Shown piece by piece: positions 1 through 64,000 of a stretch of DNA of 64,000 nt. Position 1 is the stretch's first letter; every line of letters begins with the position of its first letter. The translations under genes were made by a program, and so were the position numbers. The notes below the pieces were generated by a model. It did no database searches. It was given only the letters and a program-made list of their open reading frames with translations, and had not been told where the DNA came from. The stretch comes from Terrimonas sp. (GTDB taxonomy: Bacteria; Bacteroidota; Bacteroidia; Chitinophagales; Chitinophagaceae). The stretch spans positions 1 through 64,000 of the forward strand of contig NZ_QCZJ01000004.1 of the NCBI RefSeq assembly GCF_003075435.1, given 5' to 3'.

Positions 1-34
1 TCCACAATATGTGCGTTAGTTGTGCAACAGCCAC

Positions 35-150
35 GTCTCGCTTGTGCCGTTTATACAATCAAGCCCTTTTGCCATAAAAATCTCTTGCGCTGCTGTAGTA
101 AATAATTTCTAAAAGTAATTGAAACTTGAATTTATCGGCACAAGCGGGAC
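35..150. repeat. Inverted repeat pair at left edge
   Basis: Bases 35-49 and 136-150 are reverse complements over 15 positions with one mismatch; the core CGCTTGTGCCG / CGGCACAAGCG is perfect. The right arm overlaps a tight hairpin (CAAGCG-GGA-CGCTTG, 141-155). The 86-base interior has no convincing gene. The structure runs straight into the dispersed repeat at 161-222, so it may be the left part of the same non-coding element. Confidence 0.55.
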
Positions 151-160
151 GCTTGCGACT

Positions 161-222
161 GCTACCGGAGTATTTTTAACAGGCTTTATTTCATGAGTGA
201 ATATGCTGGCGCTATATGGTGA
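161..222 (+). repeat. Dispersed repeat, copy 1
   Basis: About 60 bases match 51961-52022 with only about five differences; the shared core includes GAGTATTTTTAACA and GCTATATGGTGAA. A small hairpin precedes each copy (141-155 here, about 51947-51955 there), with different arm sequence. Both copies contain a nine-codon reading frame, MSEYAGAIW here and MSSYACAIW in the other. Copy 1 ends inside the start of a truncated LuxR-type helix-turn-helix frame, so it seems to mark the break in that gene. Confidence 0.75.
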
Positions 223-418
223 AGTTGTATACCCGCCCTGTCATATCTCCGCGGCTGCAGCTAAAATGCACATAAGTCCTTACACCGTTGAAGATTACAG
301 GGAGACCTTATTTAAAAAGTTTGGGCTGAAAAACAAGACAGAGCTGATATTATTTGCACTAAAGCATAAGCTCGTTGAACAGGGCATAAGCAATCAGCCG
401 TTGGCAATGAGCAGGTGA
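197..418 (+). pseudogene. Truncated LuxR-family response-regulator HTH remnant
   Basis: This 73-codon frame ends in a clear LuxR/FixJ-type DNA-binding helix pair: AKMHISPYTVEDYRETLF (roughly residues 22-39) followed by KKFGLKNKTELILFALKHKL. A full response regulator would have about 120 receiver residues and a linker before this point. Here there are about 20 residues of unrelated sequence, partly encoded by the dispersed repeat at 161-222, and an in-frame TGA lies directly before the GTG at 197. I read it as the 3' remnant of a two-component regulator broken by a repeat. A tiny stand-alone HTH protein is less likely because the first helices of the domain are degraded. Confidence 0.6.
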
Positions 419-453
419 ATAGTGAATGGGCAATGGTGAACAGGCAATAGTGT
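415..453. repeat. Degenerate AATAGTGAATGG-type intergenic repeat
   Basis: Directly after the HTH remnant the sequence runs through near-repeats of GTGAATAGTGAATGGGCAA. The same phrase TGAATAGTGAATGGGCA occurs at 24715-24765, where it is repeated further. There is no coding signal in it. Confidence 0.55.
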
Positions 454-500
454 GGGGAGATGAGAGAAACCTGAGGAACCTGGAATCTGCAACTGCAATG

Positions 501-1526
501 TTATTTGCTGATCAGTTTCATAAACTTCGTACTCGCGGTATCTGCTATACTTCCGTCTGGTTGTTTATAGATAAAATACGCGCTCATATCATTTCTTTTT
601 TCTACAAATTCCATTGCTTTTGTAAGCCCCATTGCTAATAATACATTGTCATAAGCATCCGCAGTCATAGCGTCATTGGCAAAAACAGTTACGCTGATCA
701 ATTCATTTTGCACAGGAAAACCTGTTTCTGGATTTATAGTATGGCTGAATTTTTTCCCGTTGCTTTCGTGGAATTTTCTATAGCTGCCTGATGTAGTAAT
801 AGCACCATCTTCAAGCGTAACAATTTTTTGCAAAATGGAAGGCGTTGTTTCATCATAATCACCCGGTGCCTCAATACCTATTTTCATCTTTTCATTTTCC
901 GGAAGCTTTCTTCCCTTAACACGTATTTCACCGCCAATTTCTACGAGATAATTATGAATATTATTTTTTTCAAAAAAACCGGCAATCACATCTACACTGT
1001 AGCCCTGGGCTATGCCGTTTACATCAATGGTTAAACAAGGCTTTTTTTTAGAGAGATAATTTTTACGGAGCGTTATTTTATCTGTGCCGGTGCATTTAAG
1101 CAGCAATTTTATTTTTGCTGAATCCGGGTACTGGTGCACATCTTTTGTGCCGAAACCCCATGCCTGCACTAACGGCATTACAGTAATATCAAATAACCCA
1201 CCAGATGATTGCCAGACTTCAATTGATTTTCTAATAACAGCAGCAAAATGATCATCTATGGTAATTCCCTTTTTTGCCCGGTTAAAGGTGCTGATCAGGG
1301 AATATTTTTTATAAATAGAAAGCGAGCTGTCTAATTTATTAAGTATACTGTCCACCTGTTTTTTGGTTGCGATACTATCTTCCGCGTAATAAGTAATATG
1401 CCAGGTGGTGCCTTGTGCAAAGCCGGCAAGCTGAATTTTTTGAATATTATTTTTGGCGGAAAACGATGTCAGCAAAATGCATAACATCAAAACAGGATAA
1501 GATGCTGAACTTGTAAATCTCTTCAT
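501..1526 (-). CDS. apbE: FAD:protein FMN transferase (ApbE family)
   Basis: ApbE enzymes transfer FMN from FAD to a threonine of exported or membrane flavoproteins, in a Mg-dependent reaction on the outer face of the inner membrane. The 341-residue product has an N-terminal signal peptide (residues 1-24). Family motifs in order: GTTWHITYY (39-47), SGGLFDITVMPLV (108-120), DVNGIAQGYSVD (168-179), VEIGGEIRVKG (195-205), ITTSGSYRKF (243-252), HTINPETGFPV (262-272) and ADAYDN (289-294). The length is normal. It overlaps the upstream esterase by one base (TAATG), so the two are translationally coupled. No flavin-receiving Rnf or Nqr gene is in view; the substrate is unknown. Confidence 0.93.
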   Translation of the reverse strand: MKRFTSSASYPVLMLCILLTSFSAKNNIQKIQLAGFAQGTTWHITYYAEDSIATKKQVDSILNKLDSSLSIYKKYSLISTFNRAKKGITIDDHFAAVIRKSIEVWQSSGGLFDITVMPLVQAWGFGTKDVHQYPDSAKIKLLLKCTGTDKITLRKNYLSKKKPCLTIDVNGIAQGYSVDVIAGFFEKNNIHNYLVEIGGEIRVKGRKLPENEKMKIGIEAPGDYDETTPSILQKIVTLEDGAITTSGSYRKFHESNGKKFSHTINPETGFPVQNELISVTVFANDAMTADAYDNVLLAMGLTKAMEFVEKRNDMSAYFIYKQPDGSIADTASTKFMKLISK

Positions 1527-2404
1527 TACTGGTGAAAGCTTTCCCCGATAAATTTAAGCGCGTCAGTTATGCCGGTGCGCCAGTATTCCCAGGTATGTCC
1601 CCCGTCCCGAACGCGATATTCATGTTTAACCAATTTCTTTTTTAACGCTATATGCAACAGGGAATTTCCGTTAAACAAAAAATCATCATCGCCGCAGTCA
1701 ATCCAGTAACGCACTTTATTAAGGTCGGCGCCGTTTTTTTTATCAATAATGCTTAAAACAGAATTATCGTACCAGGCTTTATTCAACCGGTCTTTTCCTT
1801 TAAGGTTTTTTCCGAATAAAGGAGCAAAGATGATACTCCATTGCGATTCAGGCATCATTGTCATTTCTTCATCACCAAAAATACCTGCACTTAAAGGTGC
1901 AGCTGCAGCAAACAGTTCAGGATATTTTAACGCATATATCATAGTGCCGTATCCGCCCATTGATAAACCTGCAATGCCCCTGTATCTCTTTTCACTTTTA
2001 ATCCGGTATTGTTGCTCTATCCCCGGAATAAATTCTTTCACAAAAAAATCTTCATACTTTTCTTTACCATCATATGAATTGATATACCAGCTTGAATCGC
2101 CATTAGGCATTACAATGATCATGGGCGGAATAGTACCGTCAAGTATCGCTTTATCAGCATAGCGGTTTATTTCGCCAAACTGCAGCCAGCCTGTATTGTC
2201 ATCCGTATATCCGTGCAGCAGGTAAACTACAGGATAGGCTCTTTGGGAATAATCATAATCCGGAGGGAAATAAATAGTATACTTTACACTTCTACCCAAA
2301 ATTTTACTGCCGATAGTATTTTCCTCAATAACCTTTCCTGTTTGCTGGGCAAATACACTGCACGTTAAGAAGAATGCAGCATATATTAAGGCAATCTTTT
2401 TCAT
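1526..2404 (-). CDS. Secreted esterase D / feruloyl-esterase-like alpha/beta hydrolase
   Basis: A 292-residue exported serine hydrolase of the putative-esterase family (PF00756), which includes feruloyl and acetyl-xylan esterases, S-formylglutathione hydrolase and mycolyltransferases. A signal peptide ends near AQQ (19-21). The oxyanion region is YLLHGYTDDN (61-70) and the nucleophile elbow GLSMGG has Ser148. Asp238-241 (DCGDDDF) and His270 (DGGHTW) are the likely remaining triad residues. It forms a two-gene unit with apbE. The substrate cannot be read from sequence; an ester on a plant or microbial polysaccharide is plausible given the secreted location and the carbohydrate genes in the window. 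Confidence 0.88.
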   Translation of the reverse strand: MKKIALIYAAFFLTCSVFAQQTGKVIEENTIGSKILGRSVKYTIYFPPDYDYSQRAYPVVYLLHGYTDDNTGWLQFGEINRYADKAILDGTIPPMIIVMPNGDSSWYINSYDGKEKYEDFFVKEFIPGIEQQYRIKSEKRYRGIAGLSMGGYGTMIYALKYPELFAAAAPLSAGIFGDEEMTMMPESQWSIIFAPLFGKNLKGKDRLNKAWYDNSVLSIIDKKNGADLNKVRYWIDCGDDDFLFNGNSLLHIALKKKLVKHEYRVRDGGHTWEYWRTGITDALKFIGESFHQ

Positions 2405-2454
2405 CTATTGTATTTAAAATGCATTTTTACAAATACTACGGCTATACTTTACCG

Positions 2455-2997
2455 TTATTTCGGTTCAAAAGTGTAGCTGAGCACGCGGTCTTCATAGTTA
2501 TTCAGCGTATATACTGTTAATGTACCATTACGCCTTATATAAGTATACCGGTTTCTTTGCTGGTTGGTTTCTTTTTTATTTGCCGGTCTGAACCATGCAT
2601 CCAGTTGCCCGCGATGGGTATTGTAGGTTTCTATTTTTCTCACCTTGCTTTCTTTAATACTCCTGTTCATGTTGTCAGGATTGCCCGAAACCGGCTCAAA
2701 TACTGCCGGGCGAAACAGGAAACTGCTTACGGTCTGGCTACTGTCAATATTAACAGTAAGTGTATCACCTAAATATCCGTACACGTATCTGTCTCCCCTG
2801 TCGCTGATGCTGTTTTTTGCAGGCTGCCCGAAAATTTTTATTACATCAGAAAGTGTGGTAACACCTTTTTCCAGCTTCCGCACATCACCTTCCGGTATAG
2901 GATGATAAATAGCAAAAGGAGTATTAGCAGGATTGTATTTTTTGCTGCACGAAAAGAGCGCAATTACTACAATAAGAAATAACAGATATTTTGCCAT
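2455..2997 (-). CDS. Small lipoprotein with BamE/SmpA-like fold (uncertain)
   Basis: The 180-residue product begins with a lipoprotein signal, lipobox LFSC with Cys17. Residues 35-75 (GDVRKLEKGVTTLSDVIKIF, then GQP, and a YVYGY strand) resemble the 'start-helix-GxP' pattern of the SmpA/OmlA/BamE and related lipoprotein folds. The rest is polar with several predicted strands. I do not recognise a named family. It lies 50 bases upstream of the esterase on the same strand and could share its transcript. A role in the outer membrane is inferred only from the lipobox. Confidence 0.7.
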   Translation of the reverse strand: MAKYLLFLIVVIALFSCSKKYNPANTPFAIYHPIPEGDVRKLEKGVTTLSDVIKIFGQPAKNSISDRGDRYVYGYLGDTLTVNIDSSQTVSSFLFRPAVFEPVSGNPDNMNRSIKESKVRKIETYNTHRGQLDAWFRPANKKETNQQRNRYTYIRRNGTLTVYTLNNYEDRVLSYTFEPK

Positions 2998-3055
2998 AGT
3001 AAATGTTTTGATAGCTGAGTCAATAATGCAGTGGGTTATAATACATGGTGTTAAC

Positions 3056-3135
3056 GTGAAACGACAAACGATAAACGTGAGATGCGCGAATGTTCTCCAT
3101 TCCTTATCCTACGGTCTATCGTTTCACGTTTCACT
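3056..3135. repeat. Imperfect inverted repeat of AAACGTGAAACG type
   Basis: Bases 3056-3077 (GTGAAACGACAAACGATAAA...) pair imperfectly with 3113-3135 (CTATCGTTTCACGTTTCACT). It fills the gap just downstream of the minus-strand stop at 3140 and could act as a terminator, though there is no T-run. Related phrases appear in the gap at 47.1-47.7 kb. Confidence 0.5.
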
Positions 3136-3139
3136 AATA

Positions 3140-3817
3140 TTATGTATATGATGCGCACTCTTTCATATCCTTTTCAGTATAAGCTACACCATATTGTTTC
3201 AATACGTCATCAGGAACGCCATTCCACTGATTAGGCTGGTTGCCGGCATACCCTATATCTTTTATTCCAATTTCAGTAGTATAAAAGCCGGTACACACCA
3301 GGTCTCTCATTGTATTGAAAAAAGAAACCCCCTGCGACATGGAAGGCTTTGCTTTCCTGGGATACGCGATGTCGTCCACTATCTGTATTCTTTGAACGTT
3401 ATCACAATCTTTGAAATTTTTTTGAAAGCGTATCTGGCTTTCCCTGTCAAGCCATCTTAAACCACCACGCACCGGTACCTGGTAATGCGGCATATCTTTT
3501 ACAATAAACTCAATAAAGTCGGGAACCTTTGCTTCCGTAGCGTTGCCACTTACGTCGTCTTTGGGTATAATAATATCAGAAAGAATGGCGATAGTAGCCA
3601 TTTCATGTTCTGTAAAAAATGTTGAAGATATTACATTTTTATAGTGTTCAATTTCCTCCGGTTGTCTTGCAGGTCCCGCGGCAGCATCAGCAGAGCCGGC
3701 CGCAGGAGCAGTTGAGTTGTCTGCCGGCTTTTTATCAGAAAGTTTACAGGCATCTAATAAAACGGAAGATGACAAAGAACCTACACCTATTATCTTTAAA
3801 TATTTTCTTCTATCCAT
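3140..3817 (-). CDS. Gluconate 2-dehydrogenase subunit 3-family protein (small subunit of FAD sugar dehydrogenase)
   Basis: A 225-residue protein of the PF13618 type. Members are the small, Tat-targeted partner of GMC flavoprotein sugar dehydrogenases, and the large subunit is thought to be carried through the Tat pore with them. The start shows an RR motif (DRRKYLKIIG, 2-11), then a hydrophobic stretch and a possible lipobox LLDAC (Cys24), so it may be a Tat lipoprotein. An Ala/Pro-rich linker (about 30-52) precedes the helical domain with EHEMATIAILSDIIIPKD (about 70-87). It follows the GMC gene by 47 bases. The pair resembles the alpha and gamma subunits of FAD glucose dehydrogenase; no cytochrome subunit gene is adjacent. 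Confidence 0.88.
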   Translation of the reverse strand: MDRRKYLKIIGVGSLSSSVLLDACKLSDKKPADNSTAPAAGSADAAAGPARQPEEIEHYKNVISSTFFTEHEMATIAILSDIIIPKDDVSGNATEAKVPDFIEFIVKDMPHYQVPVRGGLRWLDRESQIRFQKNFKDCDNVQRIQIVDDIAYPRKAKPSMSQGVSFFNTMRDLVCTGFYTTEIGIKDIGYAGNQPNQWNGVPDDVLKQYGVAYTEKDMKECASYT

Positions 3818-3864
3818 TGTTAAATATTTTTAAAATGAACAATGTTGTTTTGTTTGAGATGAGA

Positions 3865-5610
3865 TCAGAGATTTTGTTTTTTCATTTCATCAATAATATA
3901 CTCTGAAGCACGCATGGATAATGCAAGAATTGTCCATGTAATATTTTTATCAGCCTGCGATGTAAACGCTGCGCCATCAACCACAAATAAATTCTTGCAC
4001 TCGTGTGCCTGGTTCCATTTGTTCAGTGCTGATGTTTTAGGATCACTGCCCATTCTTGCCGTACCGCCTTCATGAATGATCTTCCCGGGGCTTTCCAAAC
4101 CATAATCATTTTCCGGGCCCACATTTCCTCCCCATGTAATAACAGCGCCCATATTGTGCATGATCTCTTTAAAGGTTTCAATCATGTGCTTTGCCTGTTT
4201 TCTTTCATAGTCGCTCCATTTTACATTAAAGCGCAAAACAGGTATACCATACCTGTCAACTACATTAGGATCAATTTCACAGCGGTTTTCAAAGCGGGGC
4301 ACTGCCTCTCCGCGTCCAGCCATCCCTACACCCGCACCATAAAAGAAGCGTTGATCTTCTTTAAGCGAAGCGCCGTAACCACCGGCTTCTTTCTTTTTAC
4401 CATTCACAGCGTAGTCGCCATTCTGGCTCTGTATACCCATGCCGAAACCATAAGCCGGCATTCCCATACCGCCCCAATATTCTATATGATAACCTCTCGG
4501 GAAATCCAGTTTTTTATTATCACCCCACCAGGGTGAGTATACGTGCATGCCGCCTACGCCGTCCTCATTATATCTTTTTCTTCCGAAAAGTTTGGGCAGG
4601 TAGCCGCCAAGCGCGGACCCTGTTGAATCGTGCAGGTAGCGGCCAACCACATCGCTCGAATTAGAAATTCCGTTGGGATGAGCTTTTGATTTTGAGTTGA
4701 GCATCAGCCTTGAAGATTCGCAGGCGCTGGCAGCAAGAATTACCACTCTTGCGTCAACCTGGTATTCATTCATATCTTCCTTGCTTACATAAGAAACACC
4801 TGTTGCTTTCCCGTTTTCATCTGTAAGCACTTCACGCGCCATTGCATTGGCAACAACATCAATATTGCCTGTAGCCAGCGCAGGATTTACCAATACTGAG
4901 CCAGAAGTGAAATCCGCATAAAACTGGCAGGATCTTCCGCACTGTCCACAAAAAACACAATTACCCCTGTCTTTATTATCGGGCAGTGGTTTGGTAAGCA
5001 TTGAAAGGCGGCCTGGTATAACACGCACATTCGCTTTTGTTGCAGCATCTCTTATAAAAAGCTCATGCAATCTTGGTTTGGGAGGAGGTAGAAAAAAACC
5101 ATCAGGATCATTTTCCAACCCTTCGTTGGTGCCAAATACACCAATCAATTTATCTACCCTGTCGTAAAAAGGTTTAATATCATCATAGCTGATCGGCCAG
5201 TCTTCTCCAAGACCATCAATGCTTTTTCTTTTAAAATCTTTTGGCCCAAAACGGAGCGAGATGCGCCCCCAGTGGTTGGTACGGCCACCCATCATGCGTG
5301 CACGAAACCAATCCCATTGTGTGCCGGAAGCTTTAGTGTATGGTTCGCCGTCAATTTCCCAGCCACCATAGCAGGCATCAAAATCACCAAATGGGCGAAA
5401 ATTGGTGCTGGCACCTCTGCGCGGAGATTCATAAGGCCATTTGAATTGCGTAACATCTTTTTTGGGGTCAAACAAAACACCTGCTTCAAGCAAGCAAACC
5501 TTTACGCCTGCTTTTGCTAAAATATAGGCGGCCATACCGCCACCCGCACCGGATCCAACAATCACTACATCATACTTTTTGGCGCTTTTTTTAATCTGGA
5601 AATCTCCCAT
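3865..5610 (-). CDS. GMC-family FAD-dependent sugar/polyol dehydrogenase, large subunit
   Basis: A 581-residue flavoprotein. The FAD-binding Rossmann motif is VVIVGSGAGGG (15-25), closing with LLEAG (40-44), and GGRTNHWG (108-115) is the second FAD loop. A cysteine group, C218-x2-C221-x2-C224-x3-C228, lies in the substrate half; comparable cysteines bind a 3Fe-4S cluster in bacterial FAD-glucose dehydrogenase. The C-terminal active-site region has HEGGTARMG and KNITWTILAL, the His/Asn pair of this branch. It lacks its own signal and is presumably exported with the Tat partner encoded downstream. Relatives include gluconate 2-dehydrogenase and glucoside/lactose 3-dehydrogenases; the exact sugar is not decidable here. 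Confidence 0.9.
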   Translation of the reverse strand: MGDFQIKKSAKKYDVVIVGSGAGGGMAAYILAKAGVKVCLLEAGVLFDPKKDVTQFKWPYESPRRGASTNFRPFGDFDACYGGWEIDGEPYTKASGTQWDWFRARMMGGRTNHWGRISLRFGPKDFKRKSIDGLGEDWPISYDDIKPFYDRVDKLIGVFGTNEGLENDPDGFFLPPPKPRLHELFIRDAATKANVRVIPGRLSMLTKPLPDNKDRGNCVFCGQCGRSCQFYADFTSGSVLVNPALATGNIDVVANAMAREVLTDENGKATGVSYVSKEDMNEYQVDARVVILAASACESSRLMLNSKSKAHPNGISNSSDVVGRYLHDSTGSALGGYLPKLFGRKRYNEDGVGGMHVYSPWWGDNKKLDFPRGYHIEYWGGMGMPAYGFGMGIQSQNGDYAVNGKKKEAGGYGASLKEDQRFFYGAGVGMAGRGEAVPRFENRCEIDPNVVDRYGIPVLRFNVKWSDYERKQAKHMIETFKEIMHNMGAVITWGGNVGPENDYGLESPGKIIHEGGTARMGSDPKTSALNKWNQAHECKNLFVVDGAAFTSQADKNITWTILALSMRASEYIIDEMKKQNL

Positions 5611-5743
5611 GTCGAAATTGAATTAAACGTTCTTTAAAAGTGTGCCTAAATGTAGTACATTATCAGATAATCAAAACCAATCCTGCCGAAATTTTACCTG
5701 AGATCAGAAATAATGATAGTATATATTTGAAAAAATATAACTG

Positions 5744-7210
5744 ATGGCAATAATTATTGGTGTTGATATTGGCACTACTAATATTAAGCTTGTTGCAGGA
5801 GATGATAAAGGGAAGATTTTATTAAACCAGAGTTGCGCCTGCCCGGTCATGCAGCTATCTGATAAAAAAATTGAACAGGATCCTGAACTTGTTTTACAAT
5901 CTGTTAACAAGTTGCTCCAAAAAGCATTTGCTGTACTACCTGTTTCAGATATTAAGGGAGTTTGTTTCAGCTCGGCTATGCACAGCATTATTGCGGTTGA
6001 TGTAAACGGTGTGCCGCTGACAAATGCCATTTTATGGGGAGATACCCGGAGTGAGCAACAGGCAACAGCAATAAAAGAAAAGATTGATGAAAAAGCATTT
6101 TACCAGGAAGTGGCAGTGCCCGTTCATCCCTCCTTACCTTTATGTAAAATACTTTGGCTGAAACAGGAAATGCCTGAGGTATTTAACCAAACTGCAAAAT
6201 TCATTTCAATTAAAGAATATCTTTTTTTTAAATGGTTTGGTAAATATATCATTGATCATTCCATTGCCGCGGCAACAGGTATGCAGCATGTTCATAACCT
6301 GCAATGGAGCAAAACAGCATTGGGTATTGCTGGTATAACCAGCGATAAGCTTTCTGAGATAGTACCGGTTACACATACGGAAACTGCTTTGGGTAAAGAA
6401 TATATTAAGCAGTTTGGCTTGCACAAAAGCATTCCCTTTATTATCGGCTCAAGCGATGGTTGCCTTGCCAATATAGGCAGCGGTGTTTTTGAAGAAAATG
6501 AAGCGACACTTACTATTGGCACCAGCGGAGCGGTTCGTATTACGTTGTCCCAACCTGTATTAAGCGAAAAGCCGGCGCTATTCTGTTACCCGGTATTGAA
6601 AAATTTGTACGTAAAAGGAGGCGCTGTAAATAATGGTGGAAATGTTTTGCAATGGTATGCACAAAATTTTACAGATGGCAATTATGAAACTTTGGTAGAA
6701 AAAGCTGCTGCTATACATGCAGGCGCGGATGGACTGGTTTTTCTGCCTTACCTGCAGGGAGAACGTGCGCCGGTATGGAATGCATCGGCACGGGGCGTTT
6801 TTTTTGGAATAAACAGTCTTCATAATAAAACACATTTTGTGCGTGCAGTGATTGAAGGAATAGGTTTTGGATTGTATGATGTGTTTTGCGAAATCGCAAA
6901 AAACAATAAGCATATCAGCACAATTTATGTGAGCGGTGGTTTTACAAAGTCAGCTTTCTGGGTGCAGATGGTCGCGGATATTTTTAATAAAAAAGTTATT
7001 GTATCAGATATTGCTGATGCATCTGCGACAGGCGCTGTTCAACTGGGAATGTATGCAGCGGGATTGATAAAAGAAGTATCGCAGAATAAAACAGCTGCAG
7101 GAGGTCAAATATTTGAGCCTGTAAGGGAGCAGCATGATATTTATAATGAAAGGTTTGAAAAATTCTGTGCGCTGTATGAAACATTGAAGCATCACTTTGC
7201 AACACGATAA
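5744..7210 (+). CDS. gntK: Gluconokinase (FGGY family)
   Basis: The enzyme phosphorylates D-gluconate to 6-phosphogluconate in the cytosol. The 488-residue length and the N-terminal phosphate loop IIGVDIGTTNIKLV (4-17) are typical of FGGY sugar kinases. HPSLPLCKILWLKQE (about 127-141) and GSSDGCLANIGSG (about 241-253) resemble gluconate kinases more than xylulokinase or glycerol kinase. GAVNNGGNVLQW and the late GGFTKSAFWVQMVADI (ATP site) complete the fold. A TATATTTG box (5722-5729) matches the Bacteroidota -7 element but would give a very short leader. It is divergent from the GMC dehydrogenase, which fits periplasmic sugar oxidation followed by gluconate use (inference). Confidence 0.85.
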   Translation: MAIIIGVDIGTTNIKLVAGDDKGKILLNQSCACPVMQLSDKKIEQDPELVLQSVNKLLQKAFAVLPVSDIKGVCFSSAMHSIIAVDVNGVPLTNAILWGDTRSEQQATAIKEKIDEKAFYQEVAVPVHPSLPLCKILWLKQEMPEVFNQTAKFISIKEYLFFKWFGKYIIDHSIAAATGMQHVHNLQWSKTALGIAGITSDKLSEIVPVTHTETALGKEYIKQFGLHKSIPFIIGSSDGCLANIGSGVFEENEATLTIGTSGAVRITLSQPVLSEKPALFCYPVLKNLYVKGGAVNNGGNVLQWYAQNFTDGNYETLVEKAAAIHAGADGLVFLPYLQGERAPVWNASARGVFFGINSLHNKTHFVRAVIEGIGFGLYDVFCEIAKNNKHISTIYVSGGFTKSAFWVQMVADIFNKKVIVSDIADASATGAVQLGMYAAGLIKEVSQNKTAAGGQIFEPVREQHDIYNERFEKFCALYETLKHHFATR

Positions 7211-7521
7211 TGTACAGAACATGCGGATGTTATGGATTAACGCGTATAAATTCTGTGAATTTCCGTCTTATCTGATTCATTAGTGTGATCTGCCTCGTTT
7301 TGACTGCCACGAATTTCCACGTTCCCTGTGTAGAATGATTCAGGACTACAACCATTAAGGAGTTAAGAGATATTAAGACCAATTATCCGGTATCCTTAAT
7401 CTTCTTAATTTCTTAATGGTTATACAAAATGCACATGTGGAATTTGATTTGTGTAAGAGGATGAAAAATATTACTGAATTCATGGCATTAATCAAAGTAT
7501 CTTTAAAGATAAATCAATGGT
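7211..7521. repeat. Intergenic gap with TTAAGAAATTAAG-type inverted repeat
   Basis: No gene is seen in this 311-base gap. Bases 7350-7377 (ACCATTAAGGAGTTAAGAGA...) pair with 7394-7420 (CTTAATCTTCTTAATTTCTT...) as a roughly 26-base imperfect stem with a 16-base loop. A phrase resembling CTGCCACGAATTTCCACG lies at about 7302-7320. The stem is over 100 bases past the gluconokinase stop, so a terminator role is doubtful. Confidence 0.5.
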
Positions 7522-8136
7522 ATGCCAACTACTGATAAACGTATTGATGCGTATATTGCCAAAGCGCAGCCATTTGCGCAACCAATTCTGCAACATATAA
7601 GAACTGTGGTGTACAAAGCATGTCCTGATGTTGAAGAAACCATTAAATGGGGATTTCCGCATTTTGAATATAAGGGCGCTATATTATGCAGTATGGCTGC
7701 ATTTAAACAGCATTGCGCATTCGGCTTCTGGAAAGCTTCTATCATGAAAGACCCGGAGAAAATCCTTCATATCGGAGAAAAAGCATCAATGGGGCATTTT
7801 AATAAGATTACTTCTCCTGAAGACCTTCCTTCGGACAAGATATTTACAGCTTATATAAAGCAAGCGGCAAAACTAAATGAAGACAGCGTGCAACTCCCGT
7901 CTAAAACCAAAACAAAGTTGGCAGCACCTCTAGAGGTTCCCGATGATGTGCAAAAAGCTTTACAGAAGCATAAAAAAGCACTGGAAGCTTTTAATGCATT
8001 TGCCCCGAGCCACCGCAAAGAATACCTGCAATGGATAACCGAAGCAAAAACAGCGCCCACAAGGAATAAACGTATTGAAACAATGATTGAGTGGTTGAAA
8101 GAAGGGAAATCAAGAAACTGGAAGTATGAGCGGTAA
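7522..8136 (+). CDS. DUF1801 / YdeI-OmpD-associated family protein
   Basis: A 204-residue cytosolic protein. Residues about 16-125 form the DUF1801 fold, with VEETIKWGFPHFEYKGAILC (36-55) and the characteristic CAFGFWK (65-71). The C-terminal part, with VPDDVQKALQKHKKALEAF and SHRKEYLQWITEAKTAPTR (about 139-182), matches the YdeI/OmpD-associated helical domain (PF13376). The two-domain arrangement is common in Bacteroidota. No biochemical activity is established for the family; a stress or antimicrobial-peptide link has been suggested for YdeI. It stands alone between intergenic repeats. Confidence 0.85.
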   Translation: MPTTDKRIDAYIAKAQPFAQPILQHIRTVVYKACPDVEETIKWGFPHFEYKGAILCSMAAFKQHCAFGFWKASIMKDPEKILHIGEKASMGHFNKITSPEDLPSDKIFTAYIKQAAKLNEDSVQLPSKTKTKLAAPLEVPDDVQKALQKHKKALEAFNAFAPSHRKEYLQWITEAKTAPTRNKRIETMIEWLKEGKSRNWKYER

Positions 8137-8142
8137 AAAGGA

Positions 8143-8226
8143 AATAGTTAATAGTGAATTCCAGTTATTTTCAATATCTGCAACTTCCTCTCAATCTCAA
8201 ATTGAGAATTTCAAATTTTAAATTTC
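8143..8226. repeat. Short intergenic repeats before DUF4954 gene
   Basis: Two phrases lie side by side: AATAGTTAATAGTGAATTCC (8143-8162), related to the AATAGTGAATGG family, and a run of AATTTCAAATTTTAAATTT type (about 8189-8226) containing the perfect palindrome TCTCAA-A-TTGAGA (8195-8207). The second ends four bases before the next start codon, so it could affect translation or transcription start. Confidence 0.45.
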
Positions 8227-8229
8227 CAC

Positions 8230-10440
8230 ATGAACCACATCACTAAAAGAAGTATAGATTCTCTTGGTTATAATTTTATAGCACCTGAATATCTTCCTGA
8301 GGGTAAAGATGAATATCACTTGCGCAATATTCAAAACAGGAGTGGTATTGATTACCGCGAACTTACCGCATGGGAGATTGAAGTGCTGGTGCGCAACAGG
8401 AATACCTCTGACAACTGGAATAAAATATTAGTGTCAGACGCTTTCGATCCTGAACTGGTAAAGAACTGCAAATTTTTTGGATTGGTAAGAATAGGGAAGC
8501 TGGAAGCCTGCTTTCTTGAATATCATAATCTCCGTATGCCGGTAGGTTTATACAACAGCACCATCATCAGTTGCGATTTTGGTGATAATGTGGTTGTGGA
8601 TAATGTTAACTATCTCTCACATTATATTATCGGGAGCGAAGTTATACTTGTTAATATCAGCGAATTGGCAACAACAAGCGCTGCCAAGTTTGGCAATGGT
8701 ATTATTAAAGACGGTGAATCTGAGAGTATCCGTATCTGGCTGGAGATATGTAATGAAAACGGTGGAAGAAAAGTCATTCCCTTTACAAGGATGTTGCCCG
8801 GTGATGCCTGGTTGTGGTCAAAATACAGGGATGATGAAGTGATGCTTGAAAAATTCAAAGCCTTTACACAGGCAGAGTATGATGTGCAAAGAGGGTATTA
8901 TGGTAAGATAGGCGACAGAACAATTATTAAGAATACCAATATTATTAAGGATGTATGGATTGGCTCAGACGCTTATATAAAAGGCGCCAATAAACTGAAA
9001 AACCTTACGGTTAATTCATCCGCTGAAGCGCCTTCGCAAATTGGAGAAGGCTGTGAAATGGTAAACGGTGTGATGGGATTAGGATGCAAATCATTTTACG
9101 GGGTAAAAGCTATCCGGTTCATTATGGCATCTCACTCGCAGTTAAAGTATGGTGCAAGGCTGATCAATTCTTATCTTGGCAATAATTCAACCATCTCTTG
9201 TTGCGAGGTACTGAATTCATTAATATTTCCCTCGCATGAACAGCACCACAACAATTCTTTTTTATGTGCAGCCACGGTAATGGGGCAAAGCAATATGGCG
9301 GCAGGAGCAACTATCGGCTCCAATCATAACTCAAGAAGCCCGGATGGTGAACTGATTGCCGGGAGGGGGTTTTGGCCGGGCTTATGTGTAAGCCTCAAGC
9401 ATAATTCAAAATTTGCCTCATTCAATATACTTGCAAAAGGAGATTACCCTGCCGAGCTGAATATACCTGTTCCTTTTGCTTTAATAAGCAATGATATGGC
9501 TAATGATCAGTTGGTGGTAATGCCGGCATACTGGTTTATGTATAATTTGTATGCCATAGCAAGAAACGGGTGGAAATATAATGACAGGGATGCAAGAATT
9601 GAAAAAGAACAGCGGCTGGAATTTGATGCATTGGCTCCTGACAGTATTCATGAAATGGTGAATGCTGTTGATCTTTTATGCTTGTATACCGGTAAAGCCC
9701 ATGCGAAGCAAACAGGCAATACAGGGAAGCAGGATAGCTGGTATATTAAAACAGGCAAAAAACTATTGGAAGCGAATGATCCTGTTATTGACACTTTGGA
9801 AATTTTGGGAGAAGGATTTGAAAACAGTGACAGGAAGGTAATTCTTATTAAAGTACAGCAGGCCTATACCATTTTCCTTGACCTGGTAACTTATTACACT
9901 ACCGGGCAGTTGATCAATTATATACAGGTTAATAATATCAGCAGTTTCCCTTCACTAAAAAGAAGCGTGCATTTTACCAACAGGATAAAAGACTGGCTTA
10001 ATGTGGGAGGGCAGCTAATTCCTGTGGCAGAAGTAATGAAATTCAGAAAGCAGGTACATACAGGAAAAATAAAGAGTTGGGACGATGTACATCAATTTTA
10101 TAAGATACAGGGTGAATTGTATGATGAATATAAATTAGCGCATGCGCTGGCAAGTTGGTCGGTAATATCAGGAATATCCGGGAACAGATTTAATGCTGCC
10201 TGTTTTAAGGATTTATTGGTTGCAGCTGTTCGTACAAAAGAATGGCTGACAAAAGGCATATACGAATCCCGCGAAAAAGATTATACCAATCCCTTCAGGC
10301 TTATGGTATTTGATAATAAAGAAGAGATGGAGAAAGTATGGGGCAGGCTGGAAGATAACAGTTTTATAAACCTGCAGAAAAAGGAATTAAAAGATTTTAA
10401 GAAAACAGTGAATCGCCTTATAACTGATTTCAGGTTATAA
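8230..10440 (+). CDS. DUF4954 family protein (left-handed beta-helix)
   Basis: A 736-residue protein of the Bacteroidota/spirochaete DUF4954 family (PF16314). The middle region (about 100-430) has hexapeptide-like beta-helix turns, for example IGSDAYIKGANKLKNLTV, IGEGCEMVNGV and the conserved ATVMGQSNMAAGATIGSNHN followed by GRGFWPGLCVSLKHNSKFASF. These resemble sugar-nucleotidyl or acyl transferases of the LbetaH class. The C-terminal 300 residues are mostly helical. There is no signal peptide, so it is cytosolic. The function is unknown; a role in nucleotide-sugar or cell-wall metabolism is only a guess. Its last six bases overlap the 3' end of the convergent acetyltransferase gene. Confidence 0.88.
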   Translation: MNHITKRSIDSLGYNFIAPEYLPEGKDEYHLRNIQNRSGIDYRELTAWEIEVLVRNRNTSDNWNKILVSDAFDPELVKNCKFFGLVRIGKLEACFLEYHNLRMPVGLYNSTIISCDFGDNVVVDNVNYLSHYIIGSEVILVNISELATTSAAKFGNGIIKDGESESIRIWLEICNENGGRKVIPFTRMLPGDAWLWSKYRDDEVMLEKFKAFTQAEYDVQRGYYGKIGDRTIIKNTNIIKDVWIGSDAYIKGANKLKNLTVNSSAEAPSQIGEGCEMVNGVMGLGCKSFYGVKAIRFIMASHSQLKYGARLINSYLGNNSTISCCEVLNSLIFPSHEQHHNNSFLCAATVMGQSNMAAGATIGSNHNSRSPDGELIAGRGFWPGLCVSLKHNSKFASFNILAKGDYPAELNIPVPFALISNDMANDQLVVMPAYWFMYNLYAIARNGWKYNDRDARIEKEQRLEFDALAPDSIHEMVNAVDLLCLYTGKAHAKQTGNTGKQDSWYIKTGKKLLEANDPVIDTLEILGEGFENSDRKVILIKVQQAYTIFLDLVTYYTTGQLINYIQVNNISSFPSLKRSVHFTNRIKDWLNVGGQLIPVAEVMKFRKQVHTGKIKSWDDVHQFYKIQGELYDEYKLAHALASWSVISGISGNRFNAACFKDLLVAAVRTKEWLTKGIYESREKDYTNPFRLMVFDNKEEMEKVWGRLEDNSFINLQKKELKDFKKTVNRLITDFRL

Positions 10441-10935
10441 TGTTTTTTTCATTATATAATCATTCATAAAATAGCCATTGCCAATATCAATATCTTCTTC
10501 TCTGACAATGCTGAAGCCCTGTTTCTCATAAAAGCCTTTGGCTTTATTGTGGCGGTTTACATTAAGCTCAAGAGATACAGCGCCAAGCGGGATGATAATA
10601 CTGATGATGTGTTCGATCATTTTTTTTCCCAATCCTGTACCCTGCATTGACGGTAACACATAAATTTTATGCAACCTGTAATGGCTGCCGGCTGATGCAT
10701 CTGTATGAGAATAGGAAGCGAATCCTACCGCCTCTTCATTATGATAAGCTATAATAAAAATATGCTGTTTCTGCACCATTTGTTCATTAAGGGATGACGG
10801 GCTGTACATCATCTCCAGCATGTAATCCATTTGAACAGGTGTTAATATTGCCGAATAAGTTTGAGGCCATATTTTAAGGGAAAGCTCCCTTATCAAAGCG
10901 ATATCTTCTATGCCGGCTTTTTTGAATGAGACCAT
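10435..10935 (-). CDS. GNAT-family N-acetyltransferase
   Basis: Transfers an acetyl group from acetyl-CoA to an amine; the substrate is unknown. I place the start at the ATG at 10935 (MVSFKKAGIEDIALIRELS), because the 17 residues added by the upstream ATG at 10986 do not fit the first beta strand of the fold; that gives 166 residues. The acetyl-CoA loop is LPSMQGTGLGKKMIEHII with the Q/RxxGxG/A pattern, followed by LELNVNRHNKAKGFYEKQGF, the beta5-alpha4 region seen in ribosomal-protein and polyamine acetyltransferases. It is convergent with DUF4954, with a six-base overlap of stop regions. Confidence 0.85.
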   Translation of the reverse strand: MVSFKKAGIEDIALIRELSLKIWPQTYSAILTPVQMDYMLEMMYSPSSLNEQMVQKQHIFIIAYHNEEAVGFASYSHTDASAGSHYRLHKIYVLPSMQGTGLGKKMIEHIISIIIPLGAVSLELNVNRHNKAKGFYEKQGFSIVREEDIDIGNGYFMNDYIMKKTL

Positions 10936-11128
10936 GGCTGGTATTCCTTTTTTCCGCAAGTTGGGGTAATTCAAACAAATAATCAATTAAAGCAGGCGAA
11001 TAATAAACAGCTGTTTTGATTTAGATATTGAGCAGCTAATTTTAGCATACAATCAATATATGATTGAAAACATTACACCCTTTTAGTTTTTAACCCTTTG
11101 ATTTTTTCTAACTACAAACCAGAATGAT

Positions 11129-12055
11129 ATGAAGTCTTTACTGCTGAGTTTCACATTAAGCTTTTGTCTGCTGTTGGCAGCCGCCCAAATCAACGAAGTG
11201 CTCAATAATAAGTCTGTTGTTGACCTTACCACTGCGGGAATGAGTAAAAAAATTATTATCAGCAAAATAGAAAGCTCTTCCTGTAAATTCACTACGGATA
11301 CAAAGTCGCTGATAGCGCTAAAAAAAGCGGGAGTGGAGGAAGATGTTATCAATGCCATGGTAGAAAAGATGTCTGCAAAGCGTGCAGCAACCAGCACGGC
11401 TGCGCAAGCTGTTCCTGCAGCTGCCAGCACCTCAACCGCCACCAAATCTACGGAGAGTAAAGATGCGGAATCCTATACCACATCAGCTTCTTCATCAAAA
11501 GCTATAGCGCTGATGAAGCAGGAGGGAAGCGGTATATATTATTACCAGGCTTCGGAAGGCAAAATATACGAGCTGGAAGCTACTGTGTTTTCGCAGGCCA
11601 AAAACAACAATTGGGCAACCGCATTAAGCTATGGATTTGCAAAATCAAGTAAAGTAATGTCTGTTAGCGGATCAGAAGCCAATGTGCAGTTTAAAAATGC
11701 CAGCCCGGTATTTTATTTTTATTTTGATCCGGAAAATAAAAGCTTAAATGCCCAGGCGCCAACCTGGTTTGCAAGTGTAAGCAGCCCGAATGAGTTTTTG
11801 CTGATCAAATTTGAAAACAAAAAAGTGAAGAATTCAAGAGCTGTTACCACTGCATCTGCCAACGCTTATGAACAGGCGCAGGGGATAGATGATAAGTTTA
11901 AAGCGTCTTTTAAATTTAAAAGACTGGAAAAAGGCATTTATGAAATATATTTTGAAAAGCCCCTGGAAGCCGGGGAGTATGGTTTTATGTATGCAGGAGC
12001 AACGGCAACGAATGGGGGATCAAGCCCGCGCGTTTATGATTTTGGCATAAAATAA
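11129..12055 (+). CDS. Exported protein with repeated 'AGMSKKIIISKI/LKKAGVEEDVI' N-terminal domain
   Basis: A 308-residue exported protein with a signal peptide of about 19 residues. Residues 22-75 contain a pattern frequent in Bacteroidota secreted proteins: KSVVDLTTAGMSKKIIISKI, then KSLIALKKAGVEEDVINAMV, two helix pairs separated by a polar loop. An Ala/Thr/Ser-rich linker (about 80-125) leads to a beta-rich C-terminal domain (about 130-308). I do not recognise a named family for the whole protein. The 3' end contains the -33 box of the next gene's promoter. Confidence 0.7.
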   Translation: MKSLLLSFTLSFCLLLAAAQINEVLNNKSVVDLTTAGMSKKIIISKIESSSCKFTTDTKSLIALKKAGVEEDVINAMVEKMSAKRAATSTAAQAVPAAASTSTATKSTESKDAESYTTSASSSKAIALMKQEGSGIYYYQASEGKIYELEATVFSQAKNNNWATALSYGFAKSSKVMSVSGSEANVQFKNASPVFYFYFDPENKSLNAQAPTWFASVSSPNEFLLIKFENKKVKNSRAVTTASANAYEQAQGIDDKFKASFKFKRLEKGIYEIYFEKPLEAGEYGFMYAGATATNGGSSPRVYDFGIK

Positions 12056-12072
12056 GCTATAATGTATTTTTG
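12041..12072 (+). promoter_or_regulatory. Bacteroidota-type promoter (TTTG-N20-TATTTTTG)
   Basis: TTTG at 12041-12044 and TATTTTTG at 12065-12072 match the -33 and -7 elements with 20 bases between. Transcription would begin near 12079, giving a 28-base leader to the ATG at 12107. This also argues against the upstream TTG at 12089 as start. The -33 box lies inside the last codons of the preceding gene. Confidence 0.65.
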
Positions 12073-12106
12073 CAACCGGATTATTTAATTGAATAAAATT
12101 ATAGTT

Positions 12107-12640
12107 ATGAAAAAAGTATTCATGTATGCATCGGTAGTAGTTATTGCTTCGTTTGGTTTATCAAATGCAAGCGCCCAGGATGGTGGAAATTATAAAAGCG
12201 CAATAGGTCTTCGCGCAGGCGGGGGGTATTATGATATTATAGCTGCTTCTTACAAAACTTTTCTTACAGAGCCGGGAGCGCTTGAGCTTAATCTTGGATT
12301 CAGACCTTACACTTATCATTATGTTTCTTCCTACAATTGGTTCAACCTCTCATTCTCCGCATCGTATCAGCATCATTTTCCAATTGGCTCTATTGAGGGT
12401 TTTCGCTGGTTTGTTGGTGGAGGTTTAACAGCATTTAATACTTTCTCTAACTATGATGACTACAAGGGGTTTGGACTAGGCGTATTTCCAACAGGTGGTG
12501 TTGATTATAAATTCAGCAATATACCTTTAAATTTATCTGCTGATATCAGGCCTACGATTGCATTAATAAAACCATACGATTATTATAATGGATTTTATGC
12601 AGGTAACGTAGGTATTTCTGCCCGCTATACTTTCAGATAA
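12107..12640 (+). CDS. Small outer-membrane beta-barrel protein
   Basis: 177 residues from the ATG at 12107. A signal peptide ends around NASAQDGG. The mature part alternates aromatic and polar strands (AIGLRAGGGYYDIIAASYKTF, ALELNLGFRPYTYHY, FNLSFSASYQHHF) and ends with NVGISARYTFR; a terminal aromatic strand is typical of a single-domain barrel of about eight strands. It is similar in style to OmpA/OmpX-like or 'outer membrane insertion' proteins of Bacteroidota but I cannot name the family. It has its own promoter and is followed by a strong terminator, so it is a single-gene transcript. Confidence 0.78.
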   Translation: MKKVFMYASVVVIASFGLSNASAQDGGNYKSAIGLRAGGGYYDIIAASYKTFLTEPGALELNLGFRPYTYHYVSSYNWFNLSFSASYQHHFPIGSIEGFRWFVGGGLTAFNTFSNYDDYKGFGLGVFPTGGVDYKFSNIPLNLSADIRPTIALIKPYDYYNGFYAGNVGISARYTFR

Positions 12641-12663
12641 TAACACAAGCATAATATTCCGTT

Positions 12664-12695
12664 AAAGGAGGACTAACATTTAGTCCTCCTTTTTT
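12664..12695 (+). terminator. Rho-independent terminator
   Basis: AAAGGAGGACTAA (12664-12676), loop CAT, TTAGTCCTCCTTT (12680-12692): a perfect 13-base-pair stem running into a T-tract, 24 bases after the barrel-protein stop codon. Confidence 0.92.
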
Positions 12696-12829
12696 CATTT
12701 CATAATTTCTGCTATTTTTTTTGTAAGATTTAACATTGGCTGTTTTTTGAAATTGGAATAATCTTGATCATTGAAATCTGGTTGACTTTGTGACGGACAA
12801 AACCCTTTAACAAAAACTGCTTAATCTCT

Positions 12830-13420
12830 ATGCCGGAGTGTATATTTCAAAGCGATTCCGCTTGCTGGAAAGAACTAAAACAAGGTAATCCCGAGGCGCT
12901 GGGATACCTGTACGACACGTACATTGACCGCCTCTTTCACACTGCTTTTAAAATGACGGATAACCGGGAGCTGGCAAAGGACGCTTTACAGGAAGTGTTC
13001 ATTGAGATCTGGCATTACCGCAACAGCATAGGTGAGGTAAATCATTCCCACAGCTATCTTGCCAAGGTTTTAAAAAGCATTATCCTTAAAAAGGTGAAAA
13101 CAAAAATGGTGATCAACACTTTGTCTGATAACGAGCATGGTACTGATCATGATGATAATATAGAGCAGTCTATTATTATGGCCGACCTTGCAACAGAGCA
13201 AAAAAACCGTTTATACAAAGCATTATCACAACTCACCAACAGGCAGAAGCAGGTAGTTAAACTCCGTTTTTTTGAAGGACTGACTTATGAACAGATAGCT
13301 GTTAAATTATGTATGAATTATCAATCAGTAAATAATCTTGCTTTTCGGGCTATGCTTAACCTGAGAAAGCAAATGCAGCCGGTTGTGCCGGTAATAGCGA
13401 TACTATTGCTGCTGGTTTAA
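12830..13420 (+). CDS. ECF-type RNA polymerase sigma factor with hydrophobic C-terminal tail
   Basis: A 196-residue group-4 sigma factor. Region 2 spans about 20-90 (LGYLYDTYIDRLFHTAFKMT, AKDALQEVFIEIW) and region 4 about 125-182 (LYKALSQLTNRQKQVVKLRF, then GLTYEQIAVKLCMNYQSVNN). After region 4 the last dozen residues (VVPVIAILLLLV) are strongly hydrophobic, long enough for a partial membrane anchor. No FecR-type anti-sigma gene follows, unlike the usual Bacteroidota sigma-FecR-SusCD order. The next genes on the strand are a lipoprotein and the SusC/SusD pair. Membrane tethering is an inference from the tail only. Confidence 0.9.
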   Translation: MPECIFQSDSACWKELKQGNPEALGYLYDTYIDRLFHTAFKMTDNRELAKDALQEVFIEIWHYRNSIGEVNHSHSYLAKVLKSIILKKVKTKMVINTLSDNEHGTDHDDNIEQSIIMADLATEQKNRLYKALSQLTNRQKQVVKLRFFEGLTYEQIAVKLCMNYQSVNNLAFRAMLNLRKQMQPVVPVIAILLLLV

Positions 13421-13450
13421 GTATTTTTCCCCTGGAATTTCTAATAAAAC

Positions 13451-13489
13451 AAACCCGCCAACTAATCCCGGCGGGTTTTATTTTTTTTT
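13451..13489 (+). terminator. Rho-independent terminator
   Basis: AAACCCGCC (13451-13459) and GGCGGGTTT (13470-13478) form a nine-base-pair stem with a ten-base loop, followed by A and a run of T, 30 bases after the sigma-factor stop. It separates the sigma gene from the SusC locus. Confidence 0.9.
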
Positions 13490-13816
13490 AATATTTCAGA
13501 TTGAGGTAATAGTGTACATAAGAATTGATAAAGCCATCATAATTTTTGCTATCCTTTTTGTAATAATTAACATTTGTTAGCAATGCCATTTTGAATAAAA
13601 TTGAGGTTTAATTTATACAGGCGATTGCTACCAGTGAACGGTTTGGGAAAAGGGGTGTTTTTGAGTATTGTGGTATTGATACTGTTGCCGGCAATTCAAT
13701 CGTATTTGTTTCATAAGTTATTGTTTTATGAAATCTGCCAATGCTGAACACCTGAACCTATAATTAATGTTTTTTTGAAAAATTTTAATATTTAACCAAA
13801 ACTCAACCGTTTGCTC
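13490..13816. other. Gap upstream of the SusC/SusD locus
   Basis: No gene is supported. It must contain the promoter of the lipoprotein-SusC-SusD unit; AT-rich sequence (TATAATTAATG, 13758-13768) lies about 50 bases before the ATG, but no TTTG-N20-TAnnTTTG pair is clear. If an ECF sigma drives this locus the promoter need not fit that consensus. Confidence 0.4.
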
Positions 13817-14374
13817 ATGAAAAGAAAATTGTACACATTTACAGCAATACTGCTTTTTTTTCCAACATTGTTTTTTTCGTCTTGTAAAAAAGATGAAGCA
13901 CCTAAAGCAGACCTTGCCGCCATCAAAAAAGAATGGGTAACCGGCAGTTGGAAACAGAAAGACATTCAACTGGGCGTATCCACAAATGTTAATGTTCCCG
14001 GCGTAGGAAAAATACCGCTGAAAGAAGGTATGAGTATGCTGGATGATCCTACCATTAATGCACTTTTAACTGGAGCGGTGGGAGCTAATCCATTTGTGTA
14101 TACCCGCAACAATATATATGATTTCAATAGTGATGGAAGTTATGAGGTTGATGGGGTTGTTGATTTTGGTGGCGGAACCCGTTTGCTGGCCGGCGGATAT
14201 GGAACCTGGGATTCGGAAGTGTACGGTTCTGTCTTGGCCTTATTCCCTGAAAAGGATCAGCGGGATCCGCATTGGATCAATAATATCACAGCATCTCAGT
14301 TAAACCTTGCCATATCTGTTTCTCTTCCGGGTTTAGGTGATGTTCCCATGAAACTATTACTTGAAAAGCAATAG
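13817..14374 (+). CDS. Lipoprotein preceding SusC (lipocalin-like, function unknown)
   Basis: 185 residues from the ATG at 13817. A TTG two codons upstream is in frame, but the ATG directly precedes the KRK signal start. Lipobox FSSC has Cys23. The mature part has WVTGSWKQKDIQL (about 41-53), FDFNSDGSY-like NNIYDFNSDGSYEVDG and a closing GTWDSEVYGSVLALF, the pattern of lipocalin-like Bacteroidota lipoproteins. It lies 57 bases before the SusC gene and is probably co-transcribed with it. Its position at the head of a SusCD unit suggests a surface or periplasmic accessory role (inference). Confidence 0.78.
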   Translation: MKRKLYTFTAILLFFPTLFFSSCKKDEAPKADLAAIKKEWVTGSWKQKDIQLGVSTNVNVPGVGKIPLKEGMSMLDDPTINALLTGAVGANPFVYTRNNIYDFNSDGSYEVDGVVDFGGGTRLLAGGYGTWDSEVYGSVLALFPEKDQRDPHWINNITASQLNLAISVSLPGLGDVPMKLLLEKQ

Positions 14375-14431
14375 TCAGGACTGTAATTCTTACTTGAAAA
14401 CAAATTCTTTCCATTAAACTAATCAATTGTT

Positions 14432-17400
14432 ATGAGGACTTGTTGTTTTATCACCAGGTTATCCCTTTTCTTTAGCATGTTGCTATTTGTAAGTTTTACC
14501 GCGGTCGCGGGCGACTTTACCGTACGTGGCTCGGTAACAGATGAAAACGGACCTGTTGCCGGGGTTACTGTTACTGAAAAAGGTACTAAAAATGCTACTA
14601 CCACTGACGGGAGTGGTAATTTTTCGCTGAACGTAAAAAATACCAACAGCATTCTTGTATTTTCTTATGTAGGTTACAAAACTGAGGAAGTTGCTGTAGC
14701 CGGCCGCTCAAATATTGCGGTAACCATTGAAAATACCGGGCAGGAGCTTTCCGGTGTGGTAGTTACCGCGCTTGGTATAACAAGGGCTAAAAAATCGCTT
14801 GGCTATTCTGTTGAAGAAGTAGCAGGCAAAGAAATGAACCGCGTAGCACAGGAGAATGTGCTGAATGCAATGTCGGGAAAAGTTGCCGGCGTAACCATCA
14901 ATCAAACCGGTGGCGCAGGATCTTCTGTAAGCATGATCATTCGTGGTGCTACTTCACTGAGCAGCGATAATCAACCGCTTTTTGTGATTGACGGCGTGCC
15001 TATTGCCAATACCTTAAATAACGTTTCGCAGGTAGGTAATGATAACCGCGTAGATTATGGAAATGCTATCGCAGGCATCAACCCCGATGATATTGAAAAT
15101 ATATCCATTCTTAAAGGTCCCAGCGCGGCGGCTTTGTATGGCTCACGTGCAGGCAACGGCGTTGTGCTGATCACTACTAAATCCGGCAAAAGCGTTAAAA
15201 AGCCAACGGTAAATTTTATTTCCAATACTGTTTTTGATAAGCCTTACAAATTTTTGAACTGGCAAACCAAGTATGCCAGTGGTGTTTTCCCCGCCATCCC
15301 GGTTTCTATTTCAGGTAATCTATTTACTGATCCATTGGGCGTGGGCGATCCAAGATTTAACCCTGACTATGTGATCATTGATGAGTCTGGCGGCGCCGGT
15401 GGACCGGAACTGGATAAAGGCTATAATGCTATTCAATGGAACAGTCCATTAGATGAAAACGGTAACCAGATTGCTATACCACTTGTTTCTTATAAAAACA
15501 ATGTAAAGAATTTTGTGCAAACGGGTATCACAACTACCAACGGCGTTTCATTAGCTAATAATAATGAAAATATCAATTACCGCATTTCATTATCCAATAT
15601 GCGTAACCGTGGTATTATTCCCAATTCTGATTTGTTTCGTAATACACTTAACATAAACTCTTCGCTGAAGGTCAGCAAAAATTTCAGGCTAAGTACCAAT
15701 ATAGATGTCAGCAGGAATAATTCCAATAACCGTCCTGCCGGCGAAAGAGGTGCAAATCCTTTGCAATGGGCTTATGCGGTTTCTGCCAATACCAATATTA
15801 TGGATCTGAAAGATTATTGGGTACCCGGGCAGGAAGGGCTTGCTGTAAGATCCCAGCACCCAAGCTTTAATAACCCCTGGTTCCTGGCATACGAAGTAAA
15901 TAACTCTTTTGTAAGAGACAGGGTTTATGGAAATCTTAAAGCTGACTGGCAACTTACCAAAGGTTTGAGCCTGATGCTCAGGTATGGGTTGGATACTTAT
16001 GATGAGAAGAGAGAAACCAAGATGGCAAATGGTTATACCAGCGATCCGCAGGGTGCTTATGGTATAACCAATATTAAAAGTTTCGAAAGCAATGCCGAGT
16101 TTCTTTTAAACTATAAAAAAGAATTAGGCGATTTCTCCATATCAGCTTCTGTAGGAGGAAACAGCCGTTATAATAATGGTGGCAGTGAAAGAACTGCAAC
16201 AAAAAATGGAACAGGTCTTATCGTTCCCGGTGTGTATACTATACAAAACATACTTCCCGCCAACCTGGATTTTAGTAGCTACAGGTACGAGAAACAGGTA
16301 AATAGTATATATGAAATGGCAACATTTGGATTTAAGGATATGGTATATCTTGATGTGAGTGGTCGTACTGACTGGTCAAGTACTTTGCCCGGGGCTAAAG
16401 GATACTTTTATCCATCCGCTTCTTTAAGTCTTTTAGTGAATGAAATGATGGGTATAAGATCCGATAAGATCAATTTAATTAAACTGCGGGGTGGTTATGC
16501 CCAGGCAGGTAACGATGCAGGCGCTTACCAGTTAAAGCAGGTTTTAAACAATGCCGGCACATGGGATAATGTTCCGCGTTTAACCACTTCCGGTACCTTA
16601 TTAAATGCAAACCTGCTGCCTGAATCAGCAACTTCATACGAATTAGGGCTTGATGTGAATTTGTTTAAGAACAGGTTGCGTTTTGCAGGTACCTATTACA
16701 GTGTGGATAATAAGAACCAGATATTCAGCACAGGGTTACCGCCATCAAGTGGTGCAAGCTATAAGAATATCAACGCGGGTTTATTAAGGAGTTCAGGTAT
16801 TGAGTTAACATTAGGCGGTACGCCGGTATTAACCAAAAACTGGAGGTGGGATGTTAGCGTAAACCTCACCCGCAACCGCACTAAGGTGATGGAGCTGGCA
16901 GATGAGATGCCATATTTTACTTACTGGTCTGATGCTAAAGGCGGCGCGTATACATTTTTGGGAGAAGAAGTTGGAGATATATATGGTAATAAGCTCCGTG
17001 TAGTAGAAGACAAGTCTTCGCCTTATTATGGTTATCCATTGCTTGATAATGGCAATGAAGATGGTGCAAAATGGGTTCAGCTTGATGCTTTGGCAACGCG
17101 TAATAAAATCGGCAATTTCAATCCAAGATTTATAATGGGTGCTCAAACCACGATCAGTTGGAAAAACTGGACGTTGAGCATGACTTTTGACTGGAGAAAC
17201 GGCGGTCAGTTCGTATCTCAAACATACAGGTATGGTATAGAAGATGGAAGGGCATCAAGCCAGTTTGATAATTTTATAGATCCGGGTACTATGTCGGGCA
17301 AGGAGTTAAGAGATTATCTTGTAGCGCATGAGGATGAATTGATCAAAGTGCATAACGGTCGTTTTCTGCGCGTGGGTTGGCCTTCGCCTGAGCGTGCCAG

Positions 17401-17893
17401 TTACCCTGTTATTATTGGTGGTTATAACCTGCCTTATGGTGGTTTGTTTGCACCGGGTGTATATCCTACCGGATGGGATGCTAACGGTAACCCTACCGGA
17501 TATGCAGAAAACCTCGGCGAAAATATCCTAGGACTGGATGACCCCAATAATCCCAATAAAACCATTCCTATGCTTTACGCAGTAAGCAACCCCTGGGAAT
17601 TTATGGAACCAACATTATATTCTGCATCATATATTAAATTAAGAGAATTGTCACTTACATATGCGTTACCCGCTTCGCTTGTAAGAGCAATTAAAATGCA
17701 GGATGTAAGTTTCTCTGTTTACAGCCGCAATATTATTTTATGGACTAAAGCCAAGATTGGAATTGATCCTGAAAACGCGTATCAGCCTACCACAGGAGTA
17801 CAGGGAGGTATACAGTTTAAACAAGGTATAGAAAGGTATAATGTTACTCCATGGTCAATACCGGTAGGCGTTAAATTGAATATCACATTTTAA
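14432..17893 (+). CDS. SusC/RagA-family TonB-linked outer-membrane transporter
   Basis: A 1153-residue TonB-dependent transporter that imports oligomers across the outer membrane with its SusD partner. Signal peptide about 1-26. Carboxypeptidase-regulatory-like domain about 28-105 (VRGSVTDENGPVAGVTVTEK, ILVFSYVGYKTEEV). Plug domain about 108-250 with the SusC signature LSGVVVTALGITRAKKSLGY and GVVLITTKSGK. The barrel ends in VGVKLNITF with a terminal Phe. The length is usual for SusC. It is followed after 31 bases by SusD. No glycoside hydrolase is in the unit, so the cargo is not evident; two downstream secreted hydrolases may process it. Confidence 0.95.
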   Translation: MRTCCFITRLSLFFSMLLFVSFTAVAGDFTVRGSVTDENGPVAGVTVTEKGTKNATTTDGSGNFSLNVKNTNSILVFSYVGYKTEEVAVAGRSNIAVTIENTGQELSGVVVTALGITRAKKSLGYSVEEVAGKEMNRVAQENVLNAMSGKVAGVTINQTGGAGSSVSMIIRGATSLSSDNQPLFVIDGVPIANTLNNVSQVGNDNRVDYGNAIAGINPDDIENISILKGPSAAALYGSRAGNGVVLITTKSGKSVKKPTVNFISNTVFDKPYKFLNWQTKYASGVFPAIPVSISGNLFTDPLGVGDPRFNPDYVIIDESGGAGGPELDKGYNAIQWNSPLDENGNQIAIPLVSYKNNVKNFVQTGITTTNGVSLANNNENINYRISLSNMRNRGIIPNSDLFRNTLNINSSLKVSKNFRLSTNIDVSRNNSNNRPAGERGANPLQWAYAVSANTNIMDLKDYWVPGQEGLAVRSQHPSFNNPWFLAYEVNNSFVRDRVYGNLKADWQLTKGLSLMLRYGLDTYDEKRETKMANGYTSDPQGAYGITNIKSFESNAEFLLNYKKELGDFSISASVGGNSRYNNGGSERTATKNGTGLIVPGVYTIQNILPANLDFSSYRYEKQVNSIYEMATFGFKDMVYLDVSGRTDWSSTLPGAKGYFYPSASLSLLVNEMMGIRSDKINLIKLRGGYAQAGNDAGAYQLKQVLNNAGTWDNVPRLTTSGTLLNANLLPESATSYELGLDVNLFKNRLRFAGTYYSVDNKNQIFSTGLPPSSGASYKNINAGLLRSSGIELTLGGTPVLTKNWRWDVSVNLTRNRTKVMELADEMPYFTYWSDAKGGAYTFLGEEVGDIYGNKLRVVEDKSSPYYGYPLLDNGNEDGAKWVQLDALATRNKIGNFNPRFIMGAQTTISWKNWTLSMTFDWRNGGQFVSQTYRYGIEDGRASSQFDNFIDPGTMSGKELRDYLVAHEDELIKVHNGRFLRVGWPSPERASYPVIIGGYNLPYGGLFAPGVYPTGWDANGNPTGYAENLGENILGLDDPNNPNKTIPMLYAVSNPWEFMEPTLYSASYIKLRELSLTYALPASLVRAIKMQDVSFSVYSRNIILWTKAKIGIDPENAYQPTTGVQGGIQFKQGIERYNVTPWSIPVGVKLNITF

Positions 17894-17924
17894 TCTTTTG
17901 GTTGAATACCTAAATTAAGCGAAT

Positions 17925-19610
17925 ATGAAAAAAATATATATAGTAGCAGTGCTGGTTCTTTCAGTATTCAGTTTTTCGTGCAAAAAGCATCTTATTGAAC
18001 TGAACGAAAATCCTAATGGTGCGGATCCTGCAACAACAAATCCTAACCTTGTTCTCGCAACGGTTTTATCCGAATCCGGAAGAGCATTTGTTTCACTTGG
18101 TTACGGAGATATTGCCGGTGTAATGCAACACACTCAAAAAGACGGCTGGGGTGGAGGACATAATAACTACGACTGGGGCAACAGCAACAGTTGGACAGGT
18201 TATTATGATATCTTAAGAAACAACCAGTTTGTACTTGATAAAGCAGTAGCGTCTGGTTATCCGCTTCACCAGGGCATTTCATTGGTAATGAAAAGCCTGA
18301 TGTTTGGTCTTTTAACTGATTTATGGGGAGATGTTCCTTATTCAAAAGCGCTGAAAGCAGACCTGGGCGGAGCTGAAAATACTTTTCCTTCATTTGACGC
18401 TCAGCAAAGTGTTTATGATAGTATTTTATCTAATCTCAGCACTGCCAATAATTTATTGTCAGAAAGCCAGTTTAATAGTTCAACAGGTTCTGCAGATATT
18501 TTTTATAATGGAGATGCGTTAAAATGGAGAAAGTTTGCTAACTCCCTTGCGTTGCGGTATTATATGCGTATATCTGAAAAACTGCCTGATGTAGCTAAAT
18601 CCGGTATTGAGAAGATTGTTGCAGATCCTGATAAATATCCTATCATTACAAGTGTAAGTGATGAGCCAACCATGACTTTTCCCGGCAACAGCGATGCAGA
18701 TTCATGGCCGTCTTATGCTATCCCCCAATCAGATAGCAGTAATTTCCGTCGTATTAAAATGTGTAATACACTTGTTCAGGCGATGGTTGAAAGAAATGAT
18801 CCCCGTCTTGCTTTGTGGGCGGCTCCGGTAAAGATATCTATCTATCTTGATGAAAGTTTATCCGGAAACGTTGATCGTACTGTATCGGATACTGTAATAG
18901 ATGGTGTGCTGAGAAGCAGGGTAAGAGTAATTTCTCAAACATTTTTATCATCAAAAGTTTTAACTGCAAGCGATATCAATCAAAATCCATTTTATGTTGG
19001 ATTACCGGTTGCGCTTAATGCACCTCAAACTTATAATTTAAGCCCTGATCCGCAACAGTCATCTAAAAATCCACATGTATCATGGGTGAATGACAGGTTT
19101 TCAAAAGGTGATGCTAATGGAACGAAAGTGAGATTAATAACCGCGGCAGAAGTGAATTTCATTCTTGCTGAAGCTGCACAAAAAGGATGGAACGCAGGTG
19201 ATGCTGAAGAACGTTATAATGCAGCTATTACCGCATCATTTAATGCATGGGGTATTGCGGCACAGGCACCGGCTTATCTTGCCGGATCTGAAGTGGCATA
19301 TGATGGAACACAGGAACAGATCATTACCCAAAAATGGATAGCCAGCTGGAGTATGGCAACAGAAGCATGGTTTGACTGGCGCAGAACCGGGTATCCTGAA
19401 TTGCACGGTGTGCAGGGACGTACTGTAGCGCCTGAATTACCGTTGCGCTTTTATTACCCGATTGAAGAACGTAATCTCAATAACAGCAATGTTGAAGCTG
19501 CCAACAAAACACTGGAAAGTACACAGTACTCTAATTTTGGAGGCAACGGATCGCAAAACAGTCCATGGTCCAGGCCATGGGTGGTAAAAGGAACAGGAAA
19601 ACCCTGGTAG
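17925..19610 (+). CDS. SusD/RagB-family surface lipoprotein (SusD-like_2 type)
   Basis: A 561-residue ligand-binding lipoprotein that caps the SusC channel. The signal ends at FSFSC (Cys19). The N-terminal region LNENPNGADPATTNPNLVLA (about 26-45) and MKSLMFGLLTDLWGDVPYSKA (about 125-145) are characteristic of the SusD-like_2 group (PF12771), whose members often bind non-starch ligands. The C-terminus has WIASWSMATEAWFDWRRTG and LRFYYPIEERNLN, as in the family. It is translated 31 bases after SusC. There are no obvious oddities. Confidence 0.94.
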   Translation: MKKIYIVAVLVLSVFSFSCKKHLIELNENPNGADPATTNPNLVLATVLSESGRAFVSLGYGDIAGVMQHTQKDGWGGGHNNYDWGNSNSWTGYYDILRNNQFVLDKAVASGYPLHQGISLVMKSLMFGLLTDLWGDVPYSKALKADLGGAENTFPSFDAQQSVYDSILSNLSTANNLLSESQFNSSTGSADIFYNGDALKWRKFANSLALRYYMRISEKLPDVAKSGIEKIVADPDKYPIITSVSDEPTMTFPGNSDADSWPSYAIPQSDSSNFRRIKMCNTLVQAMVERNDPRLALWAAPVKISIYLDESLSGNVDRTVSDTVIDGVLRSRVRVISQTFLSSKVLTASDINQNPFYVGLPVALNAPQTYNLSPDPQQSSKNPHVSWVNDRFSKGDANGTKVRLITAAEVNFILAEAAQKGWNAGDAEERYNAAITASFNAWGIAAQAPAYLAGSEVAYDGTQEQIITQKWIASWSMATEAWFDWRRTGYPELHGVQGRTVAPELPLRFYYPIEERNLNNSNVEAANKTLESTQYSNFGGNGSQNSPWSRPWVVKGTGKPW

Positions 19611-19714
19611 AAGACAGGAGGCAGAAGGTTTATGGTCCAGGGTTAGATAGTGCAATCACGCTCTTCTGCCCTACACCTTATACCTTTCACCATTCGCCTC
19701 AAAACCCAAATAAG

Positions 19715-20998
19715 ATGAATAAAAAAGTATTTGTTTATTTTCTCTGTATAATTGGTTTCATCCCTTACGCCCACACCCAAACCTTTAAAGCCGCAGCCGC
19801 AGTAAGGATCATTACACCTGATCCTTTACTGCCGGTTTCCGGCGGTATTGGCACACCAAAGCCTGCTACTGTAAAGCAGGGCGATCTATTTGTACGTGCT
19901 ATTGTTTTTGAAAAAGGAAAAACAAGGATAGCGATTGTAAATGTTGATAATTTAGGGTGGCCTTCAGTGTTAGGAAATAAATCCAGGGCTTTAATTAAAG
20001 GAATTGCTCCGGAAAATATTTTAATAGGAGCAACGCATACGCATAGTGCACCAGATGCCTATGGATTTCCGGATGAAAATGGCAAATCATATGCTGATCT
20101 CAAATATCTCAACTGGTGCGTACAGCAAATTGCTGATGCTGTTAATGAAGCAGTGAGCAAACTCGAACCTGCTGCACTTAAAATTGCTGTGGCTGAAGCC
20201 AAAGGAAAAATTTCTTATAACTATTATGCTCCCCAGTTGTTTGATCCGCGCTGCGGCGTTATACAAGCCATAGCAACAGGTGGAAAAAATAAAAGCAAAC
20301 CCATAGCCACACTGGTTAATTACGCGATTCATCCAGAGGTGATAGGATCGCGGCAGGGTATTTTAAGTCCTGATTTATGCGGGCCTTTATACAGCAGAAT
20401 AGAATCAAGAGGAGGGGGGATTGCTGTTTTTATGAATGGTGCGCAGGGCGGAATGGTAACCGCGGATAACAGGCTTGAAAATGGTGGAGAAGCAAATGAC
20501 TGGAAAGAATGTATTCGTATTGGAGAATTATTGGCTGATGAGGCATTGCGTATTGTGCAGGATGCGCCTGTTCAACAAAATCCTGATATTTATTGTACTT
20601 CAAAAAAAGTCAGTTTTCCTATTGATGCTGATATCATGAAGTATATTTTAACGCACTCACCTTTAAATCTTGCTGCAAACAACAGCAGTGTGGATGCTGC
20701 AACTACGCAGATTAATTTACTCAATATTGGTGATGCGCAGGTGCTCACTATACCCGGCGAAGCACTGCCTAATATCGGCTACTACGTAAAACGGAACATG
20801 AAAACAAAAAAGCCGTTTTTATTTGGCTTAACAAACGATGCCTTCGGCTATATGCTTACCAAAGTTGACTTTAACAGTTTTAAAAAATATGAGTATATAA
20901 GCAGAACCAGTTTGGGCGAAAATACCGGCGATATTTATATTGAGGAAGCCTTGAAAATGGTTAAAGAGAATCCGGCGCCGGGGGAAGAGGGAAGGTAG
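19715..20998 (+). CDS. Neutral/alkaline ceramidase-like secreted hydrolase, single N-terminal domain
   Basis: 427 residues from the ATG at 19715, chosen because a signal peptide follows at once (MNKKVFVYFLCIIGFIPYAH). An in-frame ATG at 19565 would overlap SusD and adds 50 non-signal residues. The protein matches the N-terminal metal-binding part of neutral ceramidases (PF04734): ATHTHSAPD (His108, His110) and NYAIHPEV are zinc-site motifs, with FMNGAQGGMV. True neutral ceramidases are about 650-750 residues with a C-terminal domain; that part is absent. The substrate may therefore not be ceramide. It probably belongs to the SusCD unit, 104 bases downstream. Confidence 0.8.
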   Translation: MNKKVFVYFLCIIGFIPYAHTQTFKAAAAVRIITPDPLLPVSGGIGTPKPATVKQGDLFVRAIVFEKGKTRIAIVNVDNLGWPSVLGNKSRALIKGIAPENILIGATHTHSAPDAYGFPDENGKSYADLKYLNWCVQQIADAVNEAVSKLEPAALKIAVAEAKGKISYNYYAPQLFDPRCGVIQAIATGGKNKSKPIATLVNYAIHPEVIGSRQGILSPDLCGPLYSRIESRGGGIAVFMNGAQGGMVTADNRLENGGEANDWKECIRIGELLADEALRIVQDAPVQQNPDIYCTSKKVSFPIDADIMKYILTHSPLNLAANNSSVDAATTQINLLNIGDAQVLTIPGEALPNIGYYVKRNMKTKKPFLFGLTNDAFGYMLTKVDFNSFKKYEYISRTSLGENTGDIYIEEALKMVKENPAPGEEGR

Positions 20999-21150
20999 AA
21001 GTGGAAAGTGGGAAGTTGAAAGTGAAGGGTAAAAGATGGTAAGGGTTAGTCAGGCAATAATTGATAAAATGCTGATAACCGGCAACGCAACCCCCAAAAA
21101 TCATAGCCCATAGCTGACGGTTGATAGCTGACTGCCACAGCCCATAGCTC
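20998..21150. repeat. Intergenic repeats: GGAAAGTGGGAAG and ATAGCTGACGG families
   Basis: Right after the stop, 20998-21050 runs through near-copies of GAAAGTGGGAAGTTGAAAGT. Bases 21103-21150 carry CATAGCCCATAGCTGACGGT, TTGATAGCTGACTGCC and CCCATAGCTC. The second family recurs at 24789-24820 and 41151-41322. Confidence 0.55.
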
Positions 21151-21175
21151 AAAAAACTTAAACAAAAAAATATAG

Positions 21176-22516
21176 ATGAAAAAAGTATTATTAGCCAGTT
21201 TTATAATTGTATACAGTCAGTTAATTATAGCGCAAAATGCTATTACGCCTTCTACTGCTCTGCAAAGTTACCTGCATAATGGCGATGCGAGTTTTGCATG
21301 GGAAGTAAAAGAAACCTGGGATGCCGGCAATGCTAAAGCATATGTGTTGCTGCTTACCTCTCAAACATGGAGAAATATTGTTTGGAAACACCAGCTTACG
21401 GTATTTGTACCGAATGAAAATAATTATGATGGCGCTTTATTGTTTATAACCGGCGGATCGGTTAAAAATGGAATGCCCAATTGGAGCGGAAAGGATGATA
21501 AACTGCATGCAAGCATGAGCCAGGTGGCTGTTAAAAATAAGGCTATTGTGGCAGTGCTCAGGCAAACGCCTAATCAGCCTTTGTTTGATGATCTTACAGA
21601 AGATGCTTTGATATCGTTTACCCTGCATAATTTTAAAAAAGATGGCGACTATTCATGGCCGTTGCTATTTCCTATGGTAAAAAGTGCGGTGAGGGCAATG
21701 GATGCCGTACAGGAATTTTCTAAAAAAGAACTGAATAAACCCGTAAACAGGTTTGTGGTTACCGGCGCTTCTAAAAGAGGCTGGACAACCTGGCTTACCG
21801 GCGCAAATGATAAAAGAGCGCAGGCAATAGCACCAATGGTAATTGATATATTGAATATGCCTGTTAGTCTTGATTACCAGATCAGGGCTTTGGGTGGATA
21901 TAGTGTACAGATAGAAGATTATGTAAAATTAGGCATACCTCAAACAGCAAAAACCGAAAGCGGAGCTGCTGTAACTACAATGGTTGATCCTTATTCTTAT
22001 AGAAAAACCTTAATCATGCCCAAACTGATCTTTATGGGTACCAATGATGAATACTGGGTGGTTGATAATATTAAGAATTATCTTGACAGTATTCCGGGTA
22101 AAAATCTTTTGCATTATGTGCCTAATGCCGGGCATGATCTTGGCGGTGGTAAACAGGCTACTGAAGCATTAAGCGCATTTTTCGGAACAACCTTACAAGG
22201 GGCTGCATATCCGGCATGCGAATGGACGACCACTGTTTCAAAAAAGAATGTAAAGCTTAATATAAAAGCCACAAAAGATGAGCTTACTGATGTGATAATC
22301 TGGCATGCCGATTCTCCTGATACAGATTTCCGCAATGATAAATGGACAAGTTCCGATTTAAAAATATCCGGAAAAAGTAAAATAAAAGTTACGGAACCTT
22401 TACCTGCATCCGGCTTTCGCGCATTTTATGTTGACCTGAAATACAAGAATATTAATGGCGGTACATATACGGTAAGCACACGTGTGTTTATGACTGATAC
22501 GAAGAAGATATTGTAG
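21176..22516 (+). CDS. PhoPQ-activated pathogenicity-related (PqaA-type) secreted alpha/beta hydrolase
   Basis: A 446-residue protein of PF10142, named after Salmonella PqaA; it is also found in Dictyostelium and Bacteroidota. Signal peptide 1-20 (IIAQ). Motifs: TSQTWRNIVWKHQLTVFVP (61-79), LLFITGG (88-94), the nucleophile elbow VTGASKRGWTTW with Ser199, APMVIDILNMP and the late Asp/His pair in MGTNDEYW and PNAGHDLGGG. The C-terminal 90 residues form a beta-sandwich. No substrate is established for the family. It follows the ceramidase-like gene on the same strand, separated by a repeat-filled gap of about 180 bases. Confidence 0.9.
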   Translation: MKKVLLASFIIVYSQLIIAQNAITPSTALQSYLHNGDASFAWEVKETWDAGNAKAYVLLLTSQTWRNIVWKHQLTVFVPNENNYDGALLFITGGSVKNGMPNWSGKDDKLHASMSQVAVKNKAIVAVLRQTPNQPLFDDLTEDALISFTLHNFKKDGDYSWPLLFPMVKSAVRAMDAVQEFSKKELNKPVNRFVVTGASKRGWTTWLTGANDKRAQAIAPMVIDILNMPVSLDYQIRALGGYSVQIEDYVKLGIPQTAKTESGAAVTTMVDPYSYRKTLIMPKLIFMGTNDEYWVVDNIKNYLDSIPGKNLLHYVPNAGHDLGGGKQATEALSAFFGTTLQGAAYPACEWTTTVSKKNVKLNIKATKDELTDVIIWHADSPDTDFRNDKWTSSDLKISGKSKIKVTEPLPASGFRAFYVDLKYKNINGGTYTVSTRVFMTDTKKIL

Positions 22517-22577
22517 TTTATAGTTTGTGGTTTATAGTTATTGCAAAACTTCAAACTATAAACTACAAACTTCAAAC
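22514..22577. repeat. Inverted repeat of GTTTATAGTTTGTGG type at gene end
   Basis: Bases 22514-22539 (TAGTTTATAGTTTGTGG...) pair with 22554-22577 (AACTATAAACTACAAACTTC...) over about 20 positions with few mismatches and a 14-base loop. The left arm begins in the stop codon of the PqaA-type gene. It could work as a transcription terminator or 3' stabiliser; there is no T-run. Confidence 0.55.
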
Positions 22578-22634
22578 CTGAAACTTGTAACTATGCAGCA
22601 GATATTCATTACCTTTCGGCACTAAATATCCGCT

Positions 22635-23408
22635 ATGCTTATACCTATAGGTGATGATAACTCAGACAGAACACTGACACCCTATATCAATTATTTGTTG
22701 ATAGCGCTGAACATCCTGGCGTTTATTTTTTTACAGGCAGGCGGAGCAAATCTTTATTTTACCTATGCTTTTTCTACAGTGCCTGCGGAAATCATTACAG
22801 GTACTGATATTATTACGCAGCCACAGTTAATCATTGATCCCAATACCGGGCGTCAGTTTGAGATGCCTGGTTTGCAGCCTACACCTGTATCTGTATATTT
22901 CACTTTAATTACTTCAATGTTTATGCATGGCGGATGGGCGCATCTGGCAGGTAATATGCTATACCTGTGGATATTCGGAGACAATATCGAAAACAGGATT
23001 GGTCATTTCAGGTATCTTGTGTTTTACCTGGTTTGCGGAGTGATAGCATCGTTAAGCCATGTATTCTCTACATTAATGCTTAATCAAAATTCATTGGTAC
23101 CCAGTCTCGGTGCTTCGGGCGCCATATCAGGCGTTTTAGGTGCATATCTTTTATTATTTCCAACCCGCAGGGTACATGCCTTTTTCTTTATTTTCAGGGT
23201 TTCTATTCCTGCTGTTCTTGCGTTAGGTTTATGGATCGCATTCCAGGTAACAAGCGGATTGGGGATGCTGGGCGGCGAGGAATCTGGCGGCGTGGCTTAT
23301 GCCGCGCATATCGGCGGTTTTATAGCAGGCTTTTTGCTCATTAAGTTTTTTGATCCCGTAAAAATAACGGTTGCTAAAGAGCCGTATATTACCCGTGTGA
23401 GACGATGA
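22635..23408 (+). CDS. Rhomboid-family intramembrane serine protease
   Basis: A 257-residue polytopic inner-membrane protease that cleaves transmembrane helices. About six membrane segments are visible. Catalytic signatures: HLAGNMLYLW (His103, Asn107), GASG with Ser161 and AAHIGGFIAGF with His225. The large loop after helix 1 (about 48-85) contains DIITQPQLIIDPNTGRQFEM, a type frequent in Bacteroidota and Planctomycetes rhomboids. A weak promoter (CTTG at 22584, TACCTTTC at 22610-22617) lies upstream. It is followed after 37 bases by the Lnb-like gene. The substrates are unknown. Confidence 0.92.
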   Translation: MLIPIGDDNSDRTLTPYINYLLIALNILAFIFLQAGGANLYFTYAFSTVPAEIITGTDIITQPQLIIDPNTGRQFEMPGLQPTPVSVYFTLITSMFMHGGWAHLAGNMLYLWIFGDNIENRIGHFRYLVFYLVCGVIASLSHVFSTLMLNQNSLVPSLGASGAISGVLGAYLLLFPTRRVHAFFFIFRVSIPAVLALGLWIAFQVTSGLGMLGGEESGGVAYAAHIGGFIAGFLLIKFFDPVKITVAKEPYITRVRR

Positions 23409-23445
23409 AATATTATCTCCCGTCATCTGATCATTTTTACCGAAA

Positions 23446-24606
23446 TTGGCGCAAATTTTATTTGTGAGGAAAGTTGTTGCAATTTTTATTTTTCTTTTTG
23501 GTTGTTTTATTGCGCCGGCTCAAACAGATTCATCTCATTTGCGGATCTCATTAATTACCTGCGGGCCGGGTGAAGACCTGTATTCCATTTGGGGACATAG
23601 CGCCATACGTGTTACTGATACAACAACACATGCTGACCGCGTTTATAACTACGGCACTTTTGATTTTTATGACCCTGATTTCTATATCAAGTTTGTAAGA
23701 GGTGGCGAACGCATGCAGTACTTTCTTTCAGTAGAAAGTTTTCAATCTTTTTTAAGCAGTTACAGGGAGGAGAAAAGAAGTGTGCATGAACAGGTATTGA
23801 ATTTGTCGGGAGAAGAGAAGATAACCTTGTACAAGGCATTAATCAATAATGCAAAAGATGAAAATAAGTTTTACCGTTATGATTTCCTGTTTGATAACTG
23901 TGCCACCCGTATAAGGGATATTATAAGAAAGCATTCCGATAGCAGCTTAGTTACACATCAGGTGCTGGGTAAACCGCAAACATTCCGTGAATTGATACAT
24001 GTTGATTTGAACCGGACTGGCATGTACTGGAGTAAATTTGGTATTGATATTTTACTCGGATCAAGGTTGGATAAAACAGCTCAGAACGAGCAAACGATGT
24101 TCCTGCCGGTTTATCTTGCCAAAGGATTCGACAGTACCTATTTTCAGTCAAAATATCTTGTAAAAGCTAAAGCTGAATTATATCAGTCATCATTAGCAGA
24201 AAGCGATAAGTCTTTCTTTACACCTTTTGTTGCGTTTACGATATTGCTGGTATTGTTTATTGTTTTTGCGGCGTTTAAGAATAAAGTTGTTTTAACATCG
24301 CTGGATTTTTTATTATTCCTCTCAACCGGTTTATTGGGTATATTATTGATTTTAATGTGGACGGCCACCGATCATGCATTATGTAAGGACAATTACAATC
24401 TGTTATGGGCATTGCCATTCCATACAATAGCCGTGTTTTTTGTCCGTAGCAAAAAAAGCCGGATAAAAAAATACTGGCTCGTAACTGCTGTTATCAATAT
24501 ATTACTGCTGGCTGCATGGTTTTTTCTTCCGCAACAATTAAATAGCGGGCTCCTTCCGCTTATTATATTACTCGCATGGCGCAGCTATGCCCTGTATAAA
24601 AAATGA
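23446..24606 (+). CDS. DUF4105 / Lnb-type periplasmic-membrane protein (possible lipoprotein N-acyltransferase)
   Basis: Up to 386 residues. The start is uncertain: TTG at 23446 or GTG at 23464 (VRKVVAIFIFLFG), as there is no ATG. A signal or first helix (about 8-25) precedes a periplasmic domain (about 28-230) with LITCGPGEDLYSIWGHSAIRV (Cys39 and His51 as a likely catalytic pair) and YDFLFDNCATRIRD. The C-terminal 140 residues hold about five membrane helices. PF13387 (DUF4105) proteins of Bacteroides were recently assigned as Lnb, which adds the third acyl chain to lipoproteins; this fits a genome rich in lipoproteins, but paralogues are common and I cannot confirm orthology. Confidence 0.78.
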   Translation: MAQILFVRKVVAIFIFLFGCFIAPAQTDSSHLRISLITCGPGEDLYSIWGHSAIRVTDTTTHADRVYNYGTFDFYDPDFYIKFVRGGERMQYFLSVESFQSFLSSYREEKRSVHEQVLNLSGEEKITLYKALINNAKDENKFYRYDFLFDNCATRIRDIIRKHSDSSLVTHQVLGKPQTFRELIHVDLNRTGMYWSKFGIDILLGSRLDKTAQNEQTMFLPVYLAKGFDSTYFQSKYLVKAKAELYQSSLAESDKSFFTPFVAFTILLVLFIVFAAFKNKVVLTSLDFLLFLSTGLLGILLILMWTATDHALCKDNYNLLWALPFHTIAVFFVRSKKSRIKKYWLVTAVINILLLAAWFFLPQQLNSGLLPLIILLAWRSYALYKK

Positions 24607-24714
24607 TGTTGCTGTATATGCATGAATGTTATTGAGCTATGAAATCAACCAGTTAGTATTTATATCAGTTTTGCACAGGCATCATGGCTCCTGTTTACAA
24701 CATTTTTCAGTAAA

Positions 24715-24820
24715 TTGAATAGTGAATGGGCAGTAGTGAATAGTCAATGATGAATAGTGAATGTACAGCCTGTAATAAATATGAATGTGCTTATAGCTGG
24801 ATGCTTACAGCTGATAGCTT
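24715..24820. repeat. Intergenic repeats: AATAGTGAATGG and ATAGCTGATAGC families side by side
   Basis: Bases 24715-24765 contain TTGAATAGTGAATGGGCAGT, GTGAATAGTCAATGATG and AATAGTGAATG in tandem, matching 415-453. Bases 24789-24820 contain TTATAGCTGGATGCTTACAG and CTGATAGCTTAAA, matching the family at 21103 and 41272. The gap holds no gene. Confidence 0.6.
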
Positions 24821-24832
24821 AAATCCATATCA

Positions 24833-25663
24833 ATGTCCCGTCACTACATAAATTATAATAATTGTAATATCTGTTACCGTAAAACGGGCAGTGGACCTTA
24901 TGTGGTATTAATTCACGGTTTTGGTGAAGATGGCAGTATATGGAGGTACCAGGAGGCTTTTCTTAAAAATAATTCCACGCTTATTATTCCTGATATTCCG
25001 GGCAGTGGTAAATCTGCAGTGATGGACCAGGGAGACACCAAAGATGCAAAGCTTATTGAAACATATGCAGATATTATAAAAAAGATCATTGATGCTGAGC
25101 TTATTGAAACCTGTGCTGTAATCGGTCACAGTATGGGAGGTTATATTGCATTGGCCTTTGCGGAAAAATTTCCGGAAAAATTAAACAGCCTGGGATTATT
25201 TCATTCAACCGCGTATGCAGATACAGCAGAGAGAAAAGATGCCCGCCGGAAAGGTATTGCTTTTATACAAAAGCATGGCGCTCACGAATTTTTAAAACAA
25301 TCTATCCCTAATTTGTTTGGAGATGCTTTTAAGCAATCTCATCCTGAGCTGGTACAGCAGCTTATTGAAGCGGCAGGCAACTTTAGCAGTGAAGCGCTCG
25401 TACAATATTATAAGGCGATGATGGAAAGACCAGATAAAATTGACATACTTAAAAAAGTTTCAAAACCTGTACTGTTTATTGTCGGCGAGGATGATAAAAG
25501 TGTATATTTACAAGACAGCCTCAGTCAATGTTATCTTCCCGGTAAATCCCTCGTTAATATCTATCCCAGTATAGCCCACATGGGTATGTGGGAAGCGAAA
25601 AACCAAGCCAATGCTACCTTGATGAAATTCCTCAATTATTCATCAGATGCCGTATGTAGCTAA
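24833..25663 (+). CDS. Alpha/beta-fold hydrolase (cytosolic)
   Basis: A 276-residue hydrolase without signal peptide. VVLIHGFGEDGSIW (24-37) is the oxyanion region, and the nucleophile elbow is GHSMGG with Ser100. The acid is probably in VGEDDKSV (about 217-224), the His in PSIAHMGMWE (about 246-255). It is similar in style to esterases, lactonases and haloperoxidase-like enzymes; the reaction is not specified by sequence. Its 3' end overlaps the start of the next gene by 17 bases, so translation of the two is probably coupled. Confidence 0.85.
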   Translation: MSRHYINYNNCNICYRKTGSGPYVVLIHGFGEDGSIWRYQEAFLKNNSTLIIPDIPGSGKSAVMDQGDTKDAKLIETYADIIKKIIDAELIETCAVIGHSMGGYIALAFAEKFPEKLNSLGLFHSTAYADTAERKDARRKGIAFIQKHGAHEFLKQSIPNLFGDAFKQSHPELVQQLIEAAGNFSSEALVQYYKAMMERPDKIDILKKVSKPVLFIVGEDDKSVYLQDSLSQCYLPGKSLVNIYPSIAHMGMWEAKNQANATLMKFLNYSSDAVCS

Positions 25664-28274
25664 ATATTGGTTATTGTCTGTTTTCTGTCTGTGTATAGCA
25701 ACTGCGCTCTCAGCGCGCCATATTACGGGGGGAGAATTATCCTATAAATTTTTATCGGGTTCTGGTGTTGATAATAGATACGAAATAACATTAAAACTTT
25801 ATCGCGACTGTTTTTCCAATGGCGCCCAACTGGACGGTTCAGCATTTATTACGATCTATAAAAAATCCACAGCCGGGCAATCTCAGATATTCAAGACCTA
25901 TGAGGTAAATATGACTACAAGAAACACACTAACGCTGAGAAGCCCGGGAAAATGTATTGATAATCCACCGGCGGTGTGCTATGAAGTAGGGATATATACT
26001 GTTGTTGTCACGCTTCCGGCAGAGCCTGCAGGGTATGCTATTAGTTACCAGCGCTGCTGCCGTATTGAAAATATGTCGAATGTAAGCGGTTCCGGCCAGA
26101 TTGGTGCAACATATAGCGCGGAAATACCCGGTACCAGCGTTTCCGAAGATGCTCCCAAAAATTCAAGCCCTGTTTTTGCAGCAAAAGATACCACAATAGT
26201 TTGCGAGGATAATTATTTTTTATATGATTTTAGTGCATGGGATGCTGATGGCGATTCTCTTGCTTATGTATTTTGCTCAGCATATTCGGGTGGCAGCTCT
26301 AATAATCCCCAACCTCAAATTGCAAATCCTCCCCCTTATACACCTGTTCCGTATTCCTTTGGTTTTGGAGCTTCATCTCCAATGGGAGCCAATGTTAAGA
26401 TTGATAGTAAAACCGGCATTGTAACAGGTATAGCCCCTGCGGCAGGTATTTATGTTATGACGGTTTGTGTAAATGAATTCAGAAAAGGCGTGCTGATAAA
26501 TGTGCACAGAAAAGATATTCAGATCAAAGTAGCTGCATGTACTATTGCCGCTGCAGCGCTCGATCCGGTATATATTACGTGTGATGGCTTTACACTTTCA
26601 TTTCAGAATAAAAGCAATAGCAGCCTGATCAAATCCCATTATTGGGATTTTGGTGTTCCAAACAGCACGAGTGATACCTCTACTGCAGCCCGGCCTTCTT
26701 ATACATATGCTGATACAGGAACTTATAAAATCATGCTTATTACAAACCGGAATGAAGAATGCTCTGATACTGCTTTTGCTTTGGCTAAAGTGTATCCCGG
26801 CTTTTTCCCGGGCTTTGTGTTCAGCGAAGGATGTAAAAACGTACCGATTTATTTTACTGATACTACCAAAACAATTTATGGTATTGTAGATAGCTGGAAA
26901 TGGAATTTTGGTGTCCGTACGTTGGATAGCGATACATCAGCTCTCAAAAACCCCTCTTATACTTTTGCCGATTCCGGTACTTACCAGGTAGCACTTACCG
27001 TAACCAACAGCAAAGGCTGTGAAAAGACCACATATGCAGACCTTGTTGTCCGAAGTAGGCCTTTGCTGGCTGTACCGCACGATACCCTGATGTGTGATAT
27101 AGACACTATTTCACTTACAGCAACAGGTCCGCCAGGTACGTACATATGGTCCCCATCTTATAATATTGATCCGCTCACAGGCAATACAGTTAAAGTAAGC
27201 CCTGATGTAACTACTACCTATACCGTCAACTTGACAACAGTGCCTGGTTGTACTTCCACGGACAGCATTCGTGTGAACGTAGTGAATTATGTTACATTGA
27301 ATGCAGGCGAAGATTTTACCATGTGCTTAACAGACACTGTTATGCTGACACCTTTCAGCAATGGATTAAAATATGTGTGGACCCCCGCGGAAACATTGAA
27401 TGATCCCGGTGCAAAGAATCCCCTTGCTACACCCATAAATAAAAATACGCTGTATACTGTTACTGCTTATATAGGTAAATGTTTTGCTACAGATAATATA
27501 AATGTTACGGCAATTCCTTATCCTGATGTACGTACTATTGCAGATACTTCTGTGTGTTATGGAGACCCCGTGCAGTTATTTGCAGAAGGAGGAGCTTATT
27601 ATACGTGGACTCCTGCCATTGCCATTAATAATTTAAGCATACCTGATCCCGTAGTCAGCCCGCCTGTTACTACTACATATACTGTTAGCGTAACGGATAC
27701 ATTAGGTTGCCCCAAGCCAACAATAAAAGATGTATTGGTACGCGTAATTCCTCCTGTGCCCGCTTTTGCAGGCAATGACACCGCAGTTGTGCTTGAGCAA
27801 CCGTTGCAATTGCAGGCAACAGGCGCTGAGTTTTACAAATGGTATCCCGGCGCTTATCTGAGTGATACAAGTATATCTAATCCTGTAGCCGTATTTGATG
27901 CTGATGTTGGAGAATTTCATACCTATAGTGTTAAGGTAAGTACGCCTGAAGGCTGTTTTGCATACGATACCATAAACGTGCGTGTATTCAGAACAATGCC
28001 GGATATATTTGTTGCAGATGCTTTTACTCCTAATGGTGATTATCTTAATGATGTGTTTCATGCCTATCCTGTGGGTATAAAGCAGTTTGATTATTTACGG
28101 ATTTTTAATCGCTGGGGGCAGCTCATGTTCTCAACAACAAATCCTGAAGAGGGATGGGATGGTAAGCATAATGGCAGAGAACAGGCCTCTGATACTTTTG
28201 TGTGGATGGTAAGCGGTACGGATTACCTGGGAAAAAGAATATTAAAAAAAGGCACACTGGTTTTGATGCGCTGA
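25647..28274 (+). CDS. Large secreted PKD-domain protein with T9SS type B sorting domain
   Basis: An 875-residue exported surface protein. Signal peptide MPYVAKYWLLSVFCLCIATA, followed by HITGGELSYKFL, the N-terminal motif of many gliding/adhesin-type Bacteroidota proteins. Two PKD-like domains are visible: YWDFGVPNSTSDTS with YTYADTGTYKIMLIT (about 331-370) and WKWNFGVRTLDSDTS with YTFADSGTYQVALTVT (about 415-455). These are followed by repeated Ig-like units of the 'YIWSPSYNIDPLTGN / YTVNLTT' kind. The last 90 residues (FVADAFTPNGDYLNDVF, LRIFNRWGQLMFST, GWDGKHNG, FVWMVSGTDYLGK) are the gliding-motility C-terminal domain that directs type IX secretion without proteolysis. It is probably an adhesin. 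Confidence 0.93.
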   Translation: MPYVAKYWLLSVFCLCIATALSARHITGGELSYKFLSGSGVDNRYEITLKLYRDCFSNGAQLDGSAFITIYKKSTAGQSQIFKTYEVNMTTRNTLTLRSPGKCIDNPPAVCYEVGIYTVVVTLPAEPAGYAISYQRCCRIENMSNVSGSGQIGATYSAEIPGTSVSEDAPKNSSPVFAAKDTTIVCEDNYFLYDFSAWDADGDSLAYVFCSAYSGGSSNNPQPQIANPPPYTPVPYSFGFGASSPMGANVKIDSKTGIVTGIAPAAGIYVMTVCVNEFRKGVLINVHRKDIQIKVAACTIAAAALDPVYITCDGFTLSFQNKSNSSLIKSHYWDFGVPNSTSDTSTAARPSYTYADTGTYKIMLITNRNEECSDTAFALAKVYPGFFPGFVFSEGCKNVPIYFTDTTKTIYGIVDSWKWNFGVRTLDSDTSALKNPSYTFADSGTYQVALTVTNSKGCEKTTYADLVVRSRPLLAVPHDTLMCDIDTISLTATGPPGTYIWSPSYNIDPLTGNTVKVSPDVTTTYTVNLTTVPGCTSTDSIRVNVVNYVTLNAGEDFTMCLTDTVMLTPFSNGLKYVWTPAETLNDPGAKNPLATPINKNTLYTVTAYIGKCFATDNINVTAIPYPDVRTIADTSVCYGDPVQLFAEGGAYYTWTPAIAINNLSIPDPVVSPPVTTTYTVSVTDTLGCPKPTIKDVLVRVIPPVPAFAGNDTAVVLEQPLQLQATGAEFYKWYPGAYLSDTSISNPVAVFDADVGEFHTYSVKVSTPEGCFAYDTINVRVFRTMPDIFVADAFTPNGDYLNDVFHAYPVGIKQFDYLRIFNRWGQLMFSTTNPEEGWDGKHNGREQASDTFVWMVSGTDYLGKRILKKGTLVLMR

Positions 28275-28296
28275 TAGTGGTGATGGAATGATAATA

Positions 28297-28863
28297 TCAA
28301 TTTCTCCTTGGCGGTTTCTTCTTCATCCACATTGGCTTTTGCTTTATTACGCTATTGTATATTTTACATTGTTCGGAATGTGCGCCGGGTAAAAACCCGA
28401 TGCTCATTAAAAATTCATTTACAATTTCTCCGCCGGTAAACCTGAAAGTTTGCTTAAATAGTTTTACCCATTCTTCTTTTGTTTTGGGATGATGATGCTC
28501 AAGCCATTTTTCAAAAGACCCGAACTGCTTTTGGAGCTGCAATATTGTTTTCGCGTTTTCAATAGCGGCATTTATTTTTAACCGGTTGCGGATAATACCT
28601 GCATCAGCCAGTAAGCGCTCCCTGTCTTTTTCTGTATAGGCGGCAATTTTTTTAATATTGAAATTGCTATATGCCTTCCTGAAGCTTCCTTCTTTTTTAA
28701 GAATTGTTTCCCAGCTTAATCCTGCCTGGTTTATTTCCATTATCAATCTCCCGAATAATTCATTATCGTCGTGAATGGGAAAACCGTAATGAAGGTCGTG
28801 ATAGTTTTTATGCAATGTCTTACGATCTTCCGTCATTGATTCAATAGCCTTGCAATATGACAT
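28297..28863 (-). CDS. tag: DNA-3-methyladenine glycosylase I
   Basis: Removes 3-methyladenine from alkylated DNA, the first step of base-excision repair. 188 residues from the ATG at 28863 (MSYCKAIES); the upstream ATG at 28908 would add 15 residues before the zinc-binding Cys4. Zinc ligands: Cys4, His22 (YHD) and, near the C-terminus, GAHSEQC. The active-site segment LIMEINQAGLSWETILKKEG matches TAG, with Glu43 and Trp51. GFLPGAHSE replaces the GlyMxN-type loop of Escherichia coli. The N-terminus has a short insert (TEDRKTLHK). It is convergent with the T9SS gene, 22 bases apart. Confidence 0.93.
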   Translation of the reverse strand: MSYCKAIESMTEDRKTLHKNYHDLHYGFPIHDDNELFGRLIMEINQAGLSWETILKKEGSFRKAYSNFNIKKIAAYTEKDRERLLADAGIIRNRLKINAAIENAKTILQLQKQFGSFEKWLEHHHPKTKEEWVKLFKQTFRFTGGEIVNEFLMSIGFLPGAHSEQCKIYNSVIKQKPMWMKKKPPRRN

Positions 28864-29089
28864 AGTGGTATTATACTGGTTTATAAAACAAAAAGGGAAG
28901 ATAAGCACAATTTAATTGTAGTTGTTATCCACAGCTTAAATCATTATTTTAGTACCGTCGTTACACAATTAATATCTTATTGATCTTCCTTTAAACCAGA
29001 TATACACCTTCACATCTTTACCTGAAAACTACGCAGTCTTAAGCAAAGGACTTGACCTCGTAAAAATTATTTACGCTTAATTGAATATT

Positions 29090-30763
29090 ATGGCGGGAAC
29101 GTTAACTTGTTTTGTAATAACTGGTTTTGGCAAGAAAGCTGATTTGTTAACACAGCGCACACTTGATATGGACCTGGTATACAAAAAAATGCTTAAACCG
29201 GTTTGTGATGAATTTAAGGATCCGCAGATTGATTGTTTCAGGGCATGTGATAAATTATATACCGGAACAATAGATTCTTTTATGTACAGGTGGATTTTTG
29301 AAGCGGATATCGCGATAGCTGATATCAGCACTTTAAACCCCAACGCTATTTATGAATTGGGAGTAAGATATGCGCTGAAGCCCTATTCCACCATTGTTAT
29401 TTCAGAGGATCAATTAAAATTTCCTTTTGATTTTAATCATGTGCTCATACACACCTACAAACACGCTGGAAACGATATAGATGAACAGGCAATAAAAGAA
29501 TTTTCAAATAAGTTAAGACAACTGGTAGCCGGGATTATTCCTCAACTCCAGGAAAAGGATGCTAATGATAGCCCGGTATACGATTATCTTAAAGCCGATA
29601 TTGCTCCGCCAAAGTCAAAAAAGAAAAAGCAAATAAAAAAGGAATGGGATACAACACTGGTAAAAGTTATTAAAAACAGCAATGTTAAAAATATTGCAGA
29701 ACGAAATCTGCTCAATAAAGTTTCGCAGGACCAGGTTACGCAATTGCTGGATACTGCAACTACCGGTAATGACGTGGCTGCTTCCGCAAATAAAGATGTG
29801 CTGAAGGAAATGTACCGTGTTGCGTTTGATAAAATAGGGCTTAAAAATAAATCTGTTGATACTTATGGGCCTTACCAGGGATTATTTGATAATATAGGCG
29901 AAGTAGGTTTTACAAATACTTCTTTTCTTATACAAAGCCTTTCTAAAGAGGTAAATGCTCAAAAAGCAAAAGGGATGGATGAAAAAAGCATATCTGTATT
30001 GCCGGAAGTATCAGGTATTTTAAAAAATCTTAAACAAAGTTTGTCGGAAAAAAAGCTTTCTTTAGCCCAGTTGCTGGAGAAAGCAGAGGAAGCAAAAAAC
30101 GACAATCGCCTCAGGGAGTCACTTGCATATTTTGCACTGGCATTAGATTTGGATGCTACAAATATTTTTATCATACAGCGGATAGTGCTTTTAACCTATA
30201 AATCAGAAAGCCCCGATAGGTTGACTGCCTGTAAGCTGGCAGAACAACTGCTTAAAGACCATTTACGTCCTGATGAAGTGATTGATGTGGAAACATTAGG
30301 ATTGGCAGGAGCTATATATAAAAGACTGGCAGAAGTAGAAAATGAAAAAGAAAATATCAGTAAGTCGCTCCGGTATTATGGAAAGGGTTTTCTTATATCC
30401 AACGACTATTACAATGGCATCAATTGTGCCTTTATGTATATTTTACGGGCTTCTAAAACCAAAGATAAGATGGAGCGTACAGCAGATTATGTGGGCGCTC
30501 AGAAAGTATGGAAAGATGTAATTGATATATGTGATGCTGCCATCAAAAAAAACGATGATGGAGGCACCAGTAAAGACCTGGTATGGATATTACAATCAAA
30601 AGCACAGGCATTGCTTGGGCTTAACGGAGGCAGGATCAATAAGCATATTTCGGCGTTATTGTCACAGATAGCCGTTTTAGACAATCAGTTTTCAAAAGGG
30701 ACGTTTGAAAAACAAAATAAAAAGTTGACAGACCTGGTGGCCCTGGTTCAAAGCAAACTATAG
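29090..30763 (+). CDS. Nucleotide-hydrolase-like (TIR/NDT-fold) domain fused to TPR-S / MAP3K-TRAFs-binding domain
   Basis: 557 residues from the ATG at 29090 (a TTG at 29081 is in frame). Residues 5-125 have a Rossmann-like fold of the nucleoside-deoxyribosyltransferase/TIR/SLOG superclass: CFVITGFGKK (7-16), DLVYKKMLKPV (28-38), then ADIAIADISTLNPNAIYELG with Glu89 as a catalytic candidate. A charged linker (about 160-190) and helical middle lead to TPRs from about 315. GLAGAIYKRLAEVE and RYYGKGFLISNDYYNGINCA are hallmarks of DUF4071, the domain of animal ASK kinases whose bacterial relatives are predicted to sense NAD-derived signals. It is convergent with a patatin gene 15 bases away. A role in an immune or stress response is an inference. 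Confidence 0.8.
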   Translation: MAGTLTCFVITGFGKKADLLTQRTLDMDLVYKKMLKPVCDEFKDPQIDCFRACDKLYTGTIDSFMYRWIFEADIAIADISTLNPNAIYELGVRYALKPYSTIVISEDQLKFPFDFNHVLIHTYKHAGNDIDEQAIKEFSNKLRQLVAGIIPQLQEKDANDSPVYDYLKADIAPPKSKKKKQIKKEWDTTLVKVIKNSNVKNIAERNLLNKVSQDQVTQLLDTATTGNDVAASANKDVLKEMYRVAFDKIGLKNKSVDTYGPYQGLFDNIGEVGFTNTSFLIQSLSKEVNAQKAKGMDEKSISVLPEVSGILKNLKQSLSEKKLSLAQLLEKAEEAKNDNRLRESLAYFALALDLDATNIFIIQRIVLLTYKSESPDRLTACKLAEQLLKDHLRPDEVIDVETLGLAGAIYKRLAEVENEKENISKSLRYYGKGFLISNDYYNGINCAFMYILRASKTKDKMERTADYVGAQKVWKDVIDICDAAIKKNDDGGTSKDLVWILQSKAQALLGLNGGRINKHISALLSQIAVLDNQFSKGTFEKQNKKLTDLVALVQSKL

Positions 30764-30777
30764 CTTAGGTTTTATGA

Positions 30778-31974
30778 TCAGAGTACCTTAAATCTTTCAG
30801 GAAAATGCTCTTCCATTACAGAGGTTGCGGTAGTGATCTCATCAACCACAGCGCCATTGGCGGCAGCAATTTCTCCTAGCTTATACAGGTCAAACCGGCT
30901 GTCTGCATTGCTCATTTCAACAAGGTCGTCAACCTGGCTGCCGGTATAATGTTTGTTCATTAATGACTTCAGCGTTGGCGCATCTATCCATAAATTGTAT
31001 CGTAAATAAGTAAGCAATCCCTTTTTCTGTTCTTCTCCTGTTATACTGTCATTGCTTAAATTTCCTATCTCACCATCAATAGACCAGGGTGTTGCACAGT
31101 TGGAAAGCCATTGGAGTATAGCCTGGTTATGCCAACTGGCATCCTGCATCAGCATATCCGGTATTTGCTGCGCCCAGTTGAGTAAATGTTGTTCTGTAAC
31201 TTTTTGTGGAATTTTGCTCCACCGGCTCATACCTGTTCCCACCGATACAAGAAAGATATTATCTGCTCCCGGCTTCCATCCAAAAGGGAAACCTTTCAGT
31301 GTTGCGATCATCAATAGTTGCAAAGACGGGTTGTTGGCCATACTTACACCACCATCAACAAATGCAGCAGTTTTTAATCCGCCGCCTACATTTATGATTT
31401 GCGGCAGAAAATAAGTGGGTGCGGCTGCGCTGGCACGTACGGCCTTCCAAAGCAATATATCTTTATTTGTTCCGAATTCGGAATCGTAATATTTGCCCTT
31501 AGGATGGTTGATGAGGGGCCACACACTGTTAGTATCCGCACGCTTAGCTACAATACAAAGCCCTGTTTTTATTTTATCGCTTCCAAGTGTAATGTCTCCA
31601 AATACATTCTTTAATTCTTTTTCCAGCGGAGCTGCATCGTATTGGACCTTAATAAATTTTTTTATAGTAAACAGGTTCCACCATTTGTATTTCTGGTCAA
31701 ATATTTTGCCACCAAGGTCAAGATACATTTGCGTGATCTCATCAACCGATCTTCCTATTGCCAGGCAGGAGGCTATAATGGAACCGGTACTGGTTCCCCC
31801 AATCAGATCAAAATAATCGCATAAGCGAAAATCAGGGTTGTTACCATGCTGTTTGCGCAGCAGGTCTTCTATTCTTTTTAAATACCCGAGCGTTAATGCG
31901 CCGCGAATGCCGCCACCATCAAGTGCGAGTATGCGTTTGGGTGAGCCCGGAGCGAAATGCTGTTGAAGCGTCAT
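30778..31974 (-). CDS. Patatin-like phospholipase
   Basis: A 398-residue cytosolic lipid acyl hydrolase. Oxyanion loop DGGGIRG (19-25), nucleophile motif GTSTG with Ser62 and the catalytic Asp207 in VDGG, as in patatin and CBASS effector CapV-like enzymes. The region after 240 (LVSVGTGMSRWSKIP, HNQAILQWLSN, YLRYNLWIDAPTLKSL, VDDLVEM) is typical of the CapV-like/plant-patatin branch rather than RssA. There is no signal peptide or membrane helix. It is tail-to-tail with the NDT/TPR-S protein. Membrane degradation as an abortive response is known for patatin effectors of CBASS; no cyclase is next to this gene. Confidence 0.88.
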   Translation of the reverse strand: MTLQQHFAPGSPKRILALDGGGIRGALTLGYLKRIEDLLRKQHGNNPDFRLCDYFDLIGGTSTGSIIASCLAIGRSVDEITQMYLDLGGKIFDQKYKWWNLFTIKKFIKVQYDAAPLEKELKNVFGDITLGSDKIKTGLCIVAKRADTNSVWPLINHPKGKYYDSEFGTNKDILLWKAVRASAAAPTYFLPQIINVGGGLKTAAFVDGGVSMANNPSLQLLMIATLKGFPFGWKPGADNIFLVSVGTGMSRWSKIPQKVTEQHLLNWAQQIPDMLMQDASWHNQAILQWLSNCATPWSIDGEIGNLSNDSITGEEQKKGLLTYLRYNLWIDAPTLKSLMNKHYTGSQVDDLVEMSNADSRFDLYKLGEIAAANGAVVDEITTATSVMEEHFPERFKVL

Positions 31975-32257
31975 TGTGTTAAGTTTATTTCCTGCGGAAA
32001 AGTAAATAAAACATTTTTTGATTGAGCCTTTATTGGCTGTTAACAGCGGTAATTTATCATAGCTATAGTAGGTGATTTACCCGGAAGATAAGGTTAAACT
32101 AATTTCAGGCTTGATAAGTTTGGAAGAAGCTTTGACAGGGTTGGGACACTAAAGTATGATTAATTAATTGTTTATGCAACAGGCAGGCGTTACAAATTAA
32201 ATGATCAGGTGTGCCTGCAAAACAAAGAACATATATTTATGCAGGCAAGCATGCACA
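31975..32257. other. Gap with a GCAGGTGYGCCTGC-type repeat
   Basis: No gene is seen. CAGGTGTGCCTGCAAAACAA (32206-32225) recurs with one change at 47152-47171. The rest holds the upstream region of the patatin gene; TACTTTTC close to its start is a one-mismatch -7 box on the minus strand without a clear -33 element. Confidence 0.4.
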
Positions 32258-33331
32258 TTATTGTATATGCGGGATAAGCTTTTCAGCAGCCGCTTTTATT
32301 TGTACCCAGTCTTTATCCATTTCCGAAGGAGAAAGTAAGTCGAAAGGCGTAAAATTATGTCTTGTAATCCTGTCAAGACTACGGAAAGGCTGTCCGGCTT
32401 TCCATGTAGCGTTTGCAAAACGTTCAAACAGCTTTTTCTCAGGAGTGGTAAGGCTGTCGGTTACTATATCATGCAATACTTTTGACGGCAGCGCATTTTG
32501 AGCAGTGGCAAGATAGCTTAGCCCACATTCCAGCGCATAAAACCCTGCGATATTTACAGCGATTTTTTCGTCAAGCATGCTTTTACTTTGAGTAGCTGTA
32601 TCTTCTCCAGGTTTTAAAAAAGGCGGTACAGCTTTATGCAGTGTGGTATAATAAACAGCCTCGGCATTCGCAGCTACATCAAAGGCAAATTGCTTGTCTT
32701 GCAATAATGCATTTATCCTTTGCAGCTGGTGAGATATGGAGGAATCTTTTACATCCGTCATTTTTTGCCGGAGCATTTTTGCTGTACTCAGTATATGGTC
32801 ATAATCTTTTTGTACTTCATCTTCAGGTAAAAAAAAGGAAGAGATAAATACGGGTCTTTTAATCCGTTCAAGTCCGCGGAAAGGTTGTCCTGCTTTCCAT
32901 GTGGCGTTTGCAAACCGATTAAGTATTAATACCTGTGTACTGTCAAGCTTGTTATCAATGATCTTATCTAGCCATTCAACAGGAGTTCCATTATATACCT
33001 CCATCAGTTGGCCAATGCCACATTCAAGCGCGTATAGTGGCGCTATGCCTGTGGCTATTTTTTCATCCTTAATATTTTTTTTAACCTGTGCCGTATCAAT
33101 ATCACCTGCAGTAAATGAAGGCACAGGTTGCTTTTCCGCAATATAATATGCTGCCTCCAGTGTTTCAGCCATTGCTCTTGTAAAACCGCTATCCTGGAGC
33201 AGGTTGCTGATCTGATTGAGTTGTGTTTTCATTTGTTCTTTATCCGGCATATCTTTTTGTTTCTGTTCAGCACATGAAAGCGCTGCAATTAATAGCATAA
33301 CAGCTATAGATAAGACCAAATGAAATTTCAT
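32258..33331 (-). CDS. Lipoprotein made of two tandem copies of a ~165-residue domain
   Basis: 357 residues from the ATG at 33331 (an in-frame TTG lies three codons upstream). Lipoprotein signal with LSC, Cys20. The mature protein is an internal duplication: repeat 1 (about 32-195) and repeat 2 (about 197-357) share YALECGIGQL / YALECGLSYL and RFANATWKAGQPFRGLERIK / RFANATWKAGQPFRSLDRIT. The offset is 165 codons (495 bases). At DNA level 32382-32422 and 32877-32917 are identical at 37 of 41 positions, so the duplication is young or under gene conversion. I do not recognise the domain. It is mainly helical and probably periplasmic or on the outer membrane. Confidence 0.82.
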   Translation of the reverse strand: MKFHLVLSIAVMLLIAALSCAEQKQKDMPDKEQMKTQLNQISNLLQDSGFTRAMAETLEAAYYIAEKQPVPSFTAGDIDTAQVKKNIKDEKIATGIAPLYALECGIGQLMEVYNGTPVEWLDKIIDNKLDSTQVLILNRFANATWKAGQPFRGLERIKRPVFISSFFLPEDEVQKDYDHILSTAKMLRQKMTDVKDSSISHQLQRINALLQDKQFAFDVAANAEAVYYTTLHKAVPPFLKPGEDTATQSKSMLDEKIAVNIAGFYALECGLSYLATAQNALPSKVLHDIVTDSLTTPEKKLFERFANATWKAGQPFRSLDRITRHNFTPFDLLSPSEMDKDWVQIKAAAEKLIPHIQ

Positions 33332-33446
33332 GCATTTCAATTTAATCCTAAGGTACCCAAAATAACGGAATTGTTGTGTTTCTTATTTGCTATCTCTTCA
33401 TTAATTTGCCTTTCTCTCCTTAATTTTATTTTTAACAGGTTTTGAT

Positions 33447-34394
33447 ATGCAATACAGGATTTTAGGTAAAACGGAACTACAGGTATCAGTATTAGGTTTT
33501 GGCGTATCGCCTGTTGGCAATGTATTTGAGCCGGTAGAAGAAAGTGAGGCGATCAATGCTTTACATTATGGTATAGATAATGGTATTAATTTTTTTGATG
33601 TTGCGCCTTTTTACGGAGATACCCTTGCTGAAACCAGGCTGGGAAAAGCATTAAAAGGAAAAAGGCAAAACATAATCCTGGCTACCAAATGCTGCCGCTA
33701 TATTGATCATTTTGATTTTTCGTATAACCGGGTAATTAAGGGTATTGATGAATCGCTGCAACGTTTGCAAACAGATTATGTTGACCTGTTTCAATTGCAT
33801 GACATTGAGTTTGGCTCTGAAGAGCAGGTGTTGAATGAAGCCATGCCTGCTATCATGAAGGTAAAGGAAAGTGGCAAGGCAAGGTTTGTTGGTATAACCG
33901 GCTTGCCGGTAAGATATCTTGCACACATAGCAAGGCAGGCAGGTATTGATACCGTTTTATCGTGGGCGCATTTTAATTTGCTGGAAGATGAGATTAATGA
34001 TGAGCTTGTTCCGCTTTCAAAAGAAAAAGGTTTCGGATTGATGAATGCCGCGCCTTTTCTGCAGCGCATACTCACGGATGCGCCCTTACCTGAATGGCAC
34101 AGGTCGCCACAGGCATTAAAAGATATACAGCCTGTGCTGCAGGCACTATGTGGTAAATATGGTTTGTCTTTAAGTGATGTAGCATTATCTTACGCTGTAT
34201 CTCATCCTGCTATTGCTACTACAATTGCCGGTATGTGTGAGGTAAAAACAGTAGAAAAAAATATTAAAGCGGTGGACATAGCAATACCCCCCGGTTTACT
34301 GACTGAGATAAATATAGCGGTAGCACCCGTAAAAAACCAGATGTGGTTTGAAGGGCGCGAAGAAAATAACATTCCAAAAAAACAGGTATCATGA
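33447..34394 (+). CDS. Aldo/keto reductase, L-fucose/L-galactose dehydrogenase-like
   Basis: A 315-residue NAD(P)-dependent oxidoreductase with the AKR barrel. The catalytic tetrad is visible: Asp51 and Tyr56 (FFDVAPFYGDTLAE), Lys81 (ILATKC) and His118 (LFQLHD). SYAVSHPAIATTIAGM near residue 250 is the cofactor loop. The family branch resembles L-galactose and L-fucose dehydrogenases that oxidise the free sugar to its lactone. It overlaps the next gene by four bases (ATGA) and heads a cluster with a zinc dehydrogenase, a sugar epimerase, a RhaM-type mutarotase and, 7 kb on, an alpha-L-fucosidase. L-fucose is therefore the favoured substrate (inference). A one-mismatch -7 box, TTAATTTG, lies at 33401. 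Confidence 0.82.
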   Translation: MQYRILGKTELQVSVLGFGVSPVGNVFEPVEESEAINALHYGIDNGINFFDVAPFYGDTLAETRLGKALKGKRQNIILATKCCRYIDHFDFSYNRVIKGIDESLQRLQTDYVDLFQLHDIEFGSEEQVLNEAMPAIMKVKESGKARFVGITGLPVRYLAHIARQAGIDTVLSWAHFNLLEDEINDELVPLSKEKGFGLMNAAPFLQRILTDAPLPEWHRSPQALKDIQPVLQALCGKYGLSLSDVALSYAVSHPAIATTIAGMCEVKTVEKNIKAVDIAIPPGLLTEINIAVAPVKNQMWFEGREENNIPKKQVS

Positions 34395-35410
34395 AAGCGT
34401 TGGTATTAACAGCCCCGGGCAAAACTGAGATCAGGGATATTGAAAAACCAATACCTGCAGATGATGAGGTATTATTGAAGATAGGTGCTGTAGGTTTTTG
34501 CGGCGGCGATTTAAACGGCTTCCTCGGGTTGTTTGAATTGCAGGAATATCCCAATGTACTTGGTCATGAAGTGGGAGCGGTAATTGAAAGCACAGGAAAA
34601 AATGTGCCGGCCGAATTTCAGGCTGGTATAAAGGTTACACTGAACCCTTACCTGAATTGCGGTAAATGTATTGCCTGCCGCAAAGGCAAACCAAACGCGT
34701 GTATAGATAATAAAACGATGGGTGTAAGGCGACCTGGAGCTATGACGGAACACATCACTGTTGACTGGCGAAAGTTGCATGCGTCTGATAAATTATCATT
34801 ACAGGAACTGGCATTAGCAGAACCATTAACAGTAGGCTTTCATGCGGTTGACAGGGGAGGAGTAACTGCAAAAGATAAAGTGCTGGTGATAGGCTGTGGT
34901 ATTGTTGGGCTTGGCGCTATTGCCGGTGCGCTGCATCGTGGTGCAGAGGTATACGCGCTGGATGTAAGCGATTATAAAACAGGCATAGCCAAAAAAGTTG
35001 GCGTAAAAGCTGCCATTAATGGCGCTACGCAGGATGTTGCGGCGGCAATTGCTGATTTAACAGGCGGCGATGGCCCTGATGTGGTGATAGAAGCAGTAGG
35101 AAGTTATGATACATATAAACTTGCAGTTGAACTGGTGAGTTATACCGGAAGGGTAGTATATATTGGTTATAGTAAAAAGCCTGTAGATTATAATACCGGC
35201 ACATTTGTGCGCAAGGAAATTGAAATTTTCGGGTCGAGGAATTGCCTGGGAGATTTTCCTGAAGTGATACGATACCTTGAATCCGGCAAATTCCCGGCGG
35301 AAGCTGTTATTTCAAAAACAGTTTCCCTGCAGGATTCAGGTGATGCGTTGAAAGGCTGGGCGGAAAACAGGGGGAATATTACCAAGATAATGGTTGATCT
35401 TTCTATATAA
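34391..35410 (+). CDS. Zinc-dependent medium-chain alcohol/polyol dehydrogenase
   Basis: A 339-residue MDR-superfamily dehydrogenase. Catalytic zinc ligands: Cys37 (GFCGGD) and His59-Glu60 (GHE). Structural zinc: Cys90, Cys93, Cys96 and Cys104 (NCGKCIACRKGKPNAC). The Rossmann motif is VLVIGCGIVGLGAI (about 164-177). It is close in style to sugar-acid and polyol dehydrogenases such as L-threonine, galactitol-phosphate and 2-keto-3-deoxy-L-fuconate dehydrogenases. Translationally coupled to the aldo/keto reductase by an ATGA overlap, it probably acts on a product of the same sugar. A step in oxidative L-fucose breakdown is the best-supported guess. Confidence 0.85.
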   Translation: MKALVLTAPGKTEIRDIEKPIPADDEVLLKIGAVGFCGGDLNGFLGLFELQEYPNVLGHEVGAVIESTGKNVPAEFQAGIKVTLNPYLNCGKCIACRKGKPNACIDNKTMGVRRPGAMTEHITVDWRKLHASDKLSLQELALAEPLTVGFHAVDRGGVTAKDKVLVIGCGIVGLGAIAGALHRGAEVYALDVSDYKTGIAKKVGVKAAINGATQDVAAAIADLTGGDGPDVVIEAVGSYDTYKLAVELVSYTGRVVYIGYSKKPVDYNTGTFVRKEIEIFGSRNCLGDFPEVIRYLESGKFPAEAVISKTVSLQDSGDALKGWAENRGNITKIMVDLSI

Positions 35411-35492
35411 ATTCAATGCCTGGGTTATTTTTTTGACGGGATTCACCCCGAAGTTGTCGTTTTTACACAGTATTAAATTTTGTTGGGAACTC

Positions 35493-35500
35493 TAATTTTG
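35493..35500 (+). promoter_or_regulatory. -7 element TAATTTTG
   Basis: A perfect TAnnTTTG box 40 bases before the ATG at 35540. No good TTTG is found 20 bases upstream, so only half of the promoter is supported. Confidence 0.35.
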
Positions 35501-35539
35501 TATTGTCAATACAATACTCTCGGTAATAAATATAATGGT

Positions 35540-36412
35540 ATGAAAAGTTTTCTCAACATATGCAACATGCTCAGGTTAATGCTACTGCTAATTGCTTTTA
35601 CGTTTGTAGCATCTCAATCAAATGGGCAACAAATCAAACCTTCCAACAGCGGTTACGCACCTGTTAATGGGATTAAAGTGTATTACGAAGTGTATGGAGA
35701 AGGGAATCCCATAATCTTGCTACACGGTGCTTTTTATACCATTGATTTGAACTGGAGTCAATTAATCCCCCAGTTGTCAAAAAACAGGAAAGTAATTGCC
35801 GTTGAATTGCAGGGGCACGGACACTCTCCCTTTTCAGACAGGAAATTATCAATCACAACTTTAGCAAGTGATGTGGAAAAACTGATGGATTACCTGAAAA
35901 TTGACAGCGCTGATATAGCAGGATATAGTATGGGTGGTTCCGTGGCTTACCAATTTGCTGTACAAAGTCCTAAGCGGTTAAAAAAATTGGTGATTATTTC
36001 TTCTACTTATAAAACTGATGGCTGGCTGCCTGTAGTAAACGGCGCGTTTAAGGATTTTAAGCCAGAATTTTTTGATAATACACCATTACAAACAGCATAC
36101 GATGCAGTGGCGCCTGATAAAACAAATTGGAGAAGGTTTTTAGCGCAAATGTTTGCTTTTGCCAAAGAGCCATTTAATGTAGGAGATGCTAATATTGCAA
36201 AAATAGCTGCACCCGTGTTAATTATATCAGGAGACAATGACGGACTGGATAAAATTGAGTTGATGAAGACATATAAATTATTGGGAGGCGGTGTTTCAGA
36301 CCTGCAGCCAATGCCGCAATCACAATTAGCCATTGTGCCTTCACAAAATCATGTTAGCCTGATGATGCAGGCTACAACCATTGTGACCTATTTGAACAAT
36401 TTTTTAAAATGA
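35540..36412 (+). CDS. Secreted alpha/beta hydrolase
   Basis: 290 residues from the ATG at 35540 (MKSFLNICNMLRLMLLLIAF), which begins a signal peptide; the longer in-frame version from 35480 would bury it. Oxyanion region ILLHGAFYTIDLNWSQL (59-75), nucleophile elbow GYSMGG with Ser130, acid probably in ISGDNDGLD and His in PSQNHVSLM. The catalytic residues are complete. The family includes lactonases, esterases and epoxide hydrolases. A lactonase role in the neighbouring sugar-oxidation cluster is possible, but export to the periplasm makes that less certain. It has a separate promoter box. Confidence 0.83.
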   Translation: MKSFLNICNMLRLMLLLIAFTFVASQSNGQQIKPSNSGYAPVNGIKVYYEVYGEGNPIILLHGAFYTIDLNWSQLIPQLSKNRKVIAVELQGHGHSPFSDRKLSITTLASDVEKLMDYLKIDSADIAGYSMGGSVAYQFAVQSPKRLKKLVIISSTYKTDGWLPVVNGAFKDFKPEFFDNTPLQTAYDAVAPDKTNWRRFLAQMFAFAKEPFNVGDANIAKIAAPVLIISGDNDGLDKIELMKTYKLLGGGVSDLQPMPQSQLAIVPSQNHVSLMMQATTIVTYLNNFLK

Positions 36413-36636
36413 TCTGAGGCGCTTAGCTTACACTATATTTTCACTTAGCAAGCGCCGTTGTCATGCCTCCGGCAGATAAATGGGCATGCAGGGCAGGCAA
36501 TGCGGGTGGCGTACCAACAACAGGAAGTTAAGGAAGCTGGTGTACTAATATAGCCTGTGCTGTAGAATGTTGTTGGTGATGCCAAAGTACAATTACCTAT
36601 GCACAACACCAACGGCAGCAATATTGTTACAAGATG

Positions 36637-36644
36637 TAAATTTG
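36637..36644 (+). promoter_or_regulatory. -7 element TAAATTTG
   Basis: A perfect TAnnTTTG match 43 bases before the next ATG, predicting a leader of about 36 bases. There is no clear -33 TTTG. It would drive the epimerase-mutarotase pair. Confidence 0.42.
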
Positions 36645-36686
36645 GCCGGGAACAGGTTATACCTGGTTTCCAAATAAATCAAATTA

Positions 36687-37499
36687 ATGAAACCAGCAAT
36701 TACCATAGCATTAGTACCGGAGATCACAAAAGGACCCTGGGTATTTTGGAATGATATTGAAGCAGGTATGCAAAAAGCCTCAGCTTTAGGATTTGACGCT
36801 GTTGAATTATTCACGGCATCAGGAGCAGCGTTTGAACCGGGTTATATTGAGCAATTAACCAGCAGGTATAATATTAATATATGTGCCGTGGGAACGGGCG
36901 CCGGCAAAGTAGTGAATGGCTTAACCCTTACCGACCCGGATATATCAATACGGAAAAAAGCTATTGCATATATTAGTGAGATGATCAGGTTTGGTGCGGC
37001 ATTTAATGCGCCGGCAATCATTGGTTCAATGCAGGGAAATACAGTGCCGGGCGTAAGCCGGGAAGACTCACTGCAATGGTTATCCGAAGGATTGAATATT
37101 TTAGCTGAGAAGGCATATATACTTGGTGTGAACCTTATATATGAACCATTAAACCGGTATGAAACAAATTTGTTTAACCAGTTGCCGGATGCTGTTGCGT
37201 TTATACAAAAGCTGGAATGGAAAAATGTAAAATTGCTGGCTGATTTATTTCATATGAATATTGAAGAGGCGTCTCTTGCGGTGAGTATTGAGCAATGTGG
37301 TGAGTATATCGGGCATATTCATTTTGCGGATAGTAACAGGATGGCTATTGGCTTTGGTCATACCGATATGGATGGAACTGCAGGTGCAATAAAAAAAATC
37401 GGCTATAAAGATTATATCTCGGCTGAAATATTTCCGCTGCCGGATAGTGATATTGCGGCATTGCAAACTATAACAGCTTTTAAAAAATGGTTTAAATAA
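36687..37499 (+). CDS. Sugar (phosphate) isomerase/epimerase, AP-endonuclease-2-type TIM barrel
   Basis: A 270-residue barrel of the PF01261 family, which includes D-tagatose/psicose 3-epimerases, hydroxypyruvate isomerase and inosose dehydratase. Metal ligands fit the epimerase pattern: Glu153 (IYEPLNRYE), Asp186 and His189 (LLADLFHMN), His212 (HIHFADSNR) and Glu247 (SAEIFP). There is no signal peptide. It is followed after five bases by the mutarotase gene, so the two form a transcription unit and probably act on the same sugar. The exact sugar is not decidable. Confidence 0.85.
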   Translation: MKPAITIALVPEITKGPWVFWNDIEAGMQKASALGFDAVELFTASGAAFEPGYIEQLTSRYNINICAVGTGAGKVVNGLTLTDPDISIRKKAIAYISEMIRFGAAFNAPAIIGSMQGNTVPGVSREDSLQWLSEGLNILAEKAYILGVNLIYEPLNRYETNLFNQLPDAVAFIQKLEWKNVKLLADLFHMNIEEASLAVSIEQCGEYIGHIHFADSNRMAIGFGHTDMDGTAGAIKKIGYKDYISAEIFPLPDSDIAALQTITAFKKWFK

Positions 37500-37504
37500 A
37501 TGAT

Positions 37505-37849
37505 ATGAAAAAATTTTGCCTTGCCCTTGATTTGATCAACGATGAAAAAAACATAGCCGAGTACGAAGATTGGCATAAGCCGGGTGTTGGGTGGAAGGAA
37601 GTACGGCAGAACGATCTGGATTCAGGGATAACCAATATAGAAATTTACCGCACAGGCAACAGGATGTTCATGATCCTGGAAACCACTGATGAGTTTACTT
37701 TTGAAAATAAGAAAGCATTAGATGCTGATTGTGCTAAAGTATTGGAATGGGAAGCGCTGATGTGGAAATACCAGCAGGCGATACCCTGGGCAAAGCCCGG
37801 AGAAAAATGGGTGTTGATGGATAAAATTTTTCAGTTTGAAAAAGAATAG
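37505..37849 (+). CDS. L-rhamnose/L-fucose mutarotase family protein
   Basis: A 114-residue dimeric alpha/beta-barrel protein of the RhaM family (PF05336) that interconverts the anomers of a 6-deoxy-sugar. Features: EYEDWHKPG with His24 in the position of the RhaM catalytic His, IYRTGNRMFMILETTDEF in the middle and WEALMWKYQQAIPWAKPGEK and WVLMDKIF at the end. Some members of this family act on L-fucose and sit beside L-fucose dehydrogenase genes. The aldo/keto reductase and GH29 fucosidase nearby favour that reading. It is five bases downstream of the epimerase gene. Confidence 0.85.
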   Translation: MKKFCLALDLINDEKNIAEYEDWHKPGVGWKEVRQNDLDSGITNIEIYRTGNRMFMILETTDEFTFENKKALDADCAKVLEWEALMWKYQQAIPWAKPGEKWVLMDKIFQFEKE

Positions 37850-37991
37850 CAGTTCATGTAATTCAGGCAGGGAAATTCTTATGTTTACAGGTTTTGCAGT
37901 CTTTAATCTTGTTGAATAGTATTACTACAGTACAAGGGTGCGACGCAAGGAACGATGATAATAGCAATGCAGCCGGGCTCAAAAAAATCAG

Positions 37992-38429
37992 TTATTTATT
38001 CACATACTCGCTCAGTATTTTCTCCAGCTTGCCGGTTGATTTTGCAGCATGGCTTTGATCGCCGGTATGAATATCTTCCAAAGTTGGAATTAAAGTAGTT
38101 TGACCATACACCTGGGTTACTTTTACTTTATACCGTGCGGTAGCTGTTGAAGGCAAGTTGCCGGTATCTGCTATAATTATATCAGCATCGCTGTCTGCTT
38201 CATTCCCACATTGTACAGGCACCGGCGCGGTAATGATGTATTCACTTGATTTTTCCGCATGAACAACCGGTATATTCTTACTGTTGAAAAAGGCTAATGT
38301 ACTTTTCCAGGCTTCTTCAATATTTTTTGAAACAGGGTATGAAGGTAGAGAAGTATATGGTTCCTTATTAAGCGCACCTTTAAACGTGCAGGATGTAAAA
38401 ATAAGTATGGCGGCAAGCAGCTTCATCAT
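37992..38429 (-). CDS. Small lipoprotein of unknown function
   Basis: A 145-residue product with lipobox FTSC (Cys14). The mature part has EEAWKSTLAFFNSKNIPVVH (about 39-58), EYIITAPV, then TARYKVKVTQVYGQTTLIPT (about 97-116), a helix-strand layout seen in small outer-membrane lipoproteins of the NlpC/BamC style. The family is not recognised. It lies 85 bases upstream of the minus-strand start at... the neighbouring receptor gene is further upstream on the same strand, so it may be read from the receptor transcript. Confidence 0.65.
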   Translation of the reverse strand: MMKLLAAILIFTSCTFKGALNKEPYTSLPSYPVSKNIEEAWKSTLAFFNSKNIPVVHAEKSSEYIITAPVPVQCGNEADSDADIIIADTGNLPSTATARYKVKVTQVYGQTTLIPTLEDIHTGDQSHAAKSTGKLEKILSEYVNK

Positions 38430-38514
38430 GTTATCCTGATTTTAACATTAATAAATATAACACAAAACCCGTACCGCTGCTATAAATATTATACACATTT
38501 ATACACATTTGGGA

Positions 38515-40950
38515 TTATCCTTTTGGCAATCCCTGCACGTCTTCATTATTTACTCTTTTGGTTTTCTGCTGGTTGAATAACCCGCCAAATTCCCAGTTAA
38601 CAGTAAGCTTAACAGCCCTGTTATAATACCTGTTTTGCAGGGCGTAATAAAACTGCTGTGTCTCAATTACCCGGGTTTGTGGTATATAGCTTGAAAAGGG
38701 GTTGGTTAGTGCAAGCGTAAGGGAAATCTTTTTTGCCGGAAATTCTTTTTTGCATGCAATGCTGTAATAATAAATAAAGGATTCAGAACCCTGTAGCATT
38801 ATTTTGCGGGTATTAATTTCCCCAAAGGCCTGAATGGAAAAACTATTGGGAAGTTTGAAGGTAGTATTGAGATTAATGTGTGTTGCCCAGCCTTTGCTTA
38901 AAATCTGCAATGCATCGCTGCTGTAATCGAGGTATTCAAGGTTCAGGTTCCCGTTGGTGCTCCACCAATCGGTTAGGGTAGCCATTGCCGAAAGGTTTAA
39001 GCCGTATGTTTTATTGGCGGCAAGATTTTGCTTTTTGGTGGTGGCAATACCATTATTGTCTACAGCCGTAAATTCAACAATGGCGTTATTGGTTTGTTTC
39101 CAGAACAGGGCAGTATTTAAAAAGAAGGCGGATGTTGGGTAGAAACCGTATGTAAATTCAGCCTGGTGCGCTATTTCAGGTTTCAGGTCGGGATTGCCTG
39201 TTGATATATTTTTGGGATCGCTTGCATTAATATTAGGATTAAGGTCCCATATATACGGGCGGGTAAGCCTTTGTGTATAGCTTAATGAAAATGTTTGATT
39301 GTCATTTATTTTTTTTGATACCGTTGCCGAAGGAATAAGATTGGTGAAATGATTATCAAACTTTGTTGCCGCCCGCTCAATATCACCATTAAAAGAAGTC
39401 AGTTCCAGGCGTGCGCCTGCTTCTGCATACCAGTTCTTTTTAAGGTTTGCTTTCAGCATACTATAGCCTGCCCAAACATCCTGGCTGTATGTAAAAACAT
39501 CAGAACGGGAAGGCACGGGTTCTAATGCTTCCTGGTTTTCCGCGGCGGTAACATTATAACGGCTTGAGGCATTCCTGATGATCATTTTTAAGCCGCTCTC
39601 CAAAGTAAATATGCCATTATTTGAAAATGGATGGAGATAATCGGCCTGCACTGTCCATTCGCGGCTTTTAGCTAAATTATTATTTAACTCCTGGTACAAC
39701 CGGATACCGTGGTTGTCATGCTGTAACATGTGATAAGGATCACGGCTTTTATTGGGAGAAAATTGCGCCAGCAATGTTATTTCCTGTCCCGGCTTTTTAA
39801 ATTTTTTGCTATAGGCAAGATTCAGATCAGCTCCAACATATTTTTCTGCGGCATCCGTAGTTTGTTTATACTGTTCAGTAATAGTACCGCCGGGCTGGCG
39901 CACTGTGGTAAGTATATTATTGTCCTGTGGCCAATTGCCAAACCAAACATTTGCACCAAAACTTATTTCGGTAGAAGAATCTGCAGTATAGGTTACTGCA
40001 ATATCTCCTGAGCCATGCGGCGCGGCGTTATCACTGTTCATTTCCTGCTCCAGCAACAGTGAGGGTGAGCCGTTGTTGTATTGTATGCGGTTTGCAGCAT
40101 AGGCTTCTTTACGTCTTAGCCTATGCAGGTGACCATGCACACTCGTGCTCCATTTGTTGCTGTTAACGGCAATGCGTGGATTAAAAACCTGCTCAAGATT
40201 GCTTGCACCCAATTCCAGTGCGCCGCTCACGCTCTGCCTGCTTTTTTTTGTAATGATGTTTATTACACCTGCCGCGCCTTCTGCATCATATTTTGCAGAA
40301 GGGGTTGTAATTACTTCCACTGATTTAATAATATTGGCTGGCATCATATTCAATGCATCAGCCGGGCTGCGGGCTATCTGCCCTGAGTATTTACCATCAA
40401 TAAGTATTTTTAAATTACGGCTGCCGCGAAGGCTGACATTACCCTGCGCGTCTACATTTAAAACAGGGGCTTTACGCAATACATCTGCAGCGGTTCCTCC
40501 TTTAACAGACAGATCGTTTTCTGCATTATAAATGAGCATGCCAGGGCGTAACTCGATAAGTTTTTTTCTTCCGGTAACGGTTATTTCCTGCAGGCTTTTG
40601 GCAGATTTTGTCAAAAGAATGTTACCTGCTGAAAATGAATTACCTGTTGTATTAAGATTGATATCAACATGGCGTGTATCATAGCCTACGGATGTTATTT
40701 CTAAAATATATATGCCTGCCTGCTGTACCTGTATGCTGAAGTTGCCTTCCTCACCTGAATAAGCTGAGCTTACAGCAGAATCCTGTTTCAATAATGTGAT
40801 GGTAGCATACATGACCGGGCTGTGAGTAGCAGAATCTGTAATTTTCCCTGTAATGAAAATACCAGCCCGGTTGCCGGATTGCGCCATTAACAACGGTAGG
40901 GTAAATAATAGACAGATAACGATCAGGGCGAGCTTAAAACACATCCGCAT
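38515..40950 (-). CDS. TonB-dependent receptor, outer-membrane beta-barrel family
   Basis: An 811-residue receptor with a signal peptide (1-23). The carboxypeptidase-regulatory domain spans about 30-115 (ITGKITDSATHSPVMYATIT, YILEITSVGYDTRHVDI). The plug region has LQEITVTGRKKLIELRPGML, a calcium-free 'PROAPVLNV'-like ADVLRKAPVLNVDAQGNVSL and SVEVITTPSAKYDAEGAAGVINIITK. The barrel is of the OMP_b-brl_3 type (PF14905), with LSYTQRLTRPYIWDLNPNIN. No SusD partner and no FecR are present; such orphan receptors often serve peptides, metals or small ligands. A good promoter lies upstream on the minus strand. Confidence 0.92.
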   Translation of the reverse strand: MRMCFKLALIVICLLFTLPLLMAQSGNRAGIFITGKITDSATHSPVMYATITLLKQDSAVSSAYSGEEGNFSIQVQQAGIYILEITSVGYDTRHVDINLNTTGNSFSAGNILLTKSAKSLQEITVTGRKKLIELRPGMLIYNAENDLSVKGGTAADVLRKAPVLNVDAQGNVSLRGSRNLKILIDGKYSGQIARSPADALNMMPANIIKSVEVITTPSAKYDAEGAAGVINIITKKSRQSVSGALELGASNLEQVFNPRIAVNSNKWSTSVHGHLHRLRRKEAYAANRIQYNNGSPSLLLEQEMNSDNAAPHGSGDIAVTYTADSSTEISFGANVWFGNWPQDNNILTTVRQPGGTITEQYKQTTDAAEKYVGADLNLAYSKKFKKPGQEITLLAQFSPNKSRDPYHMLQHDNHGIRLYQELNNNLAKSREWTVQADYLHPFSNNGIFTLESGLKMIIRNASSRYNVTAAENQEALEPVPSRSDVFTYSQDVWAGYSMLKANLKKNWYAEAGARLELTSFNGDIERAATKFDNHFTNLIPSATVSKKINDNQTFSLSYTQRLTRPYIWDLNPNINASDPKNISTGNPDLKPEIAHQAEFTYGFYPTSAFFLNTALFWKQTNNAIVEFTAVDNNGIATTKKQNLAANKTYGLNLSAMATLTDWWSTNGNLNLEYLDYSSDALQILSKGWATHINLNTTFKLPNSFSIQAFGEINTRKIMLQGSESFIYYYSIACKKEFPAKKISLTLALTNPFSSYIPQTRVIETQQFYYALQNRYYNRAVKLTVNWEFGGLFNQQKTKRVNNEDVQGLPKG

Positions 40951-40986
40951 GATATCAATTTTTAAGTGTCATAGTAAAGCAATATT

Positions 40987-41018
40987 CAAAGCAACCGTAT
41001 TAAACTAACCACGGCAAA
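40987..41018 (-). promoter_or_regulatory. Bacteroidota-type promoter on minus strand
   Basis: Read on the minus strand: TTTG (41018-41015), 20 bases, TTGCTTTG (40994-40987), one mismatch to TAnnTTTG. Predicted start near 40980, about 30 bases before the receptor ATG at 40950. The spacing equals that of the promoter at 12041-12072. Confidence 0.55.
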
Positions 41019-41409
41019 TAAAATATAGCAATAACATGAATTATTGAGCTATTACATGAATCCGGCGCGAAGTTGAGGGTTAAATCTGAAAAATGTATAT
41101 CATATCGGGAAATAGGGTTACGAAAAAGGGAACTTGTGGTTGGGGTGAGGTATCAGCTGTCAGCAATCACTTGTCAGCCGTTAGCGGTGTAAAGGCCGCA
41201 ATGAATTAAAGCAGTGGTTGAAATTACTCAATCTCTCTCTTGGTATTGCCACCGTATGGTCAGATTTTAAGTGCTATGGGCTATCAGCCGTCAACTCATA
41301 GCCCGTAGCTGACCGCTATCCCCAAAATCATCTATACTTTCAGTCTGTTATTTAAATATCTTTACCCGGTTACAACTGCCAGCATTCATCTAAATAAACA
41401 TAAGGCTTC
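41019..41409. repeat. Gap with ATAGCTGAC/CAGCCGTCA-type repeats
   Basis: No gene is seen. Bases 41151-41190 (TATCAGCTGTCAGCAATCAC, TTGTCAGCCGTTAGC) and 41272-41322 (GCTATGGGCTATCAGCCGTC, CTCATAGCCCGTAGCTGACC) belong to the same degenerate family as 21103-21150 and 24789-24820. TATCTTTA at 41357-41364 is a one-mismatch -7 box for the fucosidase gene. Confidence 0.5.
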
Positions 41410-43653
41410 ATGATCTGCAAATTGAAATATATTGTTTTGGTATCATTGGTATTATTTATTGCCCCGGCATTTGCACAGGTTGCAGGTAATGCAATGGCTG
41501 TAAAAAATACCATAGCCGTTGATCCTTCTGATGCTAAAGAAAAAATTATTCTTAAAGCCGCGCATGTAGTGCCAACGCCCAATCAATATGCAGCGCTTCG
41601 TAATGAGTTTATCGCTTTTATCCATTTTGGTCCCAATACATTTACAAGAATGGAGTGGGGTAGTGGCATGGAAGACCCTAAGATATTTGATTTAAAAGAG
41701 CTGCATACCGATCAGTGGTGCGAAGCCATGAAAGCTGCCGGTATGAAGATGGTGATCATCACTGCCAAACATCATGATGGTTTTGTATTGTGGCAGAGCC
41801 GCTATACAAAGCACGGCATTATGTCTACCGGTTATAAAGATGGCAAAGGAGATATATTCAGGGAACTGGTGAACTCCTGCAAAAAATACGGTTTAAAGGT
41901 TGGTATATATTTATCGCCTGCTGATTTGTACCAGATAGAAAGTCCCGATGGCTTATATGGTAATCTCAGTAAGTATACCAAAAGAACCATTCCCCGCGCA
42001 GTGCCGGGTAGGCCATTTGCCAATAAAAAAACATTTACTGCGGAGGTGGATGATTACAATGAATATTTTATGAACCAGTTGTTTGAGCTGCTGACGGAAT
42101 ACGGACCGATAGACGAAGTTTGGTTTGATGGCGCTCATCCTAAAACCAAAGGCGGACAGAAATATAATTACATCGCATGGAAAAAACTCATCAATACATT
42201 AGCGCCCCGTGCAGTAATTTTTGGTAAGCAGGATATACGCTGGTGTGGCAATGAGGCGGGCAGAACAAGAGATACGGAATGGAATATCATTCCTTACCCC
42301 GAAGATCCCGGCCTGATGAACAGCTTTCCCGACCTCACAGATGCTTCACTTGGCAGCAGGGAAGATTTATACAAAGCAAAGTTTTTGCATTACCAGCAGG
42401 CAGAAACCAATACTTCTATACGGGAAGGCTGGTTTTACAGGGATGATGAACGCCAGCAGGTAAGAAGCGCTGATGATGTATTTGATATTTACGAGCGTGC
42501 GGTTGGCGGCAATTCTACTTTTTTATTGAATATTCCGCCCAACAGGGAAGGGAAGTTTTCTTCAACAGATCATGACGTGTTGATAGAAGTGGGAAAACGC
42601 ATTAAAGAAACTTACGGCAATAATCTTTTTAAAAATGCCAAAGGCCCGCAACAGGTGCTGAATGATAATGTGCAGGATTTTATTTTGATTGATAAAAACA
42701 AACCTGAAATCATTATCAGTACAGCAAAACCGGTAACCATCAACAGGATAATGCTGCAGGAAGCTGTGGCAACGCATAGTGAGCGTGTAGAGCAACACGC
42801 TGTAGATGCATGGATTGATGGTGCCTGGAAGCAGGTGGCTGAAGCAACCAATATTGGTTATAAAAGAATTTTAAGGTTCCCGGAAGTAACTTCAGACAGG
42901 TTCAGGATACGCATTCTGCAATCAAGATACACACCTGCCATAAGTAATGTTGCCGCTTTTTATTATAAGACGCGTCCGCCGCAGTTGCAGTTTACCAGGA
43001 GCATACACGGGCAGATAACTATAGAGCCAAAATTGCAGGCTTTTGCATGGAACCCTAATGGTGAAAACGCGGCAAAGAATATCAATACAGGGTATACAAT
43101 TTTTTATACGGTTGATGGAAGTGAGCCAATGCGGTCTTCAACAAAATTTACAGCGCCATTCAGTATAGAAAAAGGTATAGTTAAGGCCGTTGCCTATAAT
43201 AATGGAGAAAAAGGCCCGGTTGCTGAAAGAACTTTTGGTATAGTAAAGCAAAACTGGAAATTGATAGATAGTGATGGTGAAACCGCAAGACATAAAGCTG
43301 TTTTTGCGTTTGATGAAAATGCAAGAACGTACTGGCAATCTGCTGACGGCGGTGCGGAGCATTTTATTACTATTGACCTGGGAAAAGAATATACGCTCAA
43401 AGCATTTGCATACACACCGCAGATACAATCTCCCAATGGATTACTGGCAAAAGGTATTATTAAGATCAGTGCCGACGGGCAAAACTGGAAGGATACGGAA
43501 AGTTTTGAATTCGGAAACCTTATTAATGATCCGGTAACACGTACCCATTATTTTGCATCGCCTGTGCAAACCCGTTATATCCGGGTGGCATCAACGGCTT
43601 TAACCGGCGATGGAAAAAATCTGACGATCGCTGAGCTGGACTTTTTTGAATAA
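41410..43653 (+). CDS. Exported GH29 alpha-L-fucosidase with chitobiase-type and F5/8-type C domains
   Basis: A 747-residue retaining exo-fucosidase. Signal peptide 1-22. The GH29 barrel (about 50-400) has FIHFGPNTFTRMEWGSG (70-86), TAKHHDGFVLW (118-128) and the nucleophile Asp240 in VWFDGAHPKTKGG. GGNSTFLLNIPPNREG is the family's distal motif. Two C-terminal beta modules follow: a region with TIFYTVDGSEP like chitobiase C-terminal domains (about 540-610) and a discoidin-like F5/8 C domain (about 615-745, WQSADGGAEHFITIDLGKEY, TRYIRVAST). It releases L-fucose from glycans in the periplasm and fits the mutarotase and dehydrogenase genes upstream. Confidence 0.92.
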   Translation: MICKLKYIVLVSLVLFIAPAFAQVAGNAMAVKNTIAVDPSDAKEKIILKAAHVVPTPNQYAALRNEFIAFIHFGPNTFTRMEWGSGMEDPKIFDLKELHTDQWCEAMKAAGMKMVIITAKHHDGFVLWQSRYTKHGIMSTGYKDGKGDIFRELVNSCKKYGLKVGIYLSPADLYQIESPDGLYGNLSKYTKRTIPRAVPGRPFANKKTFTAEVDDYNEYFMNQLFELLTEYGPIDEVWFDGAHPKTKGGQKYNYIAWKKLINTLAPRAVIFGKQDIRWCGNEAGRTRDTEWNIIPYPEDPGLMNSFPDLTDASLGSREDLYKAKFLHYQQAETNTSIREGWFYRDDERQQVRSADDVFDIYERAVGGNSTFLLNIPPNREGKFSSTDHDVLIEVGKRIKETYGNNLFKNAKGPQQVLNDNVQDFILIDKNKPEIIISTAKPVTINRIMLQEAVATHSERVEQHAVDAWIDGAWKQVAEATNIGYKRILRFPEVTSDRFRIRILQSRYTPAISNVAAFYYKTRPPQLQFTRSIHGQITIEPKLQAFAWNPNGENAAKNINTGYTIFYTVDGSEPMRSSTKFTAPFSIEKGIVKAVAYNNGEKGPVAERTFGIVKQNWKLIDSDGETARHKAVFAFDENARTYWQSADGGAEHFITIDLGKEYTLKAFAYTPQIQSPNGLLAKGIIKISADGQNWKDTESFEFGNLINDPVTRTHYFASPVQTRYIRVASTALTGDGKNLTIAELDFFE

Positions 43654-43679
43654 AAATTTTAGATAAGAAATATTGCAGG

Positions 43680-45947
43680 ATGAAGTATAAAAATCTAAGC
43701 TTTTATGCTATAACTATCATTGTATTCTCGCTGATTATATATTTTGTAATAGACCGGGGTATTAGGTTAGAAACGGAAAAGGTAACTAATTTTGTACCGC
43801 TGATATCGGCTTCCACATGGGATCAGTTTGCTAATACATTTATGGAAAATGTAAAGCATCCGCTTGCCATATTGCTGCTGCAGGTTATTACCATAATTCT
43901 TGTAGCACGAATATTCGGCTGGTTTTGTAAAAAAATAAGACAACCTACGGTGATAGGAGAAATAGCAGCAGGTGTATTCCTGGGCCCTTCATTTGTAGGT
44001 ATGTATTTCCCTGAATTTTCTTCTTTTTTGTTTCCTGCAAAATCGCTTGGTAATCTTCAGTTCCTCAGCCAGATAGGTTTGATACTGTTTATGTTTGTAA
44101 TAGGCATGGAACTAGATCTGAAAGTATTGAAAAATAAGGCAAAGGATGCTGTAGTGATCAGTCACGCCAGTATCATTTTTCCTTTTGCTTTAGGTATAAC
44201 GCTTGCGTATTTCGTGTATGCCAATTTTGCCCCCGACAATGTGAAGTTTCTTTCTTTCTCATTATTTATGGGTATAGCCATGAGCATTACCGCTTTTCCT
44301 GTATTAGCAAGAATAGTGCAGGAGCGGGGGCTTACCAAAACACGGTTGGGCACTATTGCCATTACATGCGCCGCCGCAGATGATATTACAGCCTGGTGTT
44401 TACTGGCGGCAGTGATTGCTGTTGTAAAAGCAGGAACAGTGCTGAGTGCCTTATATACTATCCTTATGGCAGTGGTATATGTGGTAATAATGCTGAAAAT
44501 AGTACAGCCTTTTTTTAAAAGAGTGGGTGATAAATATGCAGATAAAGAATCTTTCAGTAAACCGATAGTGGCCATATTTTTTGTAACACTTGTAATCTCT
44601 TCTTACGCTACTGAAGTAATAGGCATACATGCATTATTCGGTGCTTTTATGGCAGGTGTTATTATGCCGGCTAACACCAGGTTCAGAAGTATATTTATTG
44701 AAAAAGTAGAAGATGTTTCTGTTGTGTTGTTGTTACCATTATTCTTTGTGTTTACAGGTTTAAGAACACAAATTGGTTTGTTGAATGAGCCGTATTTGTG
44801 GAAGATATGCTTATTGATTATAGGAGTGGCGGTGGCTGGTAAATTCCTGGGAAGCGCAATTGCTGCAAAATTTGTTGGTCAGAGCTGGAGGGACAGCCTG
44901 TTGATTGGCGCATTAATGAATACCCGTGGGCTTATGGAACTGGTGGTGCTTAACATCGGTTACGATCTTGGCGTACTGAGTCCCGAAATATTTGCAATGC
45001 TTGTGCTTATGGCGCTCGCAACAACATTTATGACAGGCCCGGCGCTTGATATTATAAATAAATTTTTACCGGAGAAAAAAGAAGCTCTTGTTACATCCTT
45101 GCAGTTAAGCAGTTATAATATACTTATTGCATTTAGCAGTCCAATAAAAGGCGTGGCATTATTGCGGCTTGCAAATGCATTTGTAAAAAGGTCTGTTGGA
45201 GTATCAAGTGTTACAATGCTGCATCTTTCGCCAAGCAATGATCTTAATCAATACAACGAAGCAGAGTATGAAAAAGAAAGTTTTGAGCCTGTAAATCAGG
45301 AAGCGGGTATATTGAACCAGCCTGTTATTACCATGTTTCGTCCATCTGCCGCAGTGGAAAGCGATATTATAGAAATATCGCAGGAGGGAAATTTTGATAT
45401 GCTGCTTATTGGTATGGGTAATTCTGTGTTTGAAGGTACTTTGCTTGGACGTGTGCTCGGGTTTACCAATAAAATTATTAATCCGGAAAAACTTTTTGAT
45501 ACTATAACAGGAAAAGAAAGTTTTTTTGATAATTCATTTTTTGATGATCGTGTAAAAAATATTATCAGATCATCAAAAATTCCGCTGGGAATATTTATTG
45601 ATAAAGACATAGAGAAGGTTGAAAATGTTTTTCTTCCTGTATTTTCAATAAGTGATAGTTTTCTGTTGATCTACGCGCAAAAACTGATTCATAACAGCAA
45701 TGCCACGATAATTATACTTGATGCTATCGGTGTAATCGATCAAAATCCTGAAATGAGGGAAACTATACAGATGATTGAAAAAATTGCACCGCAGCAAATC
45801 ATATTACACAATGACCGACGCATGGAAAAAGAATTTCTGCAAAAACAGGACCTGATGCTGATCAGTCTTGACAGTTGGAACAAGGCCGTGGAAACCCAAA
45901 GTGTGTGGCTGTCGAATGTGCCTTCGGTATTGATAGTAAAGCCGTAG
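43680..45947 (+). CDS. Cation:proton antiporter (CPA2 / Na+/H+ exchanger family)
   Basis: A 755-residue membrane protein with a first helix at about 8-24, then the Na_H_Exchanger domain of about 12 helices (60-460). Signatures: RQPTVIGEIAAGVFLGPSFV (about 92-111), ITAFPVLARIVQE (about 203-215) and CAAADDITAWCLLA with the transport aspartates (about 231-244), plus MNTRGLMELVVLNIGYDLG. The C-terminal 290 residues form a soluble domain resembling universal-stress folds, as in plant CHX and bacterial homologues. It lies 26 bases after the fucosidase and may be co-transcribed, though no functional link is evident. Confidence 0.92.
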   Translation: MKYKNLSFYAITIIVFSLIIYFVIDRGIRLETEKVTNFVPLISASTWDQFANTFMENVKHPLAILLLQVITIILVARIFGWFCKKIRQPTVIGEIAAGVFLGPSFVGMYFPEFSSFLFPAKSLGNLQFLSQIGLILFMFVIGMELDLKVLKNKAKDAVVISHASIIFPFALGITLAYFVYANFAPDNVKFLSFSLFMGIAMSITAFPVLARIVQERGLTKTRLGTIAITCAAADDITAWCLLAAVIAVVKAGTVLSALYTILMAVVYVVIMLKIVQPFFKRVGDKYADKESFSKPIVAIFFVTLVISSYATEVIGIHALFGAFMAGVIMPANTRFRSIFIEKVEDVSVVLLLPLFFVFTGLRTQIGLLNEPYLWKICLLIIGVAVAGKFLGSAIAAKFVGQSWRDSLLIGALMNTRGLMELVVLNIGYDLGVLSPEIFAMLVLMALATTFMTGPALDIINKFLPEKKEALVTSLQLSSYNILIAFSSPIKGVALLRLANAFVKRSVGVSSVTMLHLSPSNDLNQYNEAEYEKESFEPVNQEAGILNQPVITMFRPSAAVESDIIEISQEGNFDMLLIGMGNSVFEGTLLGRVLGFTNKIINPEKLFDTITGKESFFDNSFFDDRVKNIIRSSKIPLGIFIDKDIEKVENVFLPVFSISDSFLLIYAQKLIHNSNATIIILDAIGVIDQNPEMRETIQMIEKIAPQQIILHNDRRMEKEFLQKQDLMLISLDSWNKAVETQSVWLSNVPSVLIVKP

Positions 45948-46070
45948 TCAGCAGCTTATGTTGCTTATTTTTAAATCCTGAAAATAGCAGCGAAGTATAG
46001 TAAAGTTCGCTAAGGATTGCTTTTTCGAACCCTGTCTTACATCTCTCCTGCGTTGGAGTGACAGACTGGG

Positions 46071-46289
46071 GTGTATACGTTCCGCAATATTACGGACTGT
46101 ATTAAGTATAACGAACAACTTGTATCTGGTGAGCAGCAGCGGTATTGTTTTTATGTATATGTGCTTAACGATAGCATATCATTAAAGCAGGATATTTCAG
46201 GCAGGGAGTTACGTAATATTATCAGGGAATATGTCATTGCGGATGGTTCACTTATGGGTGAGTATGAAGAAATGAATGTAATGGTTTAA
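46071..46289 (+). CDS. Small hypothetical protein (weak)
   Basis: A 72-codon frame beginning with GTG at 46071: CIKYNEQLVSGEQQRYCFYV and SGRELRNIIREYVIADGSL look like protein rather than noise, with a plausible strand-helix pattern. There is no ATG start and no clear ribosome site. The sequence just before it (46040-46065, TCTCCTGCGTTGGAGTGACA) looks like an intergenic repeat. It could be a real small cytosolic protein or a remnant. The rest of the 45948-46327 gap shows nothing else. Confidence 0.4.
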   Translation: MYTFRNITDCIKYNEQLVSGEQQRYCFYVYVLNDSISLKQDISGRELRNIIREYVIADGSLMGEYEEMNVMV

Positions 46290-46327
46290 TATTGCATTTT
46301 ACTATAGCATTTTAATTCTTATCTGCT

Positions 46328-47071
46328 TTGAAAAGATATAGCTCAGCAATTTCTTTTTTTATATTTATCACCTGTTTTGCACAACGCTTATATGCGCAGT
46401 TTAACGACAGTGTGCATTATTACAGCAAATATGCTACAACCGGTATCATCAATAAAACCAATCAAAACAGGTCTTTTGTATTGAATAATGTTTTTGCTTT
46501 TAGTGTTAATAAAAAAGAAATTGCACTGAACAGCTCCGCATCCTGGATGTATGGCAAGCAGAACGGCAGCTTAACCAATAACGATTTTACAACCGGATTA
46601 AATGTGGATTTACACAAGAATACCCGAAAATTATATTACTGGGGGTTGGTAAATCTTACTTCAAGCTATTCTTTAAATATCAGGCACCAGTTCCAGGGAG
46701 GAGGGGGAATAGGTTATAATTTTGTGAACAAACCCAATATAGAGGTTGTTGTAAGTGACGGACTGTTATATGAACGAAGCAGCCTGAAAATAGATTCGGT
46801 TACCAATGAAAATTACCAGACCATCAGGAATTCTTTAAGACTACGGCATCGCTGGGTGATCAATAATATCATTACCTGGGATGGAATGCATTTCTGGCAG
46901 CCTTCCTTGCTTAAGTTTGATGATTATATTATCCGGTCAACCAGTAATATTTCCATCAGGCTTAAAAAATGGTTGAGCTTTACTTCTTCTCTTACTTACA
47001 ACAAAGTATCCCGCACTAACCGCGAGAATTTATTGTTGAGTTTTGGTATTACCGCTGAAACTTATTTTTAG
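46328..47071 (+). CDS. DUF481 family outer-membrane protein
   Basis: A 247-residue exported protein of PF04338, a family of outer-membrane beta-barrel proteins with unclear role, some induced by salt. The start is TTG at 46328 (MKRYSSAISFFIFITCFAQR); no ATG is available and the signal peptide follows directly. The mature chain alternates strands (NVFAFSVNKKEIALNSSASW, GLVNLTSSYSLNIRHQFQGG, YNFVNKPNIEVVVSDGLLYE) and ends TLSFGITAETYF-like with a terminal Phe. It stands alone. A salt-stress link would fit the antiporter upstream, but that is speculation. Confidence 0.8.
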   Translation: MKRYSSAISFFIFITCFAQRLYAQFNDSVHYYSKYATTGIINKTNQNRSFVLNNVFAFSVNKKEIALNSSASWMYGKQNGSLTNNDFTTGLNVDLHKNTRKLYYWGLVNLTSSYSLNIRHQFQGGGGIGYNFVNKPNIEVVVSDGLLYERSSLKIDSVTNENYQTIRNSLRLRHRWVINNIITWDGMHFWQPSLLKFDDYIIRSTSNISIRLKKWLSFTSSLTYNKVSRTNRENLLLSFGITAETYF

Positions 47072-47244
47072 GGAGGGAGGTGGAAGGTTGAGGGTTAGAG
47101 GTGGAACATTTATCGTTTGTCTTTTGACGGGGTGCAATTCAAATTGGCCAGCAGGTGCGCCTGCAAAACAAGGGATATACACCAACTCACCTAACAAATA
47201 TCCCGATATCAGGGAAGACAGCCTGTAATAGCGTTTTCTTAAAA

Positions 47245-47383
47245 CCTTAGTAACACATTGCTAATAATTGTACAACCTTATTAGCTTATAACCGCAGCCG
47301 GTTAAAGTTAAATCTGACAGTTATTGAAACGAGATGCAATAATGTAATAAGGTTGAGCTAAGTTTCACGTTTCGTTACTAAGG
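47245..47383. repeat. Nested inverted repeats in a gene-free gap
   Basis: Outer arms CCTTAGTAAC (47245-47254) and GTTACTAAGG (47374-47383) are perfect, as are inner arms CAACCTTATTA (47273-47283) and TAATAAGGTTG (47345-47355). The spacers between outer and inner arms are both 18 bases, so the whole is symmetric, although the spacers themselves do not pair. It lies in the 755-base gap 47072-47826, where I find no gene. Confidence 0.5.
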
Positions 47384-47544
47384 TCATAAGGTTCGATTTT
47401 TGTAAAGGAATATTGTATGATTTGAAATATGCTGAGGATTGTACATATAAAACGAATTTGCTGCACAATAGCATGGTAACCAGAGCGTGCATCAGAGTGT
47501 ATATATAATTTTCGCGTATTGGGCAATCATGTGCAGATGCCTCG

Positions 47545-47648
47545 TGCCTCGGCATGACAAACCGCAGTGCTGTGTTTGACGTTAGTGCTATTGTTGAACA
47601 TTGCTACTAATGTTCAATATACATTCTTCCGCCTGTCATGCCGAGGCA
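47545..47648. repeat. Inverted repeat TGCCTCGGCATGACA / TGTCATGCCGAGGCA
   Basis: Perfect 15-base arms at 47545-47559 and 47634-47648, separated by 74 bases. Phrases such as TGTCATGCCGAGGCATCT are common dispersed intergenic sequences in Bacteroidota genomes (from memory). The left arm shows a small internal duplication of GCCTC. Confidence 0.6.
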
Positions 47649-47762
47649 TCTACTTTAGCTGTAGTACCTACATACGAAAAACTGAAATGCACCCGTTTAA
47701 CGTTTATCGTTTCCCGTCTCTCTATTAACATTATCTTCGCGCAGGTTTTAAGCATACTCCTC

Positions 47763-47770
47763 TAACTTTG
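47763..47770 (+). promoter_or_regulatory. -7 element TAACTTTG before TonB receptor
   Basis: A perfect TAnnTTTG box; transcription would start near 47777, a 50-base leader before the ATG at 47827. The -33 position has only TTCG (47736-47739) with slightly long spacing. Confidence 0.48.
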
Positions 47771-47826
47771 GTCAACTAATGATTGCCTGTTCGTAAATTC
47801 CATGTATCAGCTTAAAGTGTTACTTC

Positions 47827-50142
47827 ATGAAACAACTGTTTTTGTTAATGTCTTTATTGTTTTTCCTGCAAGGTTACTCCCAGCAGAAATTTACCATCAG
47901 CGGCTCAGTAAAGTCAAAAAACACAGGAGAAACTATTATCGGCGCCAGCGTGAGGAGCGGCAATGCAGGCACGATCAGTAATGAGTACGGATTTTATTCC
48001 TTAACGCTTCCAGCCGGCGAACATACTGTTGAAGTGTCTGCCGTAGGATTGGCCTTTTACACAAACAACATCAGCCTGAACAAAGATATTACACTAAATA
48101 TCTTATTGGAAGATGAATCCAAAACGCTGGACAATGTTACCATTACCGCATCTTCCAAAAGCAGGAGTTTAAGCAGTCCGCAAATGGGCATAGAAAGATT
48201 AACCACCAAAGAAATAAAAAATATACCTGTATTGCTTGGTGAAAGGGATGTGCTCAAAACCGTACAATTATTACCCGGCATAAAATCTGCCGGAGATGGC
48301 AACAGCGGCTTTTTTGTAAGAGGCGGCGCGGCTGATCAGAATCTTATATTGCTGGATGAAGCAACCGTGTATAACGCATCGCACCTGCTGGGTTTTTTCT
48401 CCACCTTTAATTCAGATGCTATAAAAGATGTGACGGTATATAAAGGCGGTATGCCTGCACAATATGGCGGAAGATTATCTTCAGTTTTAGATATTAAAAT
48501 GAATGATGGCAATAACCAGGATTATAATGTAAGCGGAGGTATCGGGCTCATCTCCGCTAAATTGAATGTTGAAGGACCTATTCAAAAAGATAAATCTTCT
48601 TTTTTAGTTACAGCGCGGCGAACCTATGCAGATATGTTTCTTAAGCTGTCCAAAGATTCATCGCTCAACCGTAATACTTTATATTTCTACGACATCAATG
48701 CCAAGCTGAATTATAATTTTGGTGATAAGGACCGGCTCTATGTTTCAGGATATTTTGGCAGGGATGTTCTGAAAGCCGGGGAAACATTCGGGCTGGATTG
48801 GGGAAATGCAACTGGCACGGTTCGCTGGAATCATATTTTCAGCAACAAACTTTTTTCCAATACCTCTTTAATCCTGAGCAACTACAATTATAATATCTCT
48901 ATACGCAGCGGTGCCAATGATTTTAATATTTTTTCACAGATACGCGATCTTAATCTAAAGCAGGAGTTCCAATGGTATTTAACGCCGCGCAATAATCTGC
49001 GTTTCGGTTTTAATTCAGTATACCATATCATACGCCCGGGCGAAGTGGTGCCTGCCAGCGATCAATCCAGCTTTAACGCGCAGTACCTGCAAAAACGACA
49101 TTCCTGGGAGAACGGTATTTACGCAACCAATACCTGGAAGGCAACTGATAAAATGAATATTACTTACGGCATAAGATTAACCACTTTTAGCGTATTAGGA
49201 AAAGGAGATTTTTTTGCGTTTGATATGGATGGAAATATAACTGATACCATGCATTATACTGCCGGGCAGTTTGTAAAAACATATATAAACCCTGAGCCAA
49301 GGCTGGCAGTAAGCTACCAGTTAAACAGCACATCATCCGTTAAAGCTTCGTATGTGCGCAATGTGCAAAACCTGCATTTGCTGTCTAATTCCACCACTGC
49401 AAGTCCAACAGATAAATGGGTGGCAAGTACCAATGTTATCAGGCCCGAAATTGCTGACCAGTTTGCTGTAGGCTATTATAAAAATTTGTGGGATAATAAT
49501 TATGAGCTTACAGTAGAAGCATATTATAAAGACATGCAGAACCAGATAGATTACCGTGATGGTGCGGATATATTTATTAATTCGGACGCGGTAGAAGCGC
49601 AACTGCTTTTTGGTAAAGGCCGCGCTTACGGACTGGAATGGCAGTTCAAAAAGAAAGCAGGAAAATTTACCGGGTGGTTAAGCTATACGTTGTCTAAAAC
49701 AGAAAAGCTGATCAACGGCATCAATAACAATAAATGGTATAATGCAAAACAAGACAGAACGCATGATCTTGCACTGGTGGTAGCATATCAATTGAGTAAG
49801 AAGTGGTCAGTGTCTGCCAACTGGGTGTATTATACCGGCAACGCCGTTACATTTCCGGCAGGCAAATACAGGGTAGATGACCAGGTAGTATTTTATTATA
49901 CCGAGCGCAATGGTTACAGGATGCCCTCTTATCACCGGCTTGATGTTGGCGCTACCTGGATTTTAAAGCAGCGCAAAAGATTTTCATCAGAGCTTACCTT
50001 CAGTTTATATAATGCTTACGGAAGAGAGAATGCTTATACCATTTCTTTTCGCGAAAGCAAAGAATACCCCGACAGGACAGAAGCTGTGCGACTGGCTTTA
50101 TTTAAGTATATACCATCAGTATCCTATAACTTCAAATTCTGA
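47827..50142 (+). CDS. TonB-dependent receptor paired with DUF4249 lipoprotein
   Basis: A 771-residue outer-membrane receptor. Signal peptide 1-18, carboxypeptidase-regulatory domain about 20-105 (ISGSVKSKNTGETIIGASVR, YGFYSLTLPAGEHTVEVSAV), plug about 115-230 with TVQLLPGIKSAGDGNSGFFV, RGGAADQNLILLDEATVYNA and GGRLSSVLDIKMNDG. The barrel ends IPSVSYNFKF with a terminal Phe. This receptor branch is regularly followed by a DUF4249 lipoprotein, as here after five bases, and is distinct from SusC/SusD. The cargo is unknown. Confidence 0.93.
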   Translation: MKQLFLLMSLLFFLQGYSQQKFTISGSVKSKNTGETIIGASVRSGNAGTISNEYGFYSLTLPAGEHTVEVSAVGLAFYTNNISLNKDITLNILLEDESKTLDNVTITASSKSRSLSSPQMGIERLTTKEIKNIPVLLGERDVLKTVQLLPGIKSAGDGNSGFFVRGGAADQNLILLDEATVYNASHLLGFFSTFNSDAIKDVTVYKGGMPAQYGGRLSSVLDIKMNDGNNQDYNVSGGIGLISAKLNVEGPIQKDKSSFLVTARRTYADMFLKLSKDSSLNRNTLYFYDINAKLNYNFGDKDRLYVSGYFGRDVLKAGETFGLDWGNATGTVRWNHIFSNKLFSNTSLILSNYNYNISIRSGANDFNIFSQIRDLNLKQEFQWYLTPRNNLRFGFNSVYHIIRPGEVVPASDQSSFNAQYLQKRHSWENGIYATNTWKATDKMNITYGIRLTTFSVLGKGDFFAFDMDGNITDTMHYTAGQFVKTYINPEPRLAVSYQLNSTSSVKASYVRNVQNLHLLSNSTTASPTDKWVASTNVIRPEIADQFAVGYYKNLWDNNYELTVEAYYKDMQNQIDYRDGADIFINSDAVEAQLLFGKGRAYGLEWQFKKKAGKFTGWLSYTLSKTEKLINGINNNKWYNAKQDRTHDLALVVAYQLSKKWSVSANWVYYTGNAVTFPAGKYRVDDQVVFYYTERNGYRMPSYHRLDVGATWILKQRKRFSSELTFSLYNAYGRENAYTISFRESKEYPDRTEAVRLALFKYIPSVSYNFKF

Positions 50143-50147
50143 TCATT

Positions 50148-50957
50148 ATGAGGAACAAAATATATGTGAGCTTATCGGTGTTGCTGGTTGTATGGATTAC
50201 TTCCTGCGAAAAAGTAATTGACATCAACCTGGATGACGCTGAAAAGAAGTATGTGGTAGAAGCTGTTGTAACGGATGAGCCGGGATCCGCTAAAGTATTG
50301 ATATCTCAAACAAAAAACTTTAGTGATGATAACCAGATTGCCGGCGTAAGCGGGGCAACAGTAACCATCAACGACGATGATGGCAATAGTACTGTGCTTG
50401 CAGAATCGTCCGCAGGCGTTTATCAATCGGCAGGCATTACAGGAGAGAGCGGAAAAACATATACACTTAAAGTAGAGGTGGATGGTAATGTATTCACCGC
50501 GTCATCTGTAATGCCTGCCAGGGTGAATATGGATACATTGTATGTGTCGGATGAATTTATATTTGGCGAGGCAAGGAAGATGGCGAACGTAGAATTTAAT
50601 GACCCTACGGGTTTAGGACAGAGCTACCGGTTTGTCCTGCATGTAAACGGTGCAAAACGCGGTGGCGTGTATATCCGCAATGATGAATACACCGATGGCA
50701 ATTTAACGAACGTAAGATTATTTTCGGGCGGCGATGATGATGACGATAAAGGCATTAAAACAGGTGATATGGTAAGGGTAGATATGTTGTGTATTGATGA
50801 AACCGTGTATAAATACTGGTACAGCTTTGAAACCGGTGGCGCTACCGGGGGAAGCAATACGGCTTCGCCCGCCAATCCCGTAACGAATATAAAAGGAGGA
50901 GCTTTAGGTTATTTCAGTGCACATACCGTGCAAACAAAAATGGTGAAGGTGCCGTGA
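50148..50957 (+). CDS. DUF4249 family lipoprotein
   Basis: A 269-residue lipoprotein with signal ending ITSC (Cys20). The start EKVIDINLDDAEKKYVVEAV is the DUF4249 signature, followed by Ig-like strands (VSGATVTINDDDG, YTLKVEVDGNVFTASSVMPA) and VEFNDPTGLGQSYRFVLHVN. It is five bases behind its TonB-dependent receptor and is presumed to be the surface or periplasmic partner of that receptor, by analogy with SusD. There are no anomalies apart from a short acidic run GGDDDDDKG (about 200). Confidence 0.92.
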   Translation: MRNKIYVSLSVLLVVWITSCEKVIDINLDDAEKKYVVEAVVTDEPGSAKVLISQTKNFSDDNQIAGVSGATVTINDDDGNSTVLAESSAGVYQSAGITGESGKTYTLKVEVDGNVFTASSVMPARVNMDTLYVSDEFIFGEARKMANVEFNDPTGLGQSYRFVLHVNGAKRGGVYIRNDEYTDGNLTNVRLFSGGDDDDDKGIKTGDMVRVDMLCIDETVYKYWYSFETGGATGGSNTASPANPVTNIKGGALGYFSAHTVQTKMVKVP

Positions 50958-51255
50958 TGAAATAATTTGCCGAGCCACAATGCATGCATTTCTGTACCTG
51001 CAATTTTTCCGCAAGGCCGGCTTGTTTAATGTTTATTGTGTCGCCTATTCATTCTGCTTATTCAATGTCACGCCTGGACAACACGGATTGAAGCCCTGCG
51101 GGCTTTCATGCTTCTGCCAGGAAGATAAGATCGTATTGTACCAATGAGAACAATACAAAATGATAATTTCAAGTGGTTGATTTTTAAGATTGTTTTTTTT
51201 TAAAACTGGGTGTTATAACATAAATTTACGAGTTGGCCGCCATAACGTTGAGACC
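50958..51255. other. Gap with hairpin and palindrome
   Basis: No gene is seen in about 300 bases. AAGCCC-TGC-GGGCTT (51091-51105) is a six-base-pair hairpin without a T-run. TGTTATAACA (51211-51220) is a perfect palindrome, and TAAATTTA (51221-51228) beside it is a one-mismatch -7 box for the next gene. Confidence 0.4.
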
Positions 51256-51921
51256 ATGAATTTCAAAATTGCATTTAGTTTTTTTCTAGTCTTTTACTCC
51301 TTGACTGGACACGCTCAAACAAATGACCAAACCTCATTGTTAGATACTTCTTTTTCAAAGAAGATAACTGTTTCTGGATTTTGCTTGTGCCAAACAACGT
51401 TGCCTGACTTACAAAGACTAAGTAACGACTTCAAACCCATAGAAGTTGAAGAAATGGATTTAGGAAAAAAATGTATCGCACAAGACAGCCGTTTTGAAAA
51501 TGGGAAAGGATATTTTTCGGCAAAATTTCCAGGCATGATTTTTCAGAAAGACCAAAGCACAGACCAAATAAGTAAAATAAGACTTACAAAAGACTTTAAA
51601 GGAAACCTGCCTGATGGTACACCAATTGACATGCATAATTTAAGGCTCAGAGATGTTTTCAATATCTACCCAAAATTGAAAGACACTTGGGGGTCACGTG
51701 GCTGCTCTGACTATTGGCATTTTGCAAACGACACTTTGTTTTTCTATGTCAAGGTTGACACAACTAAAAAGCCACAGTTCCCAATTGATGAAGCATATTA
51801 TTATGATAAGCCAATTGAAGCTATAGACCTCATGGTTTCTTGTTATAGAATTTTTGAGAAAAATGAACGATACAAACAATTACTAAACGACCCAATTTTT
51901 TTCATTGACAGCGTTAATTAA
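51256..51921 (+). CDS. Exported protein of unknown function, possibly acquired
   Basis: 221 residues from the ATG at 51256 (MNFKIAFSFFLVFYSLTGHA), which begins a signal peptide; the upstream in-frame ATG at 51190 gives a non-signal extension. Six cysteines (CLC, CIA, GCSDYW, SCY) could form disulphides. The sequence shows GSRGCSDYWHFANDTLFFYV (about 145-164). I do not recognise a family. By eye the codons are more A-rich and use AAC/GAC/ACT more than neighbours, and the gene sits between a palindrome and a dispersed repeat, so recent acquisition is possible. Confidence 0.68.
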   Translation: MNFKIAFSFFLVFYSLTGHAQTNDQTSLLDTSFSKKITVSGFCLCQTTLPDLQRLSNDFKPIEVEEMDLGKKCIAQDSRFENGKGYFSAKFPGMIFQKDQSTDQISKIRLTKDFKGNLPDGTPIDMHNLRLRDVFNIYPKLKDTWGSRGCSDYWHFANDTLFFYVKVDTTKKPQFPIDEAYYYDKPIEAIDLMVSCYRIFEKNERYKQLLNDPIFFIDSVN

Positions 51922-51960
51922 ACCCAAATAGGTTTCGAACACCTGTGGCGAGTCGCTCCT

Positions 51961-52022
51961 GCTACCCGAGTATTTTTAACAAGCTTTATTTCATGAGTTC
52001 ATATGCTTGCGCTATATGGTGA
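51961..52022 (+). repeat. Dispersed repeat, copy 2
   Basis: Matches 161-222 with about five differences in 60 bases. It lies 39 bases after the stop of the exported protein. The nine-codon frame reads MSSYACAIW. A small hairpin-like GGCGAGTCGC precedes it at 51946-51956. After the repeat comes about 160 bases without a gene. Confidence 0.75.
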
Positions 52023-52184
52023 ACAAATCAAAACGCAAAAAACTTTTTCCGGCTTTTTAAAAGCAAAAAAGCCTAAAAATCGTCTGAAGTATTCAATATT
52101 ATGGAAACGGGATTGGGATAACAGGCCGGTTTTGATCACCTGTTGTAGTTATATGAGATCCCCATGATAATTAAAAGCATTGTT

Positions 52185-52448
52185 CTAAAGATAAACCTGT
52201 AAAGCAGAAATGTCAATATTTGCAAGATAAACGTCCAGTCTTGTCGGATCATCAAAAATACTTAGCATCCTTATGGGACTTTCTTCAATTTCCTCCAAAT
52301 CATGAAAAAGCTCAACATACATTGATGACAACCCATACAGATAAATATGGCTACCCCAGCAAAATCTTTCTGCCAATAACACTCCTTCATTTTTCAGTAT
52401 AAAAAACTGCTCTTGATTGGATTTATTTTTGAAATCAGCTATAGTCAT
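52185..52448 (-). CDS. Small conserved hypothetical protein
   Basis: 87 residues, MTIADFKNKSNQEQFFILKN at the start, then GVLLAERFCWGSHIYLYGLS, SMYVELFHDLEEIEESPIRM and a C-terminal LDVYLANIDISALQVYL. Short cytosolic proteins of this pattern (an 'IADFxxL' start, a YxLYxLxxFYVE-like centre and a 'LxxYLxxIDI' end) are common, scattered and uncharacterised in Bacteroidota. They often sit in variable regions, as here next to the dispersed repeat. The function is unknown. Confidence 0.7.
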   Translation of the reverse strand: MTIADFKNKSNQEQFFILKNEGVLLAERFCWGSHIYLYGLSSMYVELFHDLEEIEESPIRMLSIFDDPTRLDVYLANIDISALQVYL

Positions 52449-52573
52449 ACCAGGAATTACTTTTTAGTGTTCAATACAAAATTTGTTGCTTATTTAAGCA
52501 TCTTGTTTGTAATAATTACTAATGATAACTATTAAGTATATTATTGCTTTTATGTCTTGTGTTGCTAATTTTT

Positions 52574-55500
52574 TTAATGATCAATATCAGTAAGTTTATA
52601 TATCTCTTTATATTTGAGATACTCTTTGTAGTTTTTGTTCCGTTGAAATATTACCGCACTTGCAATAATTCCGCTTAGTTTCGTCTTAACCCAAAAATTA
52701 AATACGGATTTTTCCTGGTCACGCACAAAGAATACAATGGCAGGTTGTTTATTTCTCCTGTGCAAGGCAATATCATTTGCGAGAAAGCTCTCAATCTTAC
52801 CCAATAAAGTTGATCGCCCCGCATTTTTGGGGCTCATCACTTTAATCTTAAGTCCGTCATAAATAAAGTTCATTCTTCCGGCTGCAGCGTATTTATTGCC
52901 AGCCCACCAGGCGAATGCCGTATCAATTCTGCCAGCAATAATATTTATATTGGCGTATGGCATGGTTATATAACTAACAGATCTTAACATCCCCGGCGAT
53001 AGCCCTATACGTAACTTAAATGAGGAAAGACTATCTCCGTAAGATTCACTATACCGGAAACTGTTAAGCCTTGTGTTGAACATGTCGAGTGATGCTTCAA
53101 GAAACAAACTGTCTTCAGCATTGTCCCTGTTTTTTACATTTGTGACAACAGCATTAACATGCTCCAGGGGAATGTTTACTTCTTTGTGCAATTTCGCTGT
53201 TGTTTCATAAACATTTATATTGCCATTTCTCAGGATAATACTGTCTATTGCAATGGGTATTTCCAGGTTATTGATCATTTCCGTAAGCATTGGTTTCCGA
53301 AGGGCCTGCTTAAGGGGCTGGGTGTTGCCTTTGACAGTATTTAGCTTCAGGTCACTGACTATGACTTTCCGGGCCCTGAAAACTGAATCTCCCGTATCAA
53401 AACCCGGAACGATCCCTTTTACCTGGCACCCCAATTGAAATTCAGTATAGCCCTTTTGCTCCCCATTTGTTTTAAACGCCGTCCCGCTGGCATCATTCGG
53501 AGTTAGTTTGAATATCTCAACGCTAAAATCCCGTGACGGGCCTTCGTAGTTGATATTAGCCGCAGAAATCACGGACTTGCCTGTTTCATATAATAACGCC
53601 GCGCTATGAAAGGACAAATAAGCAGAAATGTTGTTCCATGGTAAATTTTCTTTTGTTGAAAAAGAAATCAAATGCTCTTTGATGTTTCCGGAAATATCTT
53701 TTAGCGTAAATCTTGAATTGCTTTTCCGGGTTAACGATATGAATGCATCGTTCCAGTTCGCGGAGAGGCGTGAATTAATAGCAACACTGTTGTGGTTTTT
53801 TTTGATATTTCCTTCTGACAAAAGCATATTTACCGAAGGAATGATTAATTGCAGTTTTGCTTTTCGTATATCCGTCGAAACCAGGCTTATCCCAAATGTT
53901 TTCCAGGAGAATAAACTATTTGCCCTGCCGGACTGGCTGATGTTACATGCTTTTATATTAAGTTTAGCTTCCATCTTCGTGGAGTCCGATGCAAGACCAA
54001 AGAAAGATACTCTTGCCTTTTCTACTTCCAGTTTATCGATTGATATCTCCGGGAAAGCTTCGGGTTTCACAGCAATCCCGGCAGTTGCCGTTTGGGCGTT
54101 TTTATACGCCGGCCCGATCTTATGAATTTCGACAGAAGGCCGTTGTGCAAACAATGACACAAAATGCAGGCACGATAAATCGCTTGAATGCACCTGCAAA
54201 TCCATACTTATCCCCGGAACGGAAATTTTCGCTTTCATATCATTCTTTACCATTTCAATATCCAGATTATTCACTGCCGTTTGGGACTGGGTATTTAGGG
54301 TTACGTCCCGGATATTGATCTTTACGTCTTTCCTTTTAATAGCCAGATCGCTGAATAATCCTTCAATATTACCCCAGGTAAATCCATGCTTTAGAGAGTT
54401 AATATTGTCAACGCAGATCTGTGCACCGTTTGCAACCACTCCTCCTGCTGCATCGGTATGGCTAAAACCTATTTTGTCAATGTCTATTCTGTCAAGATGA
54501 ATAACAGGAAAATCTTTGGAAAGATTAGTTTGTTGCATCTTTTCTTTGCCTATACCAGTAGCTACAGACAATTCTTTTATGTGGATGGTGTTTATATCAA
54601 TGATCTTATGGTTACGGTATTTATCCCAATCAAATATGCTCCAGGAAATATCTTTTCCTTTTATTGAAGTTTTTTTGCCATGCGTTAAATCTAATCTTGA
54701 TAGCCGGTTATATCTTCTTTCTCCTTCAAATAAATAACCGGCAGCGTTAAGGTGTATTGTAGAAGATTTAACTGTTATTTTACCTATCGACAGCTTTGGT
54801 AATGACCTTTTTATATCTATTAGGGAGTCACTTGAAAAAAAGCGCTCCGGAAGAATAAGGCTGTTGATTTTTTTTACATGAATATTTGCGACGGACGTAC
54901 CAGTTGACTGAAAATTAAAACTTCCATTAATTATATAGAGTTGTTTAACAAATAACAGTTCATTTAATCCATGCAGAGCGTGATATAATTTGTGATCACC
55001 CTCGTTGTATTTAGAGTGATTATGTTTTCTTTTACTCTTTTTTATTTTAAAATCAATCTGAGGTTCATACAATTCTGCTAAAGATGCATTTAGTTTTTTT
55101 TCAAGAAGATCATCGATGTCGATACCGGATAATTTTAGTAAAGGAGATTTAAAAGTAAATGCCTGTGCGTTAGAATTCTTTTCTGTAGGTTCATATACAA
55201 CATCTTTTAGAAATAGCGCCCTACTTTCTACAGAAAATTTTTTTATGTTGAGCCGGTACAGACTGTCTTTTGTTATAAAGCTTATGTTTTTTTGCTTAAG
55301 CGTAATGCTGTCTACTCTTATTGAGGTACTATCTTTATTAAGTATTAGATCATATACTTTAAAGTTGCTTCCTTTTGAGATAAACAAATGTTTTTTAGTA
55401 TTCTTTTCAATGAGTTCAATATCTCCATCAACAATATCAACGTATTTTAAGTTTATCACATTAAATAAATGCCTGAAGGTTTCACTGATTTTATGTGTAC

Positions 55501-56401
55501 TATCTCTTTTTTTTTCTTTTCGGGAGATCTCTAAATAGATATTTGGCTTGTAAAGCAGTAATGTATCAAGCAATAATGCTTCTTTGTCATAAAATGCAGT
55601 CAATTGTTTTGAATTGAAGAATAGTTTTTGAGCACTTATGGAAAAAATATTATGCTGTCTATCCTTCCCTCTTAACATACAGGAGTCTAATTCAAAAAAC
55701 TGGTTACCTCCGGAAAAGTGCAGATTGGTAAAGCTTACTTCATGTAATCCATCTGGCAACTTCCAATGCTGGTTTAATATGGAAAGATCAATGTCATCAG
55801 ACGAAAAAAATTTTTGATCACTATTATTGCCTTTCGAAAAATTTTTTACGAACAAGCTGATCCGGTTACTTCGAAAAGGATAAGGGTTATGTATATTCTC
55901 ATAGTCAAATGATGCTGTATGAATACTGAATGAACGTATGTTAAGATGTGATTTTAAATTCTGAAGGATTTCAAAAACATTAGACACATGAAAGGCAGTA
56001 TGTTTTCCATTTTTCCTGGTATGTTCATGTATGCTTAACTGAGGCATAGCAATGGCAATACTGTCTATTGAGAATTTCCGGTGTAACAGCATTTCACTAA
56101 TGGATTGTACGGAAAGAAATATGTCAGGGATTCTCAGGTTATAATGAGCGGAAGCACTTGCGGTGTCTTTACAAATCAGGCTTGCATTGTTGATTTTTAT
56201 TTGCCGCTTTAAAAGCGAAAGTTCGATTTGTGTTGCATTAAAAGTGTAAAGTCCATTTGACTCCTTGTTAACAATAAACCGAAGTGTATCTTTAAATCGT
56301 AAAACTATCGTATAATAGGATATGCCAGCTAATATTAGCAGTATCGTACAAAATATTGCTATTGAGGTTAACCATATCCTTTTTTTTCGTTCAACCGGCA
56401 T
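52574..56401 (-). CDS. Very large AsmA/DUF748-like envelope protein
   Basis: A 1275-residue protein with one N-terminal membrane helix (about 10-31, IWLTSIAIFCTILLILAGIS) and an otherwise soluble, strand-rich chain. Recurring units such as ISIDKLEVEKARVSFFGLAS, IHLDRIDIDKIGFSHTDAAG and IAIDSIILRNGNINVYETTA are typical of AsmA-like proteins with repeated beta-groove modules, now seen as bridges that move lipids between inner and outer membrane. The end has AGRMNFIYDGLKIKV, AFAWWAGNKYAAAGRMNF and FNFWVKTKLSGIIASAVIFQ. It lies 300 bases downstream of the Kdo operon on the same strand, which suggests a link to outer-membrane assembly (inference). Confidence 0.78.
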   Translation of the reverse strand: MPVERKKRIWLTSIAIFCTILLILAGISYYTIVLRFKDTLRFIVNKESNGLYTFNATQIELSLLKRQIKINNASLICKDTASASAHYNLRIPDIFLSVQSISEMLLHRKFSIDSIAIAMPQLSIHEHTRKNGKHTAFHVSNVFEILQNLKSHLNIRSFSIHTASFDYENIHNPYPFRSNRISLFVKNFSKGNNSDQKFFSSDDIDLSILNQHWKLPDGLHEVSFTNLHFSGGNQFFELDSCMLRGKDRQHNIFSISAQKLFFNSKQLTAFYDKEALLLDTLLLYKPNIYLEISRKEKKRDSTHKISETFRHLFNVINLKYVDIVDGDIELIEKNTKKHLFISKGSNFKVYDLILNKDSTSIRVDSITLKQKNISFITKDSLYRLNIKKFSVESRALFLKDVVYEPTEKNSNAQAFTFKSPLLKLSGIDIDDLLEKKLNASLAELYEPQIDFKIKKSKRKHNHSKYNEGDHKLYHALHGLNELLFVKQLYIINGSFNFQSTGTSVANIHVKKINSLILPERFFSSDSLIDIKRSLPKLSIGKITVKSSTIHLNAAGYLFEGERRYNRLSRLDLTHGKKTSIKGKDISWSIFDWDKYRNHKIIDINTIHIKELSVATGIGKEKMQQTNLSKDFPVIHLDRIDIDKIGFSHTDAAGGVVANGAQICVDNINSLKHGFTWGNIEGLFSDLAIKRKDVKINIRDVTLNTQSQTAVNNLDIEMVKNDMKAKISVPGISMDLQVHSSDLSCLHFVSLFAQRPSVEIHKIGPAYKNAQTATAGIAVKPEAFPEISIDKLEVEKARVSFFGLASDSTKMEAKLNIKACNISQSGRANSLFSWKTFGISLVSTDIRKAKLQLIIPSVNMLLSEGNIKKNHNSVAINSRLSANWNDAFISLTRKSNSRFTLKDISGNIKEHLISFSTKENLPWNNISAYLSFHSAALLYETGKSVISAANINYEGPSRDFSVEIFKLTPNDASGTAFKTNGEQKGYTEFQLGCQVKGIVPGFDTGDSVFRARKVIVSDLKLNTVKGNTQPLKQALRKPMLTEMINNLEIPIAIDSIILRNGNINVYETTAKLHKEVNIPLEHVNAVVTNVKNRDNAEDSLFLEASLDMFNTRLNSFRYSESYGDSLSSFKLRIGLSPGMLRSVSYITMPYANINIIAGRIDTAFAWWAGNKYAAAGRMNFIYDGLKIKVMSPKNAGRSTLLGKIESFLANDIALHRRNKQPAIVFFVRDQEKSVFNFWVKTKLSGIIASAVIFQRNKNYKEYLKYKEIYKLTDIDH

Positions 56402-56702
56402 ATGTAAAGTTTATTTGGCCTGAGCTGCATTTAAAAATGTGTAAACATGTAATGCAACCTCCTTTCGTATTATAGGGGCTGTTCAATGAATACTTATGTA
56501 GAAATAGTATGGCTAAGTTAGCTGGCAGCAGGATGCTTTAATGGTAAACTTTTCTGGATTTTATCGCATCAACGGCTGCTTGCAAAACGTTCAGTTCGTT
56601 TATAAAAAATATTGAGTCAATAATCATTGCTGAATTAATATTCCATTTTCCTGATCCAGACAAAATACGGGAAATGAATACAGTAAGCAGCTTGTATTAA
56701 TA
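56402..56702. other. Gap between kdnA and the AsmA-like gene
   Basis: About 300 bases with no convincing frame. No clear terminator follows kdnA and no clear TAnnTTTG box precedes the AsmA-like gene, so read-through cannot be excluded. Confidence 0.4.
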
Positions 56703-57902
56703 CTATCCTGGCAAAGAATTAAGCATGCAGTACTTAATTCCGTCTGCGAGGTGCTCAATTTCTTCCCTGCTCCAGGTACAACGAATGGAAAATGAAATGA
56801 GGCGCCCTATTACTTGCTGTGATTTTGGCAATGCCAGGTTTTGATAATCCTGAGGTGTTCCTGTTATTGCTATAGGTAACCTGGCGGCAGTTTTCAACTG
56901 TTTGATATGGTTCCACTGGTTAATAAAATGATACATATTAATATACCAGTAATTGAAGCCGCTCAAACCGGCTTTATCAAACTGATCTGCTGTCGCTTTA
57001 GCTTTTGGGATATCTGGCAGCAATAGATTAAGAAATGTTGCCGAATCACCGTCGGGGTCAGGTAGTTTCGAAAAAGCAATATCAGGCAGGTCTGACAGCA
57101 GATTAGTTAGTAATGATTTGTTTATTCTGTTGCGCTGAATAATTTCCGGCACACGTCTTGTTTGTGCTGTTCCGATAGCTGCATGTAATTCGCTGATGCG
57201 GTAGTTAAACCCTATAACCGGATGTTGTTCCATGCCGCGGTTATTACCTTTATGATCATGCCCGTGATCACAGTAAGCATCTGCCAGTTTATAAATTTTT
57301 TCTTCGTTGGTTACTAATACACCCCCTTCGCCCGCAGTAGCTATTTTAAAGAAGTCGAAAGAATAGCAGCCTGCTTTTCCGAATAACCCTACTGATATGC
57401 CTTTGTATGATGCACCAAAAGCCTGACCTGCATCTTCAACCAGGATCAGGTTATGCTTTTGTATCAGTGGCATAATGCTGACCATATCAGCCATGCCTCC
57501 GCACATATGCACCAAACAAACTGCTTTGGTGCGGGGAGATAAAGCTTTTTCAATTCCTGCAGCACTAAGACAGAGTGTCTCATCTATTTCTGCAAAAACG
57601 GGCAATGCGCCGGCCAGTAAAACTGCTTCTATCGTTGCCACATAAGTAAAAGGTGGTACTATAACCTCATCTCCGGCTCCTATTCCACATGAAGCCAATG
57701 CTGCTGAAACTGCGGCAGAACCGCTGCTGACGGCATGGGCATAACGGGCGCCTGTTAAATTTTTAACCTCTGCTTCAAACGCTTTGGCTTTCCAGATACC
57801 TGCGCGCAATTGATCGTGGTTGTATCTGAACAGGATACCTGTACGCATCACATCATCAATTTCCTTTTGCTCTTCTTTACCAAACAATTCAGTTCCGGGC
57901 AT
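56703..57902 (-). CDS. kdnA: PLP-dependent aminotransferase, 8-amino-3,8-dideoxy-octulosonate transaminase-like
   Basis: In Shewanella, KdnA aminates the 8-keto group of oxidised Kdo to give 8-amino-Kdo. This 399-residue DegT/DnrJ/EryC1-family protein starts at the ATG at 57902 (MPGTELFGKEEQKEIDDVMR); the longer frame would overlap kdsB. It has SSGSAAVSAALAS (59-71), DEVIVPPFTYVAT (78-90), VEDAGQAFGA with Asp157 and YSFDFFKIATAGEGG with the PLP lysine Lys186. The MPGxELxGxEE start and FDFFK motif are as I recall for KdnA-type enzymes. It closes a six-gene operon containing a KdnB oxidase, which makes the assignment strong by context. Confidence 0.82.
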   Translation of the reverse strand: MPGTELFGKEEQKEIDDVMRTGILFRYNHDQLRAGIWKAKAFEAEVKNLTGARYAHAVSSGSAAVSAALASCGIGAGDEVIVPPFTYVATIEAVLLAGALPVFAEIDETLCLSAAGIEKALSPRTKAVCLVHMCGGMADMVSIMPLIQKHNLILVEDAGQAFGASYKGISVGLFGKAGCYSFDFFKIATAGEGGVLVTNEEKIYKLADAYCDHGHDHKGNNRGMEQHPVIGFNYRISELHAAIGTAQTRRVPEIIQRNRINKSLLTNLLSDLPDIAFSKLPDPDGDSATFLNLLLPDIPKAKATADQFDKAGLSGFNYWYINMYHFINQWNHIKQLKTAARLPIAITGTPQDYQNLALPKSQQVIGRLISFSIRCTWSREEIEHLADGIKYCMLNSLPG

Positions 57903-57969
57903 ATAATAATATTTTATTAAATAATAACACGGTTCTTGCTGCTGACGAACGCCTGCCTGCTTAAAGGTG

Positions 57970-58710
57970 TTAATGTATGATGTTGTGTATTTTCTGCAGA
58001 TCCTCCGGTGTATCGATGCAGCAGCTATAATATCCGGTAACAATACATTTAATGCGTAGTCCGTTTTCCATCCACCTGAGCTGCTCAAGCGATTCGGCTT
58101 CTTCTAATGAAGATGCCGGCATCCGTGTGATTTTTGCGAGTATATCCTTTCGATAAGCATACATGCCTACATGACGATAATATGTATGTTGTGTATGCCA
58201 GCTTTGTATGTTAGCTCCTTTAATAAAAGGAATTACTGATCTGCTAAAGTACAAAGCATAGCCATTTGCATCTGTTACAACTTTTACTTCTTTGGTGTCG
58301 AAAAGAGTGTCGTTATCGTTTATGGGTGTTATTTGTGTTGCAAGTTCAATCATATCTGTTTCTTTTAGTAAACCGGCCAACTCATCTATTTGCTCCGGGT
58401 TTATAAATGGCTCATCACCCTGAATATTTATAATATAATTAAAACCCTCTCCTATTTTATCTGATGCTTCTTTACAGCGGTCGGTTCCGCTGAAATGATG
58501 CTCACCCGTCATTAAGACCTTACCTCCAAATGCTTTTATATGATCAAATATTCTTTGATCATCTGTTGCCGCCACTACATCATCCAGCAGCTTACTTTTC
58601 ATTGCCTGTTCGTATACACGCCGTATCATACTTTTACCCTTTATATCAATTAACGGCTTTCCGGGAAAACGGCTGCTTCCATATCGGGCAGGAATTACAC
58701 CAACTATCAT
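57970..58710 (-). CDS. kdsB: 3-deoxy-manno-octulosonate cytidylyltransferase
   Basis: Couples Kdo, or 8-amino-Kdo, to CMP for transfer to lipid A. The 246 residues match the family length. VIPARYGSSRFPGKPL (5-20) is the CTP-binding start, VVAATDDQRIFDHIKAFGG (45-63) and INIQGDEPFINPEQI (93-107) hold the metal-binding Asp, and RHVGMYAYRKDIL and SLEEAESLEQLRWMENG are the KdsB substrate region. The start overlaps the phosphatase gene by four bases (ATGA). In organisms with KdnA/KdnB the matching KdsB favours the amino sugar, so the product here is probably CMP-8-amino-Kdo (inference). Confidence 0.92.
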   Translation of the reverse strand: MIVGVIPARYGSSRFPGKPLIDIKGKSMIRRVYEQAMKSKLLDDVVAATDDQRIFDHIKAFGGKVLMTGEHHFSGTDRCKEASDKIGEGFNYIINIQGDEPFINPEQIDELAGLLKETDMIELATQITPINDNDTLFDTKEVKVVTDANGYALYFSRSVIPFIKGANIQSWHTQHTYYRHVGMYAYRKDILAKITRMPASSLEEAESLEQLRWMENGLRIKCIVTGYYSCCIDTPEDLQKIHNIIH

Positions 58711-59417
58711 TTGCCAACTATTGTCAGATTAATATGATTGTGATTTGTAGAAAAAAAATCTGTTGATATCTCGTTCCGCTGCTTTATATAGTGTTGGTAT
58801 GTTTCGGAAAACTCCGTCCTTTGCCGAATAGTTTGTTCAAAATTTCCGGATAACATCATAAAAATTTCTGAGGTTTCCCTAACTGCATAATTACCGCCAT
58901 CATGCTGAGTAATGTAATCTGCCAGATGAAATTTTCTGACAAACTGCAGCAGGAGCGGGTTGGCAGATCTGCCAACCATACATCTTACACCTGCTATCAT
59001 TGCAGCCGATAAATCAAGCACATCATCAAAAACAAATAATGTTTCCGATGGCAGCAAAGCAAATTTTTCGCATAGCCTTATCATTGCATCTTCCTTCCTG
59101 TATTCTTTGTAAAAAACCGAATGAAAATGCTCTCTTTTTGCAAAAGAAAATGCCAGGGGGTTATTTTCTCCTGTTATTATAGCCGTTACCGGCATTACAC
59201 CATATCGGAGAAAATAGCTGAACCGCATCATATTCACACCCATAGCATCTATTTCACTAAAGCTGCTTTGCCCCTCTATATCTTTTCTGCCGTCATTAAA
59301 AACACCATCCCAGTCAAATACAAATGCCTTCACATTTTGAATTTTGTGATTTAGTATTTTGTAATCGTCAATAACCGCGTGCTCAAAAGGTATGTCAGAG
59401 GTACTGTAAGTGTGCAT
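58707..59417 (-). CDS. KdsC-like HAD phosphatase (Kdo-8-phosphate phosphatase), extended
   Basis: Expected to remove phosphate from Kdo-8-phosphate. The HAD core starts at about 30 with FVFDWDGVFNDG (Asp35, Asp37; KdsC has DxDGVxTDG). It continues with EIDAMGVNMMRFSYFL, motif II ITGE (81-84), FVFDDVLDL (128-136) and the C-terminal HDGGNYAVRETSE, which parallels the GGxGAVRE tail of KdsC. At 236 residues it is about 50 longer than usual, with a 28-residue N-terminal extension and a polar C-terminal tail. The motif II-III region departs from classical KdsC, so the substrate may differ. It overlaps kdsB. Confidence 0.75.
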   Translation of the reverse strand: MHTYSTSDIPFEHAVIDDYKILNHKIQNVKAFVFDWDGVFNDGRKDIEGQSSFSEIDAMGVNMMRFSYFLRYGVMPVTAIITGENNPLAFSFAKREHFHSVFYKEYRKEDAMIRLCEKFALLPSETLFVFDDVLDLSAAMIAGVRCMVGRSANPLLLQFVRKFHLADYITQHDGGNYAVRETSEIFMMLSGNFEQTIRQRTEFSETYQHYIKQRNEISTDFFSTNHNHINLTIVGK

Positions 59418-59623
59418 AACCGGGGTTTAATTAAAAATCTGCTTCAATAAACGTTAAGCGAACAGGTGTGTTTTTCATAGGTCTTATTTTCCGTTTTATT
59501 ATTCTATTATATACTGCTGTTAATTTAGTCGCAAAAGTCCGGAAGGTAAAAGCGTAGAATCTCACATTTTACGTTTCTCTTCTCCCGGATATATGCTGAT
59601 ATTAGTCTTTACATAATGCTTCA

Positions 59624-60631
59624 CTACTCTATATCCTGTACGTCCAGCATACCTACAGGCTTGCCTTTATCGGTAACCATAATCGTATCAACATTGGTTT
59701 TTTTAAATATTGATACTGCATCATTAAGTAACATGTGAGCTTCAATGCTAACAGGAGGCCTAAATTCCAATTTGTTCAGCTTACATTCCAGAATGTCTGC
59801 TCCTCCGCATTGAAGATATCTTCTCAGGTCCCCATCCGTAAATACGCCGCTCACCTGCAGATCATCATTTACCACGATAATAGCACCAAAACCAAATTCG
59901 GTCATTTTCACTATGGCATCTTTTATATTAGTATCAGCGGACACAACAGGGTTAATTCCGTTAATAACGTCCATTACTTTTACCGTCATTAGCCTTGTAT
60001 CGCGCAAAAACTGTTCAGTACCCAGTGTGGTAAAATGATTGCTTGTAAGTAATTTCAACACTTTTAAGGGAACAGTTATAGTGTGAGCACCAATATTCAG
60101 CGCATTACGTACATGCTCAATATTACGTACGGAGCTGAACATGATCTTTGAATCAAAACCATATGCATGCACAGTTTCTACACACTGTTTTACAAACGCC
60201 AGTGCATCCTGCCCCTGATCCTGTAAGCGGCCAACTAAAGGACATACATAATTTGCACCTGCTTTCATGGCCATATAAGCCTGCTGCAACGTATATACCA
60301 GATGCACATTTACCAGCAACCCTTCATTGCGAAGTAATTTACAAGCTTTTATCCCTTCAATTGAAACAGGTATTTTAAAAACGGTTTTCGCAGGATCAAG
60401 ACCGAGGAGAAGTTGCCGTTTTGCCTCCTGCACAATTTCAGCAGCAGTATTACCTAATGCCTCTATTTGAAGTACGGGTACTATTTCCGATAGTTTCAAT
60501 ATCATGGCATCAATATCCATAATACCTTCTCTCTGCATAAAAGTAGGGGTTGTTGTAAGCCCGTCAAGAATACCTAAGGTAAAGCCTTCTTCAATTTCTT
60601 TTAGGTTCGCCGAATCAAGATATAATTCCAT
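59624..60631 (-). CDS. Transaldolase / fructose-6-phosphate aldolase-like domain fused to a CBS pair
   Basis: 335 residues. Residues 1-212 are a small transaldolase (TalC/FSA type): MELYLDSANLKEIEEGF (Asp6), the Schiff-base lysine Lys86 in VFKIPVS, NYVCPLVGRLQDQGQDA (127-143), MFSSVRN (164-170) and HTITVPLKVLKLL. The usual TTNPS loop reads TTTPT, so Thr28 replaces Asn. Residues 217-335 are two CBS motifs (VMDVINGINPVVSADTNIKD, FGFGAIIVVNDD, VSGVFTDGDLRRYL, and the second to GMLDVQDIE), closely like the tail of arabinose-5-phosphate isomerase KdsD. It lies between kdsA and the phosphatase gene. It may supply or regulate the arabinose-5-phosphate branch (inference). Confidence 0.85.
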   Translation of the reverse strand: MELYLDSANLKEIEEGFTLGILDGLTTTPTFMQREGIMDIDAMILKLSEIVPVLQIEALGNTAAEIVQEAKRQLLLGLDPAKTVFKIPVSIEGIKACKLLRNEGLLVNVHLVYTLQQAYMAMKAGANYVCPLVGRLQDQGQDALAFVKQCVETVHAYGFDSKIMFSSVRNIEHVRNALNIGAHTITVPLKVLKLLTSNHFTTLGTEQFLRDTRLMTVKVMDVINGINPVVSADTNIKDAIVKMTEFGFGAIIVVNDDLQVSGVFTDGDLRRYLQCGGADILECKLNKLEFRPPVSIEAHMLLNDAVSIFKKTNVDTIMVTDKGKPVGMLDVQDIE

Positions 60632-60647
60632 ATTGTAATTGATAATT

Positions 60648-61499
60648 TTATATTTTTTGCTTCTCTTTAATCCTGTATTTTAATTCAACCGCATGAAGCG
60701 CTATTAATGGTCTTAAAAATGATGCTAGTTCATTTACGGATAACTGGCTTGCTGCATCGCATAAGGCTTTATCCGGTTCGGGATGAACTTCAATAAATAC
60801 GCCGTCTACGCCGGAGGCAACACCAGCTCTGCCTAAAACGGGTAAAAATTCCCTTGCACCACCCTTGCTATCTGAACTCGGAATTCCATATTTACGTATG
60901 GCATGCGTAATATCGAATACAACCGGGTAGCCCATGCTTTTCATCCAATAGAAGCTTCGGGGATCAACCACCAGGTCATTGTAGCCCATAGTATATCCAC
61001 GTTCCGTAAGAATGATTTGATCATTCCCGGCATCAAGGCATTTTCCAACCGGATGTTTCATATTCTCCGGAGCTAAAAATTGCCCATGCTTGATATTGAT
61101 CACCTTACCGGTACTTGCTGCGGCTACCATCAGATCGGTTTGCATACACAGGTATGCAGGGATCTGCAGCACATCGCATACTTCAGCTACCGGTGCCGCC
61201 TGGCCAGGATAATGAATATCTGTAAGAAGCGGAAAACCGAATTGCTCTTTTATTTTCGAAAGCATTTGTATTCCTTTCAACAATCCCGGACCTCTGTAAT
61301 ACCTGAGACTGCTGCGGTTATCTTTCTGAAATGATGATTTGAAGATCACCGGGATTCCAAGTGTTTCGCTGACCTCTTTAAGTTTTTCCGCGGTTTTCAT
61401 CATTGTAACCTCATCTTCAATAACACAGGGGCCTGATATGAGAAACAACTGATCTTCCCCGCAAATAATATTTCCAACATTTATTTTATTCAGGCTCAT
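60648..61499 (-). CDS. kdsA: 3-deoxy-8-phosphooctulonate synthase
   Basis: Condenses phosphoenolpyruvate with arabinose-5-phosphate to Kdo-8-phosphate. The 283 residues are a TIM barrel of the DAHP/KdsA family: LISGPCVIED with Cys25, which marks the metal-dependent class, FKSSFQKDNRSSLRYYRGPG (about 53-72), LLTDIHYPGQAAPV and NIKHGQFLAPENM, where a His follows the Lys in place of the usual second Lys. DITHAIRKYG and FIEVHPEPDKALCDAASQL follow. It sits 3 bases after kdnB and 16 before the transaldolase-CBS gene, so it is firmly part of the operon. Confidence 0.93.
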   Translation of the reverse strand: MSLNKINVGNIICGEDQLFLISGPCVIEDEVTMMKTAEKLKEVSETLGIPVIFKSSFQKDNRSSLRYYRGPGLLKGIQMLSKIKEQFGFPLLTDIHYPGQAAPVAEVCDVLQIPAYLCMQTDLMVAAASTGKVINIKHGQFLAPENMKHPVGKCLDAGNDQIILTERGYTMGYNDLVVDPRSFYWMKSMGYPVVFDITHAIRKYGIPSSDSKGGAREFLPVLGRAGVASGVDGVFIEVHPEPDKALCDAASQLSVNELASFLRPLIALHAVELKYRIKEKQKI

Positions 61500-61502
61500 A
61501 TA

Positions 61503-62585
61503 CTAAAGTCTTTTATACAGCTCCTTAATTTTTTCTATGGTAATTTTTTTCTTCCAGTCAGGGCCAACAGCATGGTTCCACATATGAGATAATGCATAGG
61601 CAACTTTTGCCATTGCGGTAATGGTATCCTCTGTCCATTGCTTGCTTAAACCCTGAGGCAGGTTAATTTGGTGGCGGGCAAGCATTTGTTTCATTTCCCT
61701 TACTCCTTCCGGATAATAGTCCTCCAGGTGCTGAAATACCAAACAGTTGGCATAACAATGTTTTTCATGCAGAATTTTTGAGAGCCCGTAACTAAGGGCG
61801 TGGCAAATGCCAACTTCTGAATAGGTAAGACTCAATCCACCCATCATCGAAGCAACCATCAGCTTGTCATCATTCCCGGGTGTTTTTCCCGCATGCTGAT
61901 TGAGAAAAACATCCCGGCATAGCTGCAATGCCTGTTCTGCATAAGCATGACTATACGCATTATTCAGGTATCCGTTTTCACTTTCAATACAATGTATATA
62001 TGTGTCCATGCCCGTATAAAACCATTTATCAGGGGGTACTGATGCGGTGAGTTCAGGATCAAGTATAACCTGGTTAAACACAGTAGAGTCGCATTTCAGT
62101 CCTAGTTTCTTTTCCGGTCCCGTCAATACAGCGGTCATAGACACTTCTGCGCCGGTACCGGAAATGGTAGGTACGCCCACATGATAAATACCAGGATGTT
62201 TGATCAGGTTCAAACCCTGGTAGCGTGTGGATGAACCGGGATTGGTAAACATCAGCGATGCTGCTTTGGTAATATCCATAATGCTTCCGCCCCCTATGCC
62301 GACGATACCGGAAGGAAGACCAATGGAGCCAAGTATTTCGTCGCGAATATTATCAACCTGTGCTGTGGTAGGTTCATGTGGATCAACATTTATTAACTTT
62401 ACAACATCACCTTTTTCAGCAGGAATACGATAGAATAAATCTTTGTCAGCGAAATACTGATCCACTATAAATAAAAAGAAGTTATTATTAAGCAAACGCT
62501 TTTGCGTGATAATAGAGGACAATCCCTTGAAACTGCCCCGTCCGAAAGCAATCCGGTCGGCATTTTTAAAGTTTTTTACATCCAT
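61503..62585 (-). CDS. kdnB: Iron-containing alcohol dehydrogenase, Kdo 8-oxidase-like
   Basis: In Shewanella, KdnB oxidises C8 of Kdo to the aldehyde that KdnA then aminates. This 360-residue protein is a group III (Fe) alcohol dehydrogenase: GIGGGSIMDITKAAS (96-110) binds NAD, GVPTISGTGAEVSMTAVLTG (137-156) is the hinge. Metal ligands Asp194, His198, His262 and His276 align in spacing with the Fe site of FucO-type enzymes. RIAFGRGSFKGL at the start and KNADR are as in KdnB-type proteins. It is first of the six-gene operon; no TAnnTTTG box is clear in the 40 bases before it. Confidence 0.82.
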   Translation of the reverse strand: MDVKNFKNADRIAFGRGSFKGLSSIITQKRLLNNNFFLFIVDQYFADKDLFYRIPAEKGDVVKLINVDPHEPTTAQVDNIRDEILGSIGLPSGIVGIGGGSIMDITKAASLMFTNPGSSTRYQGLNLIKHPGIYHVGVPTISGTGAEVSMTAVLTGPEKKLGLKCDSTVFNQVILDPELTASVPPDKWFYTGMDTYIHCIESENGYLNNAYSHAYAEQALQLCRDVFLNQHAGKTPGNDDKLMVASMMGGLSLTYSEVGICHALSYGLSKILHEKHCYANCLVFQHLEDYYPEGVREMKQMLARHQINLPQGLSKQWTEDTITAMAKVAYALSHMWNHAVGPDWKKKITIEKIKELYKRL

Positions 62586-62625
62586 GCACCTAATCTTAAT
62601 ATTTTTGATTGATCATAATAATATA

Positions 62626-63081
62626 TTATGATTTTTGCTGAAGGTATTTGATGAAGTCGGCATGTAAAACATTCTCAGTTATGTTGCTTGATGTGGTATT
62701 AGAAAAACCTGAGCCCTTATTCGTGAAAAGCATTTTATCATACCATTGCCTGTGATTAGAAACGCTGGTGTTCCAACTTGCAGCGGTTGAACTTGTAGTG
62801 CCAAGAACCCTTTGCTCCATATTGTAAATTATTACACCATCAGCTCCTCTTTTCTTTGCTTCCTCAATAATCTTTGATTGTATTTCCTCAAACGTAGAAC
62901 CAAATACTCCTGAAATACCATCTGTTTTACCTATTACCTCGTAGTCTTTCTTAATATCATGTGTGTCCATATACAAGTCAACATTTGCAGTGGGGTTATA
63001 ACTTTTACCAATATATTGAATGGTTGGTGCGCAGGCATTGAATAATATAGACAGTGCTATTGCCATAATTGTTTTTTTCAT
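62626..63081 (-). CDS. Lipoprotein of unknown function
   Basis: 151 residues with lipobox FNAC (Cys17). YMDTHDIKKDYEVIGKTDGI (about 37-56), then EEIQSKIIEEAKKRGADGVI and IYNMEQRV, form a strand-helix-strand unit like that of small 'metal-binding YbjQ-like' or DUF4156-type envelope lipoproteins. The C-terminal 50 residues are polar and Ser/Thr-rich. The family is not firmly recognised. It lies 10 bases after the membrane-protein gene upstream and 40 bases before kdnB, so it may be in the same transcript. Confidence 0.68.
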   Translation of the reverse strand: MKKTIMAIALSILFNACAPTIQYIGKSYNPTANVDLYMDTHDIKKDYEVIGKTDGISGVFGSTFEEIQSKIIEEAKKRGADGVIIYNMEQRVLGTTSSTAASWNTSVSNHRQWYDKMLFTNKGSGFSNTTSSNITENVLHADFIKYLQQKS

Positions 63082-63091
63082 GTTGTATTAT

Positions 63092-63661
63092 TTATATATA
63101 GTAATAATGTTTAAAAATGTAAACAAGGTTATATACAATGAGACACCCTACCAGGAAATAATGGAATTTCTGACTATAGCTATAAATGCCTGTAAGAAAC
63201 AAAAGGATATGGGATGAAACTCTTAAAATATAATCGTTTCCAAGTGACTTCAGATAATTTTCCCCTTTAAGCAGCGTATCAGCAATGTCAATAATGAACA
63301 CCAGTATTAAAAAAGAAAAAAACCATTTTTTCCTCGAGAAAAAATATTCCTTATAAGATTTGTAATCATTGATCTCATCAGGAAAAATTAAAACCGAGAG
63401 TGCATAATAAAGCGTTGTATATGCAATCAGGAATAAATATGATAGAACCGTCCAGTTTTTAACTATATGCAACCTCGCCTCCCACCACCAGAAAAGTATT
63501 ATAAGAAGAAACACAAAAAAAGTCCAGGCAAGATGTAAGGGATACGCTTTTCCTGACCGCGGATGATTGATGAGCTTTATAGTATTCTTTAACAGTTGTG
63601 CTACCCCCAGTCCAAGAATAATGGCAATCATCTTTTTAACATGCCCGAATATTTCTTCCAT
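63092..63661 (-). CDS. Polytopic membrane protein of unknown function
   Basis: 189 residues with about five or six hydrophobic segments: MIAIILGLGVAQLLKN (about 11-26), LHLAWTFFVFLLIILFWWW (about 43-61), VLSYLFLIAYTTLYYALSVL (about 72-91), WFFSFLILVFIIDIADTLL (about 113-131), ILLFLTGIYSYS and FLVGCLIVYNLVYIF. Short conserved-looking polar loops: SGKAYPLH and FPDEINDYKSYKEYFFSRKK. I do not recognise a family. It begins a possible transcript with the lipoprotein and the Kdo operon. Confidence 0.7.
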   Translation of the reverse strand: MEEIFGHVKKMIAIILGLGVAQLLKNTIKLINHPRSGKAYPLHLAWTFFVFLLIILFWWWEARLHIVKNWTVLSYLFLIAYTTLYYALSVLIFPDEINDYKSYKEYFFSRKKWFFSFLILVFIIDIADTLLKGENYLKSLGNDYILRVSSHILLFLTGIYSYSQKFHYFLVGCLIVYNLVYIFKHYYYI

Positions 63662-64000
63662 TCCTGATAATTATTTGCAACCATATATATGTTCTGCTTC
63701 CGTTAAAATTTTATTTTATTTGTTCATTTGAACAACAGGTATATTTCTCAAATCAAGATGCGGAATGTATTATCTGCAAAAAATCACAGCTGCATTTTTT
63801 TACACCACAAAATCCTAATAAGGATATCCCCTTTTCCCTTGCCGGCGCTATGTCGGGTAAACGGGTTCGGCATAATATTGTGAAATGTGATGCGCCAGAC
63901 AGATTTTCACACCTCATTTTTCACGTATCACCAATGTATTAGCCTTAACACAACGATGTGTTTATTATTTGAATAAAACAACACTCCTGATATTAACTAC
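63662..64000. other. Right-edge gap with a palindrome
   Basis: No gene is supported in the last 339 bases. TTGTTCATTTGAACAA (63720-63735) is an inverted repeat of seven-base-pair arms around TT, located 60-75 bases upstream of the membrane-protein start; it could be an operator. Toward the edge, TTCACACCTCATTTTTCACG (63906-63925) resembles the degenerate intergenic repeats. Confidence 0.4.

Follow-up and report, generated by a model that had tools for sequence, protein, structure and literature searches.

A transaldolase-CBS fusion protein as a probable replacement for the arabinose-5-phosphate isomerase KdsD in Kdo synthesis of Bacteroidota

Introduction

A Kdo operon of Terrimonas sp. raises the question of why a transaldolase-CBS fusion (TAL-CBS) stands beside the KDO8P synthase gene kdsA, where the SIS-CBS-CBS arabinose-5-phosphate (A5P) isomerase KdsD might be expected, and what such a protein would deliver to the synthase. 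According to PMC10448790, the committed part of Kdo synthesis begins with A5P isomerases, which are being considered as antimicrobial targets. The window analyzed here is the whole 64,000-nucleotide stretch of DNA that carries this operon. Among the titles and abstract openings listed in searches of the open-access PMC literature, none concerned a transaldolase-CBS fusion in Kdo synthesis.

Results

Domain Composition and Predicted Fold of the Fusion

The fusion is encoded at positions 59624 to 60631 on the minus strand, and its 335 aa product combines a barrel (residues 1–213, with Lys86 as the putative Schiff-base residue, in the motif VFKIPV) with a CBS pair of the KdsD/KpsF type (residues ~214–335). 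Pfam confirmed this architecture, which had been read from the letters alone: PF00923 (TAL_FSA) matched residues 3–201 (E 7.4e-34, 117.8 bits vs. a gathering cut-off of 27), and CBS matched in two stretches (E 6.5e-16, above the curated cut-off). The top NCBIfam match of the CBS part was KpsF/KdsD/GutQ (TIGR00393), which aligned residues 215–329 to model positions 153–267 with an E of 2e-17; the score of 63.6 bits is far below the whole-protein cut-off of 203.7 because the SIS part is missing. The best PDB chains for the CBS part (4o9k, 3k2v, and 3fna) are all named A5P isomerases, which bears out the resemblance to the KdsD tail that had been noted at the outset. No SIS domain was matched in the protein at E 0.001 with Pfam or NCBIfam. 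Both domains were present in all 52 family members scanned from the 86 aligned, and chance or misassembly as the source of the fusion was ruled out by full-length fusions of 60–80% identity in other genomes.

An AlphaFold2 model built with the 52 family members as input had a mean pLDDT of 91 and a pTM of 0.67, values at which the single predicted domains are good and their relative placement is uncertain. Structure comparison against the PDB, which covered mainly residues 1–219, placed the modeled barrel next to the transaldolases of B. subtilis and T. acidophilum (3r8r and 3s0c; Z 29.1, rmsd 1.5–1.6 over 211–215 residues), and identity to the transaldolases of T. acidophilum, B. subtilis, and T. 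maritima was 32–36% at a Z of about 29. Among the structure matches listed was 3upb, with a title that begins “Transaldolase from Francisella tularensis in Covalent Complex with Arabinose-5-P”.

A Conserved Schiff-Base Site with a Changed Donor Pocket

Asp6, Glu57, Lys86, Asn108, Arg135, Ser167, and Arg169 were invariant in 85 of 85 TAL-CBS proteins, and these residues and the fold are common to the PF00923 transaldolases of T. acidophilum, B. subtilis, and T. maritima, from which TAL-CBS differs by its added CBS pair and its Kdo operon. We take the lysine with its Asp/Glu partners to be the Schiff-base machinery of the TAL/FSA superfamily, and Arg135, Ser167, and Arg169 to bind phosphate. Five other positions were fixed in all 85 proteins as Thr28, His110, Cys130, Leu132, and Gln137, and are N, T, S, F, and D in each of the 18 stand-alone homologues of the phylum that were kept (5 of 23 were dropped as mispicked ORFs, and Asp6, Lys86, and Pro88 were required, such that agreement at positions 6 and 86 is by construction). 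Positions 28, 110, 130, and 132 presumably correspond to N35, T156, S176, and F178 of TalB, and the switched residues are presumably those that bind the dihydroxyacetone intermediate. Mutants of TalB N35, T156, and S176 occur among the PDB structure matches.

The residues of transaldolase EC 2.2.1.2 at these positions, Asn28, Thr110, Ser130, and Phe132, which the three PF00923 transaldolases carry, are thus replaced by Thr, His, Cys, and Leu in TAL-CBS. FsaA, a member of the same superfamily, differs as well: its Gln59 and Tyr131 (taken from PDB titles) stand against Glu57 and Leu132, its chains are about 220 aa long and lack the CBS pair, and its family model TIGR00875 scored TAL-CBS at 162.7 bits vs. 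a cut-off of 245.95. The original prediction of a TalC/FSA-type barrel therefore held for PF00923 membership and Lys86, but not for the FSA type, as Glu57 is the residue of transaldolases and Leu132 that of neither type. Since the Schiff-base machinery and the phosphate grip are kept and the donor pocket is remade, the residues point to an aldolase with a new specificity, and TAL-CBS appears more likely to be such a working enzyme than a dead or ordinary transaldolase. An ordinary housekeeping transaldolase was rejected on the five fixed substitutions and because the window genome encodes other homologues of transaldolase (three matches at E 1e-10, TAL-CBS itself counted).

The Kdo Operon and a Second Gene Set in the Same Genome

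On the minus strand, the genes are ordered kdnB, kdsA2, TAL-CBS, HAD, kdsB2, and kdnA, separated by 3, 16, 206, −4, and 67 bp. TAL-CBS does lie between kdsA, 16 bp upstream, and a phosphatase gene, 206 bp downstream, as had been described. The kdsA2 gene (60648–61499, minus) encodes a KDO8P synthase of a distinct clade (TIGR01362, 338.7 bits vs. a cut-off of 314), and kdsB2 (57970–58710, minus) encodes a Kdo cytidylyltransferase (TIGR00466, 225.8 vs. 155.2). The HAD phosphatase (58707–59417, minus) resembles KdsC only distantly, with matches in NCBIfam (E 6.3e-13, 48.8 bits vs. a cut-off of 208) and the PDB (4um5, E 4.7e-11) and no Pfam match at E 0.001; it is likely the KDO8P phosphatase of the set. 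The kdnB-like gene (61503–62585, minus) encodes an iron-type alcohol dehydrogenase of the Kdo 8-oxidase family, whose top PDB matches were 3rf7 (E 3.4e-115) and the Kdo 8-oxidase 5k8c (E 2.5e-114), with the next at 2.9e-20. The kdnA-like aminotransferase (56703–57902, minus) belongs to the Kdo8N transaminase family, with 5k8b as its top PDB match (E 2.6e-129) and the next at 9.6e-48. By best-hit homology, both members of the Kdo8N synthesis pair are present, and in gene content the operon resembles a Kdo set that includes the genes for Kdo8N. In Shewanella, KdnB catalyzes the first step of Kdo8N synthesis, according to an excerpt of PMC5125639. A consensus scan of the operon for promoters and terminators gave counts near the shuffled expectation.

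The operon encodes no SIS-domain isomerase, in line with the initial reading; one sits elsewhere in the genome, on contig C6, as a full KdsD of 320 aa with the SIS-CBS-CBS layout. The window genome also has a second KdsA on contig C24 (46% identical to KdsA2) and a second KdsB on contig C16 (38%). By itself, this genome would not reveal the function of TAL-CBS.

KdsA2 Has an Altered A5P Site

KdsA2 differs from KdsA1 by the fixed switches A60D, F116Y, R119M, K138H, Q202R, and P204Y. Asp60, Met119, His138, Arg202, and Tyr204 were found in 56 of 56 KdsA2 sequences (53 of the 56 locus ORFs, at least 270 aa long, plus those of G190, G249, and the window); Ala60, Arg119, Lys138, and Gln202 were found in 18 of 18 KdsA1, and the three PDB KdsA compared also have A, R, and Q at 60, 119, and 202. 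The first switch turns the KANRSS motif of KDO8P synthase into KDNRSS, and KdsA2 lacks the conserved Arg and Gln as well. We take KANRSS, the Arg, and the Gln to belong to the A5P site, with several of the switches at or near it, and the Arg at position 119 to bind the A5P phosphate from the neighboring subunit. Judging from these residues, KdsA2 may hold the phosphate in another way, or its substrate may not be quite A5P. The same switches occur in G249, a genome without TAL-CBS, and therefore do not track TAL-CBS itself. In the excerpts of PMC6650799 and PMC3052366, no role of the A5P-site Arg in KdsA was found.

Distribution and Gene Linkage

Full-length fusions were found in 6 of 395 genomes of the phylum, the window included, at 60–100% identity; the other matches listed were confined to the barrel (up to residue 228) and reached at most 39% identity. 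No plasmid matched at E 1e-40. A scan of genome contigs, from which the best 80 of 97 relatives were kept as loci, yielded matches across residues 1–334 or 1–335 in all 80, with Bacteroidota groups named in 78 of the locus titles and other titles on the remaining two. Adding five others gave the 85 loci used here, two of which lie on one contig, that of G091, and which hold 81 distinct proteins. Many of the locus contigs are truncated; by neighbor clusters, kdsA2 was found in 56 of the 85 loci, kdnA in 39, kdnB in 39, and kdsB2 in 33, and all six genes together in 18. The most frequent partner was the distantly KdsC-like HAD gene (59 of 85). Where present, kdsA2 was always on the strand of TAL-CBS (56 of 56), at a distance of less than 400 bp in 39 loci and of 599 to 6042 bp in 17.

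In nine of the 85 loci, the gene adjoining kdnA, or one ORF away from it, is from one protein family; the two of these nine that were profiled are Kdo transferases, scoring 148–156 bits for PF04413 (cut-off 23.9) and below the NCBIfam equivalog cut-offs. No transketolase adjoined TAL-CBS among the 25 neighbor families inspected by eye. A pair of 660 aa proteins near TAL-CBS in Runella appeared OmpA/TPR-like by eye. Another transaldolase fusion of the phylum was seen in G030 (C1:144671–145348), where a transaldolase barrel lies within a 735 aa open frame.

The association also extends beyond linkage. KdsA of the KdsA2 type (E ≤ 1e-120, at least 71% identity) occurred in 7 of the 395 genomes, and all six TAL-CBS genomes were among them; in G190, kdsA2, TAL-CBS, and kdnB are on three separate contigs, yet all are present. 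Of 21 genomes searched for kdnB, 19 have the gene, the two in which it was not found being G292 and G397, and the pair of KdsA2 and TAL-CBS is therefore independent of Kdo8N.

TAL-CBS and KdsD Exclude Each Other

Using TIGR01362 (E ≤ 1e-60) for KdsA and TIGR00393 (E ≤ 1e-24) for KpsF/KdsD, with at most six candidates scored per genome, KdsA was called in 288 and KpsF/KdsD in 284 of the 395 genomes (278 above the curated cut-off), and six genomes had KdsD and no KdsA. A KdsD-type isomerase was present in 277 of 282 KdsA-positive genomes without TAL-CBS vs. one of six with it, the one being the window genome (Fisher p 9e-8, with shared ancestry not corrected). The pattern repeated within families: KdsD was present in 11/11 KdsA-positive genomes without TAL-CBS vs. 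1/3 with it in f1, 7/7 vs. 0/1 in f8, 2/2 vs. 0/1 in f10, and 22/22 vs. 0/1 in f17. Ten genomes carried KdsA and no KdsD, five of them (in four families) with TAL-CBS and five without. The latter, with completeness values of 100, 100, 96, 91, and 66%, possibly reflect another A5P source, gaps, or unscored candidates.

A closer look was taken at 34 genomes, namely the seven sampled ones that have KdsA2 and a further 27 drawn from the 80 loci; the 27 were picked for spread, some without a linked kdsA2, at a point when their KdsD status was not known, and they carry no completeness figure. Of the 33 with TAL-CBS, 30 had no SIS-CBS isomerase, and KdsA2 was the sole KdsA found in them; apart from a few weak matches to part of the SIS domain, TIGR00393 matched in them only the CBS part of TAL-CBS or of other proteins. 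Gaps in metagenome-assembled genomes (MAGs) are an unlikely general cause of the missing KdsD, as the 30 include four strain records that are not labeled MAG in their titles (Runella defluvii, Runella limosa, Siphonobacter sp. SORGH_AS_0500, and Chitinophagaceae bacterium IBVUCB1). The three exceptions were the window genome, Chryseolinea serpens, and G420. A second, ordinary KdsA was found only in the first two, and KdsA1 and full-length KdsD therefore occur together there. In G420, a divergent SIS-CBS-like protein (contig C48; 193 bits, positions 1–222) has a CBS region that looks eroded by eye, and is perhaps a KdsD on its way out. The original prediction that the fusion stands in the place of KdsD is thus strongly supported across genomes, by the exclusion, the co-occurrence with KdsA2, and the exchange described below, but not by the window genome alone, which has KdsD; a SIS-CBS isomerase elsewhere in the genome, which together with ordinary transaldolase kinetics would have spoken against it, is present there and was not found in the 30.

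No SIS-only A5P isomerase was recognized among the best matches listed for PF01380 and TIGR00393 over the 34 genomes. Besides SIS-CBS proteins, TIGR00393 gave partial SIS matches below 25 bits in six genomes, including contig C32 of the window genome. The PF01380 proteins were about 615, about 270, about 195 (partial), and 330–370 aa long, with one of 413 aa in Chryseolinea serpens and one of 222 aa in another genome; by length, we take them to be GlmS (about 615 aa) and MurQ-, GmhA-, and PGI/PMI-like proteins. By eye, a protein of G385 (C131) appeared to be a regulator of the RpiR type and one of G405 (C67) to be GmhA-like. A5P in the TAL-CBS genomes may also come from an isomerase that is unrelated or that has a side activity.

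An Exchange between Sister Genomes

The genomes G249 and G190 allow the two proteins to be compared beside orthologous synthases. One contig of G249 carries kdnA-kdnB-kdsA2-HAD-kdsB2, with products 67, 69, 74, 43, and 54% identical to those of the window. Between kdsA2 and HAD, which are 91 bp apart, there is no ORF of at least 140 aa on that strand. G249 has no TAL-CBS (its single match is a barrel at 1–215) and no further KdsA at E 1e-30, and a full KdsD is encoded elsewhere in the genome. The KdsA2 proteins of G249 and G190 are sisters (support 0.943), and G190 has TAL-CBS and lacks KdsD. Because orthologous KdsA2 proteins accompany KdsD in one genome and TAL-CBS in the other, this single case speaks for one substrate being supplied by both, which would be A5P.

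The CBS Pair

The CBS pairs of TAL-CBS and KdsD have a TDGDLRR region in common. In TAL-CBS, the T, D, and first R are found in 85 of 85 proteins, and the G, second D, and second R occur in 83, 74, and 79 of them; 16 of 16 KdsD have every one of these residues. The CBS pair of the window protein matched all 16 KdsD (23–41% identity) and three of four other CBS proteins, a small set in which one other CBS protein outranked one KdsD. We assume that the CBS pair of KdsD binds CMP-Kdo.

Discussion

That TAL-CBS replaces KdsD is well supported by the distribution of the two proteins; an aldol mechanism with A5P as product is the leading hypothesis. We consider it probable that TAL-CBS is a dedicated Schiff-base aldolase of the Kdo pathway, regulated through its CBS pair and most likely giving A5P to KdsA2. 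To the wider claim, that many Bacteroidota have a second natural A5P source for Kdo, in which a Schiff-base aldolase carries the displaced isomerase's regulatory tail and serves a co-adapted KdsA in an LPS/Kdo8N pathway, we give an even chance.

The barrel would form or break a C–C bond through a Schiff base at Lys86, and the resulting aldose phosphate, most likely D-arabinose-5-phosphate, would be passed to the neighboring KdsA2. Two routes can be drawn. Glyceraldehyde-3-phosphate and glycolaldehyde could be joined to A5P, a reaction that would suit the remade donor pocket and would need a natural supply of glycolaldehyde, which counts against it. Alternatively, an octulose-8-phosphate made by transketolase could be cleaved between C3 and C4 to A5P and a dihydroxyacetone unit (by our own carbon mapping); this would draw on central metabolites only, but it would keep a dihydroxyacetone intermediate whose contact residues have changed. 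FsaA is named an arabinose-5-phosphate aldolase that joins glycolaldehyde and glyceraldehyde-3-phosphate to A5P in an excerpt of PMC9947464. A passage on aldolase products in PMC5854111 is consistent with the octulose route, and also cites a proposal that the ido form arises from R5P. The same paper offers a precedent in LmbR of lincomycin synthesis, a putative transaldolase whose substrates are C5/C8 sugar phosphates. LmbR belongs to antibiotic synthesis and differs from TAL-CBS in its reaction, in which R5P is turned into an octulose and F6P or S7P serves as the donor. We know of no CBS domain or KdsA partner for LmbR. The KdsD-type CBS pair would make TAL-CBS subject to feedback, with CMP-Kdo or CMP-Kdo8N as the probable ligand.

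Several observations count against our preferred reading of TAL-CBS, namely the changes in the KdsA2 site, the KdsD and second KdsA of the window genome, the divergent protein of G420, and the five genomes that lack both KdsD and TAL-CBS. KdsA2 might instead use a different aldose phosphate made by TAL-CBS, with the operon building a ulosonic acid that resembles Kdo and takes its place in lipopolysaccharide. The fixed switches near the A5P site, a phosphatase far from KdsC, and the parallel switch of the TAL donor pocket would all fit this, but we hold it to be unlikely: G249 pairs a KdsA2 having the same switches with KdsD and has no TAL-CBS, KdsB2 scores above the TIGR00466 cut-off for Kdo, KdnA and KdnB are nearest to enzymes named for Kdo, and 9 of 85 loci have a gene for a Kdo transferase close by.

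The one-for-one exchange with an isomerase could also mean that the transaldolase barrel has itself become a ketol isomerase, converting Ru5P directly to A5P with the new and invariant His110 as base, a reaction for which no unusual donor is required. The invariance of Lys86 with Asp6 and Glu57 in 85 of 85 proteins speaks against this, as a Schiff base at C2 would, on chemical grounds, be of no help to a C1–C2 ketol shift, and we regard a ketol isomerase as quite improbable. Slighter still is the chance that the operon simply houses TAL-CBS as an ordinary transaldolase, with A5P arising through a side activity of another isomerase such as a GmhA-like protein. Its close fold match to 3r8r and 3s0c and the SIS proteins of GmhA length in these genomes are compatible with this; the five fixed substitutions, the other transaldolase homologues of the window genome, and the lack of KdsD in five of the six sampled TAL-CBS genomes are not readily so. 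A dedicated aldolase that replaces KdsD stays our preferred reading.

Compared with KdsD/KpsF/GutQ, TAL-CBS is alike in the type of its CBS pair and in its place in Kdo synthesis, and the two are exclusive in distribution; the SIS domain of the isomerases is a transaldolase-fold barrel in TAL-CBS, for which aldol chemistry would be expected from the conserved residues rather than ketol isomerization. Both KdnA and KdnB of Shewanella oneidensis have homologues in the TAL-CBS operon. The Kdn genes are known from Shewanella, whereas the Bacteroidota operon joins kdnA and kdnB with kdsA, kdsB, the phosphatase, and TAL-CBS.

If the proposed function is true, a different enzyme class at the A5P step would explain the genomes with KdsA and without KdsD in whole groups of Bacteroidota, and TAL-CBS would be a natural aldolase specialized for an aldose phosphate. 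It would also present a clean case of one step in a pathway keeping its regulatory module through an exchange of the catalytic domain. The operon further suggests that Kdo8N-type LPS occurs outside Shewanella.
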